From: an uncultured Lachnospira sp. | GTDB taxonomy: Bacteria; Bacillota; Clostridia; Lachnospirales; Lachnospiraceae | DNA: 64,000 nucleotides | Direction of reading: 5' to 3' | Assembly: GCA_946186125.1 (NCBI GenBank) | Contig: CAMHLZ010000012.1 | Location: 1 to 64,000, forward strand | Part shown: positions 1 to 64,000 of the stretch, piece after piece | Position numbering within the stretch: the stretch's first letter is position 1 | Layout: every line of letters begins with the position of its first letter | Position numbers and translations under genes: made by a program | The notes under the pieces: model-generated | Told to the model about the DNA's origin: nothing | The model's input: only the letters and a program-made list of their open reading frames with translations | The model's database searches: none

Positions 1-1
1 A

Positions 2-2338
2 AAATTAGTTGAAATCATGACCGAGCTTATATCAGTAATGAAAAAGATTACAACGAATCTGGAAGACAAGAAAAAGTTGCAAATTCAAGTCCAGTCGCTA
101 CAGGAAAAACTAAGGAAAGAGATTGGAAATTTATTTCCTAAAAAAGAATGGGAGTTATTGCAAGGAAAAAATGTTTTTAAAAAAAATGGTCCATTGAGTA
201 AAATTTGTATATCAGAAGAGGAATATAAAAGCATACAATGTTATGATGGGTTTATGACATTTTTTAAAAAATATAATGAAACAAGAGCAAATATATATAG
301 TACAGAAGAAAAAAGTACGGCAATTGCTTTTCGAATTGTGAATGATAATCTTCCAAAGTATGTGAGAAATAGTGATAATTTTCAGCAGATTTGTAAAGAA
401 ATTCCAGAAGTTGTAGAACAAGTAAAGAAAACGTATAATAATTTGACAAGTTATTTTGAAATTGATTGTTATCCAAGCCATTGGGGACAGAAGGGAATTG
501 AAAAATACAATTCTGTAATTGGTGAAATGAATAACCAACTAAACCTTGCGATACAAAAAAGAAAAGAATCAAAATTTAGAAAATATAAGATGCAGGTGTT
601 GTATCAACAAATTCTTAGTGATAGAGAAGAACAGTCTTTTGTGTATCAACAGGATCAGGAGGTTTTTCATGCAATAGATGAACTTTCAGAAGTTGTTGAA
701 AGTAGTGAGTTAAACGAGGCAATTAAATTGTTGAACTCTCATAACATTAACGAAACTGAAATATTTATTCCATATGCAAAATTAGCTGAAGTATCTGTGA
801 AAATGAAAATGGGGTGGAATGGATTAGAGCAGGCATTTATAAATGATTTGCAACAACAGTATCCAAAGAAAGACTATGAAAAATTGGTAGAACAATTAAA
901 AAAAGAGAAAAAAGTTTTTTCATTGCAAGAAATAAAAGAGACTGTTATGACTATTAAACATGAAGAAGATTGGCAGTTTGTCAGTTTATTAGATTGTATT
1001 GAAAGTTATCAAAAACAATTGAAAGAAACAAAAGATGCATATATAGAATATGCAAAAACATACGCAGATTCAAGCAGTTCATCCTTACAAGGAAATGATG
1101 TAGCACCGATAAAAGCATTCTTAGATAGTTGTCTGCAATTGGTACAATGGTGTAAACTGTTTGAATATTCTGATTTGTATGGTAATAGAGATAAAGTTTT
1201 TTATGGAGGAGCAGACACAATCTTACTTATATTCGAGTCACTAAATTCTGTATATAATAAAACGAGAAACTATGTGACTATGCGACCGGGACAAGCTAGA
1301 AAGATGCATTTAATGTTTGATTATCCGGAATTTGGTGGTGGTTTTAGCAATAGTAAAGTGGACTCTTATGGTACAATTTTGCTTCGTGATGAAAAAAATT
1401 ATTATTTAGCAGTTATAAAAAAAGGGATAAAATTATCATTGGAAGATATTACAAATGAAAATGATTGTTATGAACGTTTAAGTTATAGGTTGTTTCCTGA
1501 TGTAAAAAAAATGATACCGAAATGTTCTATTAGCATGAAAGAAGTTAACTCTCATTTTGAGAAATCAAATGATAATTATAAGATTATGAACGAAAAATAT
1601 GCAAAAGAATTACTTGTGGAAAAAGAAGATTATGAACTTTACTTTGTAAATCTTTATGATGATAAGAAGAAGTTTCAAAAAGATTATTTGAAAAAAACCG
1701 GAGACGAAAAAGGGTATAGAAAAGCATTAGAACGCTGGATTCGTTTTTGTATTCGATTTTTACAAGCCTATAAAAGCACAAAGGATTATGATCTTAGTGA
1801 ACTGGAGCCAATTTCTAAGTTTCGTTCCTTAGATGAATTTTACGATAAATTGAATACTTTATTATACAAAATAGAGTGGAAAAATATATCAAGAAAACAA
1901 ATTAAGCAGGAGTCATCTGGTCAGTTGTATTTATTTGAATTATATAACAAAGATTTTTCAGAACATGCAAAAGGTAAGAAAAATCTATTTACATTGTATT
2001 GGGAACAAATTTTTAGGGTGGAAAATTTAAAGAATCCTGTAATTAAATTATCTGGTGGTGCGGAGATGTTCTATCGTAAGGGTGCCATTCAAAAGCCATA
2101 TGTACATAAAAAAGGTTCCATGTTGGTGGATAAAACTTTTATTGATAAGAACGGAGTAAGAAAAACACTTCCAGATAATGTTTATAAAGAGTGGTCAGAT
2201 TTTATGAATAAAAAGATAAAATCTGTCAGCCAGGAGGCAAGTAAATATAAAGATTTTGTCAATTGTCATGAAGCGAAATATGATGTTACAAAAGATATAC
2301 AACAGCTCAATTTGAATTTCATGTTCCTATTACTTTGA
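2..2338 (+). pseudogene. cas12a: Cas12a (Cpf1), N-terminal fragment; 5' end outside window
   Basis: This is the recognition lobe and WED region of the type V-A CRISPR effector nuclease. The frame is open to the first base (K-L-V-E-I before the first ATG at 17), and the protein enters mid-REC1, so roughly the first 60-90 residues lie outside the window. Recognisable Cas12a segments include FRIVNDNLPKY, QLYLFELYNKDFS and the late WED stretch HKKGSMLVDKTF. The frame is lost after KYDVTKD and ends in the non-homologous tail IQQLNLNFMFLLL. The expected continuation (RYTTAQFEFHVPITLNY) is read in the -1 frame from base 2293. A normal Cas12a has about 1200-1300 residues, and the two pieces plus the missing start add up to that. 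As it stands this piece has no RuvC nuclease and no downstream WED processing residues. An assembly error is possible but a 7-base loss is an unusual one. Confidence 0.93.
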
Positions 2339-3612
2339 ATTATTCAGCATTAGGAAAAGGACAAATAAATGATGGTGTATTAGATTGTCTATCTCAGAAA
2401 GAAAAATACAATGTAATTGGAATTGATCGTGGTGAAAGGAATTTGCTTGCATACTGTGTGGTAAATCAAGATGGTCATATTTTAGAACAAGGAACATTTA
2501 ATACAATTGTAGGTGGAAATAATCAAGAAGTAGATTATAAACAGAAGTTACAGGAAAAAGAAGTTAATCGACAAGAAGCCAGAAAAGAATGGAAAAACAT
2601 CGGAAAAATTAAAGAATTAAAGAGTGGTTATTTATCTCAAGTTATCTATCAATTAACTCAAATGATGGTAAAATATGATGCTATTGTCGTTATGGAAGAT
2701 TTAAATGTTGGATTCAAACGTGGTCGATTTAAAGTTGAACGACAGGTTTATCAAAAATTCGAAAAAGCACTTATTGATAAATTAAATTATTTAGTAACCA
2801 CAAAAGATGAAAATCAACATGGTATAGCAGGTAGCGTTAGTAATGCATATCAATTGACTGAAAAATTCAAATCATTTAAAGATATGGGAAAACAAAATGG
2901 AGTGTTATTTTACGTGCCTGCAGGTTATACCTCGAAAATTGATCCAACTACCGGATTTGTAGATGTTTTGAATCGAACAGGATTAACAAATACTACTGCA
3001 AGAAAAGAGTTCTTTGCAGCCTTTGATGATATTTTCTATTCTAAAGAAGATGAAATGTTCGCATTTTCTTTTGATTATAGTAGGTTTAAAGTGTTTCAGG
3101 AAATGCATAGAAAAAAATGGACAGTTTACACGAATGGTATTAAATACATATATTCATCTAAGCAAAGAAAAGAAATTTTAATAGATGTTACAAGAATGAT
3201 GAAGGAAGTATTAGAAAAGGCTGGTATAACAAACTACGATAATCTATATCGTCAAATATTGAATATTGAAGCAGATAAAACGCATGCTGAATTTTGGAAA
3301 TCGTTACAATATGTATTTGAAAGAACCATGCAATTAAGAAGTAGTCAAACTGATAATGGAGAGTCAAATTTGGAAGACAAGATAATATCACCGGTTAAAA
3401 ATGTTGATGGAGTGTTTTATGAGTCAAATGGAGATTATCATGATCTTACAAATCCGGCAGATGCTGATACAAACGGAGCCTTTCATATTGCAAAAAAAGG
3501 ATTGCTTCTTGTTGAAAATGTAAAGAAGACAGGTAGAGGAGCAAATGGAAAATGGCATCCTAAAACGAAAAACATTTCTAATAAGGATTGGTTTGCATTT
3601 GTTCAAAAATAA
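2335..3612 (+). pseudogene. cas12a: Cas12a, C-terminal RuvC/Nuc fragment (out of frame)
   Basis: This is the nuclease lobe of the same cas12a. All three RuvC motifs are intact: IGIDRGERNL (Asp near residue 31), VVMEDLNVGFKRGRF (Glu near residue 121) and NPADADTNGAFHI (Asp near residue 378). The Nuc-domain stretch MQLRSSQ...ISPVKNVDGVFYES keeps the conserved Arg, and the end (NKDWFAFVQK) is the usual Cas12a C-terminus. Homologous sequence extends upstream in this frame to about 2293 (RYTTAQFEFHVPIT), ahead of the TTG that the ORF track calls a start. There is no Shine-Dalgarno sequence before that TTG, so separate translation is unlikely. The intact catalytic residues suggest that the break is recent. 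Confidence 0.93.
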
Positions 3613-3623
3613 GAGGTGATTTT

Positions 3624-4181
3624 TTGCAAGGTGAAATATTAATTACACAATTAAATGATTTCATTTTTTGTCCGGCATCTATCTATTTTCACAATTTATA
3701 CGGCAATACAGACAGAATGCTGTTTCAATCAAAAAAGCAAATTAATGGAACAGCTGCTCATGAAAAAGTAGATAATAATACTTATAGCAGTAAAAAATGT
3801 ATTCTGTCTGCAATTGATGTATATTGTGAAAAATATGGATTATCTGGGAAAATTGATTTATACAATGTTGACACTGGCGTATTAACAGAAAGAAAACGAA
3901 CTATTAAAACAATTTATGACGGATATATTTTTCAAGTATACGCACAGTATTTTGCATTGATAGAATTAGGATATCATGTAAAAAAAATAAATTTGTATAG
4001 TATGACTGACAATAAAAAATATAACATAAAACTACCGGGTGACGATGAAGAGATGTTAAACAAATTTGAACAAACCATTCAGGATATGAGGAGCTTTCGC
4101 TTAGAACAATTTGAGCAAAGTAATCCTTTGAAATGTAAGAATTGCATCTATGAACCTGCTTGCGATAGGGGGATAAAATAA
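3624..4181 (+). CDS. cas4: CRISPR-associated Cas4 exonuclease
   Basis: Cas4 is a RecB-like, iron-sulfur nuclease that trims prespacers and checks the PAM during spacer acquisition with Cas1-Cas2. I place the start at TTG 3624 because AAGAGGTGA lies just upstream and the family-typical ILITQLNDFIFCPASIYFHN follows, giving 185 residues. The ORF-track start at 3588 lies within cas12a and has no ribosome site. The four iron-sulfur Cys are visible: one in FIFCPAS near the N-terminus and three in the C-terminal CKNCIYEPAC. The nuclease core shows HEKVD, GKIDLY and TERKR followed by the Q-x3-Y type motif in FQVYAQY. It abuts cas1 with no gap, as expected for a type V-A adaptation operon. Confidence 0.95.
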   Translation: MQGEILITQLNDFIFCPASIYFHNLYGNTDRMLFQSKKQINGTAAHEKVDNNTYSSKKCILSAIDVYCEKYGLSGKIDLYNVDTGVLTERKRTIKTIYDGYIFQVYAQYFALIELGYHVKKINLYSMTDNKKYNIKLPGDDEEMLNKFEQTIQDMRSFRLEQFEQSNPLKCKNCIYEPACDRGIK

Positions 4182-5156
4182 ATGTTAGAAAGAACAGATT
4201 TTAATAAAAAACAATTAGTCTTCTTATTTACACTACAAGGTGAAAAGTTAGCATTTAAAAATGATAATCTGGTAGTGTTGGATAGTGAAGGTAAAATAAA
4301 ATATCAGACAACCTGTTATCAGATTTTTATGATTTTTGTGGTGGGCGATTTATCAATTACAACAGGATTAATTCGAAGAGCGAGTAAGTTTCAGTTTACG
4401 ATTTGTTTATTTACTGCATCTTTTAAATTGTATTCTATAATTGGTAATCGTATGGAGGGAAATACATTATTACATCGCAAACAGTATGCATATGAAGGTG
4501 ATGAAATAGCACAGTTTATTGTTTATAATAAAATCCGAAATCAACGTGAAACTCTTAACAAGATTCGAAAGAAAAGTAAGTTTTGTAAGGAAACAATAAA
4601 CATTTTGGATAGCTATTTGAAACAATTGAATGAAAATCAGTTACCAGCCGACTCTTTATTGGGAGTGGAAGGATCGGCTTCCAGAGTTTACTTTCCGGAG
4701 GTGTTTAGCAATGTTATGTGGAAAGGAAGAAAACCGAGAGTAAAAGCTGATTATGTTAATACGATTTTAGATATTGGTTATACATTACTTTTCAATTTTG
4801 TAGACTCTCTTCTACAGGTATTTGGATTTGATGTATACTGTGGCGTGTATCATAAAGAGTTTTATATGCGAAAATCTTTGGTTTGCGACATTATGGAACC
4901 TTTAAGACCAATTATTGATTGGAGAGTACGAACTGCAATTAATTTAGAACAGTTTCAAAAAGAAGATTTTCAAATTATTCAAAACCAGTATTGCTTGAAT
5001 TATAAAAGCTCAGCTAAATATGTTACGGTTTTATTGGAAGAGATTTTACAACATAAAAATGAGATATTCATTTATGTGCGTGATTATTATAGGAATTTTA
5101 TGAAAGGAAGAGAAATTGAAAAATACAGATGTTTTGAATTGGGGGTGAAAGAGTGA
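4182..5156 (+). CDS. cas1: CRISPR-associated Cas1 integrase
   Basis: Cas1 forms the integrase complex with Cas2 and inserts new spacers at the leader end of the array. The 324-residue length is normal. Metal-binding residues are visible as Glu in GVEGSASRVYF, His in CGVYHKEFYM and the acidic residue in CDIMEPLRPIIDW. The ATG directly follows the cas4 stop codon, and the end overlaps cas2 by four bases, so the three adaptation genes are probably translationally coupled. No truncation or frameshift is seen, unlike cas12a upstream. The sequence is closest in character to type V-A Cas1. Confidence 0.96.
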   Translation: MLERTDFNKKQLVFLFTLQGEKLAFKNDNLVVLDSEGKIKYQTTCYQIFMIFVVGDLSITTGLIRRASKFQFTICLFTASFKLYSIIGNRMEGNTLLHRKQYAYEGDEIAQFIVYNKIRNQRETLNKIRKKSKFCKETINILDSYLKQLNENQLPADSLLGVEGSASRVYFPEVFSNVMWKGRKPRVKADYVNTILDIGYTLLFNFVDSLLQVFGFDVYCGVYHKEFYMRKSLVCDIMEPLRPIIDWRVRTAINLEQFQKEDFQIIQNQYCLNYKSSAKYVTVLLEEILQHKNEIFIYVRDYYRNFMKGREIEKYRCFELGVKE

Positions 5157-5428
5157 TTATTATCAGTTATGATATTTCCGATGATAAACTTAGAACCAAG
5201 TTTTCTAAGTATTTAACACGATTTGGACATAGAATACAATATTCTGTATACGAAATTGATAATAGCGAACGAGTGTTGGAAAATATTAAGACAGATATAA
5301 CAAATAGGTTTGAAAAAAGGTTTACTCAGTCGGATAGTGTTTATATTTTTCAATTATCAGCAGCATGCAAGACAATACGGTATGGATATGCAAAAAATGA
5401 AGAAAAAGATTTTGTTGTTTTGAGTTAA
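5153..5428 (+). CDS. cas2: CRISPR-associated Cas2
   Basis: Cas2 is the small ferredoxin-fold structural partner of Cas1 in spacer integration. It starts with GTG inside the cas1 stop (GTGA overlap) and begins MIIISYDISDDKLRTKFSKYL, with the conserved Asp on the first strand. The 91-residue length is typical. It is the last cas gene before the leader and array. Confidence 0.95.
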   Translation: MIIISYDISDDKLRTKFSKYLTRFGHRIQYSVYEIDNSERVLENIKTDITNRFEKRFTQSDSVYIFQLSAACKTIRYGYAKNEEKDFVVLS

Positions 5429-5558
5429 AAATTGCAAACCTTAGTCTTAATATGGTATAATCAATTTAATATAGTCTGGATAACATAGAAAATTGGATGG
5501 TTTTAACAAAAAAAGTAATTATTATTAGTTGAAAATAGTTGAGTATGACCTGTTAAGG
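5429..5558 (+). other. CRISPR leader
   Basis: This is the 130-base AT-rich non-coding stretch between the cas2 stop and the first repeat. Its position next to cas2, and the degenerate repeat at the opposite end of the array, mark it as the leader where new spacers are inserted. Apart from the promoter-like elements no ORF is seen. Confidence 0.75.
5432..5461 (+). promoter_or_regulatory. Putative CRISPR leader promoter
   Basis: TTGCAA at 5432 and TATAAT at 5456 are separated by 18 bases, a good sigma-A type promoter pointing into the array. It lies in the AT-rich leader (5429-5558) between cas2 and repeat 1 and would transcribe the pre-crRNA in the strand on which Cas12a crRNAs read handle then spacer. 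Confidence 0.6.
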
Positions 5559-7482
5559 GTTTGAAAGGCTATATAATTTCTACTTTGTGTAGATTCCATG
5601 GTCCTTGACATGCCGACCAAAGTTTGAAAGGCTATATAATTTCTACTTTGTGTAGATAATCACCACCTAGACCTAGTTTAATTAAAGTTTGAAAGGCTAT
5701 ATAATTTCTACTTTGTGTAGATTGATGTGTCTTTCAATAGATAAATCAGAGTTTGAAAGGCTATATAATTTCTACTTTGTGTAGATACTGACAGGAATCC
5801 ACTTCTGTGTAGGGTTTGAAAGGCTATATAATTTCTACTTTGTGTAGATATTTCTATCTCCTTTCCAACATCATTTGTTTGAAAGGCTATATAATTTCTA
5901 CTTTGTGTAGATAGGCAGACTTTTTGCGGACTTCTTGCGTTTGAAAGGCTATATAATTTCTACTTTGTGTAGATGCTACAGTTGCGTTATTTGTGCGTAA
6001 TTCAGTTTGAAAGGCTATATAATTTCTACTTTGTGTAGATAATAGTAACTCTAATCTGATTTGAACGTTTGAAAGGCTATATAATTTCTACTTTGTGTAG
6101 ATCAGAAGATGGTTGGTTTAGAGCGTCACAGTTTGAAAGGCTATATAATTTCTACTTTGTGTAGATAGTAATACGCCTACAATTCCAACCGTGTTTGAAA
6201 GGCTATATAATTTCTACTTTGTGTAGATGTCATCCCAAAAATTCCAAAAATTCCGTTTGAAAGGCTATATAATTTCTACTTTGTGTAGATGAAACATCAA
6301 CTTCTGTTTTAACAGGGTTTGAAAGGCTATATAATTTCTACTTTGTGTAGATCTATTGCAAGACATTACAATACCTTTAGTTTGAAAGGCTATATAATTT
6401 CTACTTTGTGTAGATTCATATTTTCTGTTTTTTTCCATGAATAGTTTGAAAGGCAATATAATTTCTACTTTGTGTAGATATTCATCTTGACAATCCTGAA
6501 AAGTATGTTTGAAAGGCTATATAATTTCTACTTTGTGTAGATACACTGAATTTGCGTACAACAGGGATAGTTTGAAAGGCTATATAATTTCTACTTTGTG
6601 TAGATCATGTAGTGGAACTACTAACGGATTCGTTTGAAAGGCTATATAATTTCTACTTTGTGTAGATTGCAATTGATACATTTGCGGACATGGTGTTTGA
6701 AAGGCTATATAATTTCTACTTTGTGTAGATATTATTGAGCCATTAACAGATATTAGAGTTTGAAAGGCTATATAATTTCTACTTTGTGTAGATTCCATTT
6801 TCGTAAGCTTCAACCGCTCGTTTGAAAGGCTATATAATTTCTACTTTGTGTAGATTACAGAGAGTTTATGTCGACTTATCCACGTTTGAAAGGCTATATA
6901 ATTTCTACTTTGTGTAGATAAGAAGTATTAGATATAACAAAAAAAGCGTTTGAAAAACTATAGAATTTCTACTTTGTGTAGATTATGGTACGACAGGAAT
7001 ATATATGCAGTTTGAAAAACTATAGAATTTCTACTTTGTGTAGATACGAGCTTGTAGGGGTATTTCTATGCCGTTTGAAAAACTATAGAATTTCTACTTT
7101 GTGTAGATAATTAATCATCTCCCTTCAATTTCAGTGTTTGAAAAACTATATAATTTCTACTTTGTGTAGATGTCCGTGTTATTGGGACTTTTAGTCCGTT
7201 TGAAAAACTATAGAATTTCTACTTTGTGTAGATTTTCAGTAATACTTTTTTATTTGGAAAGTTTGAAAAACTATAGAATTTCTACTTTGTGTAGATTAAT
7301 CAGGTCACATATAGCCTGGAATGTTTGAAAAACTATAGAATTTCTACTTTGTGTAGATTTTGTGAATTTGCCTAATCATATCAGGGTTTGAAAAACTATA
7401 GAATTTCTACTTTGTGTAGATACAGATGCGACGATATGAAAAATGCATTTGAAAGGCTATAGAATTTCTACTTTGTGTAGAT
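5559..7482 (+). CRISPR. Type V-A CRISPR array, 31 repeats and 30 spacers
   Basis: The 36-base direct repeat begins GTTTGAAAGG and ends AATTTCTACTTTGTGTAGAT, the canonical Cas12a crRNA handle with stem TCTAC/GTAGA. I located repeats at 5559, 5622, 5687, 5751, 5814, 5877, 5939, 6005, 6067, 6131, 6193, 6255, 6317, 6380, 6444, 6507, 6570, 6632, 6695, 6758, 6820, 6884, 6948, 7010, 7073, 7136, 7198, 7261, 7323, 7386 and 7447. Spacers are 25-30 bases, mostly 26-28. Repeats 1-22 carry GGCTATATAA (repeat 15 has GGCAATATAA). Repeats 23-30 carry AAACTATAGAA (repeat 26 has AAACTATATAA). The last repeat is a mosaic that starts with A and has GGCTATAGAA. All variable positions fall in the first 16 bases, outside the mature handle. 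Confidence 0.98.
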
Positions 7483-7548
7483 AGAGCCTTGTTAATGGGT
7501 TAAGGTGTAAAATAAACATTCAAACAAATTAAGGAGATGATACAATCA

Positions 7549-7719
7549 GTGAACGAAAACGAATTAGATTTACAATTAAAACAAAATGCTATTGAAAAGT
7601 ACGGTAATATTATACGTATAAAAAAATATGGTGCTGAAGAAATAGCATATCAAGAAAAAATAATTAAAGCTGAATTAAAAGCTTTGGATATTGATATGAA
7701 AGAATTGGAGGAATATTAA
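7549..7719 (+). CDS. Small hypothetical protein (about 56 aa) downstream of the array
   Basis: This is a short, charged, probably helical protein (NELDLQLKQNAIEKYGN, then many Lys/Glu). I prefer GTG 7549 because the strong AAGGAG at 7531-7536 touches the ATG at 7537 chosen by the ORF track, leaving that start no spacing. It ends one base before the next small ORF, which has its own GGAGG, so the two form a unit. I do not recognise the family. Similar tiny paired ORFs occur in mobile elements of Clostridia, but that is an impression from memory. Confidence 0.6.
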   Translation: MNENELDLQLKQNAIEKYGNIIRIKKYGAEEIAYQEKIIKAELKALDIDMKELEEY

Positions 7720-7720
7720 A

Positions 7721-7876
7721 ATGGAAGAAAGCGGAATGACTGATTTACAATTTAAAGCATATACAAGACTAATTATAAAACTTTTAGAAAACGCAAAGAG
7801 TCAACCAACAAAGGAAGCTACCGATGAAAGTTTAGATGAATTAATAGCTGATTTCAAAGATGATCTTAGTTTCTAA
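7721..7876 (+). CDS. Small hypothetical protein (51 aa)
   Basis: The ORF is too short for the supplied track. ATG 7721 is preceded by GGAGG at 7708-7712 with good spacing and encodes MEESGMTDLQFKAYTRLIIK, then an acidic tail ending in FKDDLSF. The composition suggests an amphipathic helix followed by an acidic region. It follows the previous small ORF by a single base, and the pair is likely co-translated. Function unknown. Confidence 0.55.
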   Translation: MEESGMTDLQFKAYTRLIIKLLENAKSQPTKEATDESLDELIADFKDDLSF

Positions 7877-7942
7877 ATAATTAAATTATGCTAACAAGCA
7901 GAGAATAGAGTAAACAGCAACGTAAAGTGTATCAATAAAAAG

Positions 7943-7991
7943 CCTGCTATCATTTAGTGATGTGTTGTATGTCGTTTTCGATGATAGCAGG
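7943..7991. repeat. Long-loop inverted repeat, 11-bp arms
   Basis: CCTGCTATCAT (7943-7953) and ATGATAGCAGG (7981-7991) are exact reverse complements around a 27-base loop. No run of T follows the arm, so it is not a classic terminator. It lies in the 199-base gap between the small ORF pair and the GNAT gene, which otherwise shows nothing recognisable. It could be a structured RNA, an attenuator or a remnant of an element end. Confidence 0.55.
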
Positions 7992-8075
7992 TAGACAAAT
8001 ATATATAATAATAAACGTCGAAAATACTTAGTTATATTGATTAAGGCATTACATGATAAAGGGTAAGAACAAAAA

Positions 8076-8678
8076 ATGAATAGAGAAATATATGCAACAG
8101 ATGGAGAATATACCTTATTGCCATTATCTGATGAAGATCGTGAAAATTACGCAGAGTTGTACAAACAGATAAATGGTGAACATACACTTTTTTTAAATCC
8201 TTATTGCAAAGATATGATGTGGAAACAGGTTCTTGAAGGAACAGAAAAAGTTTTTTCAATATTTAATTGTAATGGAGAATACTGTGGAAGTACGGAGATA
8301 CAGCGTCCGGAATCAGATATCCCGGAAATAGGTATAGATCTTCTTGAAAATATGAGAAATAAAGGAATAGCAACCAGAGTTGTTGTTATGTTAGCAAAAA
8401 GGGCTTATCAAGATAAACCAGTAGAATACTATCTGATAAGAATATCATCTAAAAACAAACACAGCAAACACGTTTTTGAGAAATTAGGTGCAATTCCTAT
8501 AGGAACTACCGAAAGTAGATTTAATACTTTAATGAATAGTTTAAGAAATATCATAGAAAATACGGACGTATGTAATGATGTTAAGGAAAGATTTGAAAAA
8601 TATTTTGGCGAATGTACCGATACTGATGAGGAAGAGATAGTATACGAATATAAATTAATTCCAAAAATATTTATATAA
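8076..8678 (+). CDS. GNAT-family N-acetyltransferase
   Basis: This is probably an acetyl-CoA dependent acetyltransferase with a small-molecule or protein substrate that the sequence does not reveal. The central part has the GNAT fold signature: a strand GEYCGSTEIQ, then EIGIDLLENMRNKGIATRVVVML, where R-N-K-G-I-A-T matches the acetyl-CoA pyrophosphate-binding motif A, followed by VFEKLGAIPIGT (motif B). The last 60 residues are acidic (CTDTDEEEIVYEY) and unusual for the family. The gene stands alone on the + strand, preceded by AAGGGTAAG at about 12 bases, in accessory DNA. Confidence 0.75.
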   Translation: MNREIYATDGEYTLLPLSDEDRENYAELYKQINGEHTLFLNPYCKDMMWKQVLEGTEKVFSIFNCNGEYCGSTEIQRPESDIPEIGIDLLENMRNKGIATRVVVMLAKRAYQDKPVEYYLIRISSKNKHSKHVFEKLGAIPIGTTESRFNTLMNSLRNIIENTDVCNDVKERFEKYFGECTDTDEEEIVYEYKLIPKIFI

Positions 8679-8767
8679 TCTTTAATTAGTGTTCAAACAA
8701 TATATATACAAGCCCAGCCTGACTTGAAAGAATTAAATACATTTTTTATTTCATCATATAAAACTAT

Positions 8768-9058
8768 TTAGATTTTTTTTGATAAAGATGTTAAAAAATC
8801 TGTTATATCTTCATCTGTATGATTATGATTTTTTAGCCAATTAATAGAGTTTGTTATTATTTCCGGCGGAATTTCATCAGGGTTATAATTGGCCTTTAAT
8901 TCTATAGCTTCTTTGATCCATCCACCCAAAGTTTTACCGTCTGCTTTAGCCCTTGCTTTTAAATATTCATGGTATTCTTTGGGAACATCTAAAGGAATAC
9001 GACTATAGTTATTCTTTTGCCACTTGATGCTAGCCTTTTTTTGAGCTTCAGTTGACAT
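8768..9058 (-). CDS. Ribbon-helix-helix (Arc/CopG-like) DNA-binding protein
   Basis: This 96-residue protein begins MSTEAQKKASIKWQKNNYSRIPLDVPKEYHEYLKARAKADGKTLGGWIKEAIEL. The beta strand (SRIPLDVP) followed by two helices is the RHH layout of antitoxins and plasmid or ICE repressors. The C-terminal part (NWLKNHNHTDEDITDFLTSLSKK) may bind a partner. The start is supported by AGGAGGTGACAAT directly upstream and by a good promoter on the same strand. No toxin ORF is adjacent on the same strand, so it may be a solitary or orphaned antitoxin. Confidence 0.75.
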   Translation of the reverse strand: MSTEAQKKASIKWQKNNYSRIPLDVPKEYHEYLKARAKADGKTLGGWIKEAIELKANYNPDEIPPEIITNSINWLKNHNHTDEDITDFLTSLSKKI

Positions 9059-9086
9059 ATTGTCACCTCCTAATTATCATTTTTTA

Positions 9087-9124
9087 ATTATAACAAATGT
9101 ATATTATAATATCAATGTACATTT
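9087..9124 (-). promoter_or_regulatory. Promoter with flanking inverted repeat for the RHH gene
   Basis: On the minus strand TTGATA (9110-9115) and TATAAT (9087-9092) are 17 bases apart, which is close to ideal. The spacer and -35 region are enclosed by AAATGTA (9095-9101) and TACATTT (9118-9124), an inverted repeat that could be the autoregulatory operator of the RHH protein. That use is inference. Confidence 0.55.
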
Positions 9125-9185
9125 TTAAGGATTTTTTATTAAAAATATATGTAATTAATTTATAATCAAATTTAAAAAAAATCAT

Positions 9186-9217
9186 TTGACATATTATCGG
9201 TATACCGATAATATAAT
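9186..9217 (+). promoter_or_regulatory. Promoter with a perfect 24-bp palindromic operator
   Basis: TTGACA (9186-9191) and TATAAT (9212-9217) are 20 bases apart, and a perfect 24-bp palindrome (9191-9214, half-site TATTATCGGTA) fills the spacer and touches both boxes. A protein bound there would block or distort the promoter. Without the IS66 relic this promoter would lie directly in front of the HTH-nucleotidyltransferase operon, so the HTH protein is the likely ligand. The long spacer with central dyad also resembles MerR-type promoters, but no MerR gene is nearby. Confidence 0.65.
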
Positions 9218-9218
9218 A

Positions 9219-9226
9219 TTAAGAGG
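9219..9226. repeat. Target-site duplication, left copy
   Basis: TTAAGAGG immediately outside the left end of the IS66 relic is repeated exactly outside the right end. Eight bases is the duplication length known for IS66-family elements. Confidence 0.9.
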
Positions 9227-9916
9227 GTAAGCGCAGAATAGCAGCCCGTTCCACAAATTACTCTTTTTATGAGATAATATATCTTGCTACCAAAAAGTAT
9301 TTACTTCCCGTTTTTAACAGGATGCATAAAAAACTGTTAAAACGAGATATCATTTACGCTGACGAGACAACCTGTCAGGTGTTACGCGAAGATGGAAAGG
9401 AAGCACAGTCAACTTCCTATATGTGGATTTATTCTACCGGAACAGATGGCCTTCCTGTTGTTTTATATGAATACCAACCGGGAAGAGGTGGTGCATATCC
9501 ACAGGAATTCCTGAGTGGTTTTCGTGGAAAACTACAGTGTGATGGTTATCAAGGCTACAATAAAGTAGAGGATGTTCAGTTAATCTGCTGTAGTGCACAT
9601 GCCAGAAGAAAGTTTTATGAAGCACTTTCAGCAGAGAAGAAGAAAACCCTTAAGCTGTTGGATGTGAATTCCAAGGAAACAATCAAGGAGCCTGAGATTC
9701 CTCAGAAAGACCTTGAAAAATATATTCCTGCTGAAATAGGAGTGGCTTATTTCAATAAACTCTTCTATTTGGAGAAAACCTATAAAGATTTATCTCCTGA
9801 AGAGCCTCAGGGGTAATTGATGTGGAAACAGTTACGGTTGAGAATCATCCGGAACTGCCACTTAGCAAAAAATAAAGTAACAGGTAAGTATGTGCGTTGT
9901 ATTATTCATCGCTTAC
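9227..9916 (+). mobile_element. Internally deleted IS66-family insertion sequence (690 bp)
   Basis: The ends are imperfect inverted repeats: the left reads GTAAGCGCAGAATAGCAG and the right, reverse complemented, reads GTAAGCGATGAATAATAC. GTAAGCG is the usual IS66 tip. A perfect 8-bp duplication flanks it. Inside, only parts of the IS66 transposase remain, and no tnpA or tnpB accessory genes are left, against about 2.5 kb for a full element. Both ends survive, so it could in principle be mobilised in trans. It separates the palindromic promoter from the ribosome site of the next operon. Confidence 0.92.
9322..9816 (+). pseudogene. IS66 transposase remnant (tnpC)
   Basis: The 164-residue fragment carries the middle of the DDE transposase: MHKKLLKRDIIYADETTCQVL with the first catalytic Asp, then KLQCDGYQGYNKV with the second, then CSAHARRKFYEAL. 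Homology-like sequence begins a little upstream in frame (PVFNR before the ATG). The protein breaks off at LSPEEP. In another frame just downstream, ending at TAA 9873-9875, I read IDVETVTVENHPELPLSKK, which looks like the authentic IS66 transposase C-terminus. An internal deletion has therefore removed the segment with the catalytic Glu, and the N-terminal half is also gone. Confidence 0.9.
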
Positions 9917-9924
9917 TTAAGAGG
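9917..9924. repeat. Target-site duplication, right copy (overlaps ribosome site)
   Basis: This is the second copy of TTAAGAGG. It contributes the AGAGG of the ribosome binding site AAGAGGTGATAAGT in front of ATG 9933, so the duplication preserved the translation signal of the downstream gene despite the insertion. Confidence 0.9.
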
Positions 9925-9932
9925 TGATAAGT

Positions 9933-10457
9933 ATGGATTTTATTACAGAATTAAAAAAACAAAATATGAGTATTAGAATTTGTTCTCAAAAAAGTGGAAT
10001 TCCTTATGCGACACTTTATCCAATAATAAAGGGAAAAGTAGACATTGGAACATGTGCATATTATACGGTTGAAAAACTAGCCAAAGCTTTAGGTTATCGC
10101 CCTGATCAAATAGTATACCATAAAGAAGACTTCCAAACTTTTAGAAATAATCTTCATCATCAAATTAAAAGAGATGAATTACAAACAGTACTTAGTATAA
10201 TTGAAAATGAAGATGTTGAGTATTATAGGTTCCATAGCGATTTTATTAAAATGATGTATCTTGTTGCAACAGTTGATTATATTAGTAAAAAATATGATAT
10301 TCCATTATGTGATAAATATAATGATATACGGCTACTAAAGCTAGAACAACCGTACTTTGTCGGAGATTCAGCATTAATAAAAAATGAAAGCAGGCAAGTT
10401 ATTAAAGAATTTTCTAAGTATAATATCATTGAAGGAGATTTATATGATGCTGTATGA
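9933..10457 (+). CDS. HTH-domain protein, putative antitoxin/regulator of a two-gene defence-like module
   Basis: This 174-residue protein has an N-terminal XRE-like helix-turn-helix (about residues 5-58: NMSIRICSQKSGIPYATLYPIIKGK ... VEKLAKALGY) and an uncharacterised C-terminal region of about 110 residues. ATG 9933 is chosen over GTG 9924 because AGAGGTGATA precedes it at normal spacing, whereas GTG 9924 lies inside that ribosome site. It overlaps the nucleotidyltransferase gene by 14 bases, so translation is probably coupled. The arrangement (regulator first, nucleotidyltransferase second) resembles AbiE-like and MNT-type toxin-antitoxin pairs. By analogy it may bind the 24-bp palindrome at 9191-9214. 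Function is inferred from architecture only. Confidence 0.75.
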   Translation: MDFITELKKQNMSIRICSQKSGIPYATLYPIIKGKVDIGTCAYYTVEKLAKALGYRPDQIVYHKEDFQTFRNNLHHQIKRDELQTVLSIIENEDVEYYRFHSDFIKMMYLVATVDYISKKYDIPLCDKYNDIRLLKLEQPYFVGDSALIKNESRQVIKEFSKYNIIEGDLYDAV

Positions 10458-11157
10458 TAAAAAAATAACAAAAGAAAATGCATATTTTATTATTAATCAA
10501 TTCGCAAAAGAATACAGAAAAGAACTTGGGAAAATCCCTGGGGAAATAATAATTGTAGGTGGTGGTAGTATTATGTTAAATTATAAATTTAGAGATACTA
10601 CACAAGATTTTGATGTGATATTAAGAACTTCATCAGAAATTAAAGATGTTATCAAGAAATTTGCAGATAAATATGAATTACCAAGGGATTGGATGAATTC
10701 AGACTTCAAAAATACTATATCGTATTCTGATAGACTTTCTGAAGTATCAAAACATTATCGAACACTTAATAATGGAACACTTGAAATACGGACTGTTTCT
10801 GGTGTTTATTTAATAGCAATGAAGCTGAGAGCACATAGGGATTATAGAAATGATATTTCCGACGCAATAGGTATTTTGATTGAGGAAATGGAATCTGGAA
10901 ATTCAATTTCTTTTGAAGATATTCAAAATGCATATAAACGATTATATGATAATGATTTACCTTCAGGACTAATAGAAAGATTAAACATAATTTATAATAT
11001 GAATATCAATGAACTGAAATCCTATTATAAAAAGCAATTGTTATTAGAAAAAGAAATAGGTTCACGGGTTATTTCATATATCGACAATGGTGCACACATA
11101 AATACCCATAATGTCGATTATGTCATAAATAAAATTAAAGATAAAATGAAAAAGTAA
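10444..11157 (+). CDS. Nucleotidyltransferase-fold protein (DUF6036/AbiEii-like), putative toxin
   Basis: The N-terminal half has the minimal nucleotidyltransferase signature: IIIVGGGSIMLNYKFRDTTQDFDVIL, that is G-G-G-S followed by D-x-D in QDFDV. The later segment AMKLRAHRDYRNDISDAIGIL is typical of the DUF6036/AbiEii-like group. Such enzymes transfer nucleotides to RNA or protein partners in several abortive-infection and toxin-antitoxin systems; the substrate here is unknown. I choose ATG 10444 (GAAGGAG at 10431-10437) over the upstream ATG 10384, which lacks a ribosome site and would overlap the HTH gene deeply. It gives 237 residues. Confidence 0.75.
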   Translation: MMLYDKKITKENAYFIINQFAKEYRKELGKIPGEIIIVGGGSIMLNYKFRDTTQDFDVILRTSSEIKDVIKKFADKYELPRDWMNSDFKNTISYSDRLSEVSKHYRTLNNGTLEIRTVSGVYLIAMKLRAHRDYRNDISDAIGILIEEMESGNSISFEDIQNAYKRLYDNDLPSGLIERLNIIYNMNINELKSYYKKQLLLEKEIGSRVISYIDNGAHINTHNVDYVINKIKDKMKK

Positions 11158-11158
11158 G

Positions 11159-11210
11159 CCCACCTTCAACTATTCGCAAAACAACAGTTTAACGAATAGT
11201 TGAGGGTGGG
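11159..11210 (+). terminator. Strong stem-loop after the HTH-nucleotidyltransferase operon
   Basis: CCCACCTTCAACTATTCG (11159-11176) pairs with CGAATAGTTGAGGGTGGG (11193-11210), an 18-bp stem with one G-T pair and a 16-base loop. It starts two bases after the operon stop codon. There is no T run, so it may act as a 3'-end protecting structure or a factor-assisted terminator rather than a classic intrinsic one. Confidence 0.6.
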
Positions 11211-11242
11211 AATTACATACATTACCAAGGTCTGCCTATTAT

Positions 11243-11701
11243 CTAATTATTTATATATTTTTTATCAACTTCAACATCATACCCAGTTACACGTAATATC
11301 ATCATAGTTAGTTTGCTGCCTGGGCGGCTGCTCGAACAACTACCCGGATTTAAATACATAACGTTGTGCTCATCAGTTACATTATATACATGAGTATGTC
11401 CTGAAATAATAATATCTGATTTTGGAAAATTGTATGGTAAATTTCGTATATTATGAATTAAATAAAAATTAAGCTTATCAATACGAAATGCCAATGTATC
11501 AGGAATATTAACTGCCCAGATTCCTTTATCACAATTACCTTTAACCATATACATTGGTGTTCCGATTGATTTAATTTGCTTATAACATTTCTCAGTACCA
11601 AAATCACCTGCATGAATTACATAATCACAACTCTTAATAATATCAACGCAATCTTGGCATAATTTACCATGTGTATCAGAAATAACAGCTAATTGAATCA
11701 T
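11243..11701 (-). CDS. YfcE-type metallophosphoesterase
   Basis: This is a small metal-dependent phosphodiesterase or phosphatase of the YfcE/MJ0936 group. The full metal-binding set is visible: SDTHG near the N-terminus, HAGDF, KGNCD and SGHTHV, ending with the family-typical YLNPGSCSSSRPG. I start at ATG 11701 (MIQLAVISDTHG) because GGAGAT lies just upstream; the longer ORF-track start has no ribosome site. It gives 152 residues. It is the first core-type gene after the accessory region and is on the opposite strand. Confidence 0.88.
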   Translation of the reverse strand: MIQLAVISDTHGKLCQDCVDIIKSCDYVIHAGDFGTEKCYKQIKSIGTPMYMVKGNCDKGIWAVNIPDTLAFRIDKLNFYLIHNIRNLPYNFPKSDIIISGHTHVYNVTDEHNVMYLNPGSCSSSRPGSKLTMMILRVTGYDVEVDKKYINN

Positions 11702-11790
11702 ATAAATCTCCATTCCGCAGACGCTTTGTAGCGACACAAATTGATGTATGAAAACTTGATTACAAGTATAATATCATACGATATACCTAC

Positions 11791-11820
11791 AAATACCCAC
11801 GGATATTACCGTGGGTATTT
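11791..11820 (-). terminator. Intrinsic terminator, perfect 12-bp stem
   Basis: AAATACCCACGG and CCGTGGGTATTT are exact reverse complements around a 6-base loop, with T tracts on both sides. It lies just downstream of the YjfB-like gene on the minus strand and probably ends the long minus-strand operon. Confidence 0.8.
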
Positions 11821-11833
11821 GCTGTCAACATCA

Positions 11834-12043
11834 TTAAACAGTAATGTCAATATTTTGTCCCAGGTATGGAGTGACAGATTGTTCCATCATTTTTACCATA
11901 CCGGCACCTTCTGCATCAGCCATATCAAGTTGTCCTGATAAAACCTTTAATCCTACGGCTTCCTTTAACGAACCTAAATCCGCACTGTTAATAGCATCAA
12001 TTGTGCTTGCCATAGAGATACTTGAAATACCTCCAATACCCAT
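11834..12043 (-). CDS. YjfB-family putative motility protein
   Basis: This 69-residue protein resembles the YjfB family (annotated as putative motility protein): a hydrophobic Gly/Ser-rich start (MGIGGISSISMASTIDAIN), the middle GLKVLSGQLDMADAEG and a C-terminal MEQSVTPYLGQNIDITV. ATG 12043 has GGAGGG seven bases upstream, so it replaces the longer ORF-track start. Family members are found in flagellated and some non-flagellated Firmicutes and their role is not settled. No flagellar genes are in this window. Confidence 0.7.
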   Translation of the reverse strand: MGIGGISSISMASTIDAINSADLGSLKEAVGLKVLSGQLDMADAEGAGMVKMMEQSVTPYLGQNIDITV

Positions 12044-12073
12044 ATATATCCCTCCTTCCAAATAAAATAAACT

Positions 12074-12802
12074 TTATAATGTAATCTGATTTGGCCATCC
12101 CTCAATATTCCCATTAAGTATAGCCGTAAACAATCTGTTTTTAACGCCGGGATTATCCAAATTTATTTGTCTAAGCAAATTTTTAACATACCCTCTCTTT
12201 GTATTACCATCGGCAATACACGGATTTTTTATAATCGGCAAATCATATTTATTCGAAAAACCGATAATCTCAGATTCGCTGATTAACATCAAAGGTCTTA
12301 TTAATGTTAAACCGGTTTTATCCCAGTTTGTAACGGGTAAGAATGTTGAAAACCTGCCTTCGTACATAAGTGAAAGCATCATAGTTTCTATAAAATCGTC
12401 TTTATGATGAGCATATGCAACCTTACTACATCCAAGTTCAAGAGCTTTTTCATTTAATGCACCTTTTCTGAGTTTAGAACAAAGTGAACACGGATTAGAT
12501 TCTTTTCGTTCATCAAAAACAATTGATGAAATCTTCGTCTCCACAACGTGTAACTTTACATCTAATTGTTTACATAAATTATTTATGTAAACATAATTCA
12601 TATTCTTCGAACCCAAATCAACCAGAATAGCTTCAAGATTATAATTTACAGGATAAAACTTTCTTAAACCTGACAGTGCATATAACAAGGTAAGACTGTC
12701 CTTTCCACCCGAAACACCAATTGCAATCCTGTCATCATCATTAATCATATTATACATATCAATGGCCTGACGGGTATAACTGTATAAGCGCTGTAACTTC
12801 AT
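12074..12802 (-). CDS. TtcA-like tRNA 2-thiolation PP-loop ATPase
   Basis: This is a PP-loop ATPase of the TtcA/TtuA group, which adenylates and thiolates tRNA bases. The PP-loop motif IGVSGGKDSLTLLYAL lies near residue 30. The iron-sulfur or sulfur-carrying Cys pair CSLCSKLRKG and the third Cys in KNPCIADG are present, as is the AYAHHKDDFIETMMLSL helix. The 242-residue length fits the short TtcA-like form. Which tRNA position is modified cannot be told from sequence. It follows the cytidylate-kinase-like gene by 23 bases in the same operon. Confidence 0.85.
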   Translation of the reverse strand: MKLQRLYSYTRQAIDMYNMINDDDRIAIGVSGGKDSLTLLYALSGLRKFYPVNYNLEAILVDLGSKNMNYVYINNLCKQLDVKLHVVETKISSIVFDERKESNPCSLCSKLRKGALNEKALELGCSKVAYAHHKDDFIETMMLSLMYEGRFSTFLPVTNWDKTGLTLIRPLMLISESEIIGFSNKYDLPIIKNPCIADGNTKRGYVKNLLRQINLDNPGVKNRLFTAILNGNIEGWPNQITL

Positions 12803-12825
12803 ACTTAAAAACTCTCCACAAATAA

Positions 12826-13440
12826 TTACAAATTGACATAAGTTGCGATTAAATCAACCGTTTTATCTATACCAATCCTGCCACTGTCTACACACAAATT
12901 ATAAGTTGAAGCCCTGCCCCATTCCTTATTGCTGTAATAATTATAATAATTTGCACGACGTTTATCTGTTTTAATAATCATATCTTTAGCTTTATTAGGT
13001 TTTAAGTCATATTTCTTTGAAATTCTTTCAATTCTTTTATCAAGATCAGCACATATAAAAACACTAAAAACGTTTTCCATATCCTCGAGTGCATAATCTG
13101 CACATCTTCCAACTATAATACATGTTTCTTTTTCTGCAATCTTTTTAATTGTATCAAATTGAGCAAGAAAAACCTTTTGATTAATCGGCATTTCTATCAT
13201 GGTCTGAGGGTTATAAATACCGGCATATGTATCCATTACCATTGAATATAAGAAACTGTTAGTAGGTTTTTCATCATGCATTTCAAACATTTCCTGACAT
13301 AAACCACTTTCCTTGGCAGCTAATTCTAACAGTTCTTTGTCATAACATTTGATGCCCAATTTTTCTGCAAGCTTAATTCCGATTTCCTTTCCGCCACTGC
13401 CAAATTGTCTTCCAATTGTAATAACAAAATGTCTATCCAT
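12826..13440 (-). CDS. Cytidylate kinase-like P-loop kinase
   Basis: The 204-residue protein begins DRHFVITIGRQFGSGGKEIGIKLAEKLG, a P-loop of the cytidylate-kinase-like family common in Clostridia. IVGRCADYAL and the lid-like RISKKYDL...DKRRANYYNYY segment also match. These proteins are related to Cmk, but their true substrate is not established. ATG 13440 is chosen because GGAAGGG precedes it with good spacing; GTG 13446 is the alternative. It is co-directional with the TtcA-like gene. Confidence 0.8.
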   Translation of the reverse strand: MDRHFVITIGRQFGSGGKEIGIKLAEKLGIKCYDKELLELAAKESGLCQEMFEMHDEKPTNSFLYSMVMDTYAGIYNPQTMIEMPINQKVFLAQFDTIKKIAEKETCIIVGRCADYALEDMENVFSVFICADLDKRIERISKKYDLKPNKAKDMIIKTDKRRANYYNYYSNKEWGRASTYNLCVDSGRIGIDKTVDLIATYVNL

Positions 13441-13535
13441 AATCACTCACCCTTCCTTTCGTATGAATACCCAAGAGTTAATTATATTTTAATTATATAA
13501 TATTTTAATAAAATTAACAAGAAAACAGTCCAAAA

Positions 13536-14447
13536 TTAAAGAATTGTAAGTAGTTTTTGGAAATAATCAGGCAAATCACTTTCAAATTCCATATACTTCT
13601 GTGTACGCGGATGAATAAAGCCCAATACTTTAGCATGTAACGTCTGGCCTGTAAGATTATAAGCTGATTTTGCCGGTCCGTAGACATCATCTCCTAAAAG
13701 CGGATGGTGTATGCTTGACATATGAACTCTTATTTGATGAGTTCGTCCTGTTTCCAGTCGACATTCAATATGCGAAAAACCCTTCATATTTTTTAATACT
13801 TTATAATGAGTAACTGCATTTTTACCATTTTTATAATTTATAGCCATCTTTTTTCTTTCAATAGGATGCCTTCCGATTGGAGCATCTACTACTCCTTCTG
13901 CATCTTTAAATGTATTATAAACAATAGCCTCATAACGTCTGGTAATGGAATGATTTTTAAGTTGCAAAGCAAGACAATTGTGAGAAAAATCATTTTTGCA
14001 TACAACAAGAAGACCGGTTGTATTACGGTCAATCCTATGTACGATTCCAGGTCGTAATACACCATTAATGCCAGATAAATCATTTTTACAATGATACATA
14101 AGTGCATTTACAAGAGTTCCTGAATAATGGCCTGGTGCAGGATGAACAACCATTTCTTTAGGTTTATTGATAATAATAACATCTTCATCTTCATATACAA
14201 TATCAAGCGGAATATCTTCCGGCAATATATCTGGTTCACTCGCCTCAGGAATTGAAAAATGAATTATATCATCCTTAGAACATTTATAATTAGACTTTAC
14301 AGTCTTATTATTTACTAATACAATCTGTTCCTTGATTATTTTTTGAAAATAACTCCTGGAAATGTCAGGATATATTTCAGATAAGACTTTATCAATCCTC
14401 AGGTTATTCATATTTTCTTCAACAGTATAAAACACATCTTCTGCCAT
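13536..14447 (-). CDS. rluD: RluD-family 23S rRNA pseudouridine synthase
   Basis: The enzyme converts uridine to pseudouridine in RNA, in RluD's case in 23S rRNA helix 69. An N-terminal S4 RNA-binding domain (about residues 10-60, RIDKVLSEIYPDISRSYFQKII) precedes the catalytic domain, with GIVHRIDRNTTGLLV holding the catalytic Asp and LETGRTHQIRVHM near the C-terminus. ATG 14447 is preferred over GTG 14453 because AAAGGA at the end of lspA fits its spacing. It directly follows lspA, the widespread lspA-rluD arrangement. Confidence 0.9.
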   Translation of the reverse strand: MAEDVFYTVEENMNNLRIDKVLSEIYPDISRSYFQKIIKEQIVLVNNKTVKSNYKCSKDDIIHFSIPEASEPDILPEDIPLDIVYEDEDVIIINKPKEMVVHPAPGHYSGTLVNALMYHCKNDLSGINGVLRPGIVHRIDRNTTGLLVVCKNDFSHNCLALQLKNHSITRRYEAIVYNTFKDAEGVVDAPIGRHPIERKKMAINYKNGKNAVTHYKVLKNMKGFSHIECRLETGRTHQIRVHMSSIHHPLLGDDVYGPAKSAYNLTGQTLHAKVLGFIHPRTQKYMEFESDLPDYFQKLLTIL

Positions 14448-14453
14448 ATGCAC

Positions 14454-14987
14454 TTATCCTTTAAATTTTATAATCATATTTAAATCGTCTTCTTTAATAC
14501 CAAATAACATAATAATAAATAGTACTGCAGTTGCAACGGTTACATAACAGTCAGCTACATTAAATACCGGAAAATCGATTGCTTTTAGATAAATAAAGTC
14601 TACAACATATCCATTTGTAATACGATCAATAAAATTGCCAATAGCTCCTGCAATCATAACTACTAAAACCCATTGCAATGCTAAAACATTTCTTTTTGAA
14701 TTAACTCGGTTTAGCACAACTTCTGTTCTGAATAGAATAAAAATTATCATTATCAGGACAACTATAGTAAATATAGTAAACAGATGAATCTTACCGGAAA
14801 AAATCCCCCACGCAGCTCCGCGATTTTCCAGATATCTGAATTGTAACACATCATCTATCAAAGAATATGCTTCTTTATTTTTTAAACGAATAACTGCCAA
14901 ATTTTTTGTATACAAATCAAGTATCAAAAGAATTGCTCCAATTAAAAACCAACTGCAGATTTTAATTATACGTTTTAAATTATTCAC
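14454..14987 (-). CDS. lspA: Lipoprotein signal peptidase (SPase II)
   Basis: This membrane aspartyl protease cleaves signal peptides of prolipoproteins. Four membrane segments are evident. The signature ENRGAAWGIF and the two catalytic Asp, in GNFIDRI and NVADCYV, are present. I choose GTG 14987 (MNNLKRIIKICSWF) since GGAG lies six bases upstream; the ORF-track TTG 14999 lacks a ribosome site. That gives 177 residues. It sits between aroB and the pseudouridine synthase in a tight operon. Confidence 0.93.
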   Translation of the reverse strand: MNNLKRIIKICSWFLIGAILLILDLYTKNLAVIRLKNKEAYSLIDDVLQFRYLENRGAAWGIFSGKIHLFTIFTIVVLIMIIFILFRTEVVLNRVNSKRNVLALQWVLVVMIAGAIGNFIDRITNGYVVDFIYLKAIDFPVFNVADCYVTVATAVLFIIMLFGIKEDDLNMIIKFKG

Positions 14988-15002
14988 TGTCTGCTCCAAT
15001 CA

Positions 15003-16088
15003 TTACACTATAATATTCTTAACAGCCATTAACATATCTTCTCGCGTAACAGTTTTATCAATGACTGCCTTACCAATTCCATCGATGAGAATAAATTTAA
15101 TTACTCCTGAATCCATCTTCTTATCATTTAACGTGGCAGATACAACCTGTTCTGCATCTATTCCATTAGTATCTGTTGGTAAATCATACTGCTTTATAAG
15201 ATCTATTCCATTATTATATTCTTCACATGAAATCATATTCTTTTTTACTGAAATCTCTAAAGCTGCTTTCATGCCGATTGCAACACATTCTCCGTGCAAT
15301 AATGAAAAATCCTTCAATTTTTCAACAGCATGACCGATAGTATGTCCAAAATTAAGAGTTGCTCTCTCACCTTTTTCAGTAAAATCATTCTCCACTACCT
15401 CTTTTTTGGCATAACAGCTTGTAGTTACAATATATTCTAAAGCAGCTTCATCCAATGTTTTAACTTTATCTATGTTATCATTCAGCCATAGGAAGAAATC
15501 CCTGTTACGAATAAAACCGTATTTTATAACTTCTCCGATACCTGAAATGAATTCGCGGTTCGGAAGTGTTTTTAAAGAATTAAGATTAATGTATACCAAC
15601 GAAGGCTGCTTAAAAGCACCAACCATGTTTTTATACCCCTTAAAATCTACACCTGTTTTTCCACCTATACTGCTGTCCACCTGAGCAAGTAAAGATGTAG
15701 GAATCTGTATAAATCTAATTCCTCTCAAATATGTTGCTGCAGCAAAACCGGTCATGTCTCCCACTACTCCACCGCCAAGTGCAATTAACATATCATTTCT
15801 ATCGAATTTCTCTTTTATTAAAACTTCATAGATTTCATCTATCATGTCAAGATTTTTACTTTTTTCACCGGCAGGAAATTCAAATAAAATACATTTACTA
15901 CACAAACTGCTTACAATATCCCTGACTTCTTTAGCGTATATAGGTCCGACATTTGATTCAGTAACTATACATATTTTCCTTTTCTTAACGTCAAACTTAC
16001 TTATTTCATCACTTAACATATGCCATGAATTATTAATAATAATGTCATAGCATGGCTGTTCGTTATATAATACATTTATCCTTTTCAT
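15003..16088 (-). CDS. aroB: 3-dehydroquinate synthase
   Basis: AroB catalyses the second step of the shikimate pathway, turning DAHP into 3-dehydroquinate with NAD and a divalent metal. The NAD-binding GGGVVGDMTGFAAATYLRG, the metal ligands in EVIKYG, NFGHTIGHAVE and LHGECVAIGM, and the substrate-binding SSIGGKTGVD are all present. The start is ATG 16088 (MKRINVLYN), preceded by GAAAGGAT; the longer ORF-track version adds a non-homologous leader. The length of 361 residues is normal. No other shikimate gene is in the window; aroB inserted between sepF and lspA is a local arrangement. Confidence 0.94.
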   Translation of the reverse strand: MKRINVLYNEQPCYDIIINNSWHMLSDEISKFDVKKRKICIVTESNVGPIYAKEVRDIVSSLCSKCILFEFPAGEKSKNLDMIDEIYEVLIKEKFDRNDMLIALGGGVVGDMTGFAAATYLRGIRFIQIPTSLLAQVDSSIGGKTGVDFKGYKNMVGAFKQPSLVYINLNSLKTLPNREFISGIGEVIKYGFIRNRDFFLWLNDNIDKVKTLDEAALEYIVTTSCYAKKEVVENDFTEKGERATLNFGHTIGHAVEKLKDFSLLHGECVAIGMKAALEISVKKNMISCEEYNNGIDLIKQYDLPTDTNGIDAEQVVSATLNDKKMDSGVIKFILIDGIGKAVIDKTVTREDMLMAVKNIIV

Positions 16089-16168
16089 TGTCAAAATCCT
16101 TTCAAAAATGATAAAACTGTCACATATAATAGAATTATTGTGACAGCTTATAAAAATCTTAATCAATA

Positions 16169-16711
16169 CTAAATAAGATCTGAAGATCCATCCAGTGTTC
16201 CGTCAAGTAATTCAGGTAAATCTCCTGAAATCTCTACTGAACTAGGTGTAACTATAAATATGTAATTCGATACTTTTTGAAAATTACCATCAAGTGCGTA
16301 ACATGAACCTGATGCAAAATCGAATATTCTCTGAGCCAGTTCAACATGTAAACCTTCAAGATTCAATATAACAGCTCTTTCTTTTATCAAAGTATCTGTA
16401 ATGTCCTTTGCATCATCTACAGATGTAGGCTTAATTACACATACTTCCATACCATTTCTGCTCTTCATCGGAACAACATTTGTATTCCTCTGGGACTTCA
16501 TCCTTGCCGGTTTTGCCGGCTCGCTTAATGATAAATCATCATCTTCCTCATCTTTTTCTCTGACTCTTGTAGATTTTAATGGCTTTTTCTTAGGAAATCT
16601 TATCTCTTCAATTTCCTCTGTCTCATCATAATCACCGTCAATATCATCAAAATCGTCATCATCATCATTAAGACGAAGTAAATCTAAAAATCCATCTGTT
16701 AATTTTCCCAT
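16169..16711 (-). CDS. sepF: Cell division protein SepF
   Basis: SepF anchors FtsZ to the membrane and aligns protofilaments at the septum in Gram-positive bacteria. The 180-residue protein has an N-terminal amphipathic membrane-targeting helix (MGKLTDGFLDLLRLN), an acidic linker of about 60 residues (DDDDFDDIDGDYDETEEIEE) and a C-terminal globular domain (about residues 85-170) with RAVILNLEGLHVELAQRIFDFASGSCYALDG. A GGAGG site precedes the ATG. It follows yggS, as in many Firmicutes division clusters. Confidence 0.93.
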   Translation of the reverse strand: MGKLTDGFLDLLRLNDDDDDFDDIDGDYDETEEIEEIRFPKKKPLKSTRVREKDEEDDDLSLSEPAKPARMKSQRNTNVVPMKSRNGMEVCVIKPTSVDDAKDITDTLIKERAVILNLEGLHVELAQRIFDFASGSCYALDGNFQKVSNYIFIVTPSSVEISGDLPELLDGTLDGSSDLI

Positions 16712-16735
16712 TTATAACAACCTCCACGTATATTC

Positions 16736-17431
16736 TTAATCTTTGTTGTAATTTCTCTCGCCGAAAATGCCTGTACCTACTCTTACCATCGTCGAACCTT
16801 CTTCGATTGCAACCTGGTAATCTCCGGTCATTCCCATCGATAAACAATCCATAGTAACATTATCAATGTTTTTCTCTTTTATGTCAACAGCTAATTGCTT
16901 TAATTTTTTAAAAAATGGTCTGTTATCTTCAGGATTATCCGTAAACGGTGCAATAGTCATCAATCCTTTTATCCGTATATTAGGGAATGTTGCAATAGTT
17001 CTTATAACATCTTCAGTTTCCTCAACACTTAAACCAAATTTTGTATCCTCATTTGCAACATTTACCTGAATAAGAATATCCATAATCACATTGTTTTTTT
17101 CCGCTTCATGTTGAATCTGTTCTGCAAGTCTTACAGAATCAACAGAATGTATTAACTTAACTTTATCAATAATGTATTTAACCTTATTCCGTTGTAGATG
17201 CCCAATAAGATGCCAGCGTATGTCTTTATTCATAACGGGATATTTATCATTAATCTCCTGAACCTTATTTTCTCCAAAATCTCTGATATTCTCAACATAC
17301 GCCTCTTCAATCAATGATACCGGCTTAGTCTTGCTTACGGCAATTAAAGTAACTTCATCCCGGTTTCTGCCGGCTTTTTTACATGCTGATTCAATATTTT
17401 GTTCAACCTGTTGTAAATTATTCTTAACCAT
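16736..17431 (-). CDS. yggS: YggS/PLPBP pyridoxal phosphate homeostasis protein
   Basis: This single-domain PLP-binding TIM-barrel protein keeps vitamin B6 and amino acid pools balanced and has no confirmed catalytic activity. The PLP-binding Lys is in LIAVSKTKP, followed by FGENKVQE, IRWHLIGHLQRNK and LSMGMTGDYQVAIEEGSTMVRVGTGIFG, all hallmarks. ATG 17431 (MVKNNLQQ) has GGAGGT just upstream, so I reject the longer ORF-track start that overlaps the upstream gene. The product is 231 residues. The yggS-sepF pairing is conserved in Firmicutes. Confidence 0.94.
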   Translation of the reverse strand: MVKNNLQQVEQNIESACKKAGRNRDEVTLIAVSKTKPVSLIEEAYVENIRDFGENKVQEINDKYPVMNKDIRWHLIGHLQRNKVKYIIDKVKLIHSVDSVRLAEQIQHEAEKNNVIMDILIQVNVANEDTKFGLSVEETEDVIRTIATFPNIRIKGLMTIAPFTDNPEDNRPFFKKLKQLAVDIKEKNIDNVTMDCLSMGMTGDYQVAIEEGSTMVRVGTGIFGERNYNKD

Positions 17432-17453
17432 GATTACCTCCATATAAAACATT

Positions 17454-18875
17454 TTATTGAAATACAATTTTATTTTCATCTGTCAATGAAGCATTCAATA
17501 CAATGTGATCATATATCTGTACTCCATAATTATCCTGAGAGTCAACAATATAATAATCATTACTTTCATTTAAAATATCTATTGCCCTGAACTCAGTATA
17601 ACCTGAATTAACATTATATACACCTTTAAACACTTCACGTTCAGTTCCAACCTGGAATCTCTCCATCGTATCATCTTTTACTAATATGGTACCATTTTCG
17701 AGTTTAGCAGGGTCAACATAACAATATTCATCATCTTTCTTTGCTATATCAATTTCAATAAATTCAATTGTCTGATTAGTGCCGTCGAAAGCCTCCTTTT
17801 TAAATCCTTCACGAACACCGCTTCCATCAACTGTCGGAGTAACGCTGTAGTATCCCAAAGGGATTTTATAATACTCTTTTTCCACAACTGATGATTTAGG
17901 AATCTTCAATCCTTCAATATCAGTTCCTAAAATCTGAATATCTAAGAACCGATAGTCGGCATATCTGACCATATATCGTCTAAATGAAAGTTTTCCAAAA
18001 TATTTTCCACCTGAATTAATAATCTCAAGCTGCGCGGTTGCTTTTAAATTATCTTTTAAAAATCTGACATCTACATAATCATTCTGTGAATATAACTGGG
18101 CATCTTCCTGAGATAATTCAACAACAACACTCCAGTCTTCACTGTTAATAACTTTGTATACAGGCTGTCCTTTTTCAACAAGGTCTCCCGATTTAACCTT
18201 AACCTTAGAATATCCTTTATCATTGTATACCGATTCAGAAATATCATTTATTGTATAGTTTTCATAACCATCTGTATAAAATAATACAATACCTGAATAT
18301 GGAGATTTTAAAACCTGAAAGTTACCAATTGATTCTTGAAGGTTTTCACTTATACTGTTCAATTTATTAAGGTTAATACATTCAAGCAATAACGAATTAA
18401 TATCATATTTAAAATTATACACTTCATCAAAATGTATACTTGAATGTCCATTCTTAAATCTTACAATTTCATCTATTATCTGCTGCTTATTTTCTTTTGA
18501 CAGGCCGGCGGAATCTTCGTCACTCTCCGACTCCAGCAGCTCACTAAGTCTGCCACTTTCATCCAGTGTATATACAGTTGATACTTTTGAAACCCTTGAA
18601 CCGTCTTTTACATAAAAATTTATATATCCCGGATTATCAGCTCCAACAACCGTTTCCTGGCGAAGAACAAGACCTTTATAAGATTTATTTGAATATGTGG
18701 CACTTTTCCCTTTTACAACCTCATAGATGGCTACTTTATCTCTTGCAAAATAAGAACCTACATAAATAATAATATAGCAAAAAATCAAAGCAAAAATAAC
18801 AACACCAACATTTATTGACGGTGTCCTGCGGAATCTTACGACTTTTTTCTTTTTGTTAGTTTGTCTTGCTGCCAT
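17454..18875 (-). CDS. HlyD-like membrane-anchored protein
   Basis: The 473-residue protein has a basic N-terminus (MAARQTNKKKKVVRFRRTP), one transmembrane segment (about residues 20-45, VGVVIFALIFCYIIIYVGSYF) and a large extracytoplasmic part. The segment FQVLKSPYSGIVLFYTDGYENYT and the later KVKSGDLVEKGQPVYKVINSEDWSVVVEL resemble the lipoyl/beta-barrel region of HlyD-type adaptors. No ABC exporter is encoded beside it, and a monoderm has no outer membrane. Its place at the head of yggS-sepF suggests a role near the division site, which is inference. TTGGAGGCTGGAT supports the start. Confidence 0.7.
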   Translation of the reverse strand: MAARQTNKKKKVVRFRRTPSINVGVVIFALIFCYIIIYVGSYFARDKVAIYEVVKGKSATYSNKSYKGLVLRQETVVGADNPGYINFYVKDGSRVSKVSTVYTLDESGRLSELLESESDEDSAGLSKENKQQIIDEIVRFKNGHSSIHFDEVYNFKYDINSLLLECINLNKLNSISENLQESIGNFQVLKSPYSGIVLFYTDGYENYTINDISESVYNDKGYSKVKVKSGDLVEKGQPVYKVINSEDWSVVVELSQEDAQLYSQNDYVDVRFLKDNLKATAQLEIINSGGKYFGKLSFRRYMVRYADYRFLDIQILGTDIEGLKIPKSSVVEKEYYKIPLGYYSVTPTVDGSGVREGFKKEAFDGTNQTIEFIEIDIAKKDDEYCYVDPAKLENGTILVKDDTMERFQVGTEREVFKGVYNVNSGYTEFRAIDILNESNDYYIVDSQDNYGVQIYDHIVLNASLTDENKIVFQ

Positions 18876-18954
18876 ATCCAGCCTCCAAAAATTTCCATTA
18901 ATAAACTACTACATATTTGCAAAAAATAATATAAAATCAAAAGGAGGTACATTT

Positions 18955-19164
18955 ATGAATTCAAAAGGGTTAGATTATACCATATTAACGATTGCCATTA
19001 TTGGTGCAATCAACTGGGGACTTGTCGGCTTTTTTAAATTAGATTTAGTCGCATTTCTGTTTGGTCAAATGACAATTCTATCCAGAATTGTATATGCCAC
19101 AGTAGGATTATGCGGTCTATATTTAATAAGCATGTACGGAAGAGTCCGCGATATTGTACAATAA
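18955..19164 (+). CDS. DUF378 family small membrane protein
   Basis: This 69-residue protein is made of two hydrophobic segments: LDYTILTIAIIGAINWGLVGFF and an ILSRIVYATVGLCGLYLISMY helix. The motif INWGLVGFFKLDLVAFLFG is typical of DUF378. ATG 18955 has AAGGAGG eight bases upstream; the ORF-track start is too early. It is transcribed divergently from the HlyD-like gene and is one of very few + strand genes in the core region. Function unknown. Confidence 0.85.
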   Translation: MNSKGLDYTILTIAIIGAINWGLVGFFKLDLVAFLFGQMTILSRIVYATVGLCGLYLISMYGRVRDIVQ

Positions 19165-19176
19165 AACCAAATTAAT

Positions 19177-19218
19177 GTGCCGCTTTTGTGATAAATCTCA
19201 GTGTCACAGAAGCGACAC
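19177..19218. terminator. Convergent stem-loop between DUF378 gene and mgsA
   Basis: GTGCCGCTTTTGTGA (19177-19191) pairs with TCACAGAAGCGACAC (19204-19218), with two G-T or mismatch positions. It lies between the ends of two convergent genes and probably serves both, though T runs are weak. Confidence 0.6.
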
Positions 19219-19236
19219 TATACAAAATGACACAAA

Positions 19237-19635
19237 CTACTGTCTGTAAATCTCTCTCCACTCCATATCACCTCTGTCTAATGATTTTATCAGAAGTTCT
19301 GCAGTAGCAAGATTAGATGCTAAAGGTATATTATGCATGTCGCAAAGACGCATAACATTATTAACATCCGGCTCATGTGATTTAGATGAAGCCGGGTCGC
19401 ACAAAAATATCACAAGGTCTATTTCATTGTGTTCAATCTGCGCACCTAACTGTTGTGCACCACCTAAGTGTCCGGCAAGATACTTATGAATATTAAGATT
19501 AGTAACCTCTTCAATAAGTCTTCCGGTTGTTCCTGTAGCAAACAACTCGTGTTTGCTCAATATACCCCTGTATGCAATACAAAAATTCTGCATTAATTTT
19601 TTCTTAGAATCATGAGAAATCAATCCAATGTTCAT
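19237..19635 (-). CDS. mgsA: Methylglyoxal synthase
   Basis: MgsA converts dihydroxyacetone phosphate to methylglyoxal and phosphate, a glycolytic bypass. The 132-residue sequence has the family set: LISHDSKKKLM, FATGTTGRLI, HLGGAQQLGAQI and FLCDPASSKSHEPDVN, the phosphate-binding and catalytic regions. It ends the operon that begins with radC-mreB and follows rodA by 18 bases. Confidence 0.95.
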   Translation of the reverse strand: MNIGLISHDSKKKLMQNFCIAYRGILSKHELFATGTTGRLIEEVTNLNIHKYLAGHLGGAQQLGAQIEHNEIDLVIFLCDPASSKSHEPDVNNVMRLCDMHNIPLASNLATAELLIKSLDRGDMEWREIYRQ

Positions 19636-19653
19636 CTTTTCACTCCTTTGTTA

Positions 19654-20787
19654 TTATAATTTATTTCGTTGTAAACTTACATTTAATACCAGACCCACGC
19701 CTATATACAGGCTTAAAAGTGAACTAAGACCATAGCTTACAAAAGGCAGAGGCAATCCGGTATTCGGTATCATTTTAGTTACCACGGCTATATTTACAAA
19801 AGACTGCATAGCAATCAGTGTCGCATATCCATAACACAATATCCTTCCTGCCATATCAGCAGCATTCAACCCGGTTATAATGCATTCAAATGTTATTAGT
19901 GCAAGCAGTATAATAACTGCAGATGAACCTACAAAACCTAACTCTTCACCAACAATACAGAATATAAAATCTGTTTGCGGTTCAGAAATATAATTTCCAT
20001 TCTTAACACTGGTTGTCGTATTATTGTGCAATCCCTTTCCCCATAAGCCTCCTGAACCTATCGCCATAACTGAATTACTCTGTTGGTAACTTATTCTTTC
20101 ATATTCATCATTATTTTCATCATAAAAGCCTACAATTCTGTCATACTGATATGGCTTAAGCACTTTTTGATTTGGCTGTAATATCAGATATACAAGTACA
20201 ATCAGTGTTGGTACGGCAATTGCCACAACCACACCTATAATCTTATAGTCAAGACCTGCCCCAAAAATCATCCCACTGAAAATCAAGGCGATAACAATAC
20301 TGGTTGATAAATCCGGCTGTTTATATACAAGTAAAAGCGGTATGCCAAAAAGCAATAAAGAGCCAAAGAATATCTGTGGTGTATTAATCTTTTCTCTATA
20401 TTTATTAAAAAACATTGCAAAAAATATAATCAAAAATATTTTTGTAAACTCAGACGGCTGAAGCTGAAATCCACCGATAGCAATCCATCTGGCAGCTCCA
20501 CCATGCTCGGCACCGGCTACTTTTACAATAACAAGTAATACAAGGTTAATAATATAAATAAGCCAGTAAAACCTAATGACAAACCTGTAGCTTATCAGAC
20601 CTAAACCAACCATGACAATAAGTCCAAGTATAAGTCCAAGTACCTGTTTCTTTTCATATACCGATGAATTCGTAGCACTTGAAATTACGTTTATGCCCAA
20701 AAGGGTTAAGCCTATTACCCATATCATCAATCTTATATTTAAATGTCTGAATTGATAATTTTTTAATGTATTTACAATGAGACCCAT
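19654..20787 (-). CDS. rodA: RodA, SEDS peptidoglycan glycosyltransferase
   Basis: RodA polymerises lipid II into glycan strands during elongation, working with PBP2 and MreBCD. It has about ten membrane segments, the SEDS signatures GAARWIAIGGFQLQPSEF and SEPQTDFIFCIVGEELGF, and NTGLPLPFVSYGLSSLL near the end. The 377-residue length fits RodA rather than the usually longer FtsW. It lies 3 bases after minE, an arrangement that links elongation with division-site selection. Confidence 0.93.
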   Translation of the reverse strand: MGLIVNTLKNYQFRHLNIRLMIWVIGLTLLGINVISSATNSSVYEKKQVLGLILGLIVMVGLGLISYRFVIRFYWLIYIINLVLLVIVKVAGAEHGGAARWIAIGGFQLQPSEFTKIFLIIFFAMFFNKYREKINTPQIFFGSLLLFGIPLLLVYKQPDLSTSIVIALIFSGMIFGAGLDYKIIGVVVAIAVPTLIVLVYLILQPNQKVLKPYQYDRIVGFYDENNDEYERISYQQSNSVMAIGSGGLWGKGLHNNTTTSVKNGNYISEPQTDFIFCIVGEELGFVGSSAVIILLALITFECIITGLNAADMAGRILCYGYATLIAMQSFVNIAVVTKMIPNTGLPLPFVSYGLSSLLSLYIGVGLVLNVSLQRNKL

Positions 20788-20790
20788 AAA

Positions 20791-21057
20791 TTAATGTTTA
20801 ACCTCTTTAATTGGAATATTGGCAATAAGTGCAGGTACACTTCCGTTTTCAGCTTCTGAATCTGTCTGTGTAATCTGAATATCTAATCCCTCACAGTCAA
20901 TTTCCATATATTTTTTGATGACATTTATAATGTCATTTTTAATCTGTTCCATAATTTCCGGTGAACAATTTGCCCTGTCTGAGACAAGTAGTAGTTTTAA
21001 TCTGTCTTTAGCCACCGAACCTGAATTTTTCTTTTTAAACATATCGAAAATATTCAT
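20791..21057 (-). CDS. minE: Cell division topological specificity factor MinE
   Basis: MinE displaces MinD from the membrane and drives Min oscillation. The 88 residues contain an N-terminal membrane-targeting stretch (MNIFDMFKKKNSG), the MinD-contact helix region AKDRLKLLLVSDRANCSPEIMEQIKNDIINVIKKYMEID and a C-terminal dimerisation part. It follows minD in the standard minCDE order. Presence of MinE indicates an oscillating or dynamic Min system rather than a MinJ/DivIVA-only one. Confidence 0.93.
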   Translation of the reverse strand: MNIFDMFKKKNSGSVAKDRLKLLLVSDRANCSPEIMEQIKNDIINVIKKYMEIDCEGLDIQITQTDSEAENGSVPALIANIPIKEVKH

Positions 21058-21084
21058 AAGTTATGATACCATACCTTTCTATTA

Positions 21085-21879
21085 TTAATTCTTCTTAAAA
21101 ATTTCTGATAATTTTGAAAATACACCCTTCTTACCGCTTAAGTCTAATAAAGGTACATCCTCTCCGACAATTCTCTTACAAATATTCATGTATGCCTGAC
21201 CTGCAAGACTGTCTGTCCCAACAAGCGGTTCACCCTGATTTGTAGAAATAACAATATTTTCATCATCAGGAACGGCACCTATTAAATCAATAGCCAGAAT
21301 ATCCTGAACATCGTCTATAGTCATCATTTCACCTTTTTTAACCATATCCATACGGATTCTATTAACAATAAGATCGCATCTTTTCTTAGTCTCACAAGCT
21401 TCTAAAAGTCCAATGATTCTATCCGCATCACGTATAGCTGATACCTCAGGTGTTGTAACGAGAAGTGCTCTGTCGGCACCAACTATGGCATTCTGAAATC
21501 CCTGCTCAATTCCTGCAGGACAATCAAGAATTATGTAATCAAATTCTTCTCTAAGTTCCTCGATCAGTGAAAGCATCTGTTCAGGTGTTACACTGCTTTT
21601 ATCTCTTGTCTGTGCTGAAGGTAAGAGATATAGATTTGAATATCTCTTATCTTTAATCATTGCCTGCTTTGCTCTGCAGTTTCCTTCAACTACATCTACG
21701 AGATTGTACACAATTCTATTTTCAAGTCCAAGAACAAGGTCAAGATTTCTAAGACCTATATCAGTATCTATTAATACTACTTTCTTGTTAAGTTTTGCCA
21801 ATCCTGTTCCTACGTTAGCTGTGGTAGTTGTCTTACCGACACCACCTTTTCCTGATGTAACTACAATTACTTCACTCAT
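21085..21879 (-). CDS. minD: Septum site-determining ATPase MinD
   Basis: MinD is a deviant Walker A ATPase that dimerises on the membrane and recruits MinC. The sequence shows VVTSGKGGVGKTTTTANVG, the Walker B-like DYIILDCPAGIEQGF and a C-terminal amphipathic membrane helix (GVFSKLSEIFKKN). Length of 264 residues is typical. It lies between minC and minE. Confidence 0.96.
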   Translation of the reverse strand: MSEVIVVTSGKGGVGKTTTTANVGTGLAKLNKKVVLIDTDIGLRNLDLVLGLENRIVYNLVDVVEGNCRAKQAMIKDKRYSNLYLLPSAQTRDKSSVTPEQMLSLIEELREEFDYIILDCPAGIEQGFQNAIVGADRALLVTTPEVSAIRDADRIIGLLEACETKKRCDLIVNRIRMDMVKKGEMMTIDDVQDILAIDLIGAVPDDENIVISTNQGEPLVGTDSLAGQAYMNICKRIVGEDVPLLDLSGKKGVFSKLSEIFKKN

Positions 21880-21909
21880 TTTTTGTTATTCCTCCGAATT
21901 ATAATTTTT

Positions 21910-22581
21910 TTAGAAATGTAAATCACTTAACACATCTTTACTTAAAGGTTCTATGTAGATATTATCATCTTCTACAAATGCAATCTTTGTCTCTGGTTTA
22001 TTCTTTTTAAATCTGGATTTATTATCAGCACATCGTGCAATAACATCTCCTATTCTTATCTGTACCGGGCTCATTTCAAGAGCAACTACAAATGAAGATG
22101 CATCTCCGGTGATACCGGCATATACGATACCTTTAAGTGCTCCAAGTACAACAACATTACCGGTTGATATAATCTTTGCACCGGGATTGACATCCCCGAG
22201 TATCACGACACTGCTTTCACATTCAAGAACCTGTCCGTTACGCAGAGTTCCTTTGTAAAACTGACCTGTACTATATGCAACATCAGCTACTTTTTTCTCA
22301 ATACTTTCTTTGTATACTTCTTCACGTTTTTTATCATTGTCAATAACACAGACAATCTTAATATCCGAATTCTCAGATATTATATCAAGGACTTCTCTTT
22401 CTTCTTCTAAAGATAGTTTACGGCCCTCGAAAGTAATTGCCATGGATGCTTCTCCAAAAAATTTTGAAGACTCTTTAAACTTTTCTATAATATCTTCTTT
22501 TAAGTCTTCAAAAGAAAGTTTATCATCCAACATTACCATAATACCATATTTATTACCTTTTATCACTACTGAATTTTTCAT
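21910..22581 (-). CDS. minC: Septum site-determining protein MinC
   Basis: MinC inhibits FtsZ assembly where MinD places it. The N-terminal domain begins SVVIKGNKYGIMVMLDDKLSFEDLKEDI, and the C-terminal beta-helix domain (about residues 110-205) is plain in GQVLECESSVVILGDVNPGAKIISTGNVVVLGALKG. I start at ATG 22581 (MKNSVVIKG) because the ORF-track TTG adds only three residues and sits too near AAAGGA. It follows mrdA by about 30 bases. Confidence 0.93.
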   Translation of the reverse strand: MKNSVVIKGNKYGIMVMLDDKLSFEDLKEDIIEKFKESSKFFGEASMAITFEGRKLSLEEEREVLDIISENSDIKIVCVIDNDKKREEVYKESIEKKVADVAYSTGQFYKGTLRNGQVLECESSVVILGDVNPGAKIISTGNVVVLGALKGIVYAGITGDASSFVVALEMSPVQIRIGDVIARCADNKSRFKKNKPETKIAFVEDDNIYIEPLSKDVLSDLHF

Positions 22582-22614
22582 TTCACACAATATCCTTTCA
22601 AAATAACCGGGTTA

Positions 22615-25491
22615 CTACTCACTTGTGACACCACTTGTCGGTACTGAAGCAGTACCCGAAAGAATAGAATCAAGTGTCGACGCATTATAATAATATGAGA
22701 CTACATCTCTTACTATTTCAGCTGTATATCCTGTAGATTCACCATTTGGTATCAGAACGCTGATACCAATCTCAGGATTTGAATATGGTGCATATGCCAC
22801 AAAAAGCGAGTGATTTGAACGTAATTTATTTTCCTGTGCCGTACCTGATTTTCCTGCCACTTCAATTCCAAAATTAGTAAATGTCTTTTGAGCAGTACCC
22901 GTCAATACAACCTGTCTCATACCGCTATGTACTGCATTCCAGGTAGAATTACTAATATCAGTGGTGTTTACAAGTTCAGGTTCTTTTCGTTCAATTATTT
23001 CTCCGGATGAATTTTGTACTCTGTTTAACAAAGTCAGCTTAAAATTATTACCACTATTAGCAACGGATGTAATATATCTTGCAAGCTGGATTGCCGAATA
23101 ACTGTTAGAACCCTGTCCTATAGCAGAACGAACAGAGTTATCAGTTGAATACAACGGTTCATTTTCATCTATTTCAACACCTGAAAGTGATGTAAGCCCT
23201 AATTCATCAGCATATTTTTTTATCTTCGATAATCCTAATTTGCTGTTAAAATTACCGTTATTATCAATACTTAAATCATATCCGACTTCATAAAAGAAAT
23301 AGTTACATGATACAGCCAATGCCGTGGATACATTAATCGCTCCATGATTAGACGGATATTTCCAACATTTAGGAGAAGGTGTTATTTTAGTAAATTCTCC
23401 TTTATCGACAATTATTGTTCCAGGTGAAATAATACCATTTTCAAGACCGGTTATAGCCGTTATCATTTTAAAAGTTGAACCCGGAGCAGTTCTTGTCTGG
23501 GTCGCTCTGTTATACAAAGGCAATGACTGGTCAGAATTAAGTTTATTCCAATATTCAGCATCTACACTTCCTGATAATTTATTATTATCATAACTTGGAT
23601 AAGTAACAAGTGCCAGAACCTGACCGCTATGAACATCTGTAACTACAACCGAAGCTGAACACGGATCTAACGCAATTTGTGCCGGTGTAATCTTAAGATT
23701 CTTAATCTGTTCCATTATAAAATTGTATGCATATCCGGTATTTCCGGATGCAAGCTGATTATAACAGCCTTCATCATAATCTAAAACCTGTTGATCATAC
23801 AAAAGCATACACACTTCATTGCCTGATATTGTACCGTCCTCAACAAGGTAATAGTATATTTTTTTAGAAAATGCCGTATCCGACGGAAGTTCTGCGCAAA
23901 TATACTCGACCAATTTTGCATACAGTTCATCGGAGCTTGAATACTTTTGGTCTGTATCTTCATATAACTTAGCAGATACAAGCCAGTTTTTTGAAATACC
24001 ATATAACAAAAATTCTCTAAGACTTGTATTTTCACTGACCCATGCCTTATACATATCATCATCTGTATCTATGGCAGATTTATCTATAATCTGTGCGTTA
24101 TTGGTCAGATAATCATATATATATTTTAAATAAGTCTCATTCTCCTCTGATAAAGAAGATATAGGAGTATTTTCTTCTGATGTCAAAAAATTACTTACAT
24201 TTGCCAAAACACTTTCCTGTCTTGAAACAAACTTATTATAAACTCTTGACTCATTAGCTGAAGCGTCCTCACGGTTAAATTTATTCAAATCAACTACATT
24301 ATTACATATCATCTGCGCATACACATCACGTACATATATCGGTATAGTCTTAGATGTATCTGTAACAGTAACTTTATAATTTACAATCTTTGAATATAAA
24401 ACACCGGCCAGCTTCTGCTGTAAAATATTATAAGCAGCTTTTTGCAAATTTGCATCAAGACTCAGATAAACATCATTACCCGCTCCACTTTCCGATTCAT
24501 CAGAAATCTCAAGAATATTACCCATATTGTCCACGAACATTTCCTGATAACCTTTACTTCCCTGCAGATTATCTTCCATGTATTCCTCAATACCGGATTT
24601 GCCTACCACATCTGATGAAATATACTCATCTTCTTCATTTTCTATACGCTCATTATACTCAGCAAGCTGATCTTCAGAAATTGTTCCGGTATATCCTAGA
24701 ATATGTGAAAAATATACGCTGTCATTGTAAACTCTCACGGTCTTTTCAGTTACATCAACTCCTATGAGTTCTGCTTTATTCTCATAAATAGCTGCCACTG
24801 TTTCGTTACTTACATTATTAGCAATTTCTGTTGTGATATACTTCTGAAATGAATTTAATGATAACTTATATCTTATCATTGCAATCTTTATTCTGTCCTG
24901 TTTAGTATAGATTTCTTCATTCACGCAATATCTTTCTTCACCACAAAGATATTCCATCACATCTTCTGCCGTGGATTCAGATAATTTCTCCTTATCATTA
25001 TCAAGCTCATCTATGGATTTTTTACCATAAATATCTCTTAAAAATCTCAACTTTGCCATATCTGAAGTAACCGAATATTCATACATTCCATTGCCTCCAA
25101 GCACAATTGAAAAATCATTTGTTATTGTATCATTATTTTTCTCAATAATCTGAATAACTTTGTATATTATAGCATTTAAATGATCATTGTAATCATCATC
25201 ATTATAATCAAGGTCATCTTCGATGGTAATTGAATACGCAAGCTTATTAACAGCTAACGGTATTCCGTTTCTGTCATAAATCATTCCTCTTGTACCTGAT
25301 GTAATAACCTTTTTCTTTGCAGTCTGAATATAGTTTTCAAGGTAATAATCCGATTTTACAATCTGCAAATAAAAAACTCTGTACAGGAGCGAGCTAAACA
25401 TTATCCCAAATAAAACCAGCATAACAAATGCTCTTGATTTCAAAAAATTTATAATTGCCTGAAAAACGTCTTTAATAATTTCCTTAATCAA
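22615..25491 (-). CDS. mrdA: Penicillin-binding protein 2 (elongation transpeptidase), enlarged
   Basis: This class B PBP cross-links peptidoglycan during elongation with RodA. There is one N-terminal transmembrane helix (AFVMLVLFGIMFSSLLYRVFYL), a dimerisation domain, and the transpeptidase motifs TAPGSTFK (SxxK), SCNYFF (SxN) and GKSGTAQ (KSG). At about 960 residues it is much longer than a usual PBP2 (600-700). The surplus is a stretch of roughly 230 residues between LSLDANLQKAAYNILQQKL and SASVVVTDVHSGQVLA. I prefer TTG 25491, which overlaps the mreD stop and has a GGAG upstream, over ATG 25521, which lacks one; the choice affects only ten residues. Confidence 0.9.
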   Translation of the reverse strand: MIKEIIKDVFQAIINFLKSRAFVMLVLFGIMFSSLLYRVFYLQIVKSDYYLENYIQTAKKKVITSGTRGMIYDRNGIPLAVNKLAYSITIEDDLDYNDDDYNDHLNAIIYKVIQIIEKNNDTITNDFSIVLGGNGMYEYSVTSDMAKLRFLRDIYGKKSIDELDNDKEKLSESTAEDVMEYLCGEERYCVNEEIYTKQDRIKIAMIRYKLSLNSFQKYITTEIANNVSNETVAAIYENKAELIGVDVTEKTVRVYNDSVYFSHILGYTGTISEDQLAEYNERIENEEDEYISSDVVGKSGIEEYMEDNLQGSKGYQEMFVDNMGNILEISDESESGAGNDVYLSLDANLQKAAYNILQQKLAGVLYSKIVNYKVTVTDTSKTIPIYVRDVYAQMICNNVVDLNKFNREDASANESRVYNKFVSRQESVLANVSNFLTSEENTPISSLSEENETYLKYIYDYLTNNAQIIDKSAIDTDDDMYKAWVSENTSLREFLLYGISKNWLVSAKLYEDTDQKYSSSDELYAKLVEYICAELPSDTAFSKKIYYYLVEDGTISGNEVCMLLYDQQVLDYDEGCYNQLASGNTGYAYNFIMEQIKNLKITPAQIALDPCSASVVVTDVHSGQVLALVTYPSYDNNKLSGSVDAEYWNKLNSDQSLPLYNRATQTRTAPGSTFKMITAITGLENGIISPGTIIVDKGEFTKITPSPKCWKYPSNHGAINVSTALAVSCNYFFYEVGYDLSIDNNGNFNSKLGLSKIKKYADELGLTSLSGVEIDENEPLYSTDNSVRSAIGQGSNSYSAIQLARYITSVANSGNNFKLTLLNRVQNSSGEIIERKEPELVNTTDISNSTWNAVHSGMRQVVLTGTAQKTFTNFGIEVAGKSGTAQENKLRSNHSLFVAYAPYSNPEIGISVLIPNGESTGYTAEIVRDVVSYYYNASTLDSILSGTASVPTSGVTSE

Positions 25492-26002
25492 CCTTAGCTG
25501 CACTCCTTTTTTCTCTTTCATCCAGTACTCTGTTAAGTTTTAACATCAGCCGGTATAATAAAACAGCCACAATAGCTGTATATGCTAACTCCGGTAACAT
25601 AATATGGATGAAATAATATCTTATATTTAACCTGCCCCTTAATAAAAAGCTAAATATATAATACACAAATGTATATGCAAATTCACTTCCGACTAACAAA
25701 GCTATTGGAAGCGTAATCTCTTCATCATAGAACATTTTGTTGAACATTCCATTTATATAACCTATATATAGAAGTAATAATGCGTTGAATCCTAAAACAT
25801 CTCCATAAAACAAATCTAAAAGCATGCCTGAAACAAATCCGACATACATTCCATTTTTTCTTCCGGACATGAAACCTGCACAAAATGTCAAAATCAAAAG
25901 CAGGTTTGGTGATACCGAAGCCAGCGACAGTTTTTTTAACAGTGTACATTGAAGAAGATAGAACACAAAAATCAATACTGTCATAATGAATTTTCTCAAC
26001 AT
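25484..26002 (-). CDS. mreD: Rod shape-determining protein MreD
   Basis: MreD is a small integral membrane partner of MreC in the elongasome. The 172 residues form about five hydrophobic helices, with PNLLLILTFCAGFMSGRKNGMYVGFVSGMLLDLFYGDVLG matching the family. Its end overlaps the start of mrdA by a few bases, and it follows mreC closely, the classic mreBCD-mrdA order. Confidence 0.9.
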   Translation of the reverse strand: MLRKFIMTVLIFVFYLLQCTLLKKLSLASVSPNLLLILTFCAGFMSGRKNGMYVGFVSGMLLDLFYGDVLGFNALLLLYIGYINGMFNKMFYDEEITLPIALLVGSEFAYTFVYYIFSFLLRGRLNIRYYFIHIMLPELAYTAIVAVLLYRLMLKLNRVLDEREKRSAAKVD

Positions 26003-26009
26003 AACCCTA

Positions 26010-26867
26010 TCACTCCTGTCCTTCCGTCTGAGTCTTCAGTTCTGTAATGACAAGCACATCACTTATATGAGCAAAATCCGCCACCGGAACTATGTACCCT
26101 GATTTCGTTAAGTTATTCGAATCATTTGATATTTCTTTTACGTACCCTATCAATATTCCCGGTAAAAATTTGCTGCTGATATTTGAAGTAACAACCATAT
26201 CATTGGCAGTTACGGCAACATCCTTATTAATATTGGTAATCTGAAGAATACCTTCATTAATGTTTTGAAGGTCGCCTTCAACAATACATGTATCACCCGT
26301 GGTAGAAAACTGTGCACTTACATTGCTTGAATCATCAATGATTGAGCGAACTACAGCATAATTCTTACCAACTTTAGTGACAATACCGATTAAACCACCG
26401 TTTCCAATAACATTCATGTCAGTTTTAATACCATCATTACTGCCTTTATCAATGGTAAATGATGAAAACCAATTACTGCTGTCTTTGCTTATAACACTTG
26501 CAGTAATCTTTTCATAGGTTGAATATTGATTACTGAGTCCCAGCAATTCCTGTAACTCGGTAAGTTTGTTATTATTCAGAAGCAGTGTCGTATTTTCCTC
26601 TTTTAAAGCTTCTATCTCAGCCTTAAGTGATTCATTTTCCGACATAACTTCACGCATCTGTTTTAAATCATCAGATCGTCCGGACATCCATCCCCCTGCC
26701 TTATTCATGCCTGATTGCACTGGAATGACAATAGTAGCAACCAGATTTTTTACAGGTCGTCCAAAATCTTCATAAACTAATGACAGCACAATACATGCTA
26801 TGCTTATAAAAGTAAGAATGAATAAAATATATTTAGTTGGAAACACACTTTCATCGCGGTTTTTCAT
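26010..26867 (-). CDS. mreC: Rod shape-determining protein MreC
   Basis: MreC is a membrane-anchored scaffold that activates PBP2. It shows one N-terminal transmembrane segment (YILFILTFISIACIVLSLVY), a coiled coil (about residues 65-110, MREVMSENESLKAEIEALKEEN) and the C-terminal beta-barrel domains with SSNWFSSFTIDKGSNDGI and GGLIGIVTKVG. The 285-residue length is normal. Encoded between mreB and mreD. Confidence 0.94.
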   Translation of the reverse strand: MKNRDESVFPTKYILFILTFISIACIVLSLVYEDFGRPVKNLVATIVIPVQSGMNKAGGWMSGRSDDLKQMREVMSENESLKAEIEALKEENTTLLLNNNKLTELQELLGLSNQYSTYEKITASVISKDSSNWFSSFTIDKGSNDGIKTDMNVIGNGGLIGIVTKVGKNYAVVRSIIDDSSNVSAQFSTTGDTCIVEGDLQNINEGILQITNINKDVAVTANDMVVTSNISSKFLPGILIGYVKEISNDSNNLTKSGYIVPVADFAHISDVLVITELKTQTEGQE

Positions 26868-26884
26868 ATTCTCTCACCCACTCA

Positions 26885-27901
26885 TTAATCATTATATTGT
26901 TTTTCTCTAGGCACGAATGTAAGGCCATGAAGCTTATCGTTAGAGATAATCTCCGCAAGACCTCTGATAACAGCTTCTGAAGGAGCATCACAAATATTTA
27001 CCTTCAGCCCCGTTTCCTTCGTAATCAGTGCATCAATATTATGAATCAAAGCAGAACCTCCTGTAAGATAGCATCCTGCTTCTATAATATCAGCTGACAA
27101 TTCCGGAGGAGTTCTCTCCAAAATCATTTTTACGGAATCCATAATTGAATGCAGACATTCCTGAATAGCCTGATATACAAGCTCTGATGAAATATCCTGC
27201 ATTGCAGGTAATCCTGTAACAATATTTCTTCCGTAAGCAACATGTGTTGCATCGCTTGAATTAATTGCATCGGCTAAGTTCATCTTTAACTGTTCCGCAG
27301 TCTTAGAACCAATAATAAGATTATGTTTTTTTCTTACAATGTTGCAGATTGTATCATCTAACTTATGTCCGCCGGTTTTAATAATTTTACTTAATACGAT
27401 TCCTCCGAGCGAAATAACTGATATCTCGGTAGTATCAGAACCAATATCAATAATAAGCTTTCCCTTTGGACTTTCAACATCAAGTCCGACACCTACAGCA
27501 TCAGCTATTGGTTTTTCCACAACACAGATGTGCTTTGACTTAACCTTTGACTCTGCAATCAAATCATAAAAAGCTCTCTTCTCAACTTCAGTAATATCTG
27601 TCGGCACCGCTATACAGAAATCACCGCCATTATTCTGTCCGTTCAGCTTCTGTAAAAAGCACTCAAACAGAGTACTCATATTTTTAATATCAGCAATTAC
27701 ACCAAATTTAACCGGATAAGAAACTTCAATGTTTGCCGGTGCTTTCTCATACATTTCAAATGCAGGATCACCAAAAGAATAAATCTCTTTTTTATTCTTA
27801 ATAGCTATCACATTTTTTTCATTAATCATTTTCTTATTCGAAACACTGAATATTTTGAAATTACTTGTACCTATATCGATACCATATGCATGTTGTGCCA
27901 T
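26885..27901 (-). CDS. mreB: Actin-like rod shape protein MreB
   Basis: MreB forms membrane-associated filaments that orient lateral wall synthesis. The actin-fold ATP-binding elements are visible: phosphate 1 GIDIGTSNFKIF, the phosphate 2 IIDIGSDTTEISVISLGG, VVEKPIADAVG and the adenosine motif YLTGGSALIHNID. At 338 residues it is normal. The N-terminal IGTSN in place of the common LGTAN places it in an MreB/Mbl paralogue typical of Clostridia. It heads mreBCD, just after radC. Confidence 0.93.
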   Translation of the reverse strand: MAQHAYGIDIGTSNFKIFSVSNKKMINEKNVIAIKNKKEIYSFGDPAFEMYEKAPANIEVSYPVKFGVIADIKNMSTLFECFLQKLNGQNNGGDFCIAVPTDITEVEKRAFYDLIAESKVKSKHICVVEKPIADAVGVGLDVESPKGKLIIDIGSDTTEISVISLGGIVLSKIIKTGGHKLDDTICNIVRKKHNLIIGSKTAEQLKMNLADAINSSDATHVAYGRNIVTGLPAMQDISSELVYQAIQECLHSIMDSVKMILERTPPELSADIIEAGCYLTGGSALIHNIDALITKETGLKVNICDAPSEAVIRGLAEIISNDKLHGLTFVPREKQYND

Positions 27902-27925
27902 AACTTACAACTTCCTCCATTTCTG

Positions 27926-28615
27926 CTATAATATACCTCTCTGTTGCAGACTGGTATATTTATTATCTCCAATAATAATGTGATCTAACAAAATAATGCC
28001 TATCATCTCTCCGGCATCCTTTATTTTTTTGGTATTGATGATATCTTCTCTGCTCGGACTGGGATCTCCGCTTGGATGATTGTGTATTAACACAATAAAC
28101 ACTGCTCCATGCTTTAATGCCTCCCTGAATATCTCTCTTGCAGATATAAGCGATGCATTCACGGTACCTGTAGTCATGACACAATCACCTATTAACTGCA
28201 TCTTTGTATCCATCATTACCATAATCAACTTTTCTCTGTCCATATGTCTAATATCTTCCATATAGTAATCTGCTATCTTTTCAGAATTATTAAAGATAAC
28301 TTTTTGTCCGGCACTGGTCTTTGAAATTCGTCTGGAAAGTTCAGCAATACACTTTATTTGAACAGCTTTTACTTTTCCTACACCTTTTATGCTCATCAAT
28401 TCCTCAATGCTTAAATCAATAATTCCTAAAAGACCTCTTTTCATTACAGATGCCGATAAAATCTTATCAGCAAGGCAAATCGAAGACTCACCTTTTGAAC
28501 CGGTTCTTATTATAACTGCAAGAAGTTCTGCATCTGTCAGCATCTCCGGTCCTTTTTTCAGACATTTTTCATATGGTCTGTATTCCTGATTCATTTCTTT
28601 GATTGTTGATATCAT
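27926..28615 (-). CDS. radC: RadC-family JAMM-domain protein
   Basis: RadC-like proteins (UPF0758) join a helix-hairpin-helix part to a JAB1/MPN metalloprotease-like domain; the original DNA repair assignment is doubtful. Here the HhH (LMSIKGVGKVKAVQIKCIAEL) is followed by the JAMM motif VLIHNHPSGDPSPSREDI. ATG 28615 (MISTIKEM) has AGGAGGAAT directly upstream, so the ORF-track start is rejected; the result is 229 residues. The radC-mreB neighbourhood is widely conserved in Firmicutes. Confidence 0.92.
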   Translation of the reverse strand: MISTIKEMNQEYRPYEKCLKKGPEMLTDAELLAVIIRTGSKGESSICLADKILSASVMKRGLLGIIDLSIEELMSIKGVGKVKAVQIKCIAELSRRISKTSAGQKVIFNNSEKIADYYMEDIRHMDREKLIMVMMDTKMQLIGDCVMTTGTVNASLISAREIFREALKHGAVFIVLIHNHPSGDPSPSREDIINTKKIKDAGEMIGIILLDHIIIGDNKYTSLQQRGIL

Positions 28616-28676
28616 GATTCCTCCTGAACTTCTCTCCAGGCTCAAAAGAAAAACACATTATATAATATCACAAGTG

Positions 28677-29957
28677 TTATAATTTAACAATACCCGCATT
28701 TACTAAATTCTGTAAAGTCATCATAATGCCGTATTTTGCATGATGCCATGTAAGACCGCCCTGAAAATATGCTGTATACGGCGGTTTTAACGGTCCGTCA
28801 GCACTTAATTCAATTGATGAACCCTGTACAAATGCACCTGCTGCCATTATAACTTTTGCATCATATCCCGGCATATCCCACGGTTCAGGCGTTACATAAC
28901 TGTCAACCGGTGCCGCAGACTGTATGCCTTTACAAAATTCTATAAGCCCCTCAGGCGCACCGAATTCTATTGCCTGTATAATGTCATATCTTGGTTCTTT
29001 GCCGTCAGGAACCACCTTAAATCCAAGTTTTTCATAAAGATTTGCAGCAAAAATTGCACCTTTTAACGCACCGGCCGTAACTTCCGGAGCCATAAAAAAT
29101 CCCTGATAAAAACTCTGCATCAGACCAAGTGTTGCCCCAACTTCCTTTCCAAGTCCCGGTGCAGTAAGTCTGTATGCGCAATTTTCTATACATTCTTTAG
29201 TTCCGGCAATATAACCTCCAATTGGCGCAAGTCCTCCACCCGGATTTTTTATCAAAGAACCAACCGTCATATCTGCACCAAAATCAGATGGCTCAATAGT
29301 CTCCACGAATTCACCGTAGCAATTATCTACCATAATTATAATATGTGGTGCTATTGATTTAGCAAACTGTATTACATCACCAATCTCTTCAACAGATAAA
29401 GTTCTTCTTGACAAATAACCTTTTGAGCGTTGAATTGCCATCATTTTAGTCTTATCAGAAATAGCATTTTTAATACTCTCTTTATCAAATAAACCGTCTT
29501 TTGTAAGTTCCACCTGCTTATAAGATACACCATATTCTTTCAAAGAGCCCTTTGACTCTCTGATACCTATAACTTCCTCTAACGTATCATACGGTTTACC
29601 TGAAATAGAAATCAATTCATCACCCGGTCGTAAATTTGCCGACAATGCTAAAGCTAATGCATGAGTTCCACACGTAATCTGCGGTCTTACAAGAGCCGCT
29701 TCAGTATGAAATACATCTGCATAAACATCTTCCAAGGTATCTCTGCCTAAATCATTATAACCATATCCTGAAGTTGCCGCAAAATGAACATCGCTCACTT
29801 TATTTTTCTGCATTGCCTTTAAAACCTTCAACTGATTTAACTCTGCAGTTTTATTAATATCATCAAATCTTTCATTTAAATCTGATAAAACAACCTCACA
29901 ATAATCAAATACTTCACGTGATATACCTGCATCCTTATACATTTCATATAAATTCAT
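28677..29957 (-). CDS. Methionine gamma-lyase-family PLP enzyme (aluminium resistance protein family)
   Basis: This is a fold-type I PLP enzyme of the group annotated as methionine gamma-lyase family or aluminium resistance protein. The PLP-binding Lys region reads MTVGSLIKNPGGGLAPIGGYIAG, and the cofactor-cradling IIIMVDNCYGEFVE precedes it. SKGYLSRRTLSVEEI is also family-specific. ATG 29957 is preceded by GAAAGG; the upstream start in the track overlaps miaA. The product is 426 residues. Its position right after miaA is common in Clostridia, but the physiological substrate is not established. Confidence 0.88.
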   Translation of the reverse strand: MNLYEMYKDAGISREVFDYCEVVLSDLNERFDDINKTAELNQLKVLKAMQKNKVSDVHFAATSGYGYNDLGRDTLEDVYADVFHTEAALVRPQITCGTHALALALSANLRPGDELISISGKPYDTLEEVIGIRESKGSLKEYGVSYKQVELTKDGLFDKESIKNAISDKTKMMAIQRSKGYLSRRTLSVEEIGDVIQFAKSIAPHIIIMVDNCYGEFVETIEPSDFGADMTVGSLIKNPGGGLAPIGGYIAGTKECIENCAYRLTAPGLGKEVGATLGLMQSFYQGFFMAPEVTAGALKGAIFAANLYEKLGFKVVPDGKEPRYDIIQAIEFGAPEGLIEFCKGIQSAAPVDSYVTPEPWDMPGYDAKVIMAAGAFVQGSSIELSADGPLKPPYTAYFQGGLTWHHAKYGIMMTLQNLVNAGIVKL

Positions 29958-29977
29958 AATGATTAGTACCTTTCTTT

Positions 29978-30925
29978 TTAAATGATATTTTTTTCTTTGC
30001 ATAAATCAAGCATTTTAGTTAACATAATTTTTTTATCGTAATCACAATCTCTATAATCTATAAAATCTACTTCTTTTTCCCGTCGAAACCACGTAAGCTG
30101 TCTCTTTGCAAAATTTCGTGTATTCTTTTTTATAAGTTCAACAGCATCATTAAAATCTGTATTACCGGAAATATATGATACCATTTCCTTGTATCCAATT
30201 CCCTGCATTGAAACCAGATCAGCACTGTATCCCCTGTTCAGCAGCATACGCACTTCATCTTCTAAACCGTTATCAATCATAATATCAACACGTTTATTAA
30301 TTCTTTCATACAGACGTTCTCTGTCATCATTCAGAACAAAATATCTGAAATTGTATGGTGAAGAATTATTTCTCTGTTCTGCATTGTGCTTTGAAAACTT
30401 TCTTCCGGTTTCGTTATAATATTCCAATGCTCTTATAACACGCTTTAAGTTATTTGGATGAATTTGTTCTGCAGAATCACTATCAATCTTTTTTAACATA
30501 TCATGCACAAATTTATTACCATATATTTTAGCTTTTTCTTCCAATTCATGACGATAACTTTGTTTATCACCTTTCTCAATATTAAATTGAATATCATATA
30601 TAATCGATTGAATATAAAATCCGGTTCCTCCCACAATAAGAGGAATCTTCCCCTTTTTGTAGATTTCTTCCATATACGTAAGCGCCATTTCCTTAAAACG
30701 GAATATGTTGAATTCTTCATCCGGTTCTAATTCATCTATCAGATAATGTCTGATTCCACACATTTCATCATTTGAAATCTTTGCAGAACCCACATCCATA
30801 TATTTATAAACTTGAATAGAATCCGCACTTATAATCTCAGCATTTAGCTTTTTAGCCAGTTTTATTGATAATTCAGTTTTTCCGACAGCCGTAGGTCCGG
30901 TAAGGACAACAAGATTTTTCTTCAT
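29978..30925 (-). CDS. miaA: tRNA dimethylallyltransferase
   Basis: MiaA adds a dimethylallyl group to A37 of tRNAs reading UNN codons; MiaB, encoded nearby, then methylthiolates it. The P-loop VVLTGPTAVGKTELSIKLAKKL, the substrate motif ISADSIQVYKYMDVGSAK and PLIVGGTGFYIQSII are present, and the 315-residue length fits. It follows mutL by 20 bases, the common mutS-mutL-miaA arrangement. Confidence 0.95.
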   Translation of the reverse strand: MKKNLVVLTGPTAVGKTELSIKLAKKLNAEIISADSIQVYKYMDVGSAKISNDEMCGIRHYLIDELEPDEEFNIFRFKEMALTYMEEIYKKGKIPLIVGGTGFYIQSIIYDIQFNIEKGDKQSYRHELEEKAKIYGNKFVHDMLKKIDSDSAEQIHPNNLKRVIRALEYYNETGRKFSKHNAEQRNNSSPYNFRYFVLNDDRERLYERINKRVDIMIDNGLEDEVRMLLNRGYSADLVSMQGIGYKEMVSYISGNTDFNDAVELIKKNTRNFAKRQLTWFRREKEVDFIDYRDCDYDKKIMLTKMLDLCKEKNII

Positions 30926-30945
30926 TGATAATTCCTTTCTTAGAA

Positions 30946-32790
30946 TTAAACAATACGTTTAAACTTCTTCTCTAATTCATATTTACTCATAGAAATAATT
31001 GTGGGTCTTCCATGAGGACAGTTATATGGATTATCCAAATGTAAGAGTTCGTCAATAAGCGCATCTGCTTCACTGATACTTAATTTATTATTTCCTTTTA
31101 CAGCAGCTTTGCAGGACATAGTTGCTATTCTATCCGTTATAATTTCAGCAGTATTATTTGCAGTATCATTTGATAAGCTGTCAAGCATTTCAATAAACAG
31201 TTCTTTTTTTGAAACAGAAAGCATATTATCAGGTACGGCTCTGATGCAGTATTCGTTTCCTCCAAAGTGGTCTATTTCATAACCAATGGAAGTAAAATTT
31301 TCCATGTATTTATTAAGCAGTTCCTCTTCCCTGATTGACAAAGTAAGCACAATCGGTGGATTTATCTGCTGAGATGTATATATCTTATCTTTTAGTTTTT
31401 TCATTGTCTGCTCATATAATACTTTTTCATGTGCAGCATGTTGATCAATTATATACATATTTCCATCATATTCCACTATCCAGTAAGTATCAAATACCTG
31501 TCCCACAATTCTGTGTTCTGCACGAGCTTTTTCAGAAAGCATTCTATCATCAAATAAATCCATCTGAACCGGTGGTTTTTTTTCATTTTCAGTGTTTAAT
31601 TCAGATACAGTCTCATTCATGAAGCCCTCGGGTACATTTAACTGTGCAGGGGCTTTAACCGGCGCAGTAGCCTCTCTTATCATTTGTTCTTTTACAATCT
31701 CAAATGCTCTGTTTTTTTCAAAAGGTTCCGGCATTCTTTTATTAACATCTTTTTTTTCTTTAACAGTTTCATTTTTTCCCGGAAGAACATCCGGAATCAT
31801 TTCCTTGTGCTCAAGAGCTCCTGTAATTGCATGATAAATTGCAGGATATATGTCCTCAGAATTATTGAATCTTAATTCCATCTTGGCAGGATGAACATTT
31901 ACATCTAAATATTCCTGATTAATCTCTATATGAATACAGGTAAACGGATATCTGTGCTGCATCATATACGGCTTATATGCATCCTCAATAGCTCTCGATA
32001 CAATTTTATTTTTAATATATCTGCCGTTTATATAATAATTTTCATAGTTTCTGTTACCTCTTGAAACTACGGGCTTACCGATATATCCGTGAATATTCAT
32101 TAATTCTTTGTTATCATTTATTTCTATTAGATTTGCCGTAATATCCCTGCCGTATATATTATAAATAATGTCTTTTAATTTATTATTACCCGAAGTATGT
32201 ACCTTGGTCTGATTATTATTAATAAAACGAATTGATATTTCCGGATGCGATAACGCAATACGCTCAACCGTATCGGATATATATCCAGCTTCCGTAGCTG
32301 CAGTTTTTAAAAACTTTTTTCGTACCGGCGTATTATAGAAAATGTTTCGAATAATAAATGTTGTCCCTTCCGGTGCTCCGATTTCTTCCATATTTTTCTC
32401 TTCTCCGCCTTCGATAACATAACGTACTCCGGTCATGGCATCAGGGATTTTAGTGATTAATTCAACCTGTGATATTACCGCAATACTTGACAATGCCTCT
32501 CCTCTGAAACCGAGCGAACTTACAGTAATGAGATCTTCTATGGATTTTATTTTACTTGTGGAATGACGCAAAAAAGCAGTACGGACATCAGATGAAACTA
32601 TACCGTGTCCATTATCAGTAATTCTTATAAAAGAAATACCTCCGTCTTTTATTTCAACGGTTATCGCAGTGGCTTTTGCATCAATCGCATTTTCCATCAA
32701 TTCTTTCACTATAGAAGCCGGTCTTTCAACCACTTCACCTGCTGCAATTTTATCAATTGTGTTTTGATCTAATAATTGAATTTTATTCAC
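30946..32790 (-). CDS. mutL: DNA mismatch repair protein MutL with endonuclease motif
   Basis: MutL links mismatch recognition to strand incision. The N-terminal GHKL ATPase has AGEVVERPASIVKELMENAIDA, ITDNGHGI and SLGFRGEALSSI. The C-terminal domain carries the nicking-endonuclease motif DQHAAHEKVLYE and the zinc-binding CPHGRP, as expected for a bacterium without MutH. I start at GTG 32790 (MNKIQLLDQNTIDKIAAGEV), the family-typical N-terminus with GCGGAT upstream; ATG 32844 would add 18 unrelated residues and overlap mutS. Confidence 0.94.
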   Translation of the reverse strand: MNKIQLLDQNTIDKIAAGEVVERPASIVKELMENAIDAKATAITVEIKDGGISFIRITDNGHGIVSSDVRTAFLRHSTSKIKSIEDLITVSSLGFRGEALSSIAVISQVELITKIPDAMTGVRYVIEGGEEKNMEEIGAPEGTTFIIRNIFYNTPVRKKFLKTAATEAGYISDTVERIALSHPEISIRFINNNQTKVHTSGNNKLKDIIYNIYGRDITANLIEINDNKELMNIHGYIGKPVVSRGNRNYENYYINGRYIKNKIVSRAIEDAYKPYMMQHRYPFTCIHIEINQEYLDVNVHPAKMELRFNNSEDIYPAIYHAITGALEHKEMIPDVLPGKNETVKEKKDVNKRMPEPFEKNRAFEIVKEQMIREATAPVKAPAQLNVPEGFMNETVSELNTENEKKPPVQMDLFDDRMLSEKARAEHRIVGQVFDTYWIVEYDGNMYIIDQHAAHEKVLYEQTMKKLKDKIYTSQQINPPIVLTLSIREEELLNKYMENFTSIGYEIDHFGGNEYCIRAVPDNMLSVSKKELFIEMLDSLSNDTANNTAEIITDRIATMSCKAAVKGNNKLSISEADALIDELLHLDNPYNCPHGRPTIISMSKYELEKKFKRIV

Positions 32791-32837
32791 GCCTATATCC
32801 GCACCCTTTCCAAAAAATACTATAACTGTTGCAATCT

Positions 32838-35483
32838 CTACCATCGGTTTTTCAACTGATTCTGCATTTTATAAAGTGTATTCATTGCCTCTATAGGCGT
32901 CATTGTACCTATATCGAGATTTTTGATTTCTTCAATTATTGAATTATCATTAACAGTGTCAAATAATGACATCTGTTTCATTTCGACAGTATCTTTAAGG
33001 TATTTCTGCTTTCCGGCTTTTTCATTGCCGGCGGCAATTTCCTTTGCCTTAATGCTGATATCAGCATCTACCAGCTCAGAAACGATTTCTTTGGCTCTGT
33101 TGATAACCGAGTCAGGAATTCCTGCAAGTTTTGCTACCTGTATTCCATAACTCTTATCAGCACCGCCTTTTACAATCTTCCTTAAAAATACAATGTCATC
33201 TCCCTGTTCTTTAACAGCAATGCAATAATTATTAACACTTTCAAGTGTACCTTCCAACTCAGTGAGTTCATGATAATGCGTAGCAAACAATGCCTTTGCA
33301 CCTAAAAGTTTACGGTTACTTATATGTTCTACAACAGCCCAAGCAATACTAAGTCCGTCAAATGTACTTGTACCCCTGCCGATTTCATCAAGTATCAATA
33401 AACTTTTTGATGTCGCATTCCTAAGAATATTTGCAACCTCTGTCATTTCCACCATAAAAGTACTCTGTCCTGATGACAAATCATCAGAAGCCCCCACTCT
33501 GGTAAATATTCTGTCACATATACCGATATTTGCCGAAGATGCAGGCACAAAACTTCCTATCTGGGCCATAAGCACTATAAGCGCCGTCTGTCTCATATAT
33601 GTGGATTTTCCAGCCATATTAGGTCCTGTAATAATAGATATTCTGTTCTTATTATTATCAAGTAAAGTATCATTTTCAACAAACAAATGATTAGATATCA
33701 TTTTTTCAACAACAGGATGCCTGCCGTTTTTAATATCTATAATTCCTTTTTCATTGATAACAGGTTTTACAAAATTATTATGCTCAGCAACAAAGGCAAG
33801 TGAAGTAAATACATCTATATTTGCAACACATTTAGCGCTATTTTGTATTCTTACCATCTGACATGCTATTTTTTCCCTTATATCACTAAATACTTCATAT
33901 TCAAGTGTAAACAGCTTCTCTTCAGCACCAAGTATTACGTCTTCAAGCTCCTTTAATTCAGGTGTTATATATCTTTCCGCATTTGTAAGTGTCTGTTTTC
34001 TTGTATAATCTTCAGGCACTTTATCTTTGAAAGAATTAGTTATTTCAATGCAGTAACCAAAAACCTTACTATACTTAACCTTCAGGTTTTTTATGCCTGT
34101 ACGTTCTCTTTCTTTTGCTTCAAGTTCCGCAAGCCAGGTTTTTCCATCTGTTTTTGCTTTTCTTAAACGGTCAATCTCGGCATTAAAGCCGGTTTTTATA
34201 ATCCCGCCTTCCTTTATCGCAATAGGCGGGTCTTCCGTTATCGACTGTTCGATAATTTCAAATAAATCTTCAAGTGTATCAAAGCTTTCATACATCTCAT
34301 TTAATAGCACACACTTATAATCTTTCATAAGATTTTTTATGTGTGGCAACATTTCAAGTGAATTTTTAAATGAAATCAAATCTCTGGGACCTGCAGATTT
34401 ATAAGCAATTTTACTGATTAGTCTTTCAAGGTCATAGATTGGATTTAAATATTCACGTATTTCATCCCTGTTAATCAGTTCTTCATTAATCTCTTCAATC
34501 GCATTTTGTCTGTTTTCAATATCATTTTTTACAATAAGCGGCTGTTCAATATAGCTTCTTAAAAGTCTTGCACCCATTGCAGTTTTTGTTTTGTCAAGAA
34601 CCCACAAAAGAGAACCACGTTTTTGCTTTTCACGAAGGGTTTCTGTAAGTTCAAGATTTCTCCTGGTTGATGTATCAATCACCATATATTTATTTGTAGA
34701 ATATGGTGTTATAGTCGTCAGCTGTGACAAAGAATTCTTCTGTGTTTCAATTAAATACAGCATTAAAGCACCTGCTGCCGTTACTCCTGAATCATAATCA
34801 TTCAGACCGAGTCCGGCAAGGTCTATTACACCAAAATGTTCTTTTAGTGCTTTTTTACACGTTTCTTCATCAAAATACCAGGCATCAAGAGTTGATATTG
34901 CTATTCCGAGTCTGTCTTTTAAATCGTCTAAATCAATTCCGGACACCATAAGTGATGCATTACAAATAATCTCGGTTGGAGTGAATCTGTTTATTTCATC
35001 GAGCATCTCTCTTGATGAATTTACTTCAGTCAGAAGATAATCGCCGGTTGAAATATCAGAAATTGAAATTCCGAACGATGAATCTACATAAACAAGCGAC
35101 ATAATATAATTATGTTTTGTTTCGTCAAGCGCCGTTGAATTAATATTTGTTCCGGGTGTAACAATTCTTACAACATCTCTTTTTACCAAACCTTTTGCAA
35201 GTTTTGGATCTTCCATCTGCTCACAAATCGCAACTTTATAGCCTTTTGCGATAAGTTTATTAATATACGTTTCGGCAGAATGATGAGGAACACCGCACAT
35301 AGGCGCACGTTCCTCTAATCCACATTCCCTGCCTGTAAGGGTGATTTCAAGTTCTCTTGAAGCCGTGAGGGCATCTTCAAAAAACATCTCATAAAAATCA
35401 CCAAGCCTGTAAAACAAAAGGCAGTCGCTATATTGTTTTTTTGTTTCCATATATTGAGCCATCATTGGTGATAACTTTCCCAT
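32838..35483 (-). CDS. mutS: DNA mismatch repair protein MutS
   Basis: MutS recognises mismatches and small loops. The mismatch-wedge motif is in RLGDFYEMFFEDA (F-Y-E), followed by the connector, lever and clamp regions. The C-terminal ATPase has Walker A ITGPNMAGKSTYMRQ, the signature SSGQSTFMVEM and Walker B LLILDEIGRGTSTFDG. At 881 residues it is the normal MutS1 length. It is flanked by miaB upstream and mutL downstream on the same strand. Confidence 0.97.
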   Translation of the reverse strand: MGKLSPMMAQYMETKKQYSDCLLFYRLGDFYEMFFEDALTASRELEITLTGRECGLEERAPMCGVPHHSAETYINKLIAKGYKVAICEQMEDPKLAKGLVKRDVVRIVTPGTNINSTALDETKHNYIMSLVYVDSSFGISISDISTGDYLLTEVNSSREMLDEINRFTPTEIICNASLMVSGIDLDDLKDRLGIAISTLDAWYFDEETCKKALKEHFGVIDLAGLGLNDYDSGVTAAGALMLYLIETQKNSLSQLTTITPYSTNKYMVIDTSTRRNLELTETLREKQKRGSLLWVLDKTKTAMGARLLRSYIEQPLIVKNDIENRQNAIEEINEELINRDEIREYLNPIYDLERLISKIAYKSAGPRDLISFKNSLEMLPHIKNLMKDYKCVLLNEMYESFDTLEDLFEIIEQSITEDPPIAIKEGGIIKTGFNAEIDRLRKAKTDGKTWLAELEAKERERTGIKNLKVKYSKVFGYCIEITNSFKDKVPEDYTRKQTLTNAERYITPELKELEDVILGAEEKLFTLEYEVFSDIREKIACQMVRIQNSAKCVANIDVFTSLAFVAEHNNFVKPVINEKGIIDIKNGRHPVVEKMISNHLFVENDTLLDNNKNRISIITGPNMAGKSTYMRQTALIVLMAQIGSFVPASSANIGICDRIFTRVGASDDLSSGQSTFMVEMTEVANILRNATSKSLLILDEIGRGTSTFDGLSIAWAVVEHISNRKLLGAKALFATHYHELTELEGTLESVNNYCIAVKEQGDDIVFLRKIVKGGADKSYGIQVAKLAGIPDSVINRAKEIVSELVDADISIKAKEIAAGNEKAGKQKYLKDTVEMKQMSLFDTVNDNSIIEEIKNLDIGTMTPIEAMNTLYKMQNQLKNRW

Positions 35484-35498
35484 GTCTTTTACCTTCCT

Positions 35499-36917
35499 TT
35501 ATTCGTCTACGATTGTACCCATATAATAAAAACCTTTTGCCGATTCTAATTTAACATTGTAAATGCTGCCTATCATATCAGGAGTTCCTTTGAAATGAAC
35601 CAGTGTATTATGTGACAATCTTCCGGTCATAAGCGAATTATCATGAGAATTAACATCTTCTACCAATACCGGCTGTATGCTTCCTATTCGTTTTTGTGTC
35701 TCCTCTGCCGAGATTTTCTGTATCTCATCTAACAGTCTGTCAAACCTGTCTTTTATAACATCTTTGGGCACCTGATTTTCCATTTTTGCAGCAGGAGTTC
35801 CCGTTCTCTTAGAATAAATAAATGTAAATGCACTGTCATAACGCACCTGTTTTACAATATCCATGGTATCTAAGAAATCCTCTTCTGTTTCTCCCGGAAA
35901 TCCTACTATTATATCAGTAGTTATAGCGATATCAGGCATAGCTTCTTTTATTTTCTGAACCTCTTCTAAATACTTTTCTCTTGTATATTTTCTATTCATT
36001 ATCTTAAGTATTCTGTTACTTCCCGATTGAATAGGCAGATGAAGATGTCTGCATATTTTTTTTGAGTTTTTCATAACCTCAATCAGTTCATCTGATAAAT
36101 CTTTAGGATGAGAGGTCATGAATCGGATTCTTTTAAGTCCTTCAATAGCATCAACACGGCGTAAAAGTTCTGCAAATGTTATCTTTTCATCCAGTCCCTT
36201 TCCATAGGAATTAACATTCTGTCCAAGAAGCATAACCTCAACAACACCATCTTTCACAAGATTCTCTATTTCCCTGATAATATCTTCAGACTTTCTGCTT
36301 CTTTCCCTTCCTCTTACATAAGGAACTATGCAATAACTGCAAAAATTATCGCAGCCAAACATAATATTCACACCTGATTTAAATGAAAATTTTCTCTCAA
36401 TTGGCAGATCTTCCACTATCATATCCGTGTCTTTCCATATGTCTATGTACATTTTACCGGTCTTGATACGTCTGTATATCAATTCAGCCAATTTAAATAT
36501 ATTATGAGTACCAAATACTATGTCAACAAATTTATAGCTTTTTTTAATCTTTTCTACAACTTCAGGCTCCTGCATCATACATCCGCACATCGCAATCATC
36601 ATGGATGGGTTTTTCTTTTTAAGATTCTGCATATAGCCTAAATGTCCATAAACTTTTAAATTTGCATTTTCTCTGACTGTACATGTATTATATAATACAA
36701 AATCTGCATTTTCAGATTCAGTCTCAACATATCCAATCTCTTTTAAAATGCCAAGCAGTTTTTCAGAATCCTTAGCATTCATCTGACAGCCAAAAGTTTT
36801 CGCCGTACATGTAAGGGGTCTGCCAAGAATTTCGTTCTGTTTCTTTAACCATTCACGACATTGTTCAATATAATAATTCTGTCTTTCCAACTCGTTTGTT
36901 ACATCTGTACTATTCAT
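35499..36917 (-). CDS. miaB: tRNA-2-methylthio-N6-dimethylallyladenosine synthase
   Basis: MiaB is a radical SAM methylthiotransferase acting on the A37 product of MiaA. The N-terminal UPF0004 domain holds three Cys (FGCQMNAKDSEKL, NTCTVRENA, CGCMMQEPEV) for one iron-sulfur cluster, the radical SAM motif is GCDNFCSYCIVPYVRGRERSR, and a TRAM domain closes the 472-residue protein. Its proximity to mutS-mutL-miaA places both steps of the same tRNA modification in one neighbourhood. Confidence 0.96.
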   Translation of the reverse strand: MNSTDVTNELERQNYYIEQCREWLKKQNEILGRPLTCTAKTFGCQMNAKDSEKLLGILKEIGYVETESENADFVLYNTCTVRENANLKVYGHLGYMQNLKKKNPSMMIAMCGCMMQEPEVVEKIKKSYKFVDIVFGTHNIFKLAELIYRRIKTGKMYIDIWKDTDMIVEDLPIERKFSFKSGVNIMFGCDNFCSYCIVPYVRGRERSRKSEDIIREIENLVKDGVVEVMLLGQNVNSYGKGLDEKITFAELLRRVDAIEGLKRIRFMTSHPKDLSDELIEVMKNSKKICRHLHLPIQSGSNRILKIMNRKYTREKYLEEVQKIKEAMPDIAITTDIIVGFPGETEEDFLDTMDIVKQVRYDSAFTFIYSKRTGTPAAKMENQVPKDVIKDRFDRLLDEIQKISAEETQKRIGSIQPVLVEDVNSHDNSLMTGRLSHNTLVHFKGTPDMIGSIYNVKLESAKGFYYMGTIVDE

Positions 36918-36946
36918 CTGTTTCTCCGTTCTTATAATTTTCCAAA

Positions 36947-38200
36947 CTACTGTCTGACCTGACCATTACCTAAAATGATGAATTTTGTTGTTGTAAGAGC
37001 TTCAAGACCCATCGGACCTCTGGCATGAAGCTTCTGCGTGCTTATTCCTATCTCTGCACCAAATCCAAATTCAAATCCATCAGTGAATCTTGTTGAAGCA
37101 TTTACATATACCGCCGCAGCATCTATTTCATCAAGGAATCTCTGTGAATTATTATAATCATTAGTAATTATAGCTTCACTATGTTTTGTATTATATCTGT
37201 TAATATGCTCAACCGCACTGTCAAAATCCGAAACTGTCTTAACTGATATTATGTAATCAAGATATTCCATACCCCAGTCTTCTTCAGTAGCAGGTTTAAT
37301 ATAATCAGATATGCTTACGGCTTTTTCATCTCCTCTGATTTCCACATTATGTTTCTTTAAAACATCTACTATTACAGGTAAAGCCTTATCAATAATGTTT
37401 TCATGTATTACAAGTGATTCACATGCATTACATACACCTATCCTCTGCGTTTTTGCATTTTCTATGATTTTTGCTGCCATATCTATATCCGCACTCTCAT
37501 CAACAAATATATGACAATTACCCGTACCTGTTTCGATTACCGGTATTTTACTATTTTCAACCGTAGCTTTTATAAGACCCGCACTTCCCCTTGGAATCAA
37601 TACGTCAATGTACTCACGCATGGTCATAAATTCCTGTGTAACCTTTCTGTCTGTAGATTCTATAAGTGCAACTGAATCCACCGGTGCTCCTGTAGATTCA
37701 AGAGCTTTTCTTATAATTTCTACAATCTTTGTATTAGAATTTATGGCATCACTGCCACCCTTTAATATAACTGCATTTCCTGTCTTAAAACACAATCCGA
37801 ATGCGTCCGCGGTAACATTTGGTCTTGATTCGTATATAATCCCCGCTACTCCGAGAGGCACTCTTTTTCTTCCAATTTTTAAATTATTAGGACTCTTTTT
37901 CATATTGACTACTTCACCGATAGGATCATCTAGTGCAACAAGTTTTTCAAGTCCCACAGCCATCCCACGTATTCTGTCTTCAGTTAATGTAAGCCTGTCT
38001 ATAAGGCTTTCCTTCATCCCGTTTTCCATTGCTTTTTCAATATCTTTTTTATTTGCTTCGAGAATATCTGCCTGATACTTTACAAGATACCCGGCAACAG
38101 CCATAAGTCCGTCATTTTTTTGATTTGTTCCCATTTTTGAAAGTATACGTGATGCTGCAACAGCTTTTTTTCCTAATTCTTCTAAATACTTATTTTCCAT
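36947..38200 (-). CDS. proA: Gamma-glutamyl phosphate reductase
   Basis: ProA reduces gamma-glutamyl phosphate to glutamate semialdehyde with NADPH in proline synthesis. The catalytic Cys lies in [17 protein letters not shown], and [17 protein letters not shown] and [31 protein letters not shown] are family hallmarks. The 417-residue length is typical. It overlaps the end of fthC by 11 bases. proB is in the same direction four genes upstream. Confidence 0.96.
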
Positions 38201-38747
38201 ATATTTTTACCTCACTAACTATATAATCTGCTTTTTTATCATGTTTTTCTGACGGTATATTGTCATATATCTGAAATTCATATGCTACACCTATAACGCA
38301 GAAAGGATGGTATTTTTCAAGATATCTGTCATAATATCCTCCACCATATCCGTTACGGTTTAATTTTTTATCAAAAGAAGTACCAGGCATAATCATTAGT
38401 GCATCCTTTACTTCCTCTGACGTAACCTCATCTTTAGTCAAAGGCTCTGGGATTGACATATATCCTTCCTGCAAATCATCAATTGATCTGACTATGTAGA
38501 ACTTCATATCCGGTCCTTCTACTTTTGGAAGAGCAAGCTTTATATTATTATTCCATGCATAATTCATTATATCTGATGTTTCAACCTCATTTTTATACGA
38601 AGCATAACATAATATCAATTCTGCATTTTTAAATTCTTCAATATCACAAAGCTTTTTAAAAATCTGTTTACTCTTTTTGGTGACCTCATCTTTAGTTAAG
38701 CTGTCTCTTTGTTTCACAGAAAGTTTTCGCAATTGCTTCTTATCCAT
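38190..38747 (-). CDS. fthC: 5-formyltetrahydrofolate cyclo-ligase
   Basis: The enzyme (MTHFS, YgfA/YqgN group) uses ATP to turn 5-formyl-THF into methenyl-THF. Conserved parts are the N-terminal [44 protein letters not shown] with the ATP/substrate loop, and the C-terminal [16 protein letters not shown]. It overlaps DUF896 upstream and proA downstream, so all three are probably co-translated. Confidence 0.92.
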
Positions 38748-38943
38748 TTTTTCCTGCCTTTGAAATGGAACCGTCAGGATTTATAAATTCTATGTTTTCA
38801 AGCTGTCCTCTTAAATTATTATGAACAAGCTGTACATATTCCTTTCTTAATCTTTGCTGTTCCTCTTTTTCAGCGGGTGTAAGTCCCTCAGACTTAGATT
38901 TTTTATACAACTCATTAATTCTGTCGAGTTTTTTTTGTTCCAT
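38740..38943 (-). CDS. DUF896 family (YnzC-like) small protein
   Basis: This 67-residue protein has the family sequence LDRINELYKKSKSEGLTPAEKEEQQRLRKEYVQLVHNNLRGQLENI, a helical hairpin, followed by a short tail. ATG 38943 is chosen since AAAGGAT lies about nine bases upstream; the longer start adds MQIKKGLNG. DUF896 proteins are widespread in Firmicutes; B. subtilis YneB/YnzC homologues are linked with SOS or division control only loosely. Confidence 0.88.
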   Translation of the reverse strand: MEQKKLDRINELYKKSKSEGLTPAEKEEQQRLRKEYVQLVHNNLRGQLENIEFINPDGSISKAGKNG

Positions 38944-38960
38944 ACCATTCAATCCTTTCT

Positions 38961-39815
38961 TTATTTGCAATCTTTCGTGAAATTCTTTATGGTTTCAAAA
39001 TATTTTTCTCCCATTTCATATCCATGGTTGTAAAATTCAGTCAGTTTTTCTGTGTCCTGCTCAGCCCTGTCAATCGCAGGAATCTCAGGTCTTATGACAA
39101 CTGCATGATTATCTTCTTCTAACTTGTCAATATAATTCATGACTTTGTTATATCTGGCACTACGCTTATAAATTGTTTCGCTTAATGCCGGATAATCTTT
39201 ATATACTAATTTTGACACATCTAGGGATTCTTTTTCTTTTTTTCTGTATCCTTTATTACGTGTAAGAATAAGAACAGGTCTGTTAATTCCGTCTCTTAAT
39301 GCCTTGATAAGAGGTACCGAATCGGCAAGTCCTCCATCAAGATACGGTGTGCCATCTATTTCAACAATAGTTGAAATATACGGAAGACTGCTTGATGCCT
39401 TACATATATTCATCAGCCTTGTTTTATCACTCTTTTCTTCAAAATATTCAGCCTTACCGGTCTCGCAGTCTGTTGCAACCATTATACATCTGGTTTCGCT
39501 TGCAAAAAATGTATCGTAATCATAAGGAATCAACTCATTTGGTAATTTATCAAATAATAAATCCATGTCTATCAATCCCTTTTTCATAAGCATGTTTTTT
39601 ATACTATAGATAGAATTTTCGTATAAATAATCTATCATACATTTTCTGGTTCTGTATGGTTGTTTTGAAACGTAATTTGCAGCGTTACATGCTCCTGCCG
39701 ATACACCTGAAACATACGGAAAATAAAAATCCTGTTCCATCAAATAATCAAGAATTCCTGCCGTAAATACGCCTCTTGAACCTCCGCCTTCTAATATTAA
39801 TCCAGACTTTTTCAA
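38961..39815 (-). CDS. Patatin-like phospholipase
   Basis: This is a serine acyl hydrolase of the patatin/RssA group. The oxyanion hole GGGSRGVFTAGILDYL, the nucleophile elbow GVSAGACNAANY (G-x-S-x-G) and the catalytic Asp in YLDGGLADSVP are all present. The 284-residue length and C-terminal half match the YjjU/RssA-like family of Firmicutes. Substrates are likely lipids but unknown. It is encoded between DUF896 and an unknown gene. Confidence 0.9.
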   Translation of the reverse strand: MKKSGLILEGGGSRGVFTAGILDYLMEQDFYFPYVSGVSAGACNAANYVSKQPYRTRKCMIDYLYENSIYSIKNMLMKKGLIDMDLLFDKLPNELIPYDYDTFFASETRCIMVATDCETGKAEYFEEKSDKTRLMNICKASSSLPYISTIVEIDGTPYLDGGLADSVPLIKALRDGINRPVLILTRNKGYRKKEKESLDVSKLVYKDYPALSETIYKRSARYNKVMNYIDKLEEDNHAVVIRPEIPAIDRAEQDTEKLTEFYNHGYEMGEKYFETIKNFTKDCK

Positions 39816-39891
39816 TTTCTTCCCACACCTTTCACATTAAATTTCATTCCGCAGATGTTTGCAATCTGTGGCGCCTGCGGCGCACATTGAC

Positions 39892-39927
39892 GTGTAAAAA
39901 ATCATATATCAATATGATTTTTTACAC
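39892..39927 (-). terminator. Terminator hairpin overlapping the stop codon of the 405-aa gene
   Basis: GTGTAAAAAATCATAT (39892-39907) and ATATGATTTTTTACAC (39912-39927) form a perfect 16-bp stem with a 4-base loop. On the minus strand a T run is part of the downstream arm. The stop codon of the unknown gene (39902-39904) lies within the stem, so the last codons and the terminator share sequence. Confidence 0.75.
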
Positions 39928-41119
39928 TTGTGAAGATATATAAATTATCTTCATAGTTTTTTATATCAACTAAATCTCCTTTTTCTCTAAGGATCGTATT
40001 CTGTTGCGGATAGCCGAATATTTCTATATAATTATATTCTTTTCTCAGCAAACCCTTTTCAGAAGTTCCTGTAAAGATAAATACATCGCTCACCACATTT
40101 TCTAAATGCAGATTCTTGTCGAACTTAAATGCCCGTTTTGCCTTTTTTAAATCAACAAATTCATATCCGGTATCTTTTTTTACAGCAATATAAGGTTCAT
40201 TGCCTATTATAAATTTTTTCGTAAGATCATCCGGCTTTTCAACATTTTTATTAATGCAGTTTGTAATCATTTTTGTTTTCAAATCGTAAAATATGACTTC
40301 TTCTTCTCTTTTAATATTATTTATTTTCGAATATACGAAGTACTTTCCAATAACATCTATATACGGAAATGTTGATGTGTAAAATGCCCGGTCAATTTCA
40401 TCCATCGAAACGCTTTTCTGCATAATCAACATATCAGCAATTATCTGACTGATATTTGCAAAATATATACCTTCAACATGTACTTCATTCTCTGATAAAA
40501 TTCCAAAACGATTATCTTCAAGAAGTGAAACCCCTGTTTTTATTGCACAATGCGTTTCTGAAATAAGCATAATATCATCGATACCGTTGTCCGATATATT
40601 TTTGTCTGCTATAGAATAAAACTTTTGATTATTATTATTGTATAAAAAAGATTTAAATTCAAAAAAACCTGAATAGGTACCTATTCTATTTGATTTTCTG
40701 TACTCATGCTGAACAATCATATATGCTTCATTTAATACAAATATCTTTAATCTTTTTGAATTTAAATACATTGATAAATCATCTTCAAATGCGAAAACAC
40801 TTTCATATAATCCTGATATATAGTTATATCTCATCATCCGTATCTGATATTTTCCGTCATCATTAAGATCATAAGTAAAAAAATAAAGGAAGTCAGATTT
40901 AAAAGACAGATTCTTTATTATTCCCAAACTATATTTTTTTATCTCAGGGAGAATTTCTTTTCTTATATTGCTCTCAGTATCAAATAAAACATATTTTAGC
41001 TTAATTACTCCGGTCACTTCTTTTCCCGACTCTACTTCTTCCAATATAAGATTTTTACCGATTACCTTATTAGTACATTTACTATCTTTTACATTTTTTT
41101 TGAGAATTTTAATATCCAT
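39902..41119 (-). CDS. Hypothetical protein (405 aa), possible beta-propeller-like fold
   Basis: I do not recognise this family. There is no signal peptide or membrane segment, so it is probably cytoplasmic. It is rich in alternating hydrophobic strands (FLYFFTYDLNDDGKYQIRMMRYNY, YFVYSKINNIKREEEVIFYDLK, DVFIFTGTSEKGLLRKEYNYIEIFGY), which suggests repeated beta sheets as in a propeller, but I cannot assign blades. It follows proB by 15 bases. The start ATG 41119 is preceded by AGGAGTGG. It is transcribed between proB and the patatin gene. Confidence 0.7.
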   Translation of the reverse strand: MDIKILKKNVKDSKCTNKVIGKNLILEEVESGKEVTGVIKLKYVLFDTESNIRKEILPEIKKYSLGIIKNLSFKSDFLYFFTYDLNDDGKYQIRMMRYNYISGLYESVFAFEDDLSMYLNSKRLKIFVLNEAYMIVQHEYRKSNRIGTYSGFFEFKSFLYNNNNQKFYSIADKNISDNGIDDIMLISETHCAIKTGVSLLEDNRFGILSENEVHVEGIYFANISQIIADMLIMQKSVSMDEIDRAFYTSTFPYIDVIGKYFVYSKINNIKREEEVIFYDLKTKMITNCINKNVEKPDDLTKKFIIGNEPYIAVKKDTGYEFVDLKKAKRAFKFDKNLHLENVVSDVFIFTGTSEKGLLRKEYNYIEIFGYPQQNTILREKGDLVDIKNYEDNLYIFTSVKNHIDI

Positions 41120-41134
41120 ATAGTTCCACTCCTA

Positions 41135-41977
41135 TTACGTTTCAATGTAATCTATCAGATAAAAATCTTCTTTCTTATTTGCAGTAAATAGTGTTCCGCA
41201 ATTTTTTCCATCCAGTATGTTATATATGTGATTAAGATCTTCTCCGTTTGCAATTACCATATTGGCACCGGAAAATGTTGCAATCTCAGCAGCAGCAAGT
41301 TTGGCACTCATGCCACCTGTTCCTACATTACTTCCTGATGTCTCTTTTCCCATCCCTTTCAGCTTGTCAGTTATTTCTGTAACGATATCTATAAATTCTG
41401 CATCCGGGTTTTCATTTGGATCATCTGTGAATAATCCGTCTATGTCAGATAACAGGATAAGAAGGTCTGCACCTATAACTGCAGCTACCATGGCTGAAAG
41501 TCTGTCGTTATCACCAAATTCTATCTCAAATGTTGAAACAGTATCATTTTCATTTACAATTGGTATAACTCCGAGTTTTAATAACTCTGCAAATGTGTTC
41601 TCAGCATTTTTTCTGCTTAAATTGTTAGTTATAGTATATTTTGTCATCAGAACCTGCGCTGCAACCTGTCCATACTCTGCAAAAAGTTTCTGATAAATCA
41701 TCATAAGCTGAGCCTGACCAATTGCTGCAAATGCCTGCTTCTCCGATAAAGTAGTATTATCAAAATCCGTCACATGCATCTTGATTCTTCCTACTGCAAT
41801 AGCTCCTGATGATACAAGAACGACTTCTTTTCCCTGATTATGTAAATCAGATATGATTCTGACTAGTTTTTCGAGTTTTGCAAGATTAATCCTTCCCGTC
41901 TCAGCGTGTGTAAGCGATGAGGAACCTATTTTTATTACTATTCTTTTGCTTTCTTTTAATTTTTCTCTATAATTCAT
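41135..41977 (-). CDS. proB: Glutamate 5-kinase
   Basis: ProB phosphorylates glutamate as the first step of proline synthesis and is feedback-inhibited by proline. The amino-acid-kinase fold is shown by RIVIKIGSSSLTH, VVLVSSGAIAVGR, VPIVNENDTVS-like VIPIVNENDTVSTFEIEFGDNDRLSA and NVGTGGMSAKLAAAEIA. At 280 residues it is the short form without the C-terminal PUA domain. It is separated from proA by the unknown gene, the patatin, DUF896 and fthC. Confidence 0.94.
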   Translation of the reverse strand: MNYREKLKESKRIVIKIGSSSLTHAETGRINLAKLEKLVRIISDLHNQGKEVVLVSSGAIAVGRIKMHVTDFDNTTLSEKQAFAAIGQAQLMMIYQKLFAEYGQVAAQVLMTKYTITNNLSRKNAENTFAELLKLGVIPIVNENDTVSTFEIEFGDNDRLSAMVAAVIGADLLILLSDIDGLFTDDPNENPDAEFIDIVTEITDKLKGMGKETSGSNVGTGGMSAKLAAAEIATFSGANMVIANGEDLNHIYNILDGKNCGTLFTANKKEDFYLIDYIET

Positions 41978-42046
41978 AATTTCTATTTGCCCTTCTGATA
42001 ATTCACGTTTTATATTACTACAAATTCTTTATTAAGTCACGTTTTT

Positions 42047-43630
42047 TTAAGAAAATGGTTTATATTTTGATGAAATCTTATCAAAAACTTTTATACCGTC
42101 CATAGCCGCAGACGTAATACCACCTGCATAACCCGCTCCTTCACCACATGGATATATGCCTTTTATATTACTTTCAAAATTTTCATCTCTTAAAATTCTT
42201 AACGGTGATGATGTTCTGCTCTCTACACCTGCCATTATAACATCACCTCTGTTGAAATCTTTTATTTTATTTGAAAAAAGTTCCATTCCTTCAACTATTG
42301 ACTCAGACATAAAGTCTGGTAAAACATTTCTTAAGTTTGCAAATGCATAACCACCTTTTATTGCCGGTCTTATTTCTCCAAATTCTTTACTCTCTATCCC
42401 ATCTTTAAAATCTTTATATAACTGGACAGGTATATTTCCATTTCCTTCTACGAATGCTTTTTCCTCAAGCCTTCTTTGAAATTCAACGCCTGCTAAAGGT
42501 CCGTCATTTTCAAAATCCTCCGGTGTGACTGAAACTATTATGGCACTGTTTGCATTTTCACCGTCACGTTTTCTGTAACTCATTCCGTTTACAGCAAGTT
42601 TGTTTTTTTCTGAAGAAGAATTGACAACAAATCCTCCCGGACACATACAAAACGAATAAACGCTTCTGCCATTTTCAAGATTTGTAACAACCTTATAATC
42701 TGCAGCCGGCAAAAATGTATTATCATCAGTCTTATACTGTGATAAATTTATCATTTTCTGCGGATGCTGCACCCTGACACCTATTGCAAAAGCTTTAGGT
42801 TCCATATATACACCCTTATCATGAAGCATTTTAAATGTATCCCTTGCACTGTGCCCCATTGCAAGTATCAGATGTTTACACTCCACAAGCTCTGAATGAT
42901 TTAATTCTATGAAACTAAGTCTGCCGTTTTTAATCTTTATATCTGTCAGACATGTATTAAATCTTACTTCTCCACCATTATTTATAATGTCTTCGCGCAT
43001 ATTTTTTACAACATTACATAATATATCAGTTCCAATATGTGGTTTGTTAACATATAGTATATCCTCAGGCGCACCAAATTTCACGAAAGTCTCAAGCACA
43101 AATCTGTTTCTGCCATATTTATCTTTTACAAGTGTGTTTAGTTTTCCGTCAGAAAACGTACCTGCTCCGCCCTCACCAAATTGAACGTTTGATTCTGTAT
43201 TTAAGACATTTGTATCCCAAAATTTCTGAACGGTTTTTTTTCTTTGTTCAACATCTTCTCCGCGTTCAATTAGAATCGGACGGTAACCCTTCTGTGAAAG
43301 AAGATATGCTGCATACATTCCGCATGGACCACTGCCTGCAACAACTATTCTGCTTTCGGGTTCTTCGGTGCCTTTTATCTCAGGCGAATATCTTACAATC
43401 TCCGGTCTTATCACATTTTTATTTTTTGAAAGTAACAGTTTTTCATTTTTAACTTTAAAATCTATAGCATAACTGAACTTCACATCACCTTTTCTTGCAT
43501 CAATTGATCTTTTAAAGATATGATATTCGAGCAATTCGTCTTCTTTTAGTTTTATATGCTTTAATAATTCTTTTTTTATTTCTTCCTCAGAATGTCCCGG
43601 TCTGAGTTTAATCTGATTTATTCTTAACAT
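42047..43630 (-). CDS. FAD-dependent NAD(P)/FAD oxidoreductase-like protein
   Basis: This is a large flavoprotein of the group annotated as FAD-dependent dehydrogenase with an N-terminal extra domain (about residues 1-75, LRINQIKLRPGHSEEEIKKELLKHIK). The dinucleotide-binding motif VVAGSGPCGMYAAYLLSQKGYRPILIERG follows, then VQFGEGGAGTFSDGKLNT and a closing GIYPCGEGAGYAGGITSAAMDG typical of this family. ATG 43630 gives 527 residues and clears the upstream gene; the ORF-track start overlaps it. Its redox substrate is unknown. It lies next to a second flavoprotein. Confidence 0.85.
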   Translation of the reverse strand: MLRINQIKLRPGHSEEEIKKELLKHIKLKEDELLEYHIFKRSIDARKGDVKFSYAIDFKVKNEKLLLSKNKNVIRPEIVRYSPEIKGTEEPESRIVVAGSGPCGMYAAYLLSQKGYRPILIERGEDVEQRKKTVQKFWDTNVLNTESNVQFGEGGAGTFSDGKLNTLVKDKYGRNRFVLETFVKFGAPEDILYVNKPHIGTDILCNVVKNMREDIINNGGEVRFNTCLTDIKIKNGRLSFIELNHSELVECKHLILAMGHSARDTFKMLHDKGVYMEPKAFAIGVRVQHPQKMINLSQYKTDDNTFLPAADYKVVTNLENGRSVYSFCMCPGGFVVNSSSEKNKLAVNGMSYRKRDGENANSAIIVSVTPEDFENDGPLAGVEFQRRLEEKAFVEGNGNIPVQLYKDFKDGIESKEFGEIRPAIKGGYAFANLRNVLPDFMSESIVEGMELFSNKIKDFNRGDVIMAGVESRTSSPLRILRDENFESNIKGIYPCGEGAGYAGGITSAAMDGIKVFDKISSKYKPFS

Positions 43631-43653
43631 TGTACACTCACATTTCTCCATCA

Positions 43654-44853
43654 CTAACAATTCATTCCTGCAATATACCCCGTTGACCACGCCCATTGCA
43701 GATTGTAACCGCCACACAAACCATCTACATCAATCACTTCGCCGGTTATGTAGAGATTGTTTATAATCTTTGATTCCATCGTCAGGCTGTTGATATCATT
43801 TACATCTACTCCGCCTGTAACGACCTGTGCATGTTCATAATCTCCGGTTGCTTTTACAGTAACACTAAATTCTTTTAATGTATCGGTCAACTTATCCATC
43901 TGTCGTTTTTTTATGTCATATACTGACAAATCTCCTGATATTCCCGTATGCTTTAATATTACGTCTGCCAGTTTTTGATTTATAAGCCCATATAACTTCT
44001 GTCTTATATTCAATTCATTTCCATACAATAATTTATTTAAAGTTTTCCTGTCTATCTCGGGTAAAAAATCAACACCGACAGTTACTTTTCTGTTTTTATG
44101 TAAAGCAATTGCTGCAAATCTGCTTACCTGAAAAGCAGGTATTCCTGATACACCATAATCTGTAAGCTGAAGTTCTCCCGTATCTTTTGCGACTGATTTA
44201 TCTTCTATATATAATTCTACTTTTGCGTCAACCCTGATTCCTTTTAGCTCTTTAAATATTTTTTCTTTACAATACAAAGCTGTAAGTGCCGGCAATGGTT
44301 TATTAATTGAATGACCAAGTTTTTCCAAAATTTTGTATCCTGAGCCATCCGAACCTGTTTTTTTATAAGTCATTCCACCTGTACTTACAATAACGCTTCT
44401 GCTTTTTATTATTTTATCCGGACATTTTATATTAAATATTTCGCCATTCTTCTTTATATCCATACATTCAGTGTCATACATTAGTTCCACGCTGTTGTTT
44501 TTTAATAATGTTACCAGCAAATCTCTGAGGGATACCGCCTGATTTGAACGTGGATAAAGGTATCCGTTTTTTTCTTTTGTAAGCATTCCGTTTTTTTCTA
44601 AAAATTCCGTCATATCTTTCTGTGAAAACTCATTTAGAACAGATTCTACGAACTTCATATTTTTACAATGATAATTCTCAAGTCCCTGGTTTTTGTTTGA
44701 ATAATTACAACGTCCATTTCCTGTAGCAAGTATTTTTTTTCCGGGTTGCTCCCTATGTTCGACTATGATTACTTTTTTTCCGTTTTGCGAGGCTATAATT
44801 CCGGCCATCATACCGGAAGCTCCTGCTCCAATGACTGTTACATCATATAGCAT
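43654..44853 (-). CDS. BaiN/RdsA-family (HI0933-like) flavoprotein
   Basis: This is an NAD(P)/FAD-dependent oxidoreductase of the HI0933/YhiN family, some members of which (BaiN) act in bile acid metabolism, but the name is applied broadly and does not prove such a role. Visible motifs are DVTVIGAGASGMMAGIIAS, HREQPGKKILATGNGRCNYSN, STGGMTYKKTGSDGSGY and the C-terminal TGEVIDVDGLCGGYNLQWAWSTGYIAG. ATG 44853 has AGAAAGGG upstream, giving 399 residues. Confidence 0.88.
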   Translation of the reverse strand: MLYDVTVIGAGASGMMAGIIASQNGKKVIIVEHREQPGKKILATGNGRCNYSNKNQGLENYHCKNMKFVESVLNEFSQKDMTEFLEKNGMLTKEKNGYLYPRSNQAVSLRDLLVTLLKNNSVELMYDTECMDIKKNGEIFNIKCPDKIIKSRSVIVSTGGMTYKKTGSDGSGYKILEKLGHSINKPLPALTALYCKEKIFKELKGIRVDAKVELYIEDKSVAKDTGELQLTDYGVSGIPAFQVSRFAAIALHKNRKVTVGVDFLPEIDRKTLNKLLYGNELNIRQKLYGLINQKLADVILKHTGISGDLSVYDIKKRQMDKLTDTLKEFSVTVKATGDYEHAQVVTGGVDVNDINSLTMESKIINNLYITGEVIDVDGLCGGYNLQWAWSTGYIAGMNC

Positions 44854-44872
44854 TTTTATATCAACCCTTTCT

Positions 44873-45478
44873 TTAGCTGGTAATTGTTTCAAGATATTTA
44901 TACAGACTATCCAGATCTTTTACATGTACACCTTCAAGCACTTTATTTCTGTCATAAGTCTCTAATTCCTGTGCACCTATTCCCGTTTCAAGATATAACG
45001 TTTCTTTATCTCCTTTATAAACCTTTACTTCATTTTCATCCATCAAAATCCAGTATCCGGATGGTTTTTCTATCGTTTTTCTTATAACAATACCTGACGT
45101 TGAAAATGAAATGAGCTGAATGTTTTTAAGATTGTTTTCACTATTGCTGCTTAAATAGTTTTTTAAATATTCTACAAGTTCTTCCCTGTTCATTCCAATA
45201 TAATCGGCCGGCAATGCTGGTTCTGTATTTGTAATTTTACCGGTCTCGCTATCATATGTCTCAAGAATATATTTTGTATCTTTGCTCACTAAAGCAGAAT
45301 CAGTATTAGCTGCCTCACGGGTGTTATCTAAAACTGCCGGGTTCTCATTTATTGTTCTGTCAATTGTTCTTACATCATTGTTTATATTGTTTTTTGCGTA
45401 ATAATAGCATCCATAATATGCCATTACAAAAACAAAAGCCAGAAATCCAAAACCTGCACCATATAATAATTTTTTCAT
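44873..45478 (-). CDS. BofC-like C-terminal domain membrane-anchored protein
   Basis: The 201-residue protein has an N-terminal transmembrane or signal segment (LLYGAGFGFLAFVFVMAYYGCYYY), a low-complexity linker rich in Asn/Asp/Thr, and a C-terminal part (SGYWILMDENEVKVYKGDKETLYLETGIGAQEL) that resembles the BofC C-terminal domain. BofC in Bacillus is a forespore intermembrane regulator of pro-sigma-K processing; here only the domain resemblance supports that link. It precedes the flavoprotein gene on the same strand. Confidence 0.65.
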   Translation of the reverse strand: MKKLLYGAGFGFLAFVFVMAYYGCYYYAKNNINNDVRTIDRTINENPAVLDNTREAANTDSALVSKDTKYILETYDSETGKITNTEPALPADYIGMNREELVEYLKNYLSSNSENNLKNIQLISFSTSGIVIRKTIEKPSGYWILMDENEVKVYKGDKETLYLETGIGAQELETYDRNKVLEGVHVKDLDSLYKYLETITS

Positions 45479-45550
45479 AGCTTCCCCCTTAAATCATGTT
45501 TTTATTATCATAATTAAAGTATCAGCCATTTTCATAATTTTATACAGATT

Positions 45551-45934
45551 TTACAGCACAAATGCTTCCGGCAAAAGTTCACCTAATGTATATTCTTTTG
45601 TTCCTTTGTCTTTATCATGAACAACTATGATACCGTCATTATCCATAAATTCAGATAAAAATTGTCGGCATATTCCACACGGATATGTAAATTTATTACT
45701 GTCAGATACAATCACCATCATTTTAATTTTTTTATGTCCTTCAGAAACTGCCTTTAAAGCACATGTTCTCTCAGCGCATATTGTTGCCCCGTAAGATGCA
45801 TTTTCAACGTTACATCCTGTAAATACACTTCCATCTTCAGTAACTAATGCTGCACCGACTTTAAAATGCGAATACGGAGAATATGAGTATTTACTCGCTT
45901 TATATGCTAATTCTACAAGTTTTTCTTTATCCAT
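45551..45934 (-). CDS. cdd: Cytidine deaminase
   Basis: Cdd deaminates cytidine and deoxycytidine in pyrimidine salvage. The zinc-site motifs are NASYGATICAERTCALKAV (C-A-E) and TYPCGICRQFLSEF, and FKVGAALVTEDGSVFTGCNVENASYG precedes them. The three-Cys metal site and 127-residue length mark the tetrameric, Gram-positive type. It lies 4 bases after ybeY, a pairing conserved in Firmicutes. Confidence 0.95.
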   Translation of the reverse strand: MDKEKLVELAYKASKYSYSPYSHFKVGAALVTEDGSVFTGCNVENASYGATICAERTCALKAVSEGHKKIKMMVIVSDSNKFTYPCGICRQFLSEFMDNDGIIVVHDKDKGTKEYTLGELLPEAFVL

Positions 45935-45938
45935 AATA

Positions 45939-46439
45939 TCAATCCCTCAATATTCCAACAGACTCTAATATCTGTCTTTGCATGGCTTCCATCTCTTTTC
46001 GCTCTTCTTCTTCCTCGTGGTCATATCCAAACAGATGAAGCATACTGTGTGCTACTAAAAATGCAAGTTCTCTCCTTTTTGAATGTCCATACTCCTCTGC
46101 CTGTGAATATACCTTATCAATTGAAATCACGATATCTCCAAGCAGTAATTCTCCCGTCTCCGGATTAAAATAATCCCCGGCATCATTCTCAAGTATATCG
46201 AAATCTCCCGGTTTATCATATTCAATCATCGGAAATGATAATACATCTGTAGGTCTGTCTATACCTCTGTGCTCTTTATTTATTTTATGTATCTCGTCGT
46301 TATCAGTAATTGTCACGCAAATCTCCGTTTCATATGTACATTCGATAAAATCAAGAGACTCACATATTACCATTTTAATAGTATCTTCATAGTTAAAATC
46401 AAACTCTTTTTCCGTTTCTTTTTCAATATAAATACTCAT
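45939..46439 (-). CDS. ybeY: Endoribonuclease YbeY (16S rRNA maturation)
   Basis: YbeY is a metal-dependent RNase needed for 16S rRNA 3'-end maturation and ribosome quality control. The signature AHSMLHLFGYDHEEEEERKEM holds the three zinc-binding His. RPTDVLSFPM is also conserved. ATG 46439 (MSIYIEK) has AAAGGACG upstream; the earlier start in the track overlaps the HD gene. The product is 166 residues. Confidence 0.95.
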   Translation of the reverse strand: MSIYIEKETEKEFDFNYEDTIKMVICESLDFIECTYETEICVTITDNDEIHKINKEHRGIDRPTDVLSFPMIEYDKPGDFDILENDAGDYFNPETGELLLGDIVISIDKVYSQAEEYGHSKRRELAFLVAHSMLHLFGYDHEEEEERKEMEAMQRQILESVGILRD

Positions 46440-46441
46440 TT

Positions 46442-47617
46442 CTAACGTCCTTTTCCACATAATATTTCTGAAAATGTCTTTTTTATTTCCTTATATTCAA
46501 TCAGATTAAGACCTGATTCATCTAATAGTCCACTATCAAGTCTTAATGACATAACATTATCTATTATCTTTAATTCTTCCATTTTCCTGCCTATCTTTGA
46601 CATATACTCTTTTGTAGAAATGATTGTGTCTGCTAATAACACTATAGCTGCCTCTTTACTCTGGGGAATCCTAAGCTTTCCGTTATGTTCTTCAATTATA
46701 TCGAGAATTTCTTTTGGAACATCATTTTCCCTTGCTATCACAACCCCGGCCTGTACATAATTATTGCTAAATGCTTTTCCGATGTCATGATACATAGCTC
46801 CTGCCCTTGCAAGCATTGCATCAGCATTAATCGAAATAGCGGCAGCAGCTGATAAATCAGCAACCTCTAAAGTGTGATAATATATTCTTAACGAATTATC
46901 TCTTAATTCCTTCATAGGTGGAAAATCGTCTTTTATAAATTCAATGTATTTTTTCTCTTTAGCCGGTTTTTTCCTTATATTAATCAATTTTAACATTATT
47001 ACACATGCAAAACACATAGCAATAGTAATAATTATTGCAGCGGATCTTTGCAGTATTATAAAATAATCTATGAATCCTTTGATATAATATAACCTTAAAA
47101 CCTCTAAAATAGCAAATACTGCATAATATGCTACAAATGATTTGATGATGTTTTCCATATTATTCATAAAGTCAGTTAAAAGGCATCCAAGCACCCCTAA
47201 TACAATTGATACCATAAATATTTTCACATCGCCCTTATTTAATATAAAGCTATAAGACATGCAATATAGTAAATGAAAGACTATTCCACAATATGGCTTA
47301 TATATAATCGATATCAGCATAGCAGGCATACAAATCGGAACCAGATATTGAGGCATATGCACAAATATTACCTGAGTTGCCATCAGCGCAGCATATAACA
47401 CAGCTACCACAAAAGAACCTGCCGTGACAGCCGAGTATCTGTCAATACATATGCAAAACGCTACTGACATAAAAAGGCAATATGTCAGCAATGCTACTTT
47501 TTCGTAATGAAAATATGGCATAATTAAAATATAATTTCCGCATAATACCATTGTATATACAAGTATTATCATTAGTATTATGATTTTAGTTTTTTTTGTG
47601 TTTTTCATATTCTTCAT
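46442..47617 (-). CDS. Shortened PgpH/YqfF-like HD-domain phosphohydrolase
   Basis: In most Firmicutes phoH is followed by PgpH (YqfF), a c-di-AMP phosphodiesterase of about 700-800 residues with an extracellular domain, seven membrane helices and an HD domain. This 391-residue protein occupies that slot but keeps only the membrane part (about 6-7 helices to residue 205) and an HD core: RIYYHTLEVADLSAAAA...ARAGAMYHDIGK, then IIEEHNG. The segment after HDIGK is shorter than usual, lacking the typical NPHDKL stretch. The catalytic HD pair is present. Activity on c-di-AMP is possible but uncertain. Confidence 0.75.
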   Translation of the reverse strand: MKNMKNTKKTKIIILMIILVYTMVLCGNYILIMPYFHYEKVALLTYCLFMSVAFCICIDRYSAVTAGSFVVAVLYAALMATQVIFVHMPQYLVPICMPAMLISIIYKPYCGIVFHLLYCMSYSFILNKGDVKIFMVSIVLGVLGCLLTDFMNNMENIIKSFVAYYAVFAILEVLRLYYIKGFIDYFIILQRSAAIIITIAMCFACVIMLKLINIRKKPAKEKKYIEFIKDDFPPMKELRDNSLRIYYHTLEVADLSAAAAISINADAMLARAGAMYHDIGKAFSNNYVQAGVVIARENDVPKEILDIIEEHNGKLRIPQSKEAAIVLLADTIISTKEYMSKIGRKMEELKIIDNVMSLRLDSGLLDESGLNLIEYKEIKKTFSEILCGKGR

Positions 47618-48551
47618 AAGCCTTTACTATTTTTTGTACTAACGGATGTCTTACAACATCTTGATTTGTTAATTGAACAAATGATACTTCATCTATATTT
47701 TTTAATACTTTCATGGCCGTATCAAGTCCGGAAACGGTCCCCTTGGGTAAATCTTTTTGCGTGAGGTCACCTGTAACTACAACTTTCGAACCAAATCCAA
47801 TTCTGGTAAGAAACATTTTCATCTGCGCGGGCGTAGTATTCTGCGCCTCATCAAGAATGATATATGCGTTATCAAGTGTTCTTCCTCTCATATAAGCAAG
47901 TGGAGCTACCTCTATAAGTCCTTTTTCAGAATTACTGATAAAGCTTTCTGCTCCCATAATCTGATACAATGCATCATAAAGAGGTCTGAGATAAGGGTCT
48001 ACCTTGCTCTGTAAATCTCCCGGCAGAAATCCAAGGTTTTCTCCCGCTTCTATAGCCGGTCTTGTAAGTATAATTCTGTTTACTTCATTATTCTTGAATG
48101 CTGTAATCGCCATTGCCATCGCAAGATAGGTCTTTCCTGTTCCTGCCGGTCCTATACCAAATACAATCATTTTATCCCGGATTTCGTCAACGTATTTTTT
48201 CTGCCCTGTTGTCTTTGGTTTTACCGGCTTGCCACTTATTGTACGGCAGATGATTTCCTTATCAAGCTCCGTCATCGCAGACGTATTACCTTCCATCGAC
48301 AGACTTAACGCATAATTTACATTTTGTTCGGTAATCGTATTGCCTCTTTTTGATAATTCTATCAGCTCATTAAATACTTCTTTAGCCCTCGAAGCACTAA
48401 CTTCCGTACCTATTATCTTTAATTCTGAATCTCTTGCTATGACTGTCACATGCAATGTCTTTTCTATTATTTTTAAATTCTTATCAAATTGACCAAAAAC
48501 ATTTTGTTCATGCCCCGCCGGTATATCCATAATACTTTCAATCACGCTCAT
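47586..48551 (-). CDS. phoH: PhoH-like ATPase
   Basis: PhoH-family proteins are P-loop ATPases, probably RNA-associated. After an N-terminal KH-like part (HVTVIARDSELKIIGTEVSASRAKEVFNELI), the ATPase has IGPAGTGKTYLAMAMAI (Walker A) and AYIILDEAQNTTPAQMKMFLTRIG (Walker B). About 321 residues, standard. It overlaps yqfD upstream and the HD gene downstream, so the yqfC-yqfD-phoH-HD-ybeY set is one coupled operon. Confidence 0.93.
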   Translation of the reverse strand: MSVIESIMDIPAGHEQNVFGQFDKNLKIIEKTLHVTVIARDSELKIIGTEVSASRAKEVFNELIELSKRGNTITEQNVNYALSLSMEGNTSAMTELDKEIICRTISGKPVKPKTTGQKKYVDEIRDKMIVFGIGPAGTGKTYLAMAMAITAFKNNEVNRIILTRPAIEAGENLGFLPGDLQSKVDPYLRPLYDALYQIMGAESFISNSEKGLIEVAPLAYMRGRTLDNAYIILDEAQNTTPAQMKMFLTRIGFGSKVVVTGDLTQKDLPKGTVSGLDTAMKVLKNIDEVSFVQLTNQDVVRHPLVQKIVKAYEEYEKHKKN

Positions 48552-49770
48552 TATCATTATTTCCTTCCATTTGTTGACTGCTGTTTATAATTTGCCGTTT
48601 TCCAATCTCCTCAACAGCAATAATATTTCCTTTTGAAATACATTTTTCACCAGCAATCTCTATTGTAACATTATTTTTTATATTTTGAACCCCCTTTTCT
48701 TCTAATTTTCCCAAAAAATACGCTAATCTGCTTTTCATCAATTCTGATATCTCATCATCAGTATATTCTTTTTCAACTTCTTCATACTCTCTATAATTAT
48801 ATTTTATCCTATATACCGGCAAATAATAATTTGTAAATAAATATAATTGACTATAATCTGCTATAATGTCATATTTTTCATATCCAAAAGGAAAACCTGT
48901 CAGATTCAGGTTGTGATTACCTATTTTAAATGTAAACGCTATTCTTTTTCTTCCTGAATATTGTTTTTCATTGTATTTCATGCTCATTTCGTCTCTATAA
49001 GGATACACAACTTTTCCGTATACAGATGCATCGGCTGATACATAATCCTGACTAAGAAGTTCACCACTGTCACCGTAAATATTCACAATGCCACTTACTA
49101 AAATATCGCCTTTTTTTACATCTTCTCCTGTTTTTATCAATGGTGTCCCACTTCTCGTCACTATCGATTCTATGTATGCCGGCTTTTCTGCAACGATATC
49201 ACACGGAGCCGTATTATTTTGATGGTATTCACGGTCATTGTTCTCTTTTATATGTATTATAAGTCTCGTTCCTTTTAATTCTACGGACACCCATGTAATG
49301 TCCGTAAACTTTTTTCTTAAGTACAATTCTATTTTTGATCCGTTGACATCCTTACATCGCATTCCAAAACTCACATTCTCTGTCTTAAGAGCTTTTACAA
49401 TTCTGTCTTCTGTAATCTTTTTGTTTCCATCAACGGCAATGTTCCAGACATATATCGACATAATCCATACTATCAGCATACATATACAAATTCCCGGTAT
49501 AAATAAATATCTTTTTTTGTATTTTTTGAATATAAAATGTAATCCATATTTTTTTAATATTTTAATTTTGCAATAAGTTTTATGCCTTAAATCCAATATT
49601 TTACCAATATTTTCCACAGCTATGTATAGTGTAATAGAATTATCTCTTTGATGACATATATTCCATATTTTCATCTTATGGTTGTTACACAGATTTAAAA
49701 ATCTCTCTTTATTGATACCGGATATACTTATGATTATATATCCACGGATCCATCTGTATATATATTCCAT
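48538..49770 (-). CDS. yqfD: Sporulation protein YqfD
   Basis: YqfD is a membrane protein conserved in endospore formers. It has an N-terminal domain with GYIIISISGINKERFLNLCNNHKMKIWNI, one transmembrane helix (LFIPGICICMLIVWIMSIYVW) and a long extracytoplasmic part containing ITEDRIVKALKTENVSFGMRCKDVNGSKIE and TDITWVSVELKGTRLIIHIKE. ATG 49770 is supported by GAGGTGGTT. It follows yqfC by 7 bases. The pair indicates a spore-forming lineage. Confidence 0.9.
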   Translation of the reverse strand: MEYIYRWIRGYIIISISGINKERFLNLCNNHKMKIWNICHQRDNSITLYIAVENIGKILDLRHKTYCKIKILKKYGLHFIFKKYKKRYLFIPGICICMLIVWIMSIYVWNIAVDGNKKITEDRIVKALKTENVSFGMRCKDVNGSKIELYLRKKFTDITWVSVELKGTRLIIHIKENNDREYHQNNTAPCDIVAEKPAYIESIVTRSGTPLIKTGEDVKKGDILVSGIVNIYGDSGELLSQDYVSADASVYGKVVYPYRDEMSMKYNEKQYSGRKRIAFTFKIGNHNLNLTGFPFGYEKYDIIADYSQLYLFTNYYLPVYRIKYNYREYEEVEKEYTDDEISELMKSRLAYFLGKLEEKGVQNIKNNVTIEIAGEKCISKGNIIAVEEIGKRQIINSSQQMEGNNDNERD

Positions 49771-49777
49771 AACCACC

Positions 49778-50029
49778 TCATAATAACATGATTTTTTTTA
49801 AACTTCCTTTTATCTTCATATCGTTTTCATTAAAATATTCAATTTTTAATGAATCACCTGTGATTTTTATTTTTCCGTCTTTTGTATTTAATATCAGACT
49901 ATTCTCATCATACTCAATGATGCTCTTATAGTTTTCAATTATCCCCTCATATTTTCCGGTTATATGCAATAACGGCGCTCCATAACACACATCTCTTGGT
50001 AACATAAGTTTGTCAACTATAGGATTCAT
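49778..50029 (-). CDS. yqfC: YabP/YqfC-family sporulation protein
   Basis: This 83-residue protein opens the sporulation-linked operon. The family features LMLPRDVCYGAPLLHITGKYEGIIENYKSIIEYDENSLILNTKDGKIKITGDSLKIEYF are clear. In Bacillus the YqfC-YqfD pair acts in spore coat or engulfment processes that are not well defined. It lies directly upstream of yqfD. Confidence 0.9.
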   Translation of the reverse strand: MNPIVDKLMLPRDVCYGAPLLHITGKYEGIIENYKSIIEYDENSLILNTKDGKIKITGDSLKIEYFNENDMKIKGSLKKIMLL

Positions 50030-50097
50030 TCTTTCACCTTCATTATAAAGATATCTTAATATATGATTTAATGCTTATCTACTATACCAGAAGTGTT

Positions 50098-50151
50098 TGT
50101 AAAAAAAGTGACTGTTCATTAACGATTAATATCGCTAACGCAACAGTCACT
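50098..50151 (-). terminator. rpsU intrinsic terminator
   Basis: On the minus strand AGTGACTGTT and AACAGTCACT form a 10-bp stem with a 25-base loop, followed by a run of seven T. It starts about 8 bases after the rpsU stop codon. Confidence 0.85.
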
Positions 50152-50159
50152 CTCGCACA

Positions 50160-50336
50160 TTAATTATATTTACGTTTTCTTGCTGCTTCAGACTTTTTCT
50201 TACGCTTCACGCTTGGCTTCTCGTAATGTTCTCTCTTACGAATTTCCTGCTGAATGCCTGCCTTTGCACAGTTTCTCTTGAATCTGCGTAAAGCACTATC
50301 TAAAGACTCGTTTTCTTTAACGATTACATTCGACAT
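50160..50336 (-). CDS. rpsU: 30S ribosomal protein S21
   Basis: The 58-residue gene is too short for the ORF track. It encodes [40 protein letters not shown] and the basic tail [18 protein letters not shown], which is plain S21, a small-subunit protein near the 16S 3' end that helps in initiation. It has its own promoter and terminator. The basic tail and length are normal. It lies just upstream of the yqfC sporulation operon, as in many Firmicutes. Confidence 0.97.
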
Positions 50337-50414
50337 AGACTCACACCTAACCTCCCTCCAGTTGTGGAATGTGCATAATACAACTGTTTGGGTATTTTTT
50401 TTGCACTGAAAGAT

Positions 50415-50442
50415 ATTATATCACATTTTTATAATACGTCAA
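50415..50442 (-). promoter_or_regulatory. rpsU promoter
   Basis: On the minus strand TTGACG (50437-50442) and TATAAT (50415-50420) are 16 bases apart, about 80 bases before the rpsU start. A short palindrome, GTCCATTGAATGGAC (50466-50480), lies upstream of the -35 box. Confidence 0.65.
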
Positions 50443-50573
50443 GTGTATTTTTCAATGTAGTAACTGTCCATTGAATGGACACAAACTTTATCAACAAAAA
50501 CTATTGAATTATTACAATATCAGTGTTATATTCTATATGAAAGACTTGGTCACTCAAAGTGCTCCTTTTATCA

Positions 50574-50629
50574 TTAAATCAAAAACCACATCTCCTGAGC
50601 GCAACAGGGGATGTGGTTTTTGATTTAAT
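50574..50629. terminator. Strong bidirectional hairpin upstream of rpsU
   Basis: A long stem, centred on CCACATCTCCTG and CAGGGGATGTGG and extended by A/T tracts on both sides (AAATCAAAAA and TTTTTGATTT), could terminate in both directions. It lies in the 335-base gene-free gap 50337-50671, which also holds the rpsU promoter, the short palindrome at 50466 and the next terminator. No ORF or RNA gene is recognised there. Confidence 0.75.
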
Positions 50630-50636
50630 CTAATAT

Positions 50637-50670
50637 AAAACAGCCAAGACATTTGCCTTGGCTGTTTTAT
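50637..50670 (-). terminator. Terminator of the LRR protein gene
   Basis: AAAACAGCCAAG and CTTGGCTGTTTT form a stem with a small loop, immediately after the stop codon of the LRR gene on the minus strand. With the hairpin at 50574-50629 it makes a tandem terminator that would insulate rpsU. Confidence 0.8.
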
Positions 50671-50671
50671 A

Positions 50672-51811
50672 TTACATCCCCACAACTTCAAATGGATTGA
50701 TTCCTTTGAAGAAGTTTGCACCACTCTGTTTTTTTATTAATTTCTTATAATAAGAAAGTTTGCTTTGTGGTACTTTAATTACAATATGGCAGAATTTTAT
50801 ATTTGCTTTGTTTTTCATAGTTGAAAGTTCAAATGCTCTCTTTCCAAGTGTCTTAGAATTTAACTTTGTTGTTTTTAATACTATTTCCGTTTCATTGCTA
50901 AATGGTAAAATATAATTTTCTATTTTGTTTACAGTACTTGGAATAATCAATTTTTTAATTTTATGATTGTACTCGAATGCAGATGATTTTATCGTAATTA
51001 CACCTTCCGGTAATTCTACTGTTTCAAACTTATCACAATACGAAAATGCATAACTGCCAATTACTTTTACAGAATTCGGAACTACAGTATTATTGCATGC
51101 GTAGATTAATTCACTCTCCTTTGTATCTATAATAGCATTGCATGATTCTCTGCTGTCATATTTTTTGTTCTTAGAAGATACTCTGATTGTTTCAAGTCCA
51201 GTCAATCCATTAAAAGCTCCCTGCTCAATTTTCTTTACATTTGCAGGTATAGATAGCTTTTTAAGATTATGACAATAGCTTACAGCTCCTGATTCAATAG
51301 TTGTAAGATTATCAGGAAGACTTATTTTTTCCAAATACGAGCAGCCACTAAAAGCATATTTTCTTAATACTTTTAAATTTTCAGGAAGTTTAACACTTTT
51401 TAATATAGTATCCGAAAAAGCTCTTTTTCCAATGTACTCCACACTATCCGGTATCACAACTGATGTCATTGTATCAACACCTGTAAAACAACCATCTTCC
51501 AGTCTGATTACTGTTTCCGGAATAACCAGTTTTTTTACATATACATCTACTTCATCCTCTATACCAAATATACCAGCTCCAATAGATGTAACTTTCCTTC
51601 CATCAATCTCTGATGGAAGATAAATAGCTGTTCTTCTCCTTTTTTCGTTGTATCTTGTGAGCTTTATTCCATCACTATTGTTCGGATCATCCATATAAGA
51701 ATATGTGCCATACTTTGTTTTATAAGTGGCTGTGTCCGCATATACACTTGTATAGGTGTAGAAAAAAGCCATAACTACAAGAATTGTTAATAGTAAACCT
51801 TTTTTCTTCAT
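50672..51811 (-). CDS. Secreted BspA-type leucine-rich repeat protein
   Basis: The 379-residue protein has a Sec signal peptide (KKKGLLLTILVVMAFFYTYTSVYA, likely cleaved after about residue 25) and then about nine BspA/LRR_5 repeats, for example YIGKRAFSDTILKSVKLPENLKVLRKYAFSGCSYLEKISLPDN. Such proteins are found on gut Firmicutes and bind host or surface ligands. There is no LPXTG or obvious membrane anchor at the C-terminus, so it may be released or held non-covalently. It stands alone, with a terminator after it. Confidence 0.88.
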   Translation of the reverse strand: MKKKGLLLTILVVMAFFYTYTSVYADTATYKTKYGTYSYMDDPNNSDGIKLTRYNEKRRRTAIYLPSEIDGRKVTSIGAGIFGIEDEVDVYVKKLVIPETVIRLEDGCFTGVDTMTSVVIPDSVEYIGKRAFSDTILKSVKLPENLKVLRKYAFSGCSYLEKISLPDNLTTIESGAVSYCHNLKKLSIPANVKKIEQGAFNGLTGLETIRVSSKNKKYDSRESCNAIIDTKESELIYACNNTVVPNSVKVIGSYAFSYCDKFETVELPEGVITIKSSAFEYNHKIKKLIIPSTVNKIENYILPFSNETEIVLKTTKLNSKTLGKRAFELSTMKNKANIKFCHIVIKVPQSKLSYYKKLIKKQSGANFFKGINPFEVVGM

Positions 51812-51915
51812 AAGAAAACCTCCTCTTTTTGTTTAATATATTATTTTTTTTACAACATTATTGTAACATTTATATAATATTTTGTAAAGAATCAATTCGC
51901 ATTTTTTCATAAAAT

Positions 51916-51950
51916 AAAAATACACACAATATCATTACGTGTGTATTTTT
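51916..51950 (-). terminator. Terminator after the PI-kinase-like gene
   Basis: AAAAATACACAC and GTGTGTATTTTT form a perfect 12-bp stem with an 11-base loop. It lies 20 bases after the stop codon of the kinase-like gene on the minus strand and ends the operon. Confidence 0.8.
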
Positions 51951-51969
51951 ACTCAAATCATTTTTTAAT

Positions 51970-54366
51970 TTACATATTAAGTCCACCTATTTGAGCATCA
52001 GGTTTATCTATATTCTTACGTTTGCCCGCCATTTCAAGACTTTCTATTACAGCATCCTTTTGGATACCTGCCTCCTCTGACTCAGGATTCTTAATCTGCT
52101 CGTAGCTTTTAACACTTTCCATTACCTTTAAGGCATAATCAATACGTTTCTGTTCATATTCACTCTTGCCCTTTCCGATAAGTTCCTCCGGTGAATTTAC
52201 ATTCTTTTCCTTCATTTTTCTGTCAAGGTACTCAAGTGTCGCCTTTTTAACCTGCTCCATTGCCTTGTCAGCCTTTTCCAATTGAGCTTTAACCTTCGGA
52301 TCATCTCTTGACAGGCTTTCATTTTCAGCAGAGATTTCACTGCCAATCTTCTTAGCTACCTTGTTAGCTTCCTTGACAGCACTAATCATTGAACGGAACT
52401 TTGAAGAACTACGGAAAAGTTTTGACAAATTGCTTACTTCAAAGCCGGTCACTTCATTCTTAATCATACGAGCCATGCTGCCAAGCGACTCTGCGATTCC
52501 ACCGGCAGAATACTTTCTGTCTGTGGTACTGACTTCCATAAGATTAGGTCCGCCGCCCTTCTTATCAGCCGCTGCTTCGGCAGCTTTCGAATCAAACGGA
52601 TATTTTACTCGCGCACTTTCCAAAGCAGAATCAACTCTTTCTATTACATTTCCAAACAGATTATACGTACTATGCATCAAAGAATTAATAGGCATATTTA
52701 CCAAATCCGAGTTTTTCACTATACAAAGCTGATTCCCTGCCGACATAATATCAGGAATGCTTGTAGCAACCTTTGCATTTTTAATAGCATCTTTTAAATC
52801 ACCTAATCGATTGCATGCGGCATTAATCTCCTTTTCGTTTAATCCCTGACCTCTTAATGTGAACTTTAACATTTCCTTTGATATCTTGGAAATCTTATTT
52901 GCCATCGGTGCAGAAATCACTTTAAGATTGTCCGTGCCGACCAATCGATTATATCCTTTATTTTTTCCCGGTCGAGTTACACCAAAAGAACTGTCATTAT
53001 CAATGCCCTGAACACCGATTATTTTACCATTTTTATCTGTCTGATACGTCATATTGCCGGCATGGCGGTCAGTGTTACCACAAATATAATCAAGAATTTG
53101 CAAATCTGCAATTGATTTGTTAGCTAAGCAAGGCTGTCCAAACGGATCATCACAAACCTTTGAAAATTCCTTTGCGCCATTCTTTCCCAATAAATCCAGT
53201 CCATTAGAAAACTCCATAAAAGTACCTTCTACTACGTTATCATTCTCATCCACATATTTCATATTCGTAGAACGTGCAATGATTTCAGGCATACCGAGCA
53301 ACCCCGCCACTGCACTCATGGCACTGTTCCTCTGGTCAAGACGGTCATTATCCTTAAGCCCCAGTGTGGAAGCATTTATATGATTAGAAGGATCCCTGCA
53401 TAAATCTCCAATTCCATTAGACAAATCCTCAAGTACATCTGCATCTATTTCATCTGTCTTCACTCCAATCTCATTAAGCGCCCCCTTAACACTCCTTTTT
53501 TTTCCAACCAGCGAATAAAACTCGCCAATAAGCTGTTCATCTCCAACTTTCACAGGTTCAACACCGTCAATTTTCTTACCCTTTTGGTTTAAATACTGCC
53601 GATACTTAGGGAGAATTCCGGTAATCTCATCTTTCATTTTTGAGACAATCATCTCATTAGTTATTTCCGCTGGATTTGAAACCTGAGGGAAAGCACCTTT
53701 CTTAAAAAGAGTATTTTTATAGATTCCGATTGAACCTATAAATTCTTTCCCTTCATAACGGCTCGCTGCCTTATTCAACACATCATTAAACTTACCTTTA
53801 ACATTAACATAAGAAGCCTTTGTAAACACACCCTTGCGACGCACACCCTTCGCATCCACCACAGTCATTGGAATACGGGAAGACTGCATATTTCCCATAA
53901 TTCCAAGTTTTTTACCACGAAAATCAACGACCTGTGTTCTGGCATCCTGCTGGAGTTCCGGAAAAGACAGCGGAGTCTTGTCCGGCTGATAATTGTTAAG
54001 AGTGTCATAGTCTTTTGAGAGCATGCCCTGCACTCTGCCAATCACATCCGCAATTCCTGTTTTTAAATTACCCTTTTCACTCTCCACACCGGCTAAAAAT
54101 GTCTCACCGGCAACAGCCGTGTCAATCATCGCCTGCATAATTTCCTCTTTGCCCTTTTCATTAAGAGTTTCCGGTATTCCATATCTCTCATCAATTGATG
54201 AATACTTATCCATCAGTTCGTTTAAGCCTTTTAATTTTTTAACATATTCTTTGTATTGCTCATTTTGATTCAATATACTGCCATTTTCACCCGCAGCCAT
54301 TAATTCTTCCATAATCTTCTTTCTCTCAGCAAGAGAGGGAAATTTTGATATTTTCTTTGGTGGCAT
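51970..54366 (-). CDS. PI3/4-kinase-like (actin-fragmin/HipA-like) protein, 798 aa
   Basis: The middle of this protein carries a kinase-like catalytic core: LQILDYICGNTDRHAGNMTYQ (about residues 420-440, the D-x-x-x-x-N-x-D-R-H-x-x-N catalytic loop) and GVQGIDNDSSFG (about 453-463, metal-binding Asp). This pattern is shared by PI3/4-kinases, actin-fragmin kinase and HipA-like enzymes. A possible ATP-binding Lys is in RRKGVFTKASY near residue 180. The C-terminal 250 residues are charged and helical (VKAQLEKADKAMEQVKKATLEYL). No signal peptide is seen. The substrate is unknown. It is the last gene of a run that includes a lipoprotein and a secreted protein. Confidence 0.65.
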   Translation of the reverse strand: MPPKKISKFPSLAERKKIMEELMAAGENGSILNQNEQYKEYVKKLKGLNELMDKYSSIDERYGIPETLNEKGKEEIMQAMIDTAVAGETFLAGVESEKGNLKTGIADVIGRVQGMLSKDYDTLNNYQPDKTPLSFPELQQDARTQVVDFRGKKLGIMGNMQSSRIPMTVVDAKGVRRKGVFTKASYVNVKGKFNDVLNKAASRYEGKEFIGSIGIYKNTLFKKGAFPQVSNPAEITNEMIVSKMKDEITGILPKYRQYLNQKGKKIDGVEPVKVGDEQLIGEFYSLVGKKRSVKGALNEIGVKTDEIDADVLEDLSNGIGDLCRDPSNHINASTLGLKDNDRLDQRNSAMSAVAGLLGMPEIIARSTNMKYVDENDNVVEGTFMEFSNGLDLLGKNGAKEFSKVCDDPFGQPCLANKSIADLQILDYICGNTDRHAGNMTYQTDKNGKIIGVQGIDNDSSFGVTRPGKNKGYNRLVGTDNLKVISAPMANKISKISKEMLKFTLRGQGLNEKEINAACNRLGDLKDAIKNAKVATSIPDIMSAGNQLCIVKNSDLVNMPINSLMHSTYNLFGNVIERVDSALESARVKYPFDSKAAEAAADKKGGGPNLMEVSTTDRKYSAGGIAESLGSMARMIKNEVTGFEVSNLSKLFRSSSKFRSMISAVKEANKVAKKIGSEISAENESLSRDDPKVKAQLEKADKAMEQVKKATLEYLDRKMKEKNVNSPEELIGKGKSEYEQKRIDYALKVMESVKSYEQIKNPESEEAGIQKDAVIESLEMAGKRKNIDKPDAQIGGLNM

Positions 54367-54401
54367 ATTTTTTCATCCTTTCCTCATTGCAAAAACATTA
54401 T

Positions 54402-55502
54402 TTATATGTTAATAAACAATTTTGCTGCATCTTCAATTGCCTTAAAATCAGTAGATTCATCGTCTATAAACAGTAAGCAATTCTTTTCATTTAACACATA
54501 TACCGCTGCAGAAACTTCGCCAAAACGATACATTGTAACCTCCGTGTTACCAACATTTATAACTTGTGAATACTCTGCAAGATTCTTGCCCTGTCCGGAT
54601 ATATTTGCTTCACACTGTTGTTTCATTTGCAAAACACCATAAGCATCATCCTTAGCAGTAGCAGCCAATTTATAAACCAAGTCATCCACACTGATAAGTA
54701 CTCGCTTTATACCGGCTTCACCATCTTGATTTTCTTCCTGTGTTCCATCCGAATCATCCATTTCCAACAAATCATAACTGATAATCTTAGCTCCGACAGG
54801 TATCTTCACTCCATTTAATGTATCAGATATCTCATCATAGTAAGGTATATCTTCAAAACTCACATCAATTTTTTCAAAGGAGGAATCAATAAGTTTTGTA
54901 ATAATCCCCTGTTTCACTTCCACTTTGAAACTATAGCGTATTCCTGCTTCTTTACTAAACATGGCAAATGAAATATCCTCATCAGTTAAATCCGTCTGTT
55001 TTAAAACACTTCCTGTCTCCTGTGATATAGTATCATCAGTTCCTTCTTCCTGTGATTCCACACCATAAGCAATACTATACACACATGTCATATTTTTGGA
55101 TTCAACTGTATCTTTATCATATTCCGTCGATTCTTCACCGGTCGTCTCTATCGTCTCCGATACAATCTCATCCCCACTTATATCTTCAGACTCCTCCTTT
55201 TTTTCGTCACCATCCGTTATAACTGATTGAACAGTCAACTTATCTGTTCCCTCCCATGTCCAGTATACATCACTACTGTCATCCATCTTAAGTCTAAATG
55301 TTCCAGCCGAATCAAGTGACATACTTAACGGATAATCAGTATCATCTCCCAAAGTTCCAAGCTCATAAATCTCAACTTCAAAATCCGTCTCATTCTCTTT
55401 ACCTGATTTCTTAGAATCTCCACAGGACGTTACAAGCCCCATAACAAGCGTCAATGAAACAACAGAATAAAGAGACTTCATTATTTTTTTTGTTTTTTCC
55501 AT
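54402..55502 (-). CDS. Hypothetical lipoprotein
   Basis: The N-terminus is a type II signal peptide: basic KTKKIMKS, hydrophobic VVSLTLVMG, lipobox LVTSC with Cys 27. The mature part is acidic (DGDEKKEESEDISGDEIVSETIETTGEES) and ends with a folded region (VYKLAATAKDDAYGVLQMKQQ). I do not recognise a domain. It is anchored to the outer face of the membrane and lies 35 bases upstream of the kinase-like gene on the same strand, so the two may be co-expressed. Confidence 0.75.
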   Translation of the reverse strand: MEKTKKIMKSLYSVVSLTLVMGLVTSCGDSKKSGKENETDFEVEIYELGTLGDDTDYPLSMSLDSAGTFRLKMDDSSDVYWTWEGTDKLTVQSVITDGDEKKEESEDISGDEIVSETIETTGEESTEYDKDTVESKNMTCVYSIAYGVESQEEGTDDTISQETGSVLKQTDLTDEDISFAMFSKEAGIRYSFKVEVKQGIITKLIDSSFEKIDVSFEDIPYYDEISDTLNGVKIPVGAKIISYDLLEMDDSDGTQEENQDGEAGIKRVLISVDDLVYKLAATAKDDAYGVLQMKQQCEANISGQGKNLAEYSQVINVGNTEVTMYRFGEVSAAVYVLNEKNCLLFIDDESTDFKAIEDAAKLFINI

Positions 55503-55545
55503 CGTGTCTCTCTCCTAAAAAATACTTCACTTTGCAACAACTCTC

Positions 55546-56982
55546 CTATGCCGATACAAAATTCGAGCCATACGGATGCATTAATTTTCTTACAGAATTT
55601 CCTTCCACAGATATATTTTCAATGTTTTGCAGGTATGTCGGAATCGTTGTCTTCCTAATACTGATTATATCTCCATTATTAATGACTCTGTATTTTCCAT
55701 TGACATTAACTCCGCTTGCGTAAATTGTTGTATCATAATAGCCTATACTAAGCCTATTTTCAACAGAATTCCTAAAGTTTCCGTCTGAATCATTATAATT
55801 GCTGCCTGTTCTGATATAGCTTCGATTCGGGTTGAGTCCAAAAAACATTTTCGCACCCGACTTATTATCCATCAATGGATGCCAGAAATTTGCTGATATC
55901 GAATTTACAACGCCATAATTAATCAAATTTCCGTAATTCATCGAAATAGTTCTTAAAGCAATCACACCCTTGTTACGGACTATCACGTCTCCTTTTTCGC
56001 AAATCAACTTCCCCTCGTAATATAATGAATCCAAGGGGAATAAAAACCCTCCATCATCAACAATTAAAGTTCCATGATTTGCAATAATTCCATTGCATAT
56101 AAATCTTCCGGATACAATTAATATTGCTCCATCTTCTATCCTTACGGTATTTCCTCTCGGAAGATAAGTAATATCCTTTACGGTCATAACCTCACCCGAC
56201 TTGATGGTATACTCAGTTTTTCCACTTGTAGTGAGAATTGTAGTATTGCTGACCTTTGTCCCCATATACAGACGTATTTTGTTATGATCATCATCATCGC
56301 TTCTGGTATCTATCCCAAACCGATTATCACCGGTAAAATTGCTGCATAAATAAAATTCATTTCCAGTATTTGGAGCATAGAATCCAAATTGTCCATCACC
56401 GTATTCTCTTACCCTGAACATCCAATACACATCATCAGCATCATAGTTTCCTTCATCACTGTGACATCCGTCAAGTGTCTCATACCACCAGTTATCACAA
56501 CCTGATTCAAATGTGTTTTTATCTATATGTTCAATATATCTTCCCTTATCATTTGTTGGCTTAAAGTAATATCTTCCACCATTACCATCATCCCATTTGC
56601 CCATCCAGAAAGACGGAAGCATACCTCTTGTAATGAATCTGTCCTGATCGCCAACAGGCTCTAACACGGTGTACTCCTCAGATTCCCCATTAATCAGCGA
56701 AACATAAAACCCTTTAGAGCGGCTTCCCTCTCTGTTTCCAGTCTCTCCCGGGACAACATAATCTCCAAAAGTCATCAATACAGGAGTATCACTGGTTGGG
56801 AAATCTGATTTATTTCTTAATAACACCCACTCCCAAATCTCAGAAGATGAATTTGAACTTCTTGTAGGAAATGCTTTTGCATCTCCTATGTATACATTAT
56901 TCATCAAATACATTATAGTAACCGTCATCAATAAAAACCTTGCCAGCATCTTCATTTTCAATGCTCTTTTTTTACATCTCAT
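55546..56982 (-). CDS. Hypothetical secreted protein
   Basis: A hydrophobic segment (KMLARFLLMTVTIMYLMNNVYIGDAKA) at the N-terminus is a likely signal peptide with an A-K-A cleavage site. The first half contains Trp- and Tyr-rich segments (WMGKWDDGNGGRYYFKPTNDKGRYIEHID) and the second half short beta repeats (GKTEYTIKSGEVMTVKDITYLPRGNTVRIEDGAILIVSG) like a right-handed beta-helix. The start ATG 56982 fits AGGAGA. I do not recognise the family. Confidence 0.7.
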   Translation of the reverse strand: MRCKKRALKMKMLARFLLMTVTIMYLMNNVYIGDAKAFPTRSSNSSSEIWEWVLLRNKSDFPTSDTPVLMTFGDYVVPGETGNREGSRSKGFYVSLINGESEEYTVLEPVGDQDRFITRGMLPSFWMGKWDDGNGGRYYFKPTNDKGRYIEHIDKNTFESGCDNWWYETLDGCHSDEGNYDADDVYWMFRVREYGDGQFGFYAPNTGNEFYLCSNFTGDNRFGIDTRSDDDDHNKIRLYMGTKVSNTTILTTSGKTEYTIKSGEVMTVKDITYLPRGNTVRIEDGAILIVSGRFICNGIIANHGTLIVDDGGFLFPLDSLYYEGKLICEKGDVIVRNKGVIALRTISMNYGNLINYGVVNSISANFWHPLMDNKSGAKMFFGLNPNRSYIRTGSNYNDSDGNFRNSVENRLSIGYYDTTIYASGVNVNGKYRVINNGDIISIRKTTIPTYLQNIENISVEGNSVRKLMHPYGSNFVSA

Positions 56983-57029
56983 ATTGCTCACTCTCCTTTT
57001 TTATCTGCATAATTATTTAACACATATTC

Positions 57030-57446
57030 TTATATGTTTCCTAAATGTTTTTTTAATGTAAGTATATTGTGACCTTCCCTATATTCATAAGCGATGTCAT
57101 CCATTGATTTTTTAACCATAAATATTCCAAGACCTCCAATCTGTGATTCCTGCGCTTTCTGAACCACATCCGGGTCTTCTTTTGACAGTGGATCATACGG
57201 TACACCACCATCAATAAATGTCAGAACCACGCAAAGTGGTTCATTTTCAATCTCTACACGGATAGTCGCCGGTCCTACCTCGGGATTATAGGCATAATGT
57301 GCTATATTGACAAATATCTCCTCTACTGCAATGTCAATCTGCATCTGCAATTTCATAGAACAATCATATTCCTGCAACTGCTCATCCACGAAAGCAAGAA
57401 CATCATCCAAATTTTCAACTTTTGCTTCTATATCCATCTCTTTCAT
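57030..57446 (-). CDS. RsbW/SpoIIAB-type HATPase (serine kinase/anti-sigma-like)
   Basis: The 138-residue protein has a GHKL ATPase fold of the HATPase_c_2 type: the N box IAVEEIFVNIAHYAY, the G1 box FIDGGVPYDP and the G2 segment QIGGLGIFMVKKSMDDIAY. Such single-domain proteins are anti-sigma factor kinases or act in phosphatase partner-switching modules. No sigma factor or STAS antagonist gene lies next to it, which is unusual. It may regulate the neighbouring surface genes. ATG 57446 is chosen over the ORF-track start; either is possible. Confidence 0.8.
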   Translation of the reverse strand: MKEMDIEAKVENLDDVLAFVDEQLQEYDCSMKLQMQIDIAVEEIFVNIAHYAYNPEVGPATIRVEIENEPLCVVLTFIDGGVPYDPLSKEDPDVVQKAQESQIGGLGIFMVKKSMDDIAYEYREGHNILTLKKHLGNI

Positions 57447-57504
57447 TCTCACACCCATGCTGCCTGGCAACACTTATCCTTTCTGTTTTATTGCTGAACA
57501 CATA

Positions 57505-58599
57505 TTACAACATATTTACCGATACTACAGTGTTGTTTTCTATAACAGATTTTTTTACGTCATTATTTAGTTTCTTATCATTTAACCTCATATACTCATC
57601 AGATGTCGGATTAATGAAACCGTTCCTGTCAGATATATGCAGAGCATGTTGTAATTTACCCTCTTCTGACAGAATGTATATCGGTTTTCCATTCAGCAAT
57701 ACACTCATAATTTCTTTTTTCTCATAATCATTACCATTTTTATCACCGAATCTCACTTGATTTATAGCTGTATAACCCATGTTTTTGAGACTATGTCGAA
57801 CCTGCTCTTTTATATTGTCTTTATAGCTTTCTGAAACTTCACAAATATCATTAAGATAATCCTGTAATTTCTCATCATTTACAGAAAGCGACTTAAGATT
57901 TTCCGGATTCAGCTTCAATAAATCATCTGCATTTATTCTACAATAGTAAGGATTAGCCATAATAGCCGCCCTGCCGGATAAGATTTTATATGGTATCTCA
58001 CTTCTTTTTTGGATAATATTAAATGCTTTTTCTCTCTCTTCTGAAACTACTATTCCTAAATGCTTTGCTTCTTGAACCATCTGACGTAACACTGTACATT
58101 TATATAGTTTTGTTGCAATCTCTCTCCATTCAAGTATCAGCCTTTCATCAGTCTTACCGTAAAAAATATCATGATTAACTTCCAATATAGGATTTGTAAG
58201 TGTATTAAACAGTCTGCTTTTTTCTTTTACACTTCCATTGATAAATGTATCATTTATAATACGGTTTTTTTCTTCAGCTTTCTCCGTACATGAATAATCA
58301 AATAGTGTATTTATTGCTTTATTACCCTCAAGGTCAAACTTTTTTGTCGAGAGTATTTCCGCAACAAGTTCAGCTATATCACTTCTTATTGCATCACTGT
58401 ATATATGTTTTTTATCTTTCTCTGATATGCTGATTTTCTTTTTGACATACTGGAAACTTCCGTTTTCTATCTGCTTCATAAAATCTTTTTCAGACATTTT
58501 CATACTACTCATATCTTTATATATAACTGTTTTTAATTCATTTTTCATCTCATAGTTATAAGTTTTTTTATATTTTAAAACAAGTTCCTCAAACTTCAT
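57505..58599 (-). CDS. Hypothetical protein (364 aa)
   Basis: I do not recognise this protein. It is soluble, without signal peptide or membrane segment, Lys/Glu-rich and mainly helical. The C-terminal third has a short beta-rich stretch (EIMSVLLNGKPIYILSEEGKLQHALHISDRNGFINPTSDEYMRLND). The gene sits 26 bases downstream of the response regulator on the same strand and upstream of the HATPase gene. It may be a regulatory partner, which is inference from context. Confidence 0.65.
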   Translation of the reverse strand: MKFEELVLKYKKTYNYEMKNELKTVIYKDMSSMKMSEKDFMKQIENGSFQYVKKKISISEKDKKHIYSDAIRSDIAELVAEILSTKKFDLEGNKAINTLFDYSCTEKAEEKNRIINDTFINGSVKEKSRLFNTLTNPILEVNHDIFYGKTDERLILEWREIATKLYKCTVLRQMVQEAKHLGIVVSEEREKAFNIIQKRSEIPYKILSGRAAIMANPYYCRINADDLLKLNPENLKSLSVNDEKLQDYLNDICEVSESYKDNIKEQVRHSLKNMGYTAINQVRFGDKNGNDYEKKEIMSVLLNGKPIYILSEEGKLQHALHISDRNGFINPTSDEYMRLNDKKLNNDVKKSVIENNTVVSVNML

Positions 58600-58625
58600 A
58601 ATCAGTTCCTCCTTTCCATATAGAT

Positions 58626-59393
58626 TTAATAATCAGCCCATGAATATTCTACCATGTAGTCATTGTCCCTTGAGTATATTATATCCGCATTCAGACTTAA
58701 AAAGCGAAAATAATCACTCTCTATCATTTGTACGTTGATATTCATACTATTAAAATTTTTATCAACCACATCCTGTACGTTATATTTTTTTAGAGTCTTC
58801 ATCATCGATGAAATAATCTTCTGTATATATGCCTGCTTTTTTTCATCAAATGGTTCATCTTCAAATAATACGGCTGCCATTTCCCTTGTTGTACATGGAT
58901 TGCCATGAAGATGAACCAGATATGCAAATGCCTCTTTTGATTTTGAGCGTTCAAATATCAGTTGTTCTCCCTGTGGTGTCCTGACATCAAATTTTCCAAA
59001 ACATGTAACAACTAGTTTTTTATCTCCTTTATCAATAATCTTATATCTCAAATCCTGTATTTCTTTCCTGACATCATCCACAGTTGCCGGCTTTAAGATG
59101 TATCCACTGGCATGCATATCCATGGCATCCTTGTAATACTCATCATACGCCGTAACAAAAATAATATTTATTTTCGGCTGTATATCTTTTAATTCTCTAG
59201 CTAGTGTTACTCCGTCAATATTCCCCATATGTACATCCAGAAAAGCTATCTCACATGGATTTTCCAGTGCAAATTCCAACAATTTCAAACTGTCATCAAA
59301 CGCACAAATCTCGTCTTCTTTACACACCCTCTTAATTATGTTTACTGTGTCTTTCAGAACTAATTGTTCATCATCTGCTACAATGATTCTCAT
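58626..59393 (-). CDS. Response regulator with SARP-like output domain
   Basis: The receiver domain (residues 1-120) is complete: acidic pocket VADDEQ, phospho-acceptor Asp in AFLDVHMG, FVTAYDEY with the conserved Thr, and the Lys in ILKPATVDD. The output half begins KLVVTCFGKFDVRTPQGEQLIFERSKSKEAFAYLVHL, a winged-helix of the OmpR/SARP type, followed by YIQKIISSMMKTLKKYNV, a part of the BTAD-like region. No histidine kinase is encoded nearby. Its likely targets are the surface-protein genes around it, by position only. Confidence 0.85.
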   Translation of the reverse strand: MRIIVADDEQLVLKDTVNIIKRVCKEDEICAFDDSLKLLEFALENPCEIAFLDVHMGNIDGVTLARELKDIQPKINIIFVTAYDEYYKDAMDMHASGYILKPATVDDVRKEIQDLRYKIIDKGDKKLVVTCFGKFDVRTPQGEQLIFERSKSKEAFAYLVHLHGNPCTTREMAAVLFEDEPFDEKKQAYIQKIISSMMKTLKKYNVQDVVDKNFNSMNINVQMIESDYFRFLSLNADIIYSRDNDYMVEYSWADY

Positions 59394-59466
59394 ATTCTTC
59401 TCCTCGTAATTAACTAAGCAATTTTATTGTATATCGTATATTATGACAAATATATGACAATATATA

Positions 59467-59507
59467 TCAAGGAACTGTTCCTAAACCCATTAAGGACAGT
59501 TCCTTGA
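59467..59507 (-). terminator. Hairpin after the large surface-protein gene
   Basis: TCAAGGAACTGT (59467-59478) and ACAGTTCCTTGA (59496-59507) form a perfect 12-bp stem with a 17-base loop. It lies between the surface-protein stop codon and the response regulator promoter region. The T run is weak. Confidence 0.65.
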
Positions 59508-59527
59508 TTATATGATTTACTACGGTT

Positions 59528-62500
59528 CTAACTAACTTTCACATTAAATACTACAGCATGAGAATAATCGCCTTTTACATATAAACGTATCTTATATATC
59601 GTTCCCGATGCAGCATTCTTCGGTATGGTGAACATACATGCATACCCATCCGTTAGAAACTTATCCGACACATCCTTTTCTGCATCGCCTATAATCTCTG
59701 TAACCGCATAACTCCACCCGCCTTCTTGCGGATTAGATGTTGCAACCTGTAAATTAATTTTTTCTCCCGCTGCCAAATTCAGCTCCTCTTCAGCAGGTGC
59801 TACACCTTTAAAGGCATAAATACCTGCTTTAAGTACCACTTGCAATTTTAGCGGTTCTTCAATTAATACTACAACTTTAATTACAAGCTTAACGTTTTCA
59901 TCCTCATTAGAGATAATTTCTACACGATAAGTAACCTCACCTTGAGTATAGCTGCCCGGTGGTGTAAATGTAGCCTCTGTTTCACTCTTTTTCGCAAAAC
60001 AATTATTACATTTTTCAACATCCGCTCCATTAACTTCTCTGGTTATATCATATTTCCAGCCTAATCCTGATGCATCCATTTGAATATTAAATTTTAAGGA
60101 ATCTCCACCGCTTATGCCAATAGAGGCTGCTTCATCATCACCGCTATATGCAGAAACTGCCAACTGTCTGTCATTCACCGACTGCACAATTGCAGATATC
60201 TCAATGCTCGCATTTATAACTGATAGCACAAACTCCGCTTTTACACTTGCATCACTATCTGAGATAATAGTTATCTTGTACGTATATGAGCTAAACCCGT
60301 ATTTTGTTTCGCTATCATTCGGCACAGTAAAGGTTCCGGTTTTTTCATCCTTCTTTGCAAAGTTACCTGTCACATCAGAAGAAACCGAGCCATTAATTAA
60401 TTTTTGTGCCTGATAACTCCATCCTTTTGATGAGTTTTCTATCTCTACTTCAAAGTCTATAACATCCCCTGATGCAACCGTCAGTGCTGCCTGTTCCCCG
60501 CTTAATGCTTCTTCTGAGTAAGATACATTATTTTTATTGTATTTTATTTCTCCTTCACGCTCATTTATGAGATTCGGAGTGACAGACGCCTTAGCTTTTA
60601 TCGAAACCGGCGAAGCTACTGCTGATACAACCTTAACGGTTGCCATACAGTCTTCATTATCGTTTGATATGATTTCTATACGATAAGTTACCGGTGCTGA
60701 TGTTCTGTTTACCGGTGGTTCAAATGTTGCCTTAAAATCATCCTGCTTTTTAAAGTACTCATCTGCATTTGATACATCTGCTCCATCCGCTTCTCTTACA
60801 ACACGATATTTCCAACCTGCTGTCGAGCCGCTTACACCAATAGTCAGGCTAATATAGCCATCGTTTGCAATACCGATTGATGCCGGCTCACCTGCACTGT
60901 TTGTCTCTGCCACAATTGTATCATCTTCAGAAGATTGAGCTTTTGCTGTAATAAGAATATTCTTTGTACTAATCTTCTTAAATTCCGTCTCTGTAAGCAG
61001 TCTGTTTACTGCTTGTGACATACTCTTAAGTCCGGTAATCTCCTCACCGTAAGTCAGCGCCATTTTTTTCAATCCCCATGTTGCTACATTTGCATCATCT
61101 GAATCATATGGACGTAACGTAACGTTTTCAATCGTTTTAACATCTTTTAACAGGAATCGAACCTTTGCACTTCCACCTTCAGCGAACGTTCCTGTTGCCA
61201 TCAATCCTTCAGCATTTTTTTCATATACCAATGCATCATTGATATCTGTAATCACATATTCCTTATCTTCATTGGTATAATTTTTGTAATCTACCTTCAT
61301 GTAAATTGGTCCGGTATGCCCCGGATTATCAAGCAAATCTGCTGTTGCCGTATCAAATACAAATTCAACCGGAATTATAGTATCTGAAGAACCTGTTTTT
61401 GTACTTGTCACTGACATCGGCATGGCACGGTTTTGTATAACCAGATTATTATCTATACTTGACCATTTATTTAATGTTCTTGTTGTCTCAGTTTCTTCCG
61501 TACCTCCTGTCAGCGTGTATTCTGCAATGGTACCACCCGTAACATTTGCCATCAGACCACCTACGGCCGCTACTCTTATTCCGGTAATCTCCTTCACATA
61601 TTTTTCATTAAAGGTAAAATCTACTGTCTGTCCTGCTTTGATTCTATAGATTTCACTGTCTGACAGATAAACATACGGCGATTCATATACATTACCTATA
61701 GGATCACTTGTTGTCTTATATTGAAGAGCAACCGCAAGGTCATATTTTTCAGGTGTCAATACACCTGTACTTGTCTGTGAACCAAGCTGCAATGTAACGA
61801 CCTGACTTTCACCTGAACTCTTATCCGAGCTGTAAATATCTTCTTTCGAACTATATCTTACATCTACATTGAAATCAACCTTATAGGTATCTATTATTAC
61901 ACCCGATCTTACCCTCTGTATAATAGCATAATCAACCATAACCGGATTATCTGCTTCTCCTGATTTAAGGTAAATAGAAGAAAGCATGTCAAGCTTTGCA
62001 GCTCCAAGTCCCTTATAATAGTATATCTGTTTTGTCACATTATTTTGCATAACCTTGGCATAACGAAGGCGTTGAGGTACCTCCATACTTGTACCGCCTG
62101 CTACTCTGTAATATATAGTCGAATCCATAGTAACTTTACTTAAGTCACCATTTTCGTCTTTCATAAAGACAAATACATTTAATGAATCATTTTCTGACTG
62201 TGGAAGACGTGATATCGAATATGGATTCATATCATCATCATCCGTAATCAAACCACTCATCTCCACATTAAACATGATTTCTTTATGTACATCTGCATTT
62301 TCCACACAGTCCAGTTTTTCAGGCAAACTGTCAGAAGAAGTTGCAATATCCATAATATTTCCATTTAATACATATTCATCATATTCATTAATTGTACGTC
62401 CTTTATCCTCGCCAACCAGTTGAACTGCCATGCTGTTAAGATTCCATGATGAATTACTTCCAACTGCTCTTGCATATATATCCAGAGATGTTATTGAACT

Positions 62501-64000
62501 AATATCCGGAACGCTCAACAAAAATCTGTCATAACGTCCTGCCCTGAACATCAAATCTGTATCACTTACCACGCTGTCATTGACTTTCTTATATGGCTTT
62601 GAATCAAAATCATACATTGATTGCACGATATCAAATTCCTTGTGCTGGTCGTCTCCCTTCCTGTCCTTATAGTTAAGTTTTCCTTTAACCTTACCATAAA
62701 ACTGTACATCATTAGCCAATTCACCTGTTCCTGCTGTAAACAGTAACGAGGCACTTCTAGATGTTCTCGGCTGATAGTAAGTCTTTGTAATTTCACCTGC
62801 TGTACGTGAAACCTTTGTAGTTGTTGAATCATTCTGTGATGCTTCCACATAATCAATTCCTATCCAGTCATAGACATCAAAAGTCCATACGAAGTCAAGT
62901 CCCGTATTTGTCTTACTTTTAACATCTATAGTATCAATCATCAGCTTATCATAAGGCGATGCCTCGGAGGTACTCTGATCAGGAATAATATTAATCGCTG
63001 TCAGATTTCCATAATCTCTGTTCGTTGAAATAGTAAATACTTCTCCTATCCCTGAACGGAAACTATCGGAAGCTAACTGCTGATTAGCCTGAACATAAGC
63101 ACTCGCACCATTTTCAAAAATCAGCTGGAAGTAAAAGTAGTTTGCCGAGCCCGTATCGCCGTTAGGTCCTGAGATTTCTTTATCCGCTGAAACATTAACC
63201 GTAACCTCATATGACTGTGATTTTTTTCCAAAAAGTATATTCTGTTGTGCCATGTCGTATGACATATTGTAGTAGTTATTTGTTATCCAGTCGTATTTTT
63301 CCTCCTCTGTAACCGTACTACTAATAAACTCTATTGTTTTCGAAGGCTGATTTTCCGTAAACAGTATGTCCATATCAGTTCTATGCATAATTGAGTCCAT
63401 TTCATCAGATAAATCATTCTGCATAGATATCTCTTTTCCGTCAATTGTTCTGTAGTATAACATATTGACATTTGTTTTCCCATATTTAGTCTCATCTATC
63501 CACTTTGCTTTTCTGTAACTTACGCTGTCAGCATCCTTAATCTCGTAGATATCAAAACTTGATAACTGCCAATTATCCTGCATAGTTTCATCCAATGTAA
63601 ATGTCACGCCTGTAAAATATGACAAATCGGGTACTGTTACATAGCAGTATGCCTTCATCCCCCTTGATACACTCACTCTGTATGCCGCATCATTTCCTGA
63701 CGTATCCGGCCAATATCCATAAAAGTTTTCAACCTGCGTCTTTAAACTAACCTCATTGGTTGATTTTGACGGTCCCATTGTTGAAACATAGTTCAGACGC
63801 ATCATAATCTCTGCATCAGTAGCACCTTCATTTGAATTATGTGTTCCTATAACAACAAGATAGCGTTTCTCGCCACTATAATTTGGCTTATACTTTACAC
63901 TACCTCTCTTAAGACTACGTGTTGAATTAAATGGACTTACAGTATTGCCAAACTCAATTCCACTCGCACTATCTGCCGGATGATAAGCTATCAGCTTTAA
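59528..64000 (-). CDS. Very large repetitive surface protein, N-terminus outside window
   Basis: The frame stays open to the right edge (the reading ...RYLVVIGTHNSNEGATDAEI precedes the first Met of the ORF track), so at least 1490 residues are present and the start lies beyond. The protein is acidic, Thr/Ser/Asp-rich and beta-rich. The C-terminal 450 residues contain four related blocks of about 100-130 residues, each with an ISAIVQS/ITAKAQS-like strand, a GDxxxFxV segment, G-W-x-Y (GWKYRVVRE, GWSYQAQKL, GWKYDITRE, GWSYAVTEI) and YRIEIISN/YKITIISD ends. There is no LPXTG motif at the visible C-terminus. An adhesin or surface-layer role is likely but not shown. Confidence 0.8.
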   Translation of the reverse strand, partial: LKLIAYHPADSASGIEFGNTVSPFNSTRSLKRGSVKYKPNYSGEKRYLVVIGTHNSNEGATDAEIMMRLNYVSTMGPSKSTNEVSLKTQVENFYGYWPDTSGNDAAYRVSVSRGMKAYCYVTVPDLSYFTGVTFTLDETMQDNWQLSSFDIYEIKDADSVSYRKAKWIDETKYGKTNVNMLYYRTIDGKEISMQNDLSDEMDSIMHRTDMDILFTENQPSKTIEFISSTVTEEEKYDWITNNYYNMSYDMAQQNILFGKKSQSYEVTVNVSADKEISGPNGDTGSANYFYFQLIFENGASAYVQANQQLASDSFRSGIGEVFTISTNRDYGNLTAINIIPDQSTSEASPYDKLMIDTIDVKSKTNTGLDFVWTFDVYDWIGIDYVEASQNDSTTTKVSRTAGEITKTYYQPRTSRSASLLFTAGTGELANDVQFYGKVKGKLNYKDRKGDDQHKEFDIVQSMYDFDSKPYKKVNDSVVSDTDLMFRAGRYDRFLLSVPDISSITSLDIYARAVGSNSSWNLNSMAVQLVGEDKGRTINEYDEYVLNGNIMDIATSSDSLPEKLDCVENADVHKEIMFNVEMSGLITDDDDMNPYSISRLPQSENDSLNVFVFMKDENGDLSKVTMDSTIYYRVAGGTSMEVPQRLRYAKVMQNNVTKQIYYYKGLGAAKLDMLSSIYLKSGEADNPVMVDYAIIQRVRSGVIIDTYKVDFNVDVRYSSKEDIYSSDKSSGESQVVTLQLGSQTSTGVLTPEKYDLAVALQYKTTSDPIGNVYESPYVYLSDSEIYRIKAGQTVDFTFNEKYVKEITGIRVAAVGGLMANVTGGTIAEYTLTGGTEETETTRTLNKWSSIDNNLVIQNRAMPMSVTSTKTGSSDTIIPVEFVFDTATADLLDNPGHTGPIYMKVDYKNYTNEDKEYVITDINDALVYEKNAEGLMATGTFAEGGSAKVRFLLKDVKTIENVTLRPYDSDDANVATWGLKKMALTYGEEITGLKSMSQAVNRLLTETEFKKISTKNILITAKAQSSEDDTIVAETNSAGEPASIGIANDGYISLTIGVSGSTAGWKYRVVREADGADVSNADEYFKKQDDFKATFEPPVNRTSAPVTYRIEIISNDNEDCMATVKVVSAVASPVSIKAKASVTPNLINEREGEIKYNKNNVSYSEEALSGEQAALTVASGDVIDFEVEIENSSKGWSYQAQKLINGSVSSDVTGNFAKKDEKTGTFTVPNDSETKYGFSSYTYKITIISDSDASVKAEFVLSVINASIEISAIVQSVNDRQLAVSAYSGDDEAASIGISGGDSLKFNIQMDASGLGWKYDITREVNGADVEKCNNCFAKKSETEATFTPPGSYTQGEVTYRVEIISNEDENVKLVIKVVVLIEEPLKLQVVLKAGIYAFKGVAPAEEELNLAAGEKINLQVATSNPQEGGWSYAVTEIIGDAEKDVSDKFLTDGYACMFTIPKNAASGTIYKIRLYVKGDYSHAVVFNVKVS

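Follow-up and report, generated by a model that had tools for sequence, protein, structure and literature searches.

Insertion sequences (IS) that land between a promoter and a ribosome-binding site are a known kind of event, in which leader length changes while promoter and ribosome-binding site survive. Non-autonomous, deleted derivatives of IS elements are likewise known, and an 8-bp target duplication is usual for transposition of the IS66 family. Within that family, ISPsko1 has ends of the form GTAAGCG... (PMC12888890), and an 8-bp direct repeat has been reported for ISDge4 (PMC12898284). For the operon studied here, the described system used for comparison is AbiE, whose type IV toxin-antitoxin operons encode AbiEi and AbiEii (PMC3985639).

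The present analysis concerned an IS66 insertion in the window, that is, the whole 64,000-nt stretch of DNA that was analysed. A preliminary description had placed an IS66 relic between a palindromic promoter and the ribosome site of an operon, and all of the sequence elements that it named were found where it had placed them, although the reading of several of these has changed. The features of the locus are as follows.

9186..9214, + strand: promoter, with -35 TTGACA (9186-9191), a 17-nt spacer and -10 TAATAT (9209-9214); hexamers and spacing recur in the four close relatives (L007-L010) and in most of 25 distant homologs.
9191..9214, no strand: perfect 24-nt palindrome ATATTATCGGTATACCGATAATAT (100% inverted repeat) with core CGGTATACCG, between -35 and -10; predicted operator for autoregulation by the HTH protein.
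9219..9226, no strand: target-site duplication, left copy, 8-bp TTAAGAGG.
9227..9916, + strand: IS66-family element, 690 bp, internally deleted, its transposase remnant oriented as the operon.
9227..9240, + strand: left terminal inverted repeat GTAAGCGCAGAATA, in agreement with the end of the intact relative L053.
9278..9283, + strand: first internal deletion junction, with a loss of about 1,820 bp relative to the full element; relic positions 1-52 and 56-578 correspond to element positions 1-52 and 1873-2398.
9322..9816, + strand: tnpC transposase remnant, open, 164 aa, part of the DDE domain, lacking a Shine-Dalgarno at usable spacing.
9804..9812, + strand: second internal deletion junction, about 415 bp missing, with CAGG microhomology, located by alignment to the intact relative.
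9903..9916, + strand: right terminal inverted repeat TATTCATCGCTTAC, in agreement with the intact relative.
9917..9924, no strand: target-site duplication, right copy TTAAGAGG, whose AAGAGG supplies the 5' end of the Shine-Dalgarno.
9919-9927: Shine-Dalgarno AAGAGGTGA, its 5' part from the right duplication copy; L008 has TAAGAGGTGAT there.
9933..10457, + strand: HTH (Cro/C1-type) regulator, 174 aa (Pfam HTH_26, E=5e-5), predicted antitoxin and autorepressor.
10444..11157, + strand: DUF6036 nucleotidyltransferase, 237 aa (Pfam DUF6036, E=3e-10), its first 14 nt shared with the HTH gene, its GG and DxD residues invariant; predicted toxin.

Upstream of the operon, a divergent 96-aa gene (8768-9058, - strand) is transcribed away from it and, at the thresholds applied, matched nothing in Pfam, NCBIfam or PADLOC. 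A Cas12a gene runs past the contig start at its N-terminus and is split into overlapping frames at 17-2338 (profile positions 84-860) and 2335-3612 (profile positions 872-1286) by a frameshift at 2300-2340, just before the first RuvC motif, that is either a mutation or an assembly error.

The relic is firmly a member of the IS66 family. Its 14-nt terminal inverted repeats begin GTAA and are complementary at 12 of 14 positions, and the duplication is exact and directly abuts both, so that the length, GTAAGCG ends and flanking duplication first described all hold. The transposase piece, already reported to point in the direction of the operon, matched Pfam DDE_Tnp_IS66 (PF03050, E=1.1e-35, above cut-off) as a partial domain only, and its score of 120.5 bits against NF033517 lies under the full-length cut-off of 180, as expected because it is a fragment. 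The closest relative at the DNA level was an intact IS66 element of 2,925 bp (G034:C29:236-3160, here L053), which lies in a different genus of the same bacterial family and has three ORFs, one of them a 579-aa transposase. The relic matches positions 1-52, 1873-2398 and 2816-2925 of this element at 94-95% identity, and therefore lacks two stretches of the full-length form, of about 1,820 bp and about 415 bp; it is internally deleted, as had been proposed, but in two places and not one. Since its terminal bases agree with the ends of L053, the relic boundaries are fixed independently of the target duplication, and the probability of an exact 8-bp direct repeat at ends so defined is about 4^-8 by chance. 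What it has in common with IS66-family insertion sequences are the GTAAGCG ends, the 8-bp target duplication and the tnpC DDE transposase remnant, whereas it is only 690 bp long, and the two deletions have removed tnpA and tnpB wholly and left tnpC incomplete, which makes it an IS66 derivative and not an autonomous IS.

Between the relic transposase piece and its intact relative, dN was 0.03 and dS 0.16, against 0.089 and 0.16 for a different, decayed IS66 copy in a congener (G004:C18), which suggests that most of the relic's history passed in working elements and that its decay is recent. Elsewhere in the genome that carries the relic there are three further IS66 transposase matches, likewise partial (G000:C26:3979-4338, C2:141824-142120 and C32:36344-36544). 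The possibility that L053 itself sits at a similar promoter (left flank GCCGATAATATA) was considered and rejected, because the sequence before it has neither a -35 box nor a palindrome, and the 8-bp flanks on its two sides differ from each other.

Relatives lacking the insertion, which the preliminary description had proposed as a check, were found by protein search. Four close homologs of the HTH gene (L007-L010; 77-80% identical), two of them in one MAG, lie in unrelated neighbourhoods, and all have the same promoter-palindrome before the same HTH gene but not this IS66 element. In L007, L008 and L009 the promoter, palindrome, Shine-Dalgarno and ATG are contiguous, each time with 27 nt from the end of the palindrome core to the ATG. 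In the window this distance is 725 nt, and subtracting 698 bp, the combined length of the relic and a single copy of the duplication, leaves exactly 27, which bears out the earlier suggestion that such removal restores the order of the signals. Across the last 50 nt ahead of the ATG, the joined window sequence aligned with the three relatives ungapped at 72-78% identity; farther out, identity was only 30-38% (background). These empty sites are direct comparative evidence for insertion at that point. None of the congeners has the HTH gene, and for this reason the compared genomes include no same-genus empty site. The fourth relative, L010, has a core-to-ATG distance of 95 nt, owing to a leader extension of its own of about 68 nt between operator and ATG (L010:1762-1856), which is hairpin-forming with a perfect 15-bp inverted repeat; its nucleotidyltransferase gene has been deleted down to its two ends.

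The duplicated bases do include the Shine-Dalgarno core, as had been noticed, and the right copy is followed by TGATAAGT up to the ATG at 9933. The GTG at 9924, in a further correction to the preliminary description, falls inside the Shine-Dalgarno; the conserved start of the HTH gene is the ATG, from which all close relatives read M-D-F. The promoter also required partial revision. Its TTGACA and 24-nt palindrome stand, but the TATAAT at a spacing of 20 nt, although present in the window, is not conserved in the relatives, where the conserved sigma-70 fit is TTGACA-17-TAATAT. In most of the more distant HTH homologs, at about 25-35% identity, TTGACA and TATAAT are retained on either side of a 17-nt spacer with CGGTNNACCG or a near variant. 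The promoter-palindrome was also put to a strict test, in which 10/12 hexamer positions and no fewer than 6 of the 8 palindromic pairs had to match. It was passed by 18 of 29 homolog upstream regions, compared with 1 of 2,900 mononucleotide shuffles, and it is on this account that the 24-nt palindrome is most simply explained as the predicted operator of the HTH protein itself. In several of the homologs failing the test CGGTCAACCG is visible by eye, and the CGGTNNACCG-type core is kept in position among homologs.

The operon had been called defence-like, but this was an inference only; neither gene matched the PADLOC models of anti-phage defence, and toxin-antitoxin-like is the better description. 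The nucleotidyltransferase has a GG-x14-DxD core with glycines and aspartates invariant in the homolog alignment, and DUF6036 was its sole Pfam match at E<=0.001; a structure search at the same threshold returned nothing, the best hit being DNA polymerase beta (0.06). For the HTH protein, a fold search found no match at E<=0.001, and its solved-structure relatives by profile include Aca11 and SinR. HTH homologs are present in 29 of 299 family genomes, and one distant homolog was found in viral contigs; DNA searches of plasmid and phage records gave no match, nor did protein searches for the HTH protein in plasmids and for the nucleotidyltransferase in phages. In four loci (L010, L033, L044 and L047) an intact HTH gene stands beside a nucleotidyltransferase gene that has been deleted, truncated or frameshifted. 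Such an asymmetry is expected of a toxin-antitoxin-like pair, but finding the loci by their HTH gene, as was done here, favours the pattern. The operon is a putative toxin-antitoxin pair, with the HTH protein as predicted antitoxin and the nucleotidyltransferase as predicted toxin.

In its layout it resembles AbiE (PMC3985639), with two adjacent genes, the DNA-binding protein first and a GG...DxD nucleotidyltransferase second, and with inverted-repeat DNA in the promoter, represented here by the predicted operator palindrome that is conserved in place. The differences are considerable: the first protein is a Cro/C1 HTH (HTH_26), whereas AbiEi is a COG5340 winged HTH; the nucleotidyltransferase is DUF6036, whereas AbiEii is DUF1814; and there is one compact palindrome between -35 and -10 in place of the two spaced repeats of AbiE. 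Membership of AbiE was rejected, as neither protein belongs to the AbiE families by Pfam and only the layout is alike. DUF6036 was not named in the literature searched, and the HTH-DUF6036 pair is apparently an undescribed operon family, marked by a conserved promoter-operator signature.

The best explanation of the locus, with a probability of roughly 0.72, is a recent and near-neutral IS66 insertion that has lengthened the leader while autoregulation and translation signals were kept, the operon most likely still being transcribed. An IS66-family element transposed into the short interval that separates the -10 box from the start codon of the HTH-DUF6036 operon, which is probably autoregulated, made an 8-bp target duplication and, either before it landed or afterwards, shed about 2.2 kb of internal sequence. 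Promoter and predicted operator remain intact upstream of the relic, the duplication supplies the HTH gene with an intact Shine-Dalgarno, and transcription from the operon's own promoter would read through the relic, probably still under repression by its own HTH product. Because the -10 position puts the expected transcription start near 9221, just upstream of the relic, the leader would now be about 712 nt long, compared with about 14 nt before insertion. Transcription from the operon's own promoter is most likely because promoter, operator and Shine-Dalgarno are intact and no recognisable terminator lies in the relic, a sequence scan having found no intrinsic terminator on either strand. 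Predicted accessibility of the Shine-Dalgarno is 0.44 with the relic and 0.45 without it, and that of the ATG 0.94 and 0.89, respectively. Both operon genes are open, with low dN at saturated or near-saturated dS against relatives, a low dN/dS that reflects mostly pre-insertion time and is not proof of current use. Silencing or re-tuning had been suggested earlier, and the evidence points rather to preserved expression signals.

The main rival, which appears unlikely, is that the operon has been shut down, or at least strongly damped, by the insertion, with Rho or polarity termination in an untranslated relic leaving the module off. The leader is indeed probably untranslated, because AACAGG lies directly against the ATG (9322) of the relic transposase ORF and leaves it no usable Shine-Dalgarno, and a 690-nt stretch with a G+C content of 39%, against 27% for the operon, could provoke Rho-dependent termination or decay; silencing would also be tolerable for a toxin-antitoxin pair, as both genes would be off together. 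However, both operon genes are still intact, the relic's promoter-like matches on the antisense strand are weak, and intrinsic terminators are lacking, although scans for these are blind to Rho-dependent termination or decay. A somewhat less probable alternative is that the 690-bp form is a mobile, non-autonomous MITE-like element that transposed already deleted, which would fit the two intact ends and the target duplication. Yet the relic is single-copy in its own genome, where no complete IS66 transposase was matched that could mobilise it, and a second 690-bp form with the same junctions was found neither in viral contigs nor in partly overlapping draws of genomes from the family (299) and the order (392).

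Slightly further down the scale is an outward promoter in the relic that would now drive the operon, free of operator control. A promoter-like match that points into the operon, GTAACA-17-TATTAT, is present at the right end of the relic (9877-9905), but at 9/12 it is not above background, since such matches are expected by chance in an AT-rich stretch (a mean of 4.3 promoter-like matches in shuffles), and the intact relative has a still weaker match, GCAACA, at the same spot. With no convincing promoter within the relic, the separate internal promoter that could have overturned the preliminary description did not appear. The same is true of a palindromic promoter driving a different gene. Beyond a distance of about 700 nt in the window, nothing favours a palindrome and promoter that belong to something else, with the position of the relic a coincidence, and this idea is effectively refuted by the relatives: the same promoter-palindrome precedes the same HTH gene in L007-L010 and in most distant homologs, in unrelated neighbourhoods. 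The recent, near-neutral insertion is therefore preferred. Compared with IS insertions in promoter-to-ribosome-site intervals in general, it differs in showing no sign of a new promoter or of selection on its expression; a literature search on IS insertions in toxin-antitoxin leaders returned nothing specific.

The event itself is of an ordinary, known kind, but it is unusually well documented by empty sites, and provides a very clean case of an IS between an operator-promoter and a ribosome-binding site, in which the translation signal was saved by the target duplication. Tracing the insertion also revealed the conserved promoter-operator signature of the HTH-DUF6036 operon family. A bolder reading, for which the odds are rather poor, takes the HTH-DUF6036 pairs as a widespread toxin-antitoxin family that has so far escaped description and carries its compact operator in the interval from -35 to -10, and holds that the relic-lengthened leader has shifted expression here; if true, the locus would represent a natural experiment in which a toxin-antitoxin operon has been tuned through a leader insertion.
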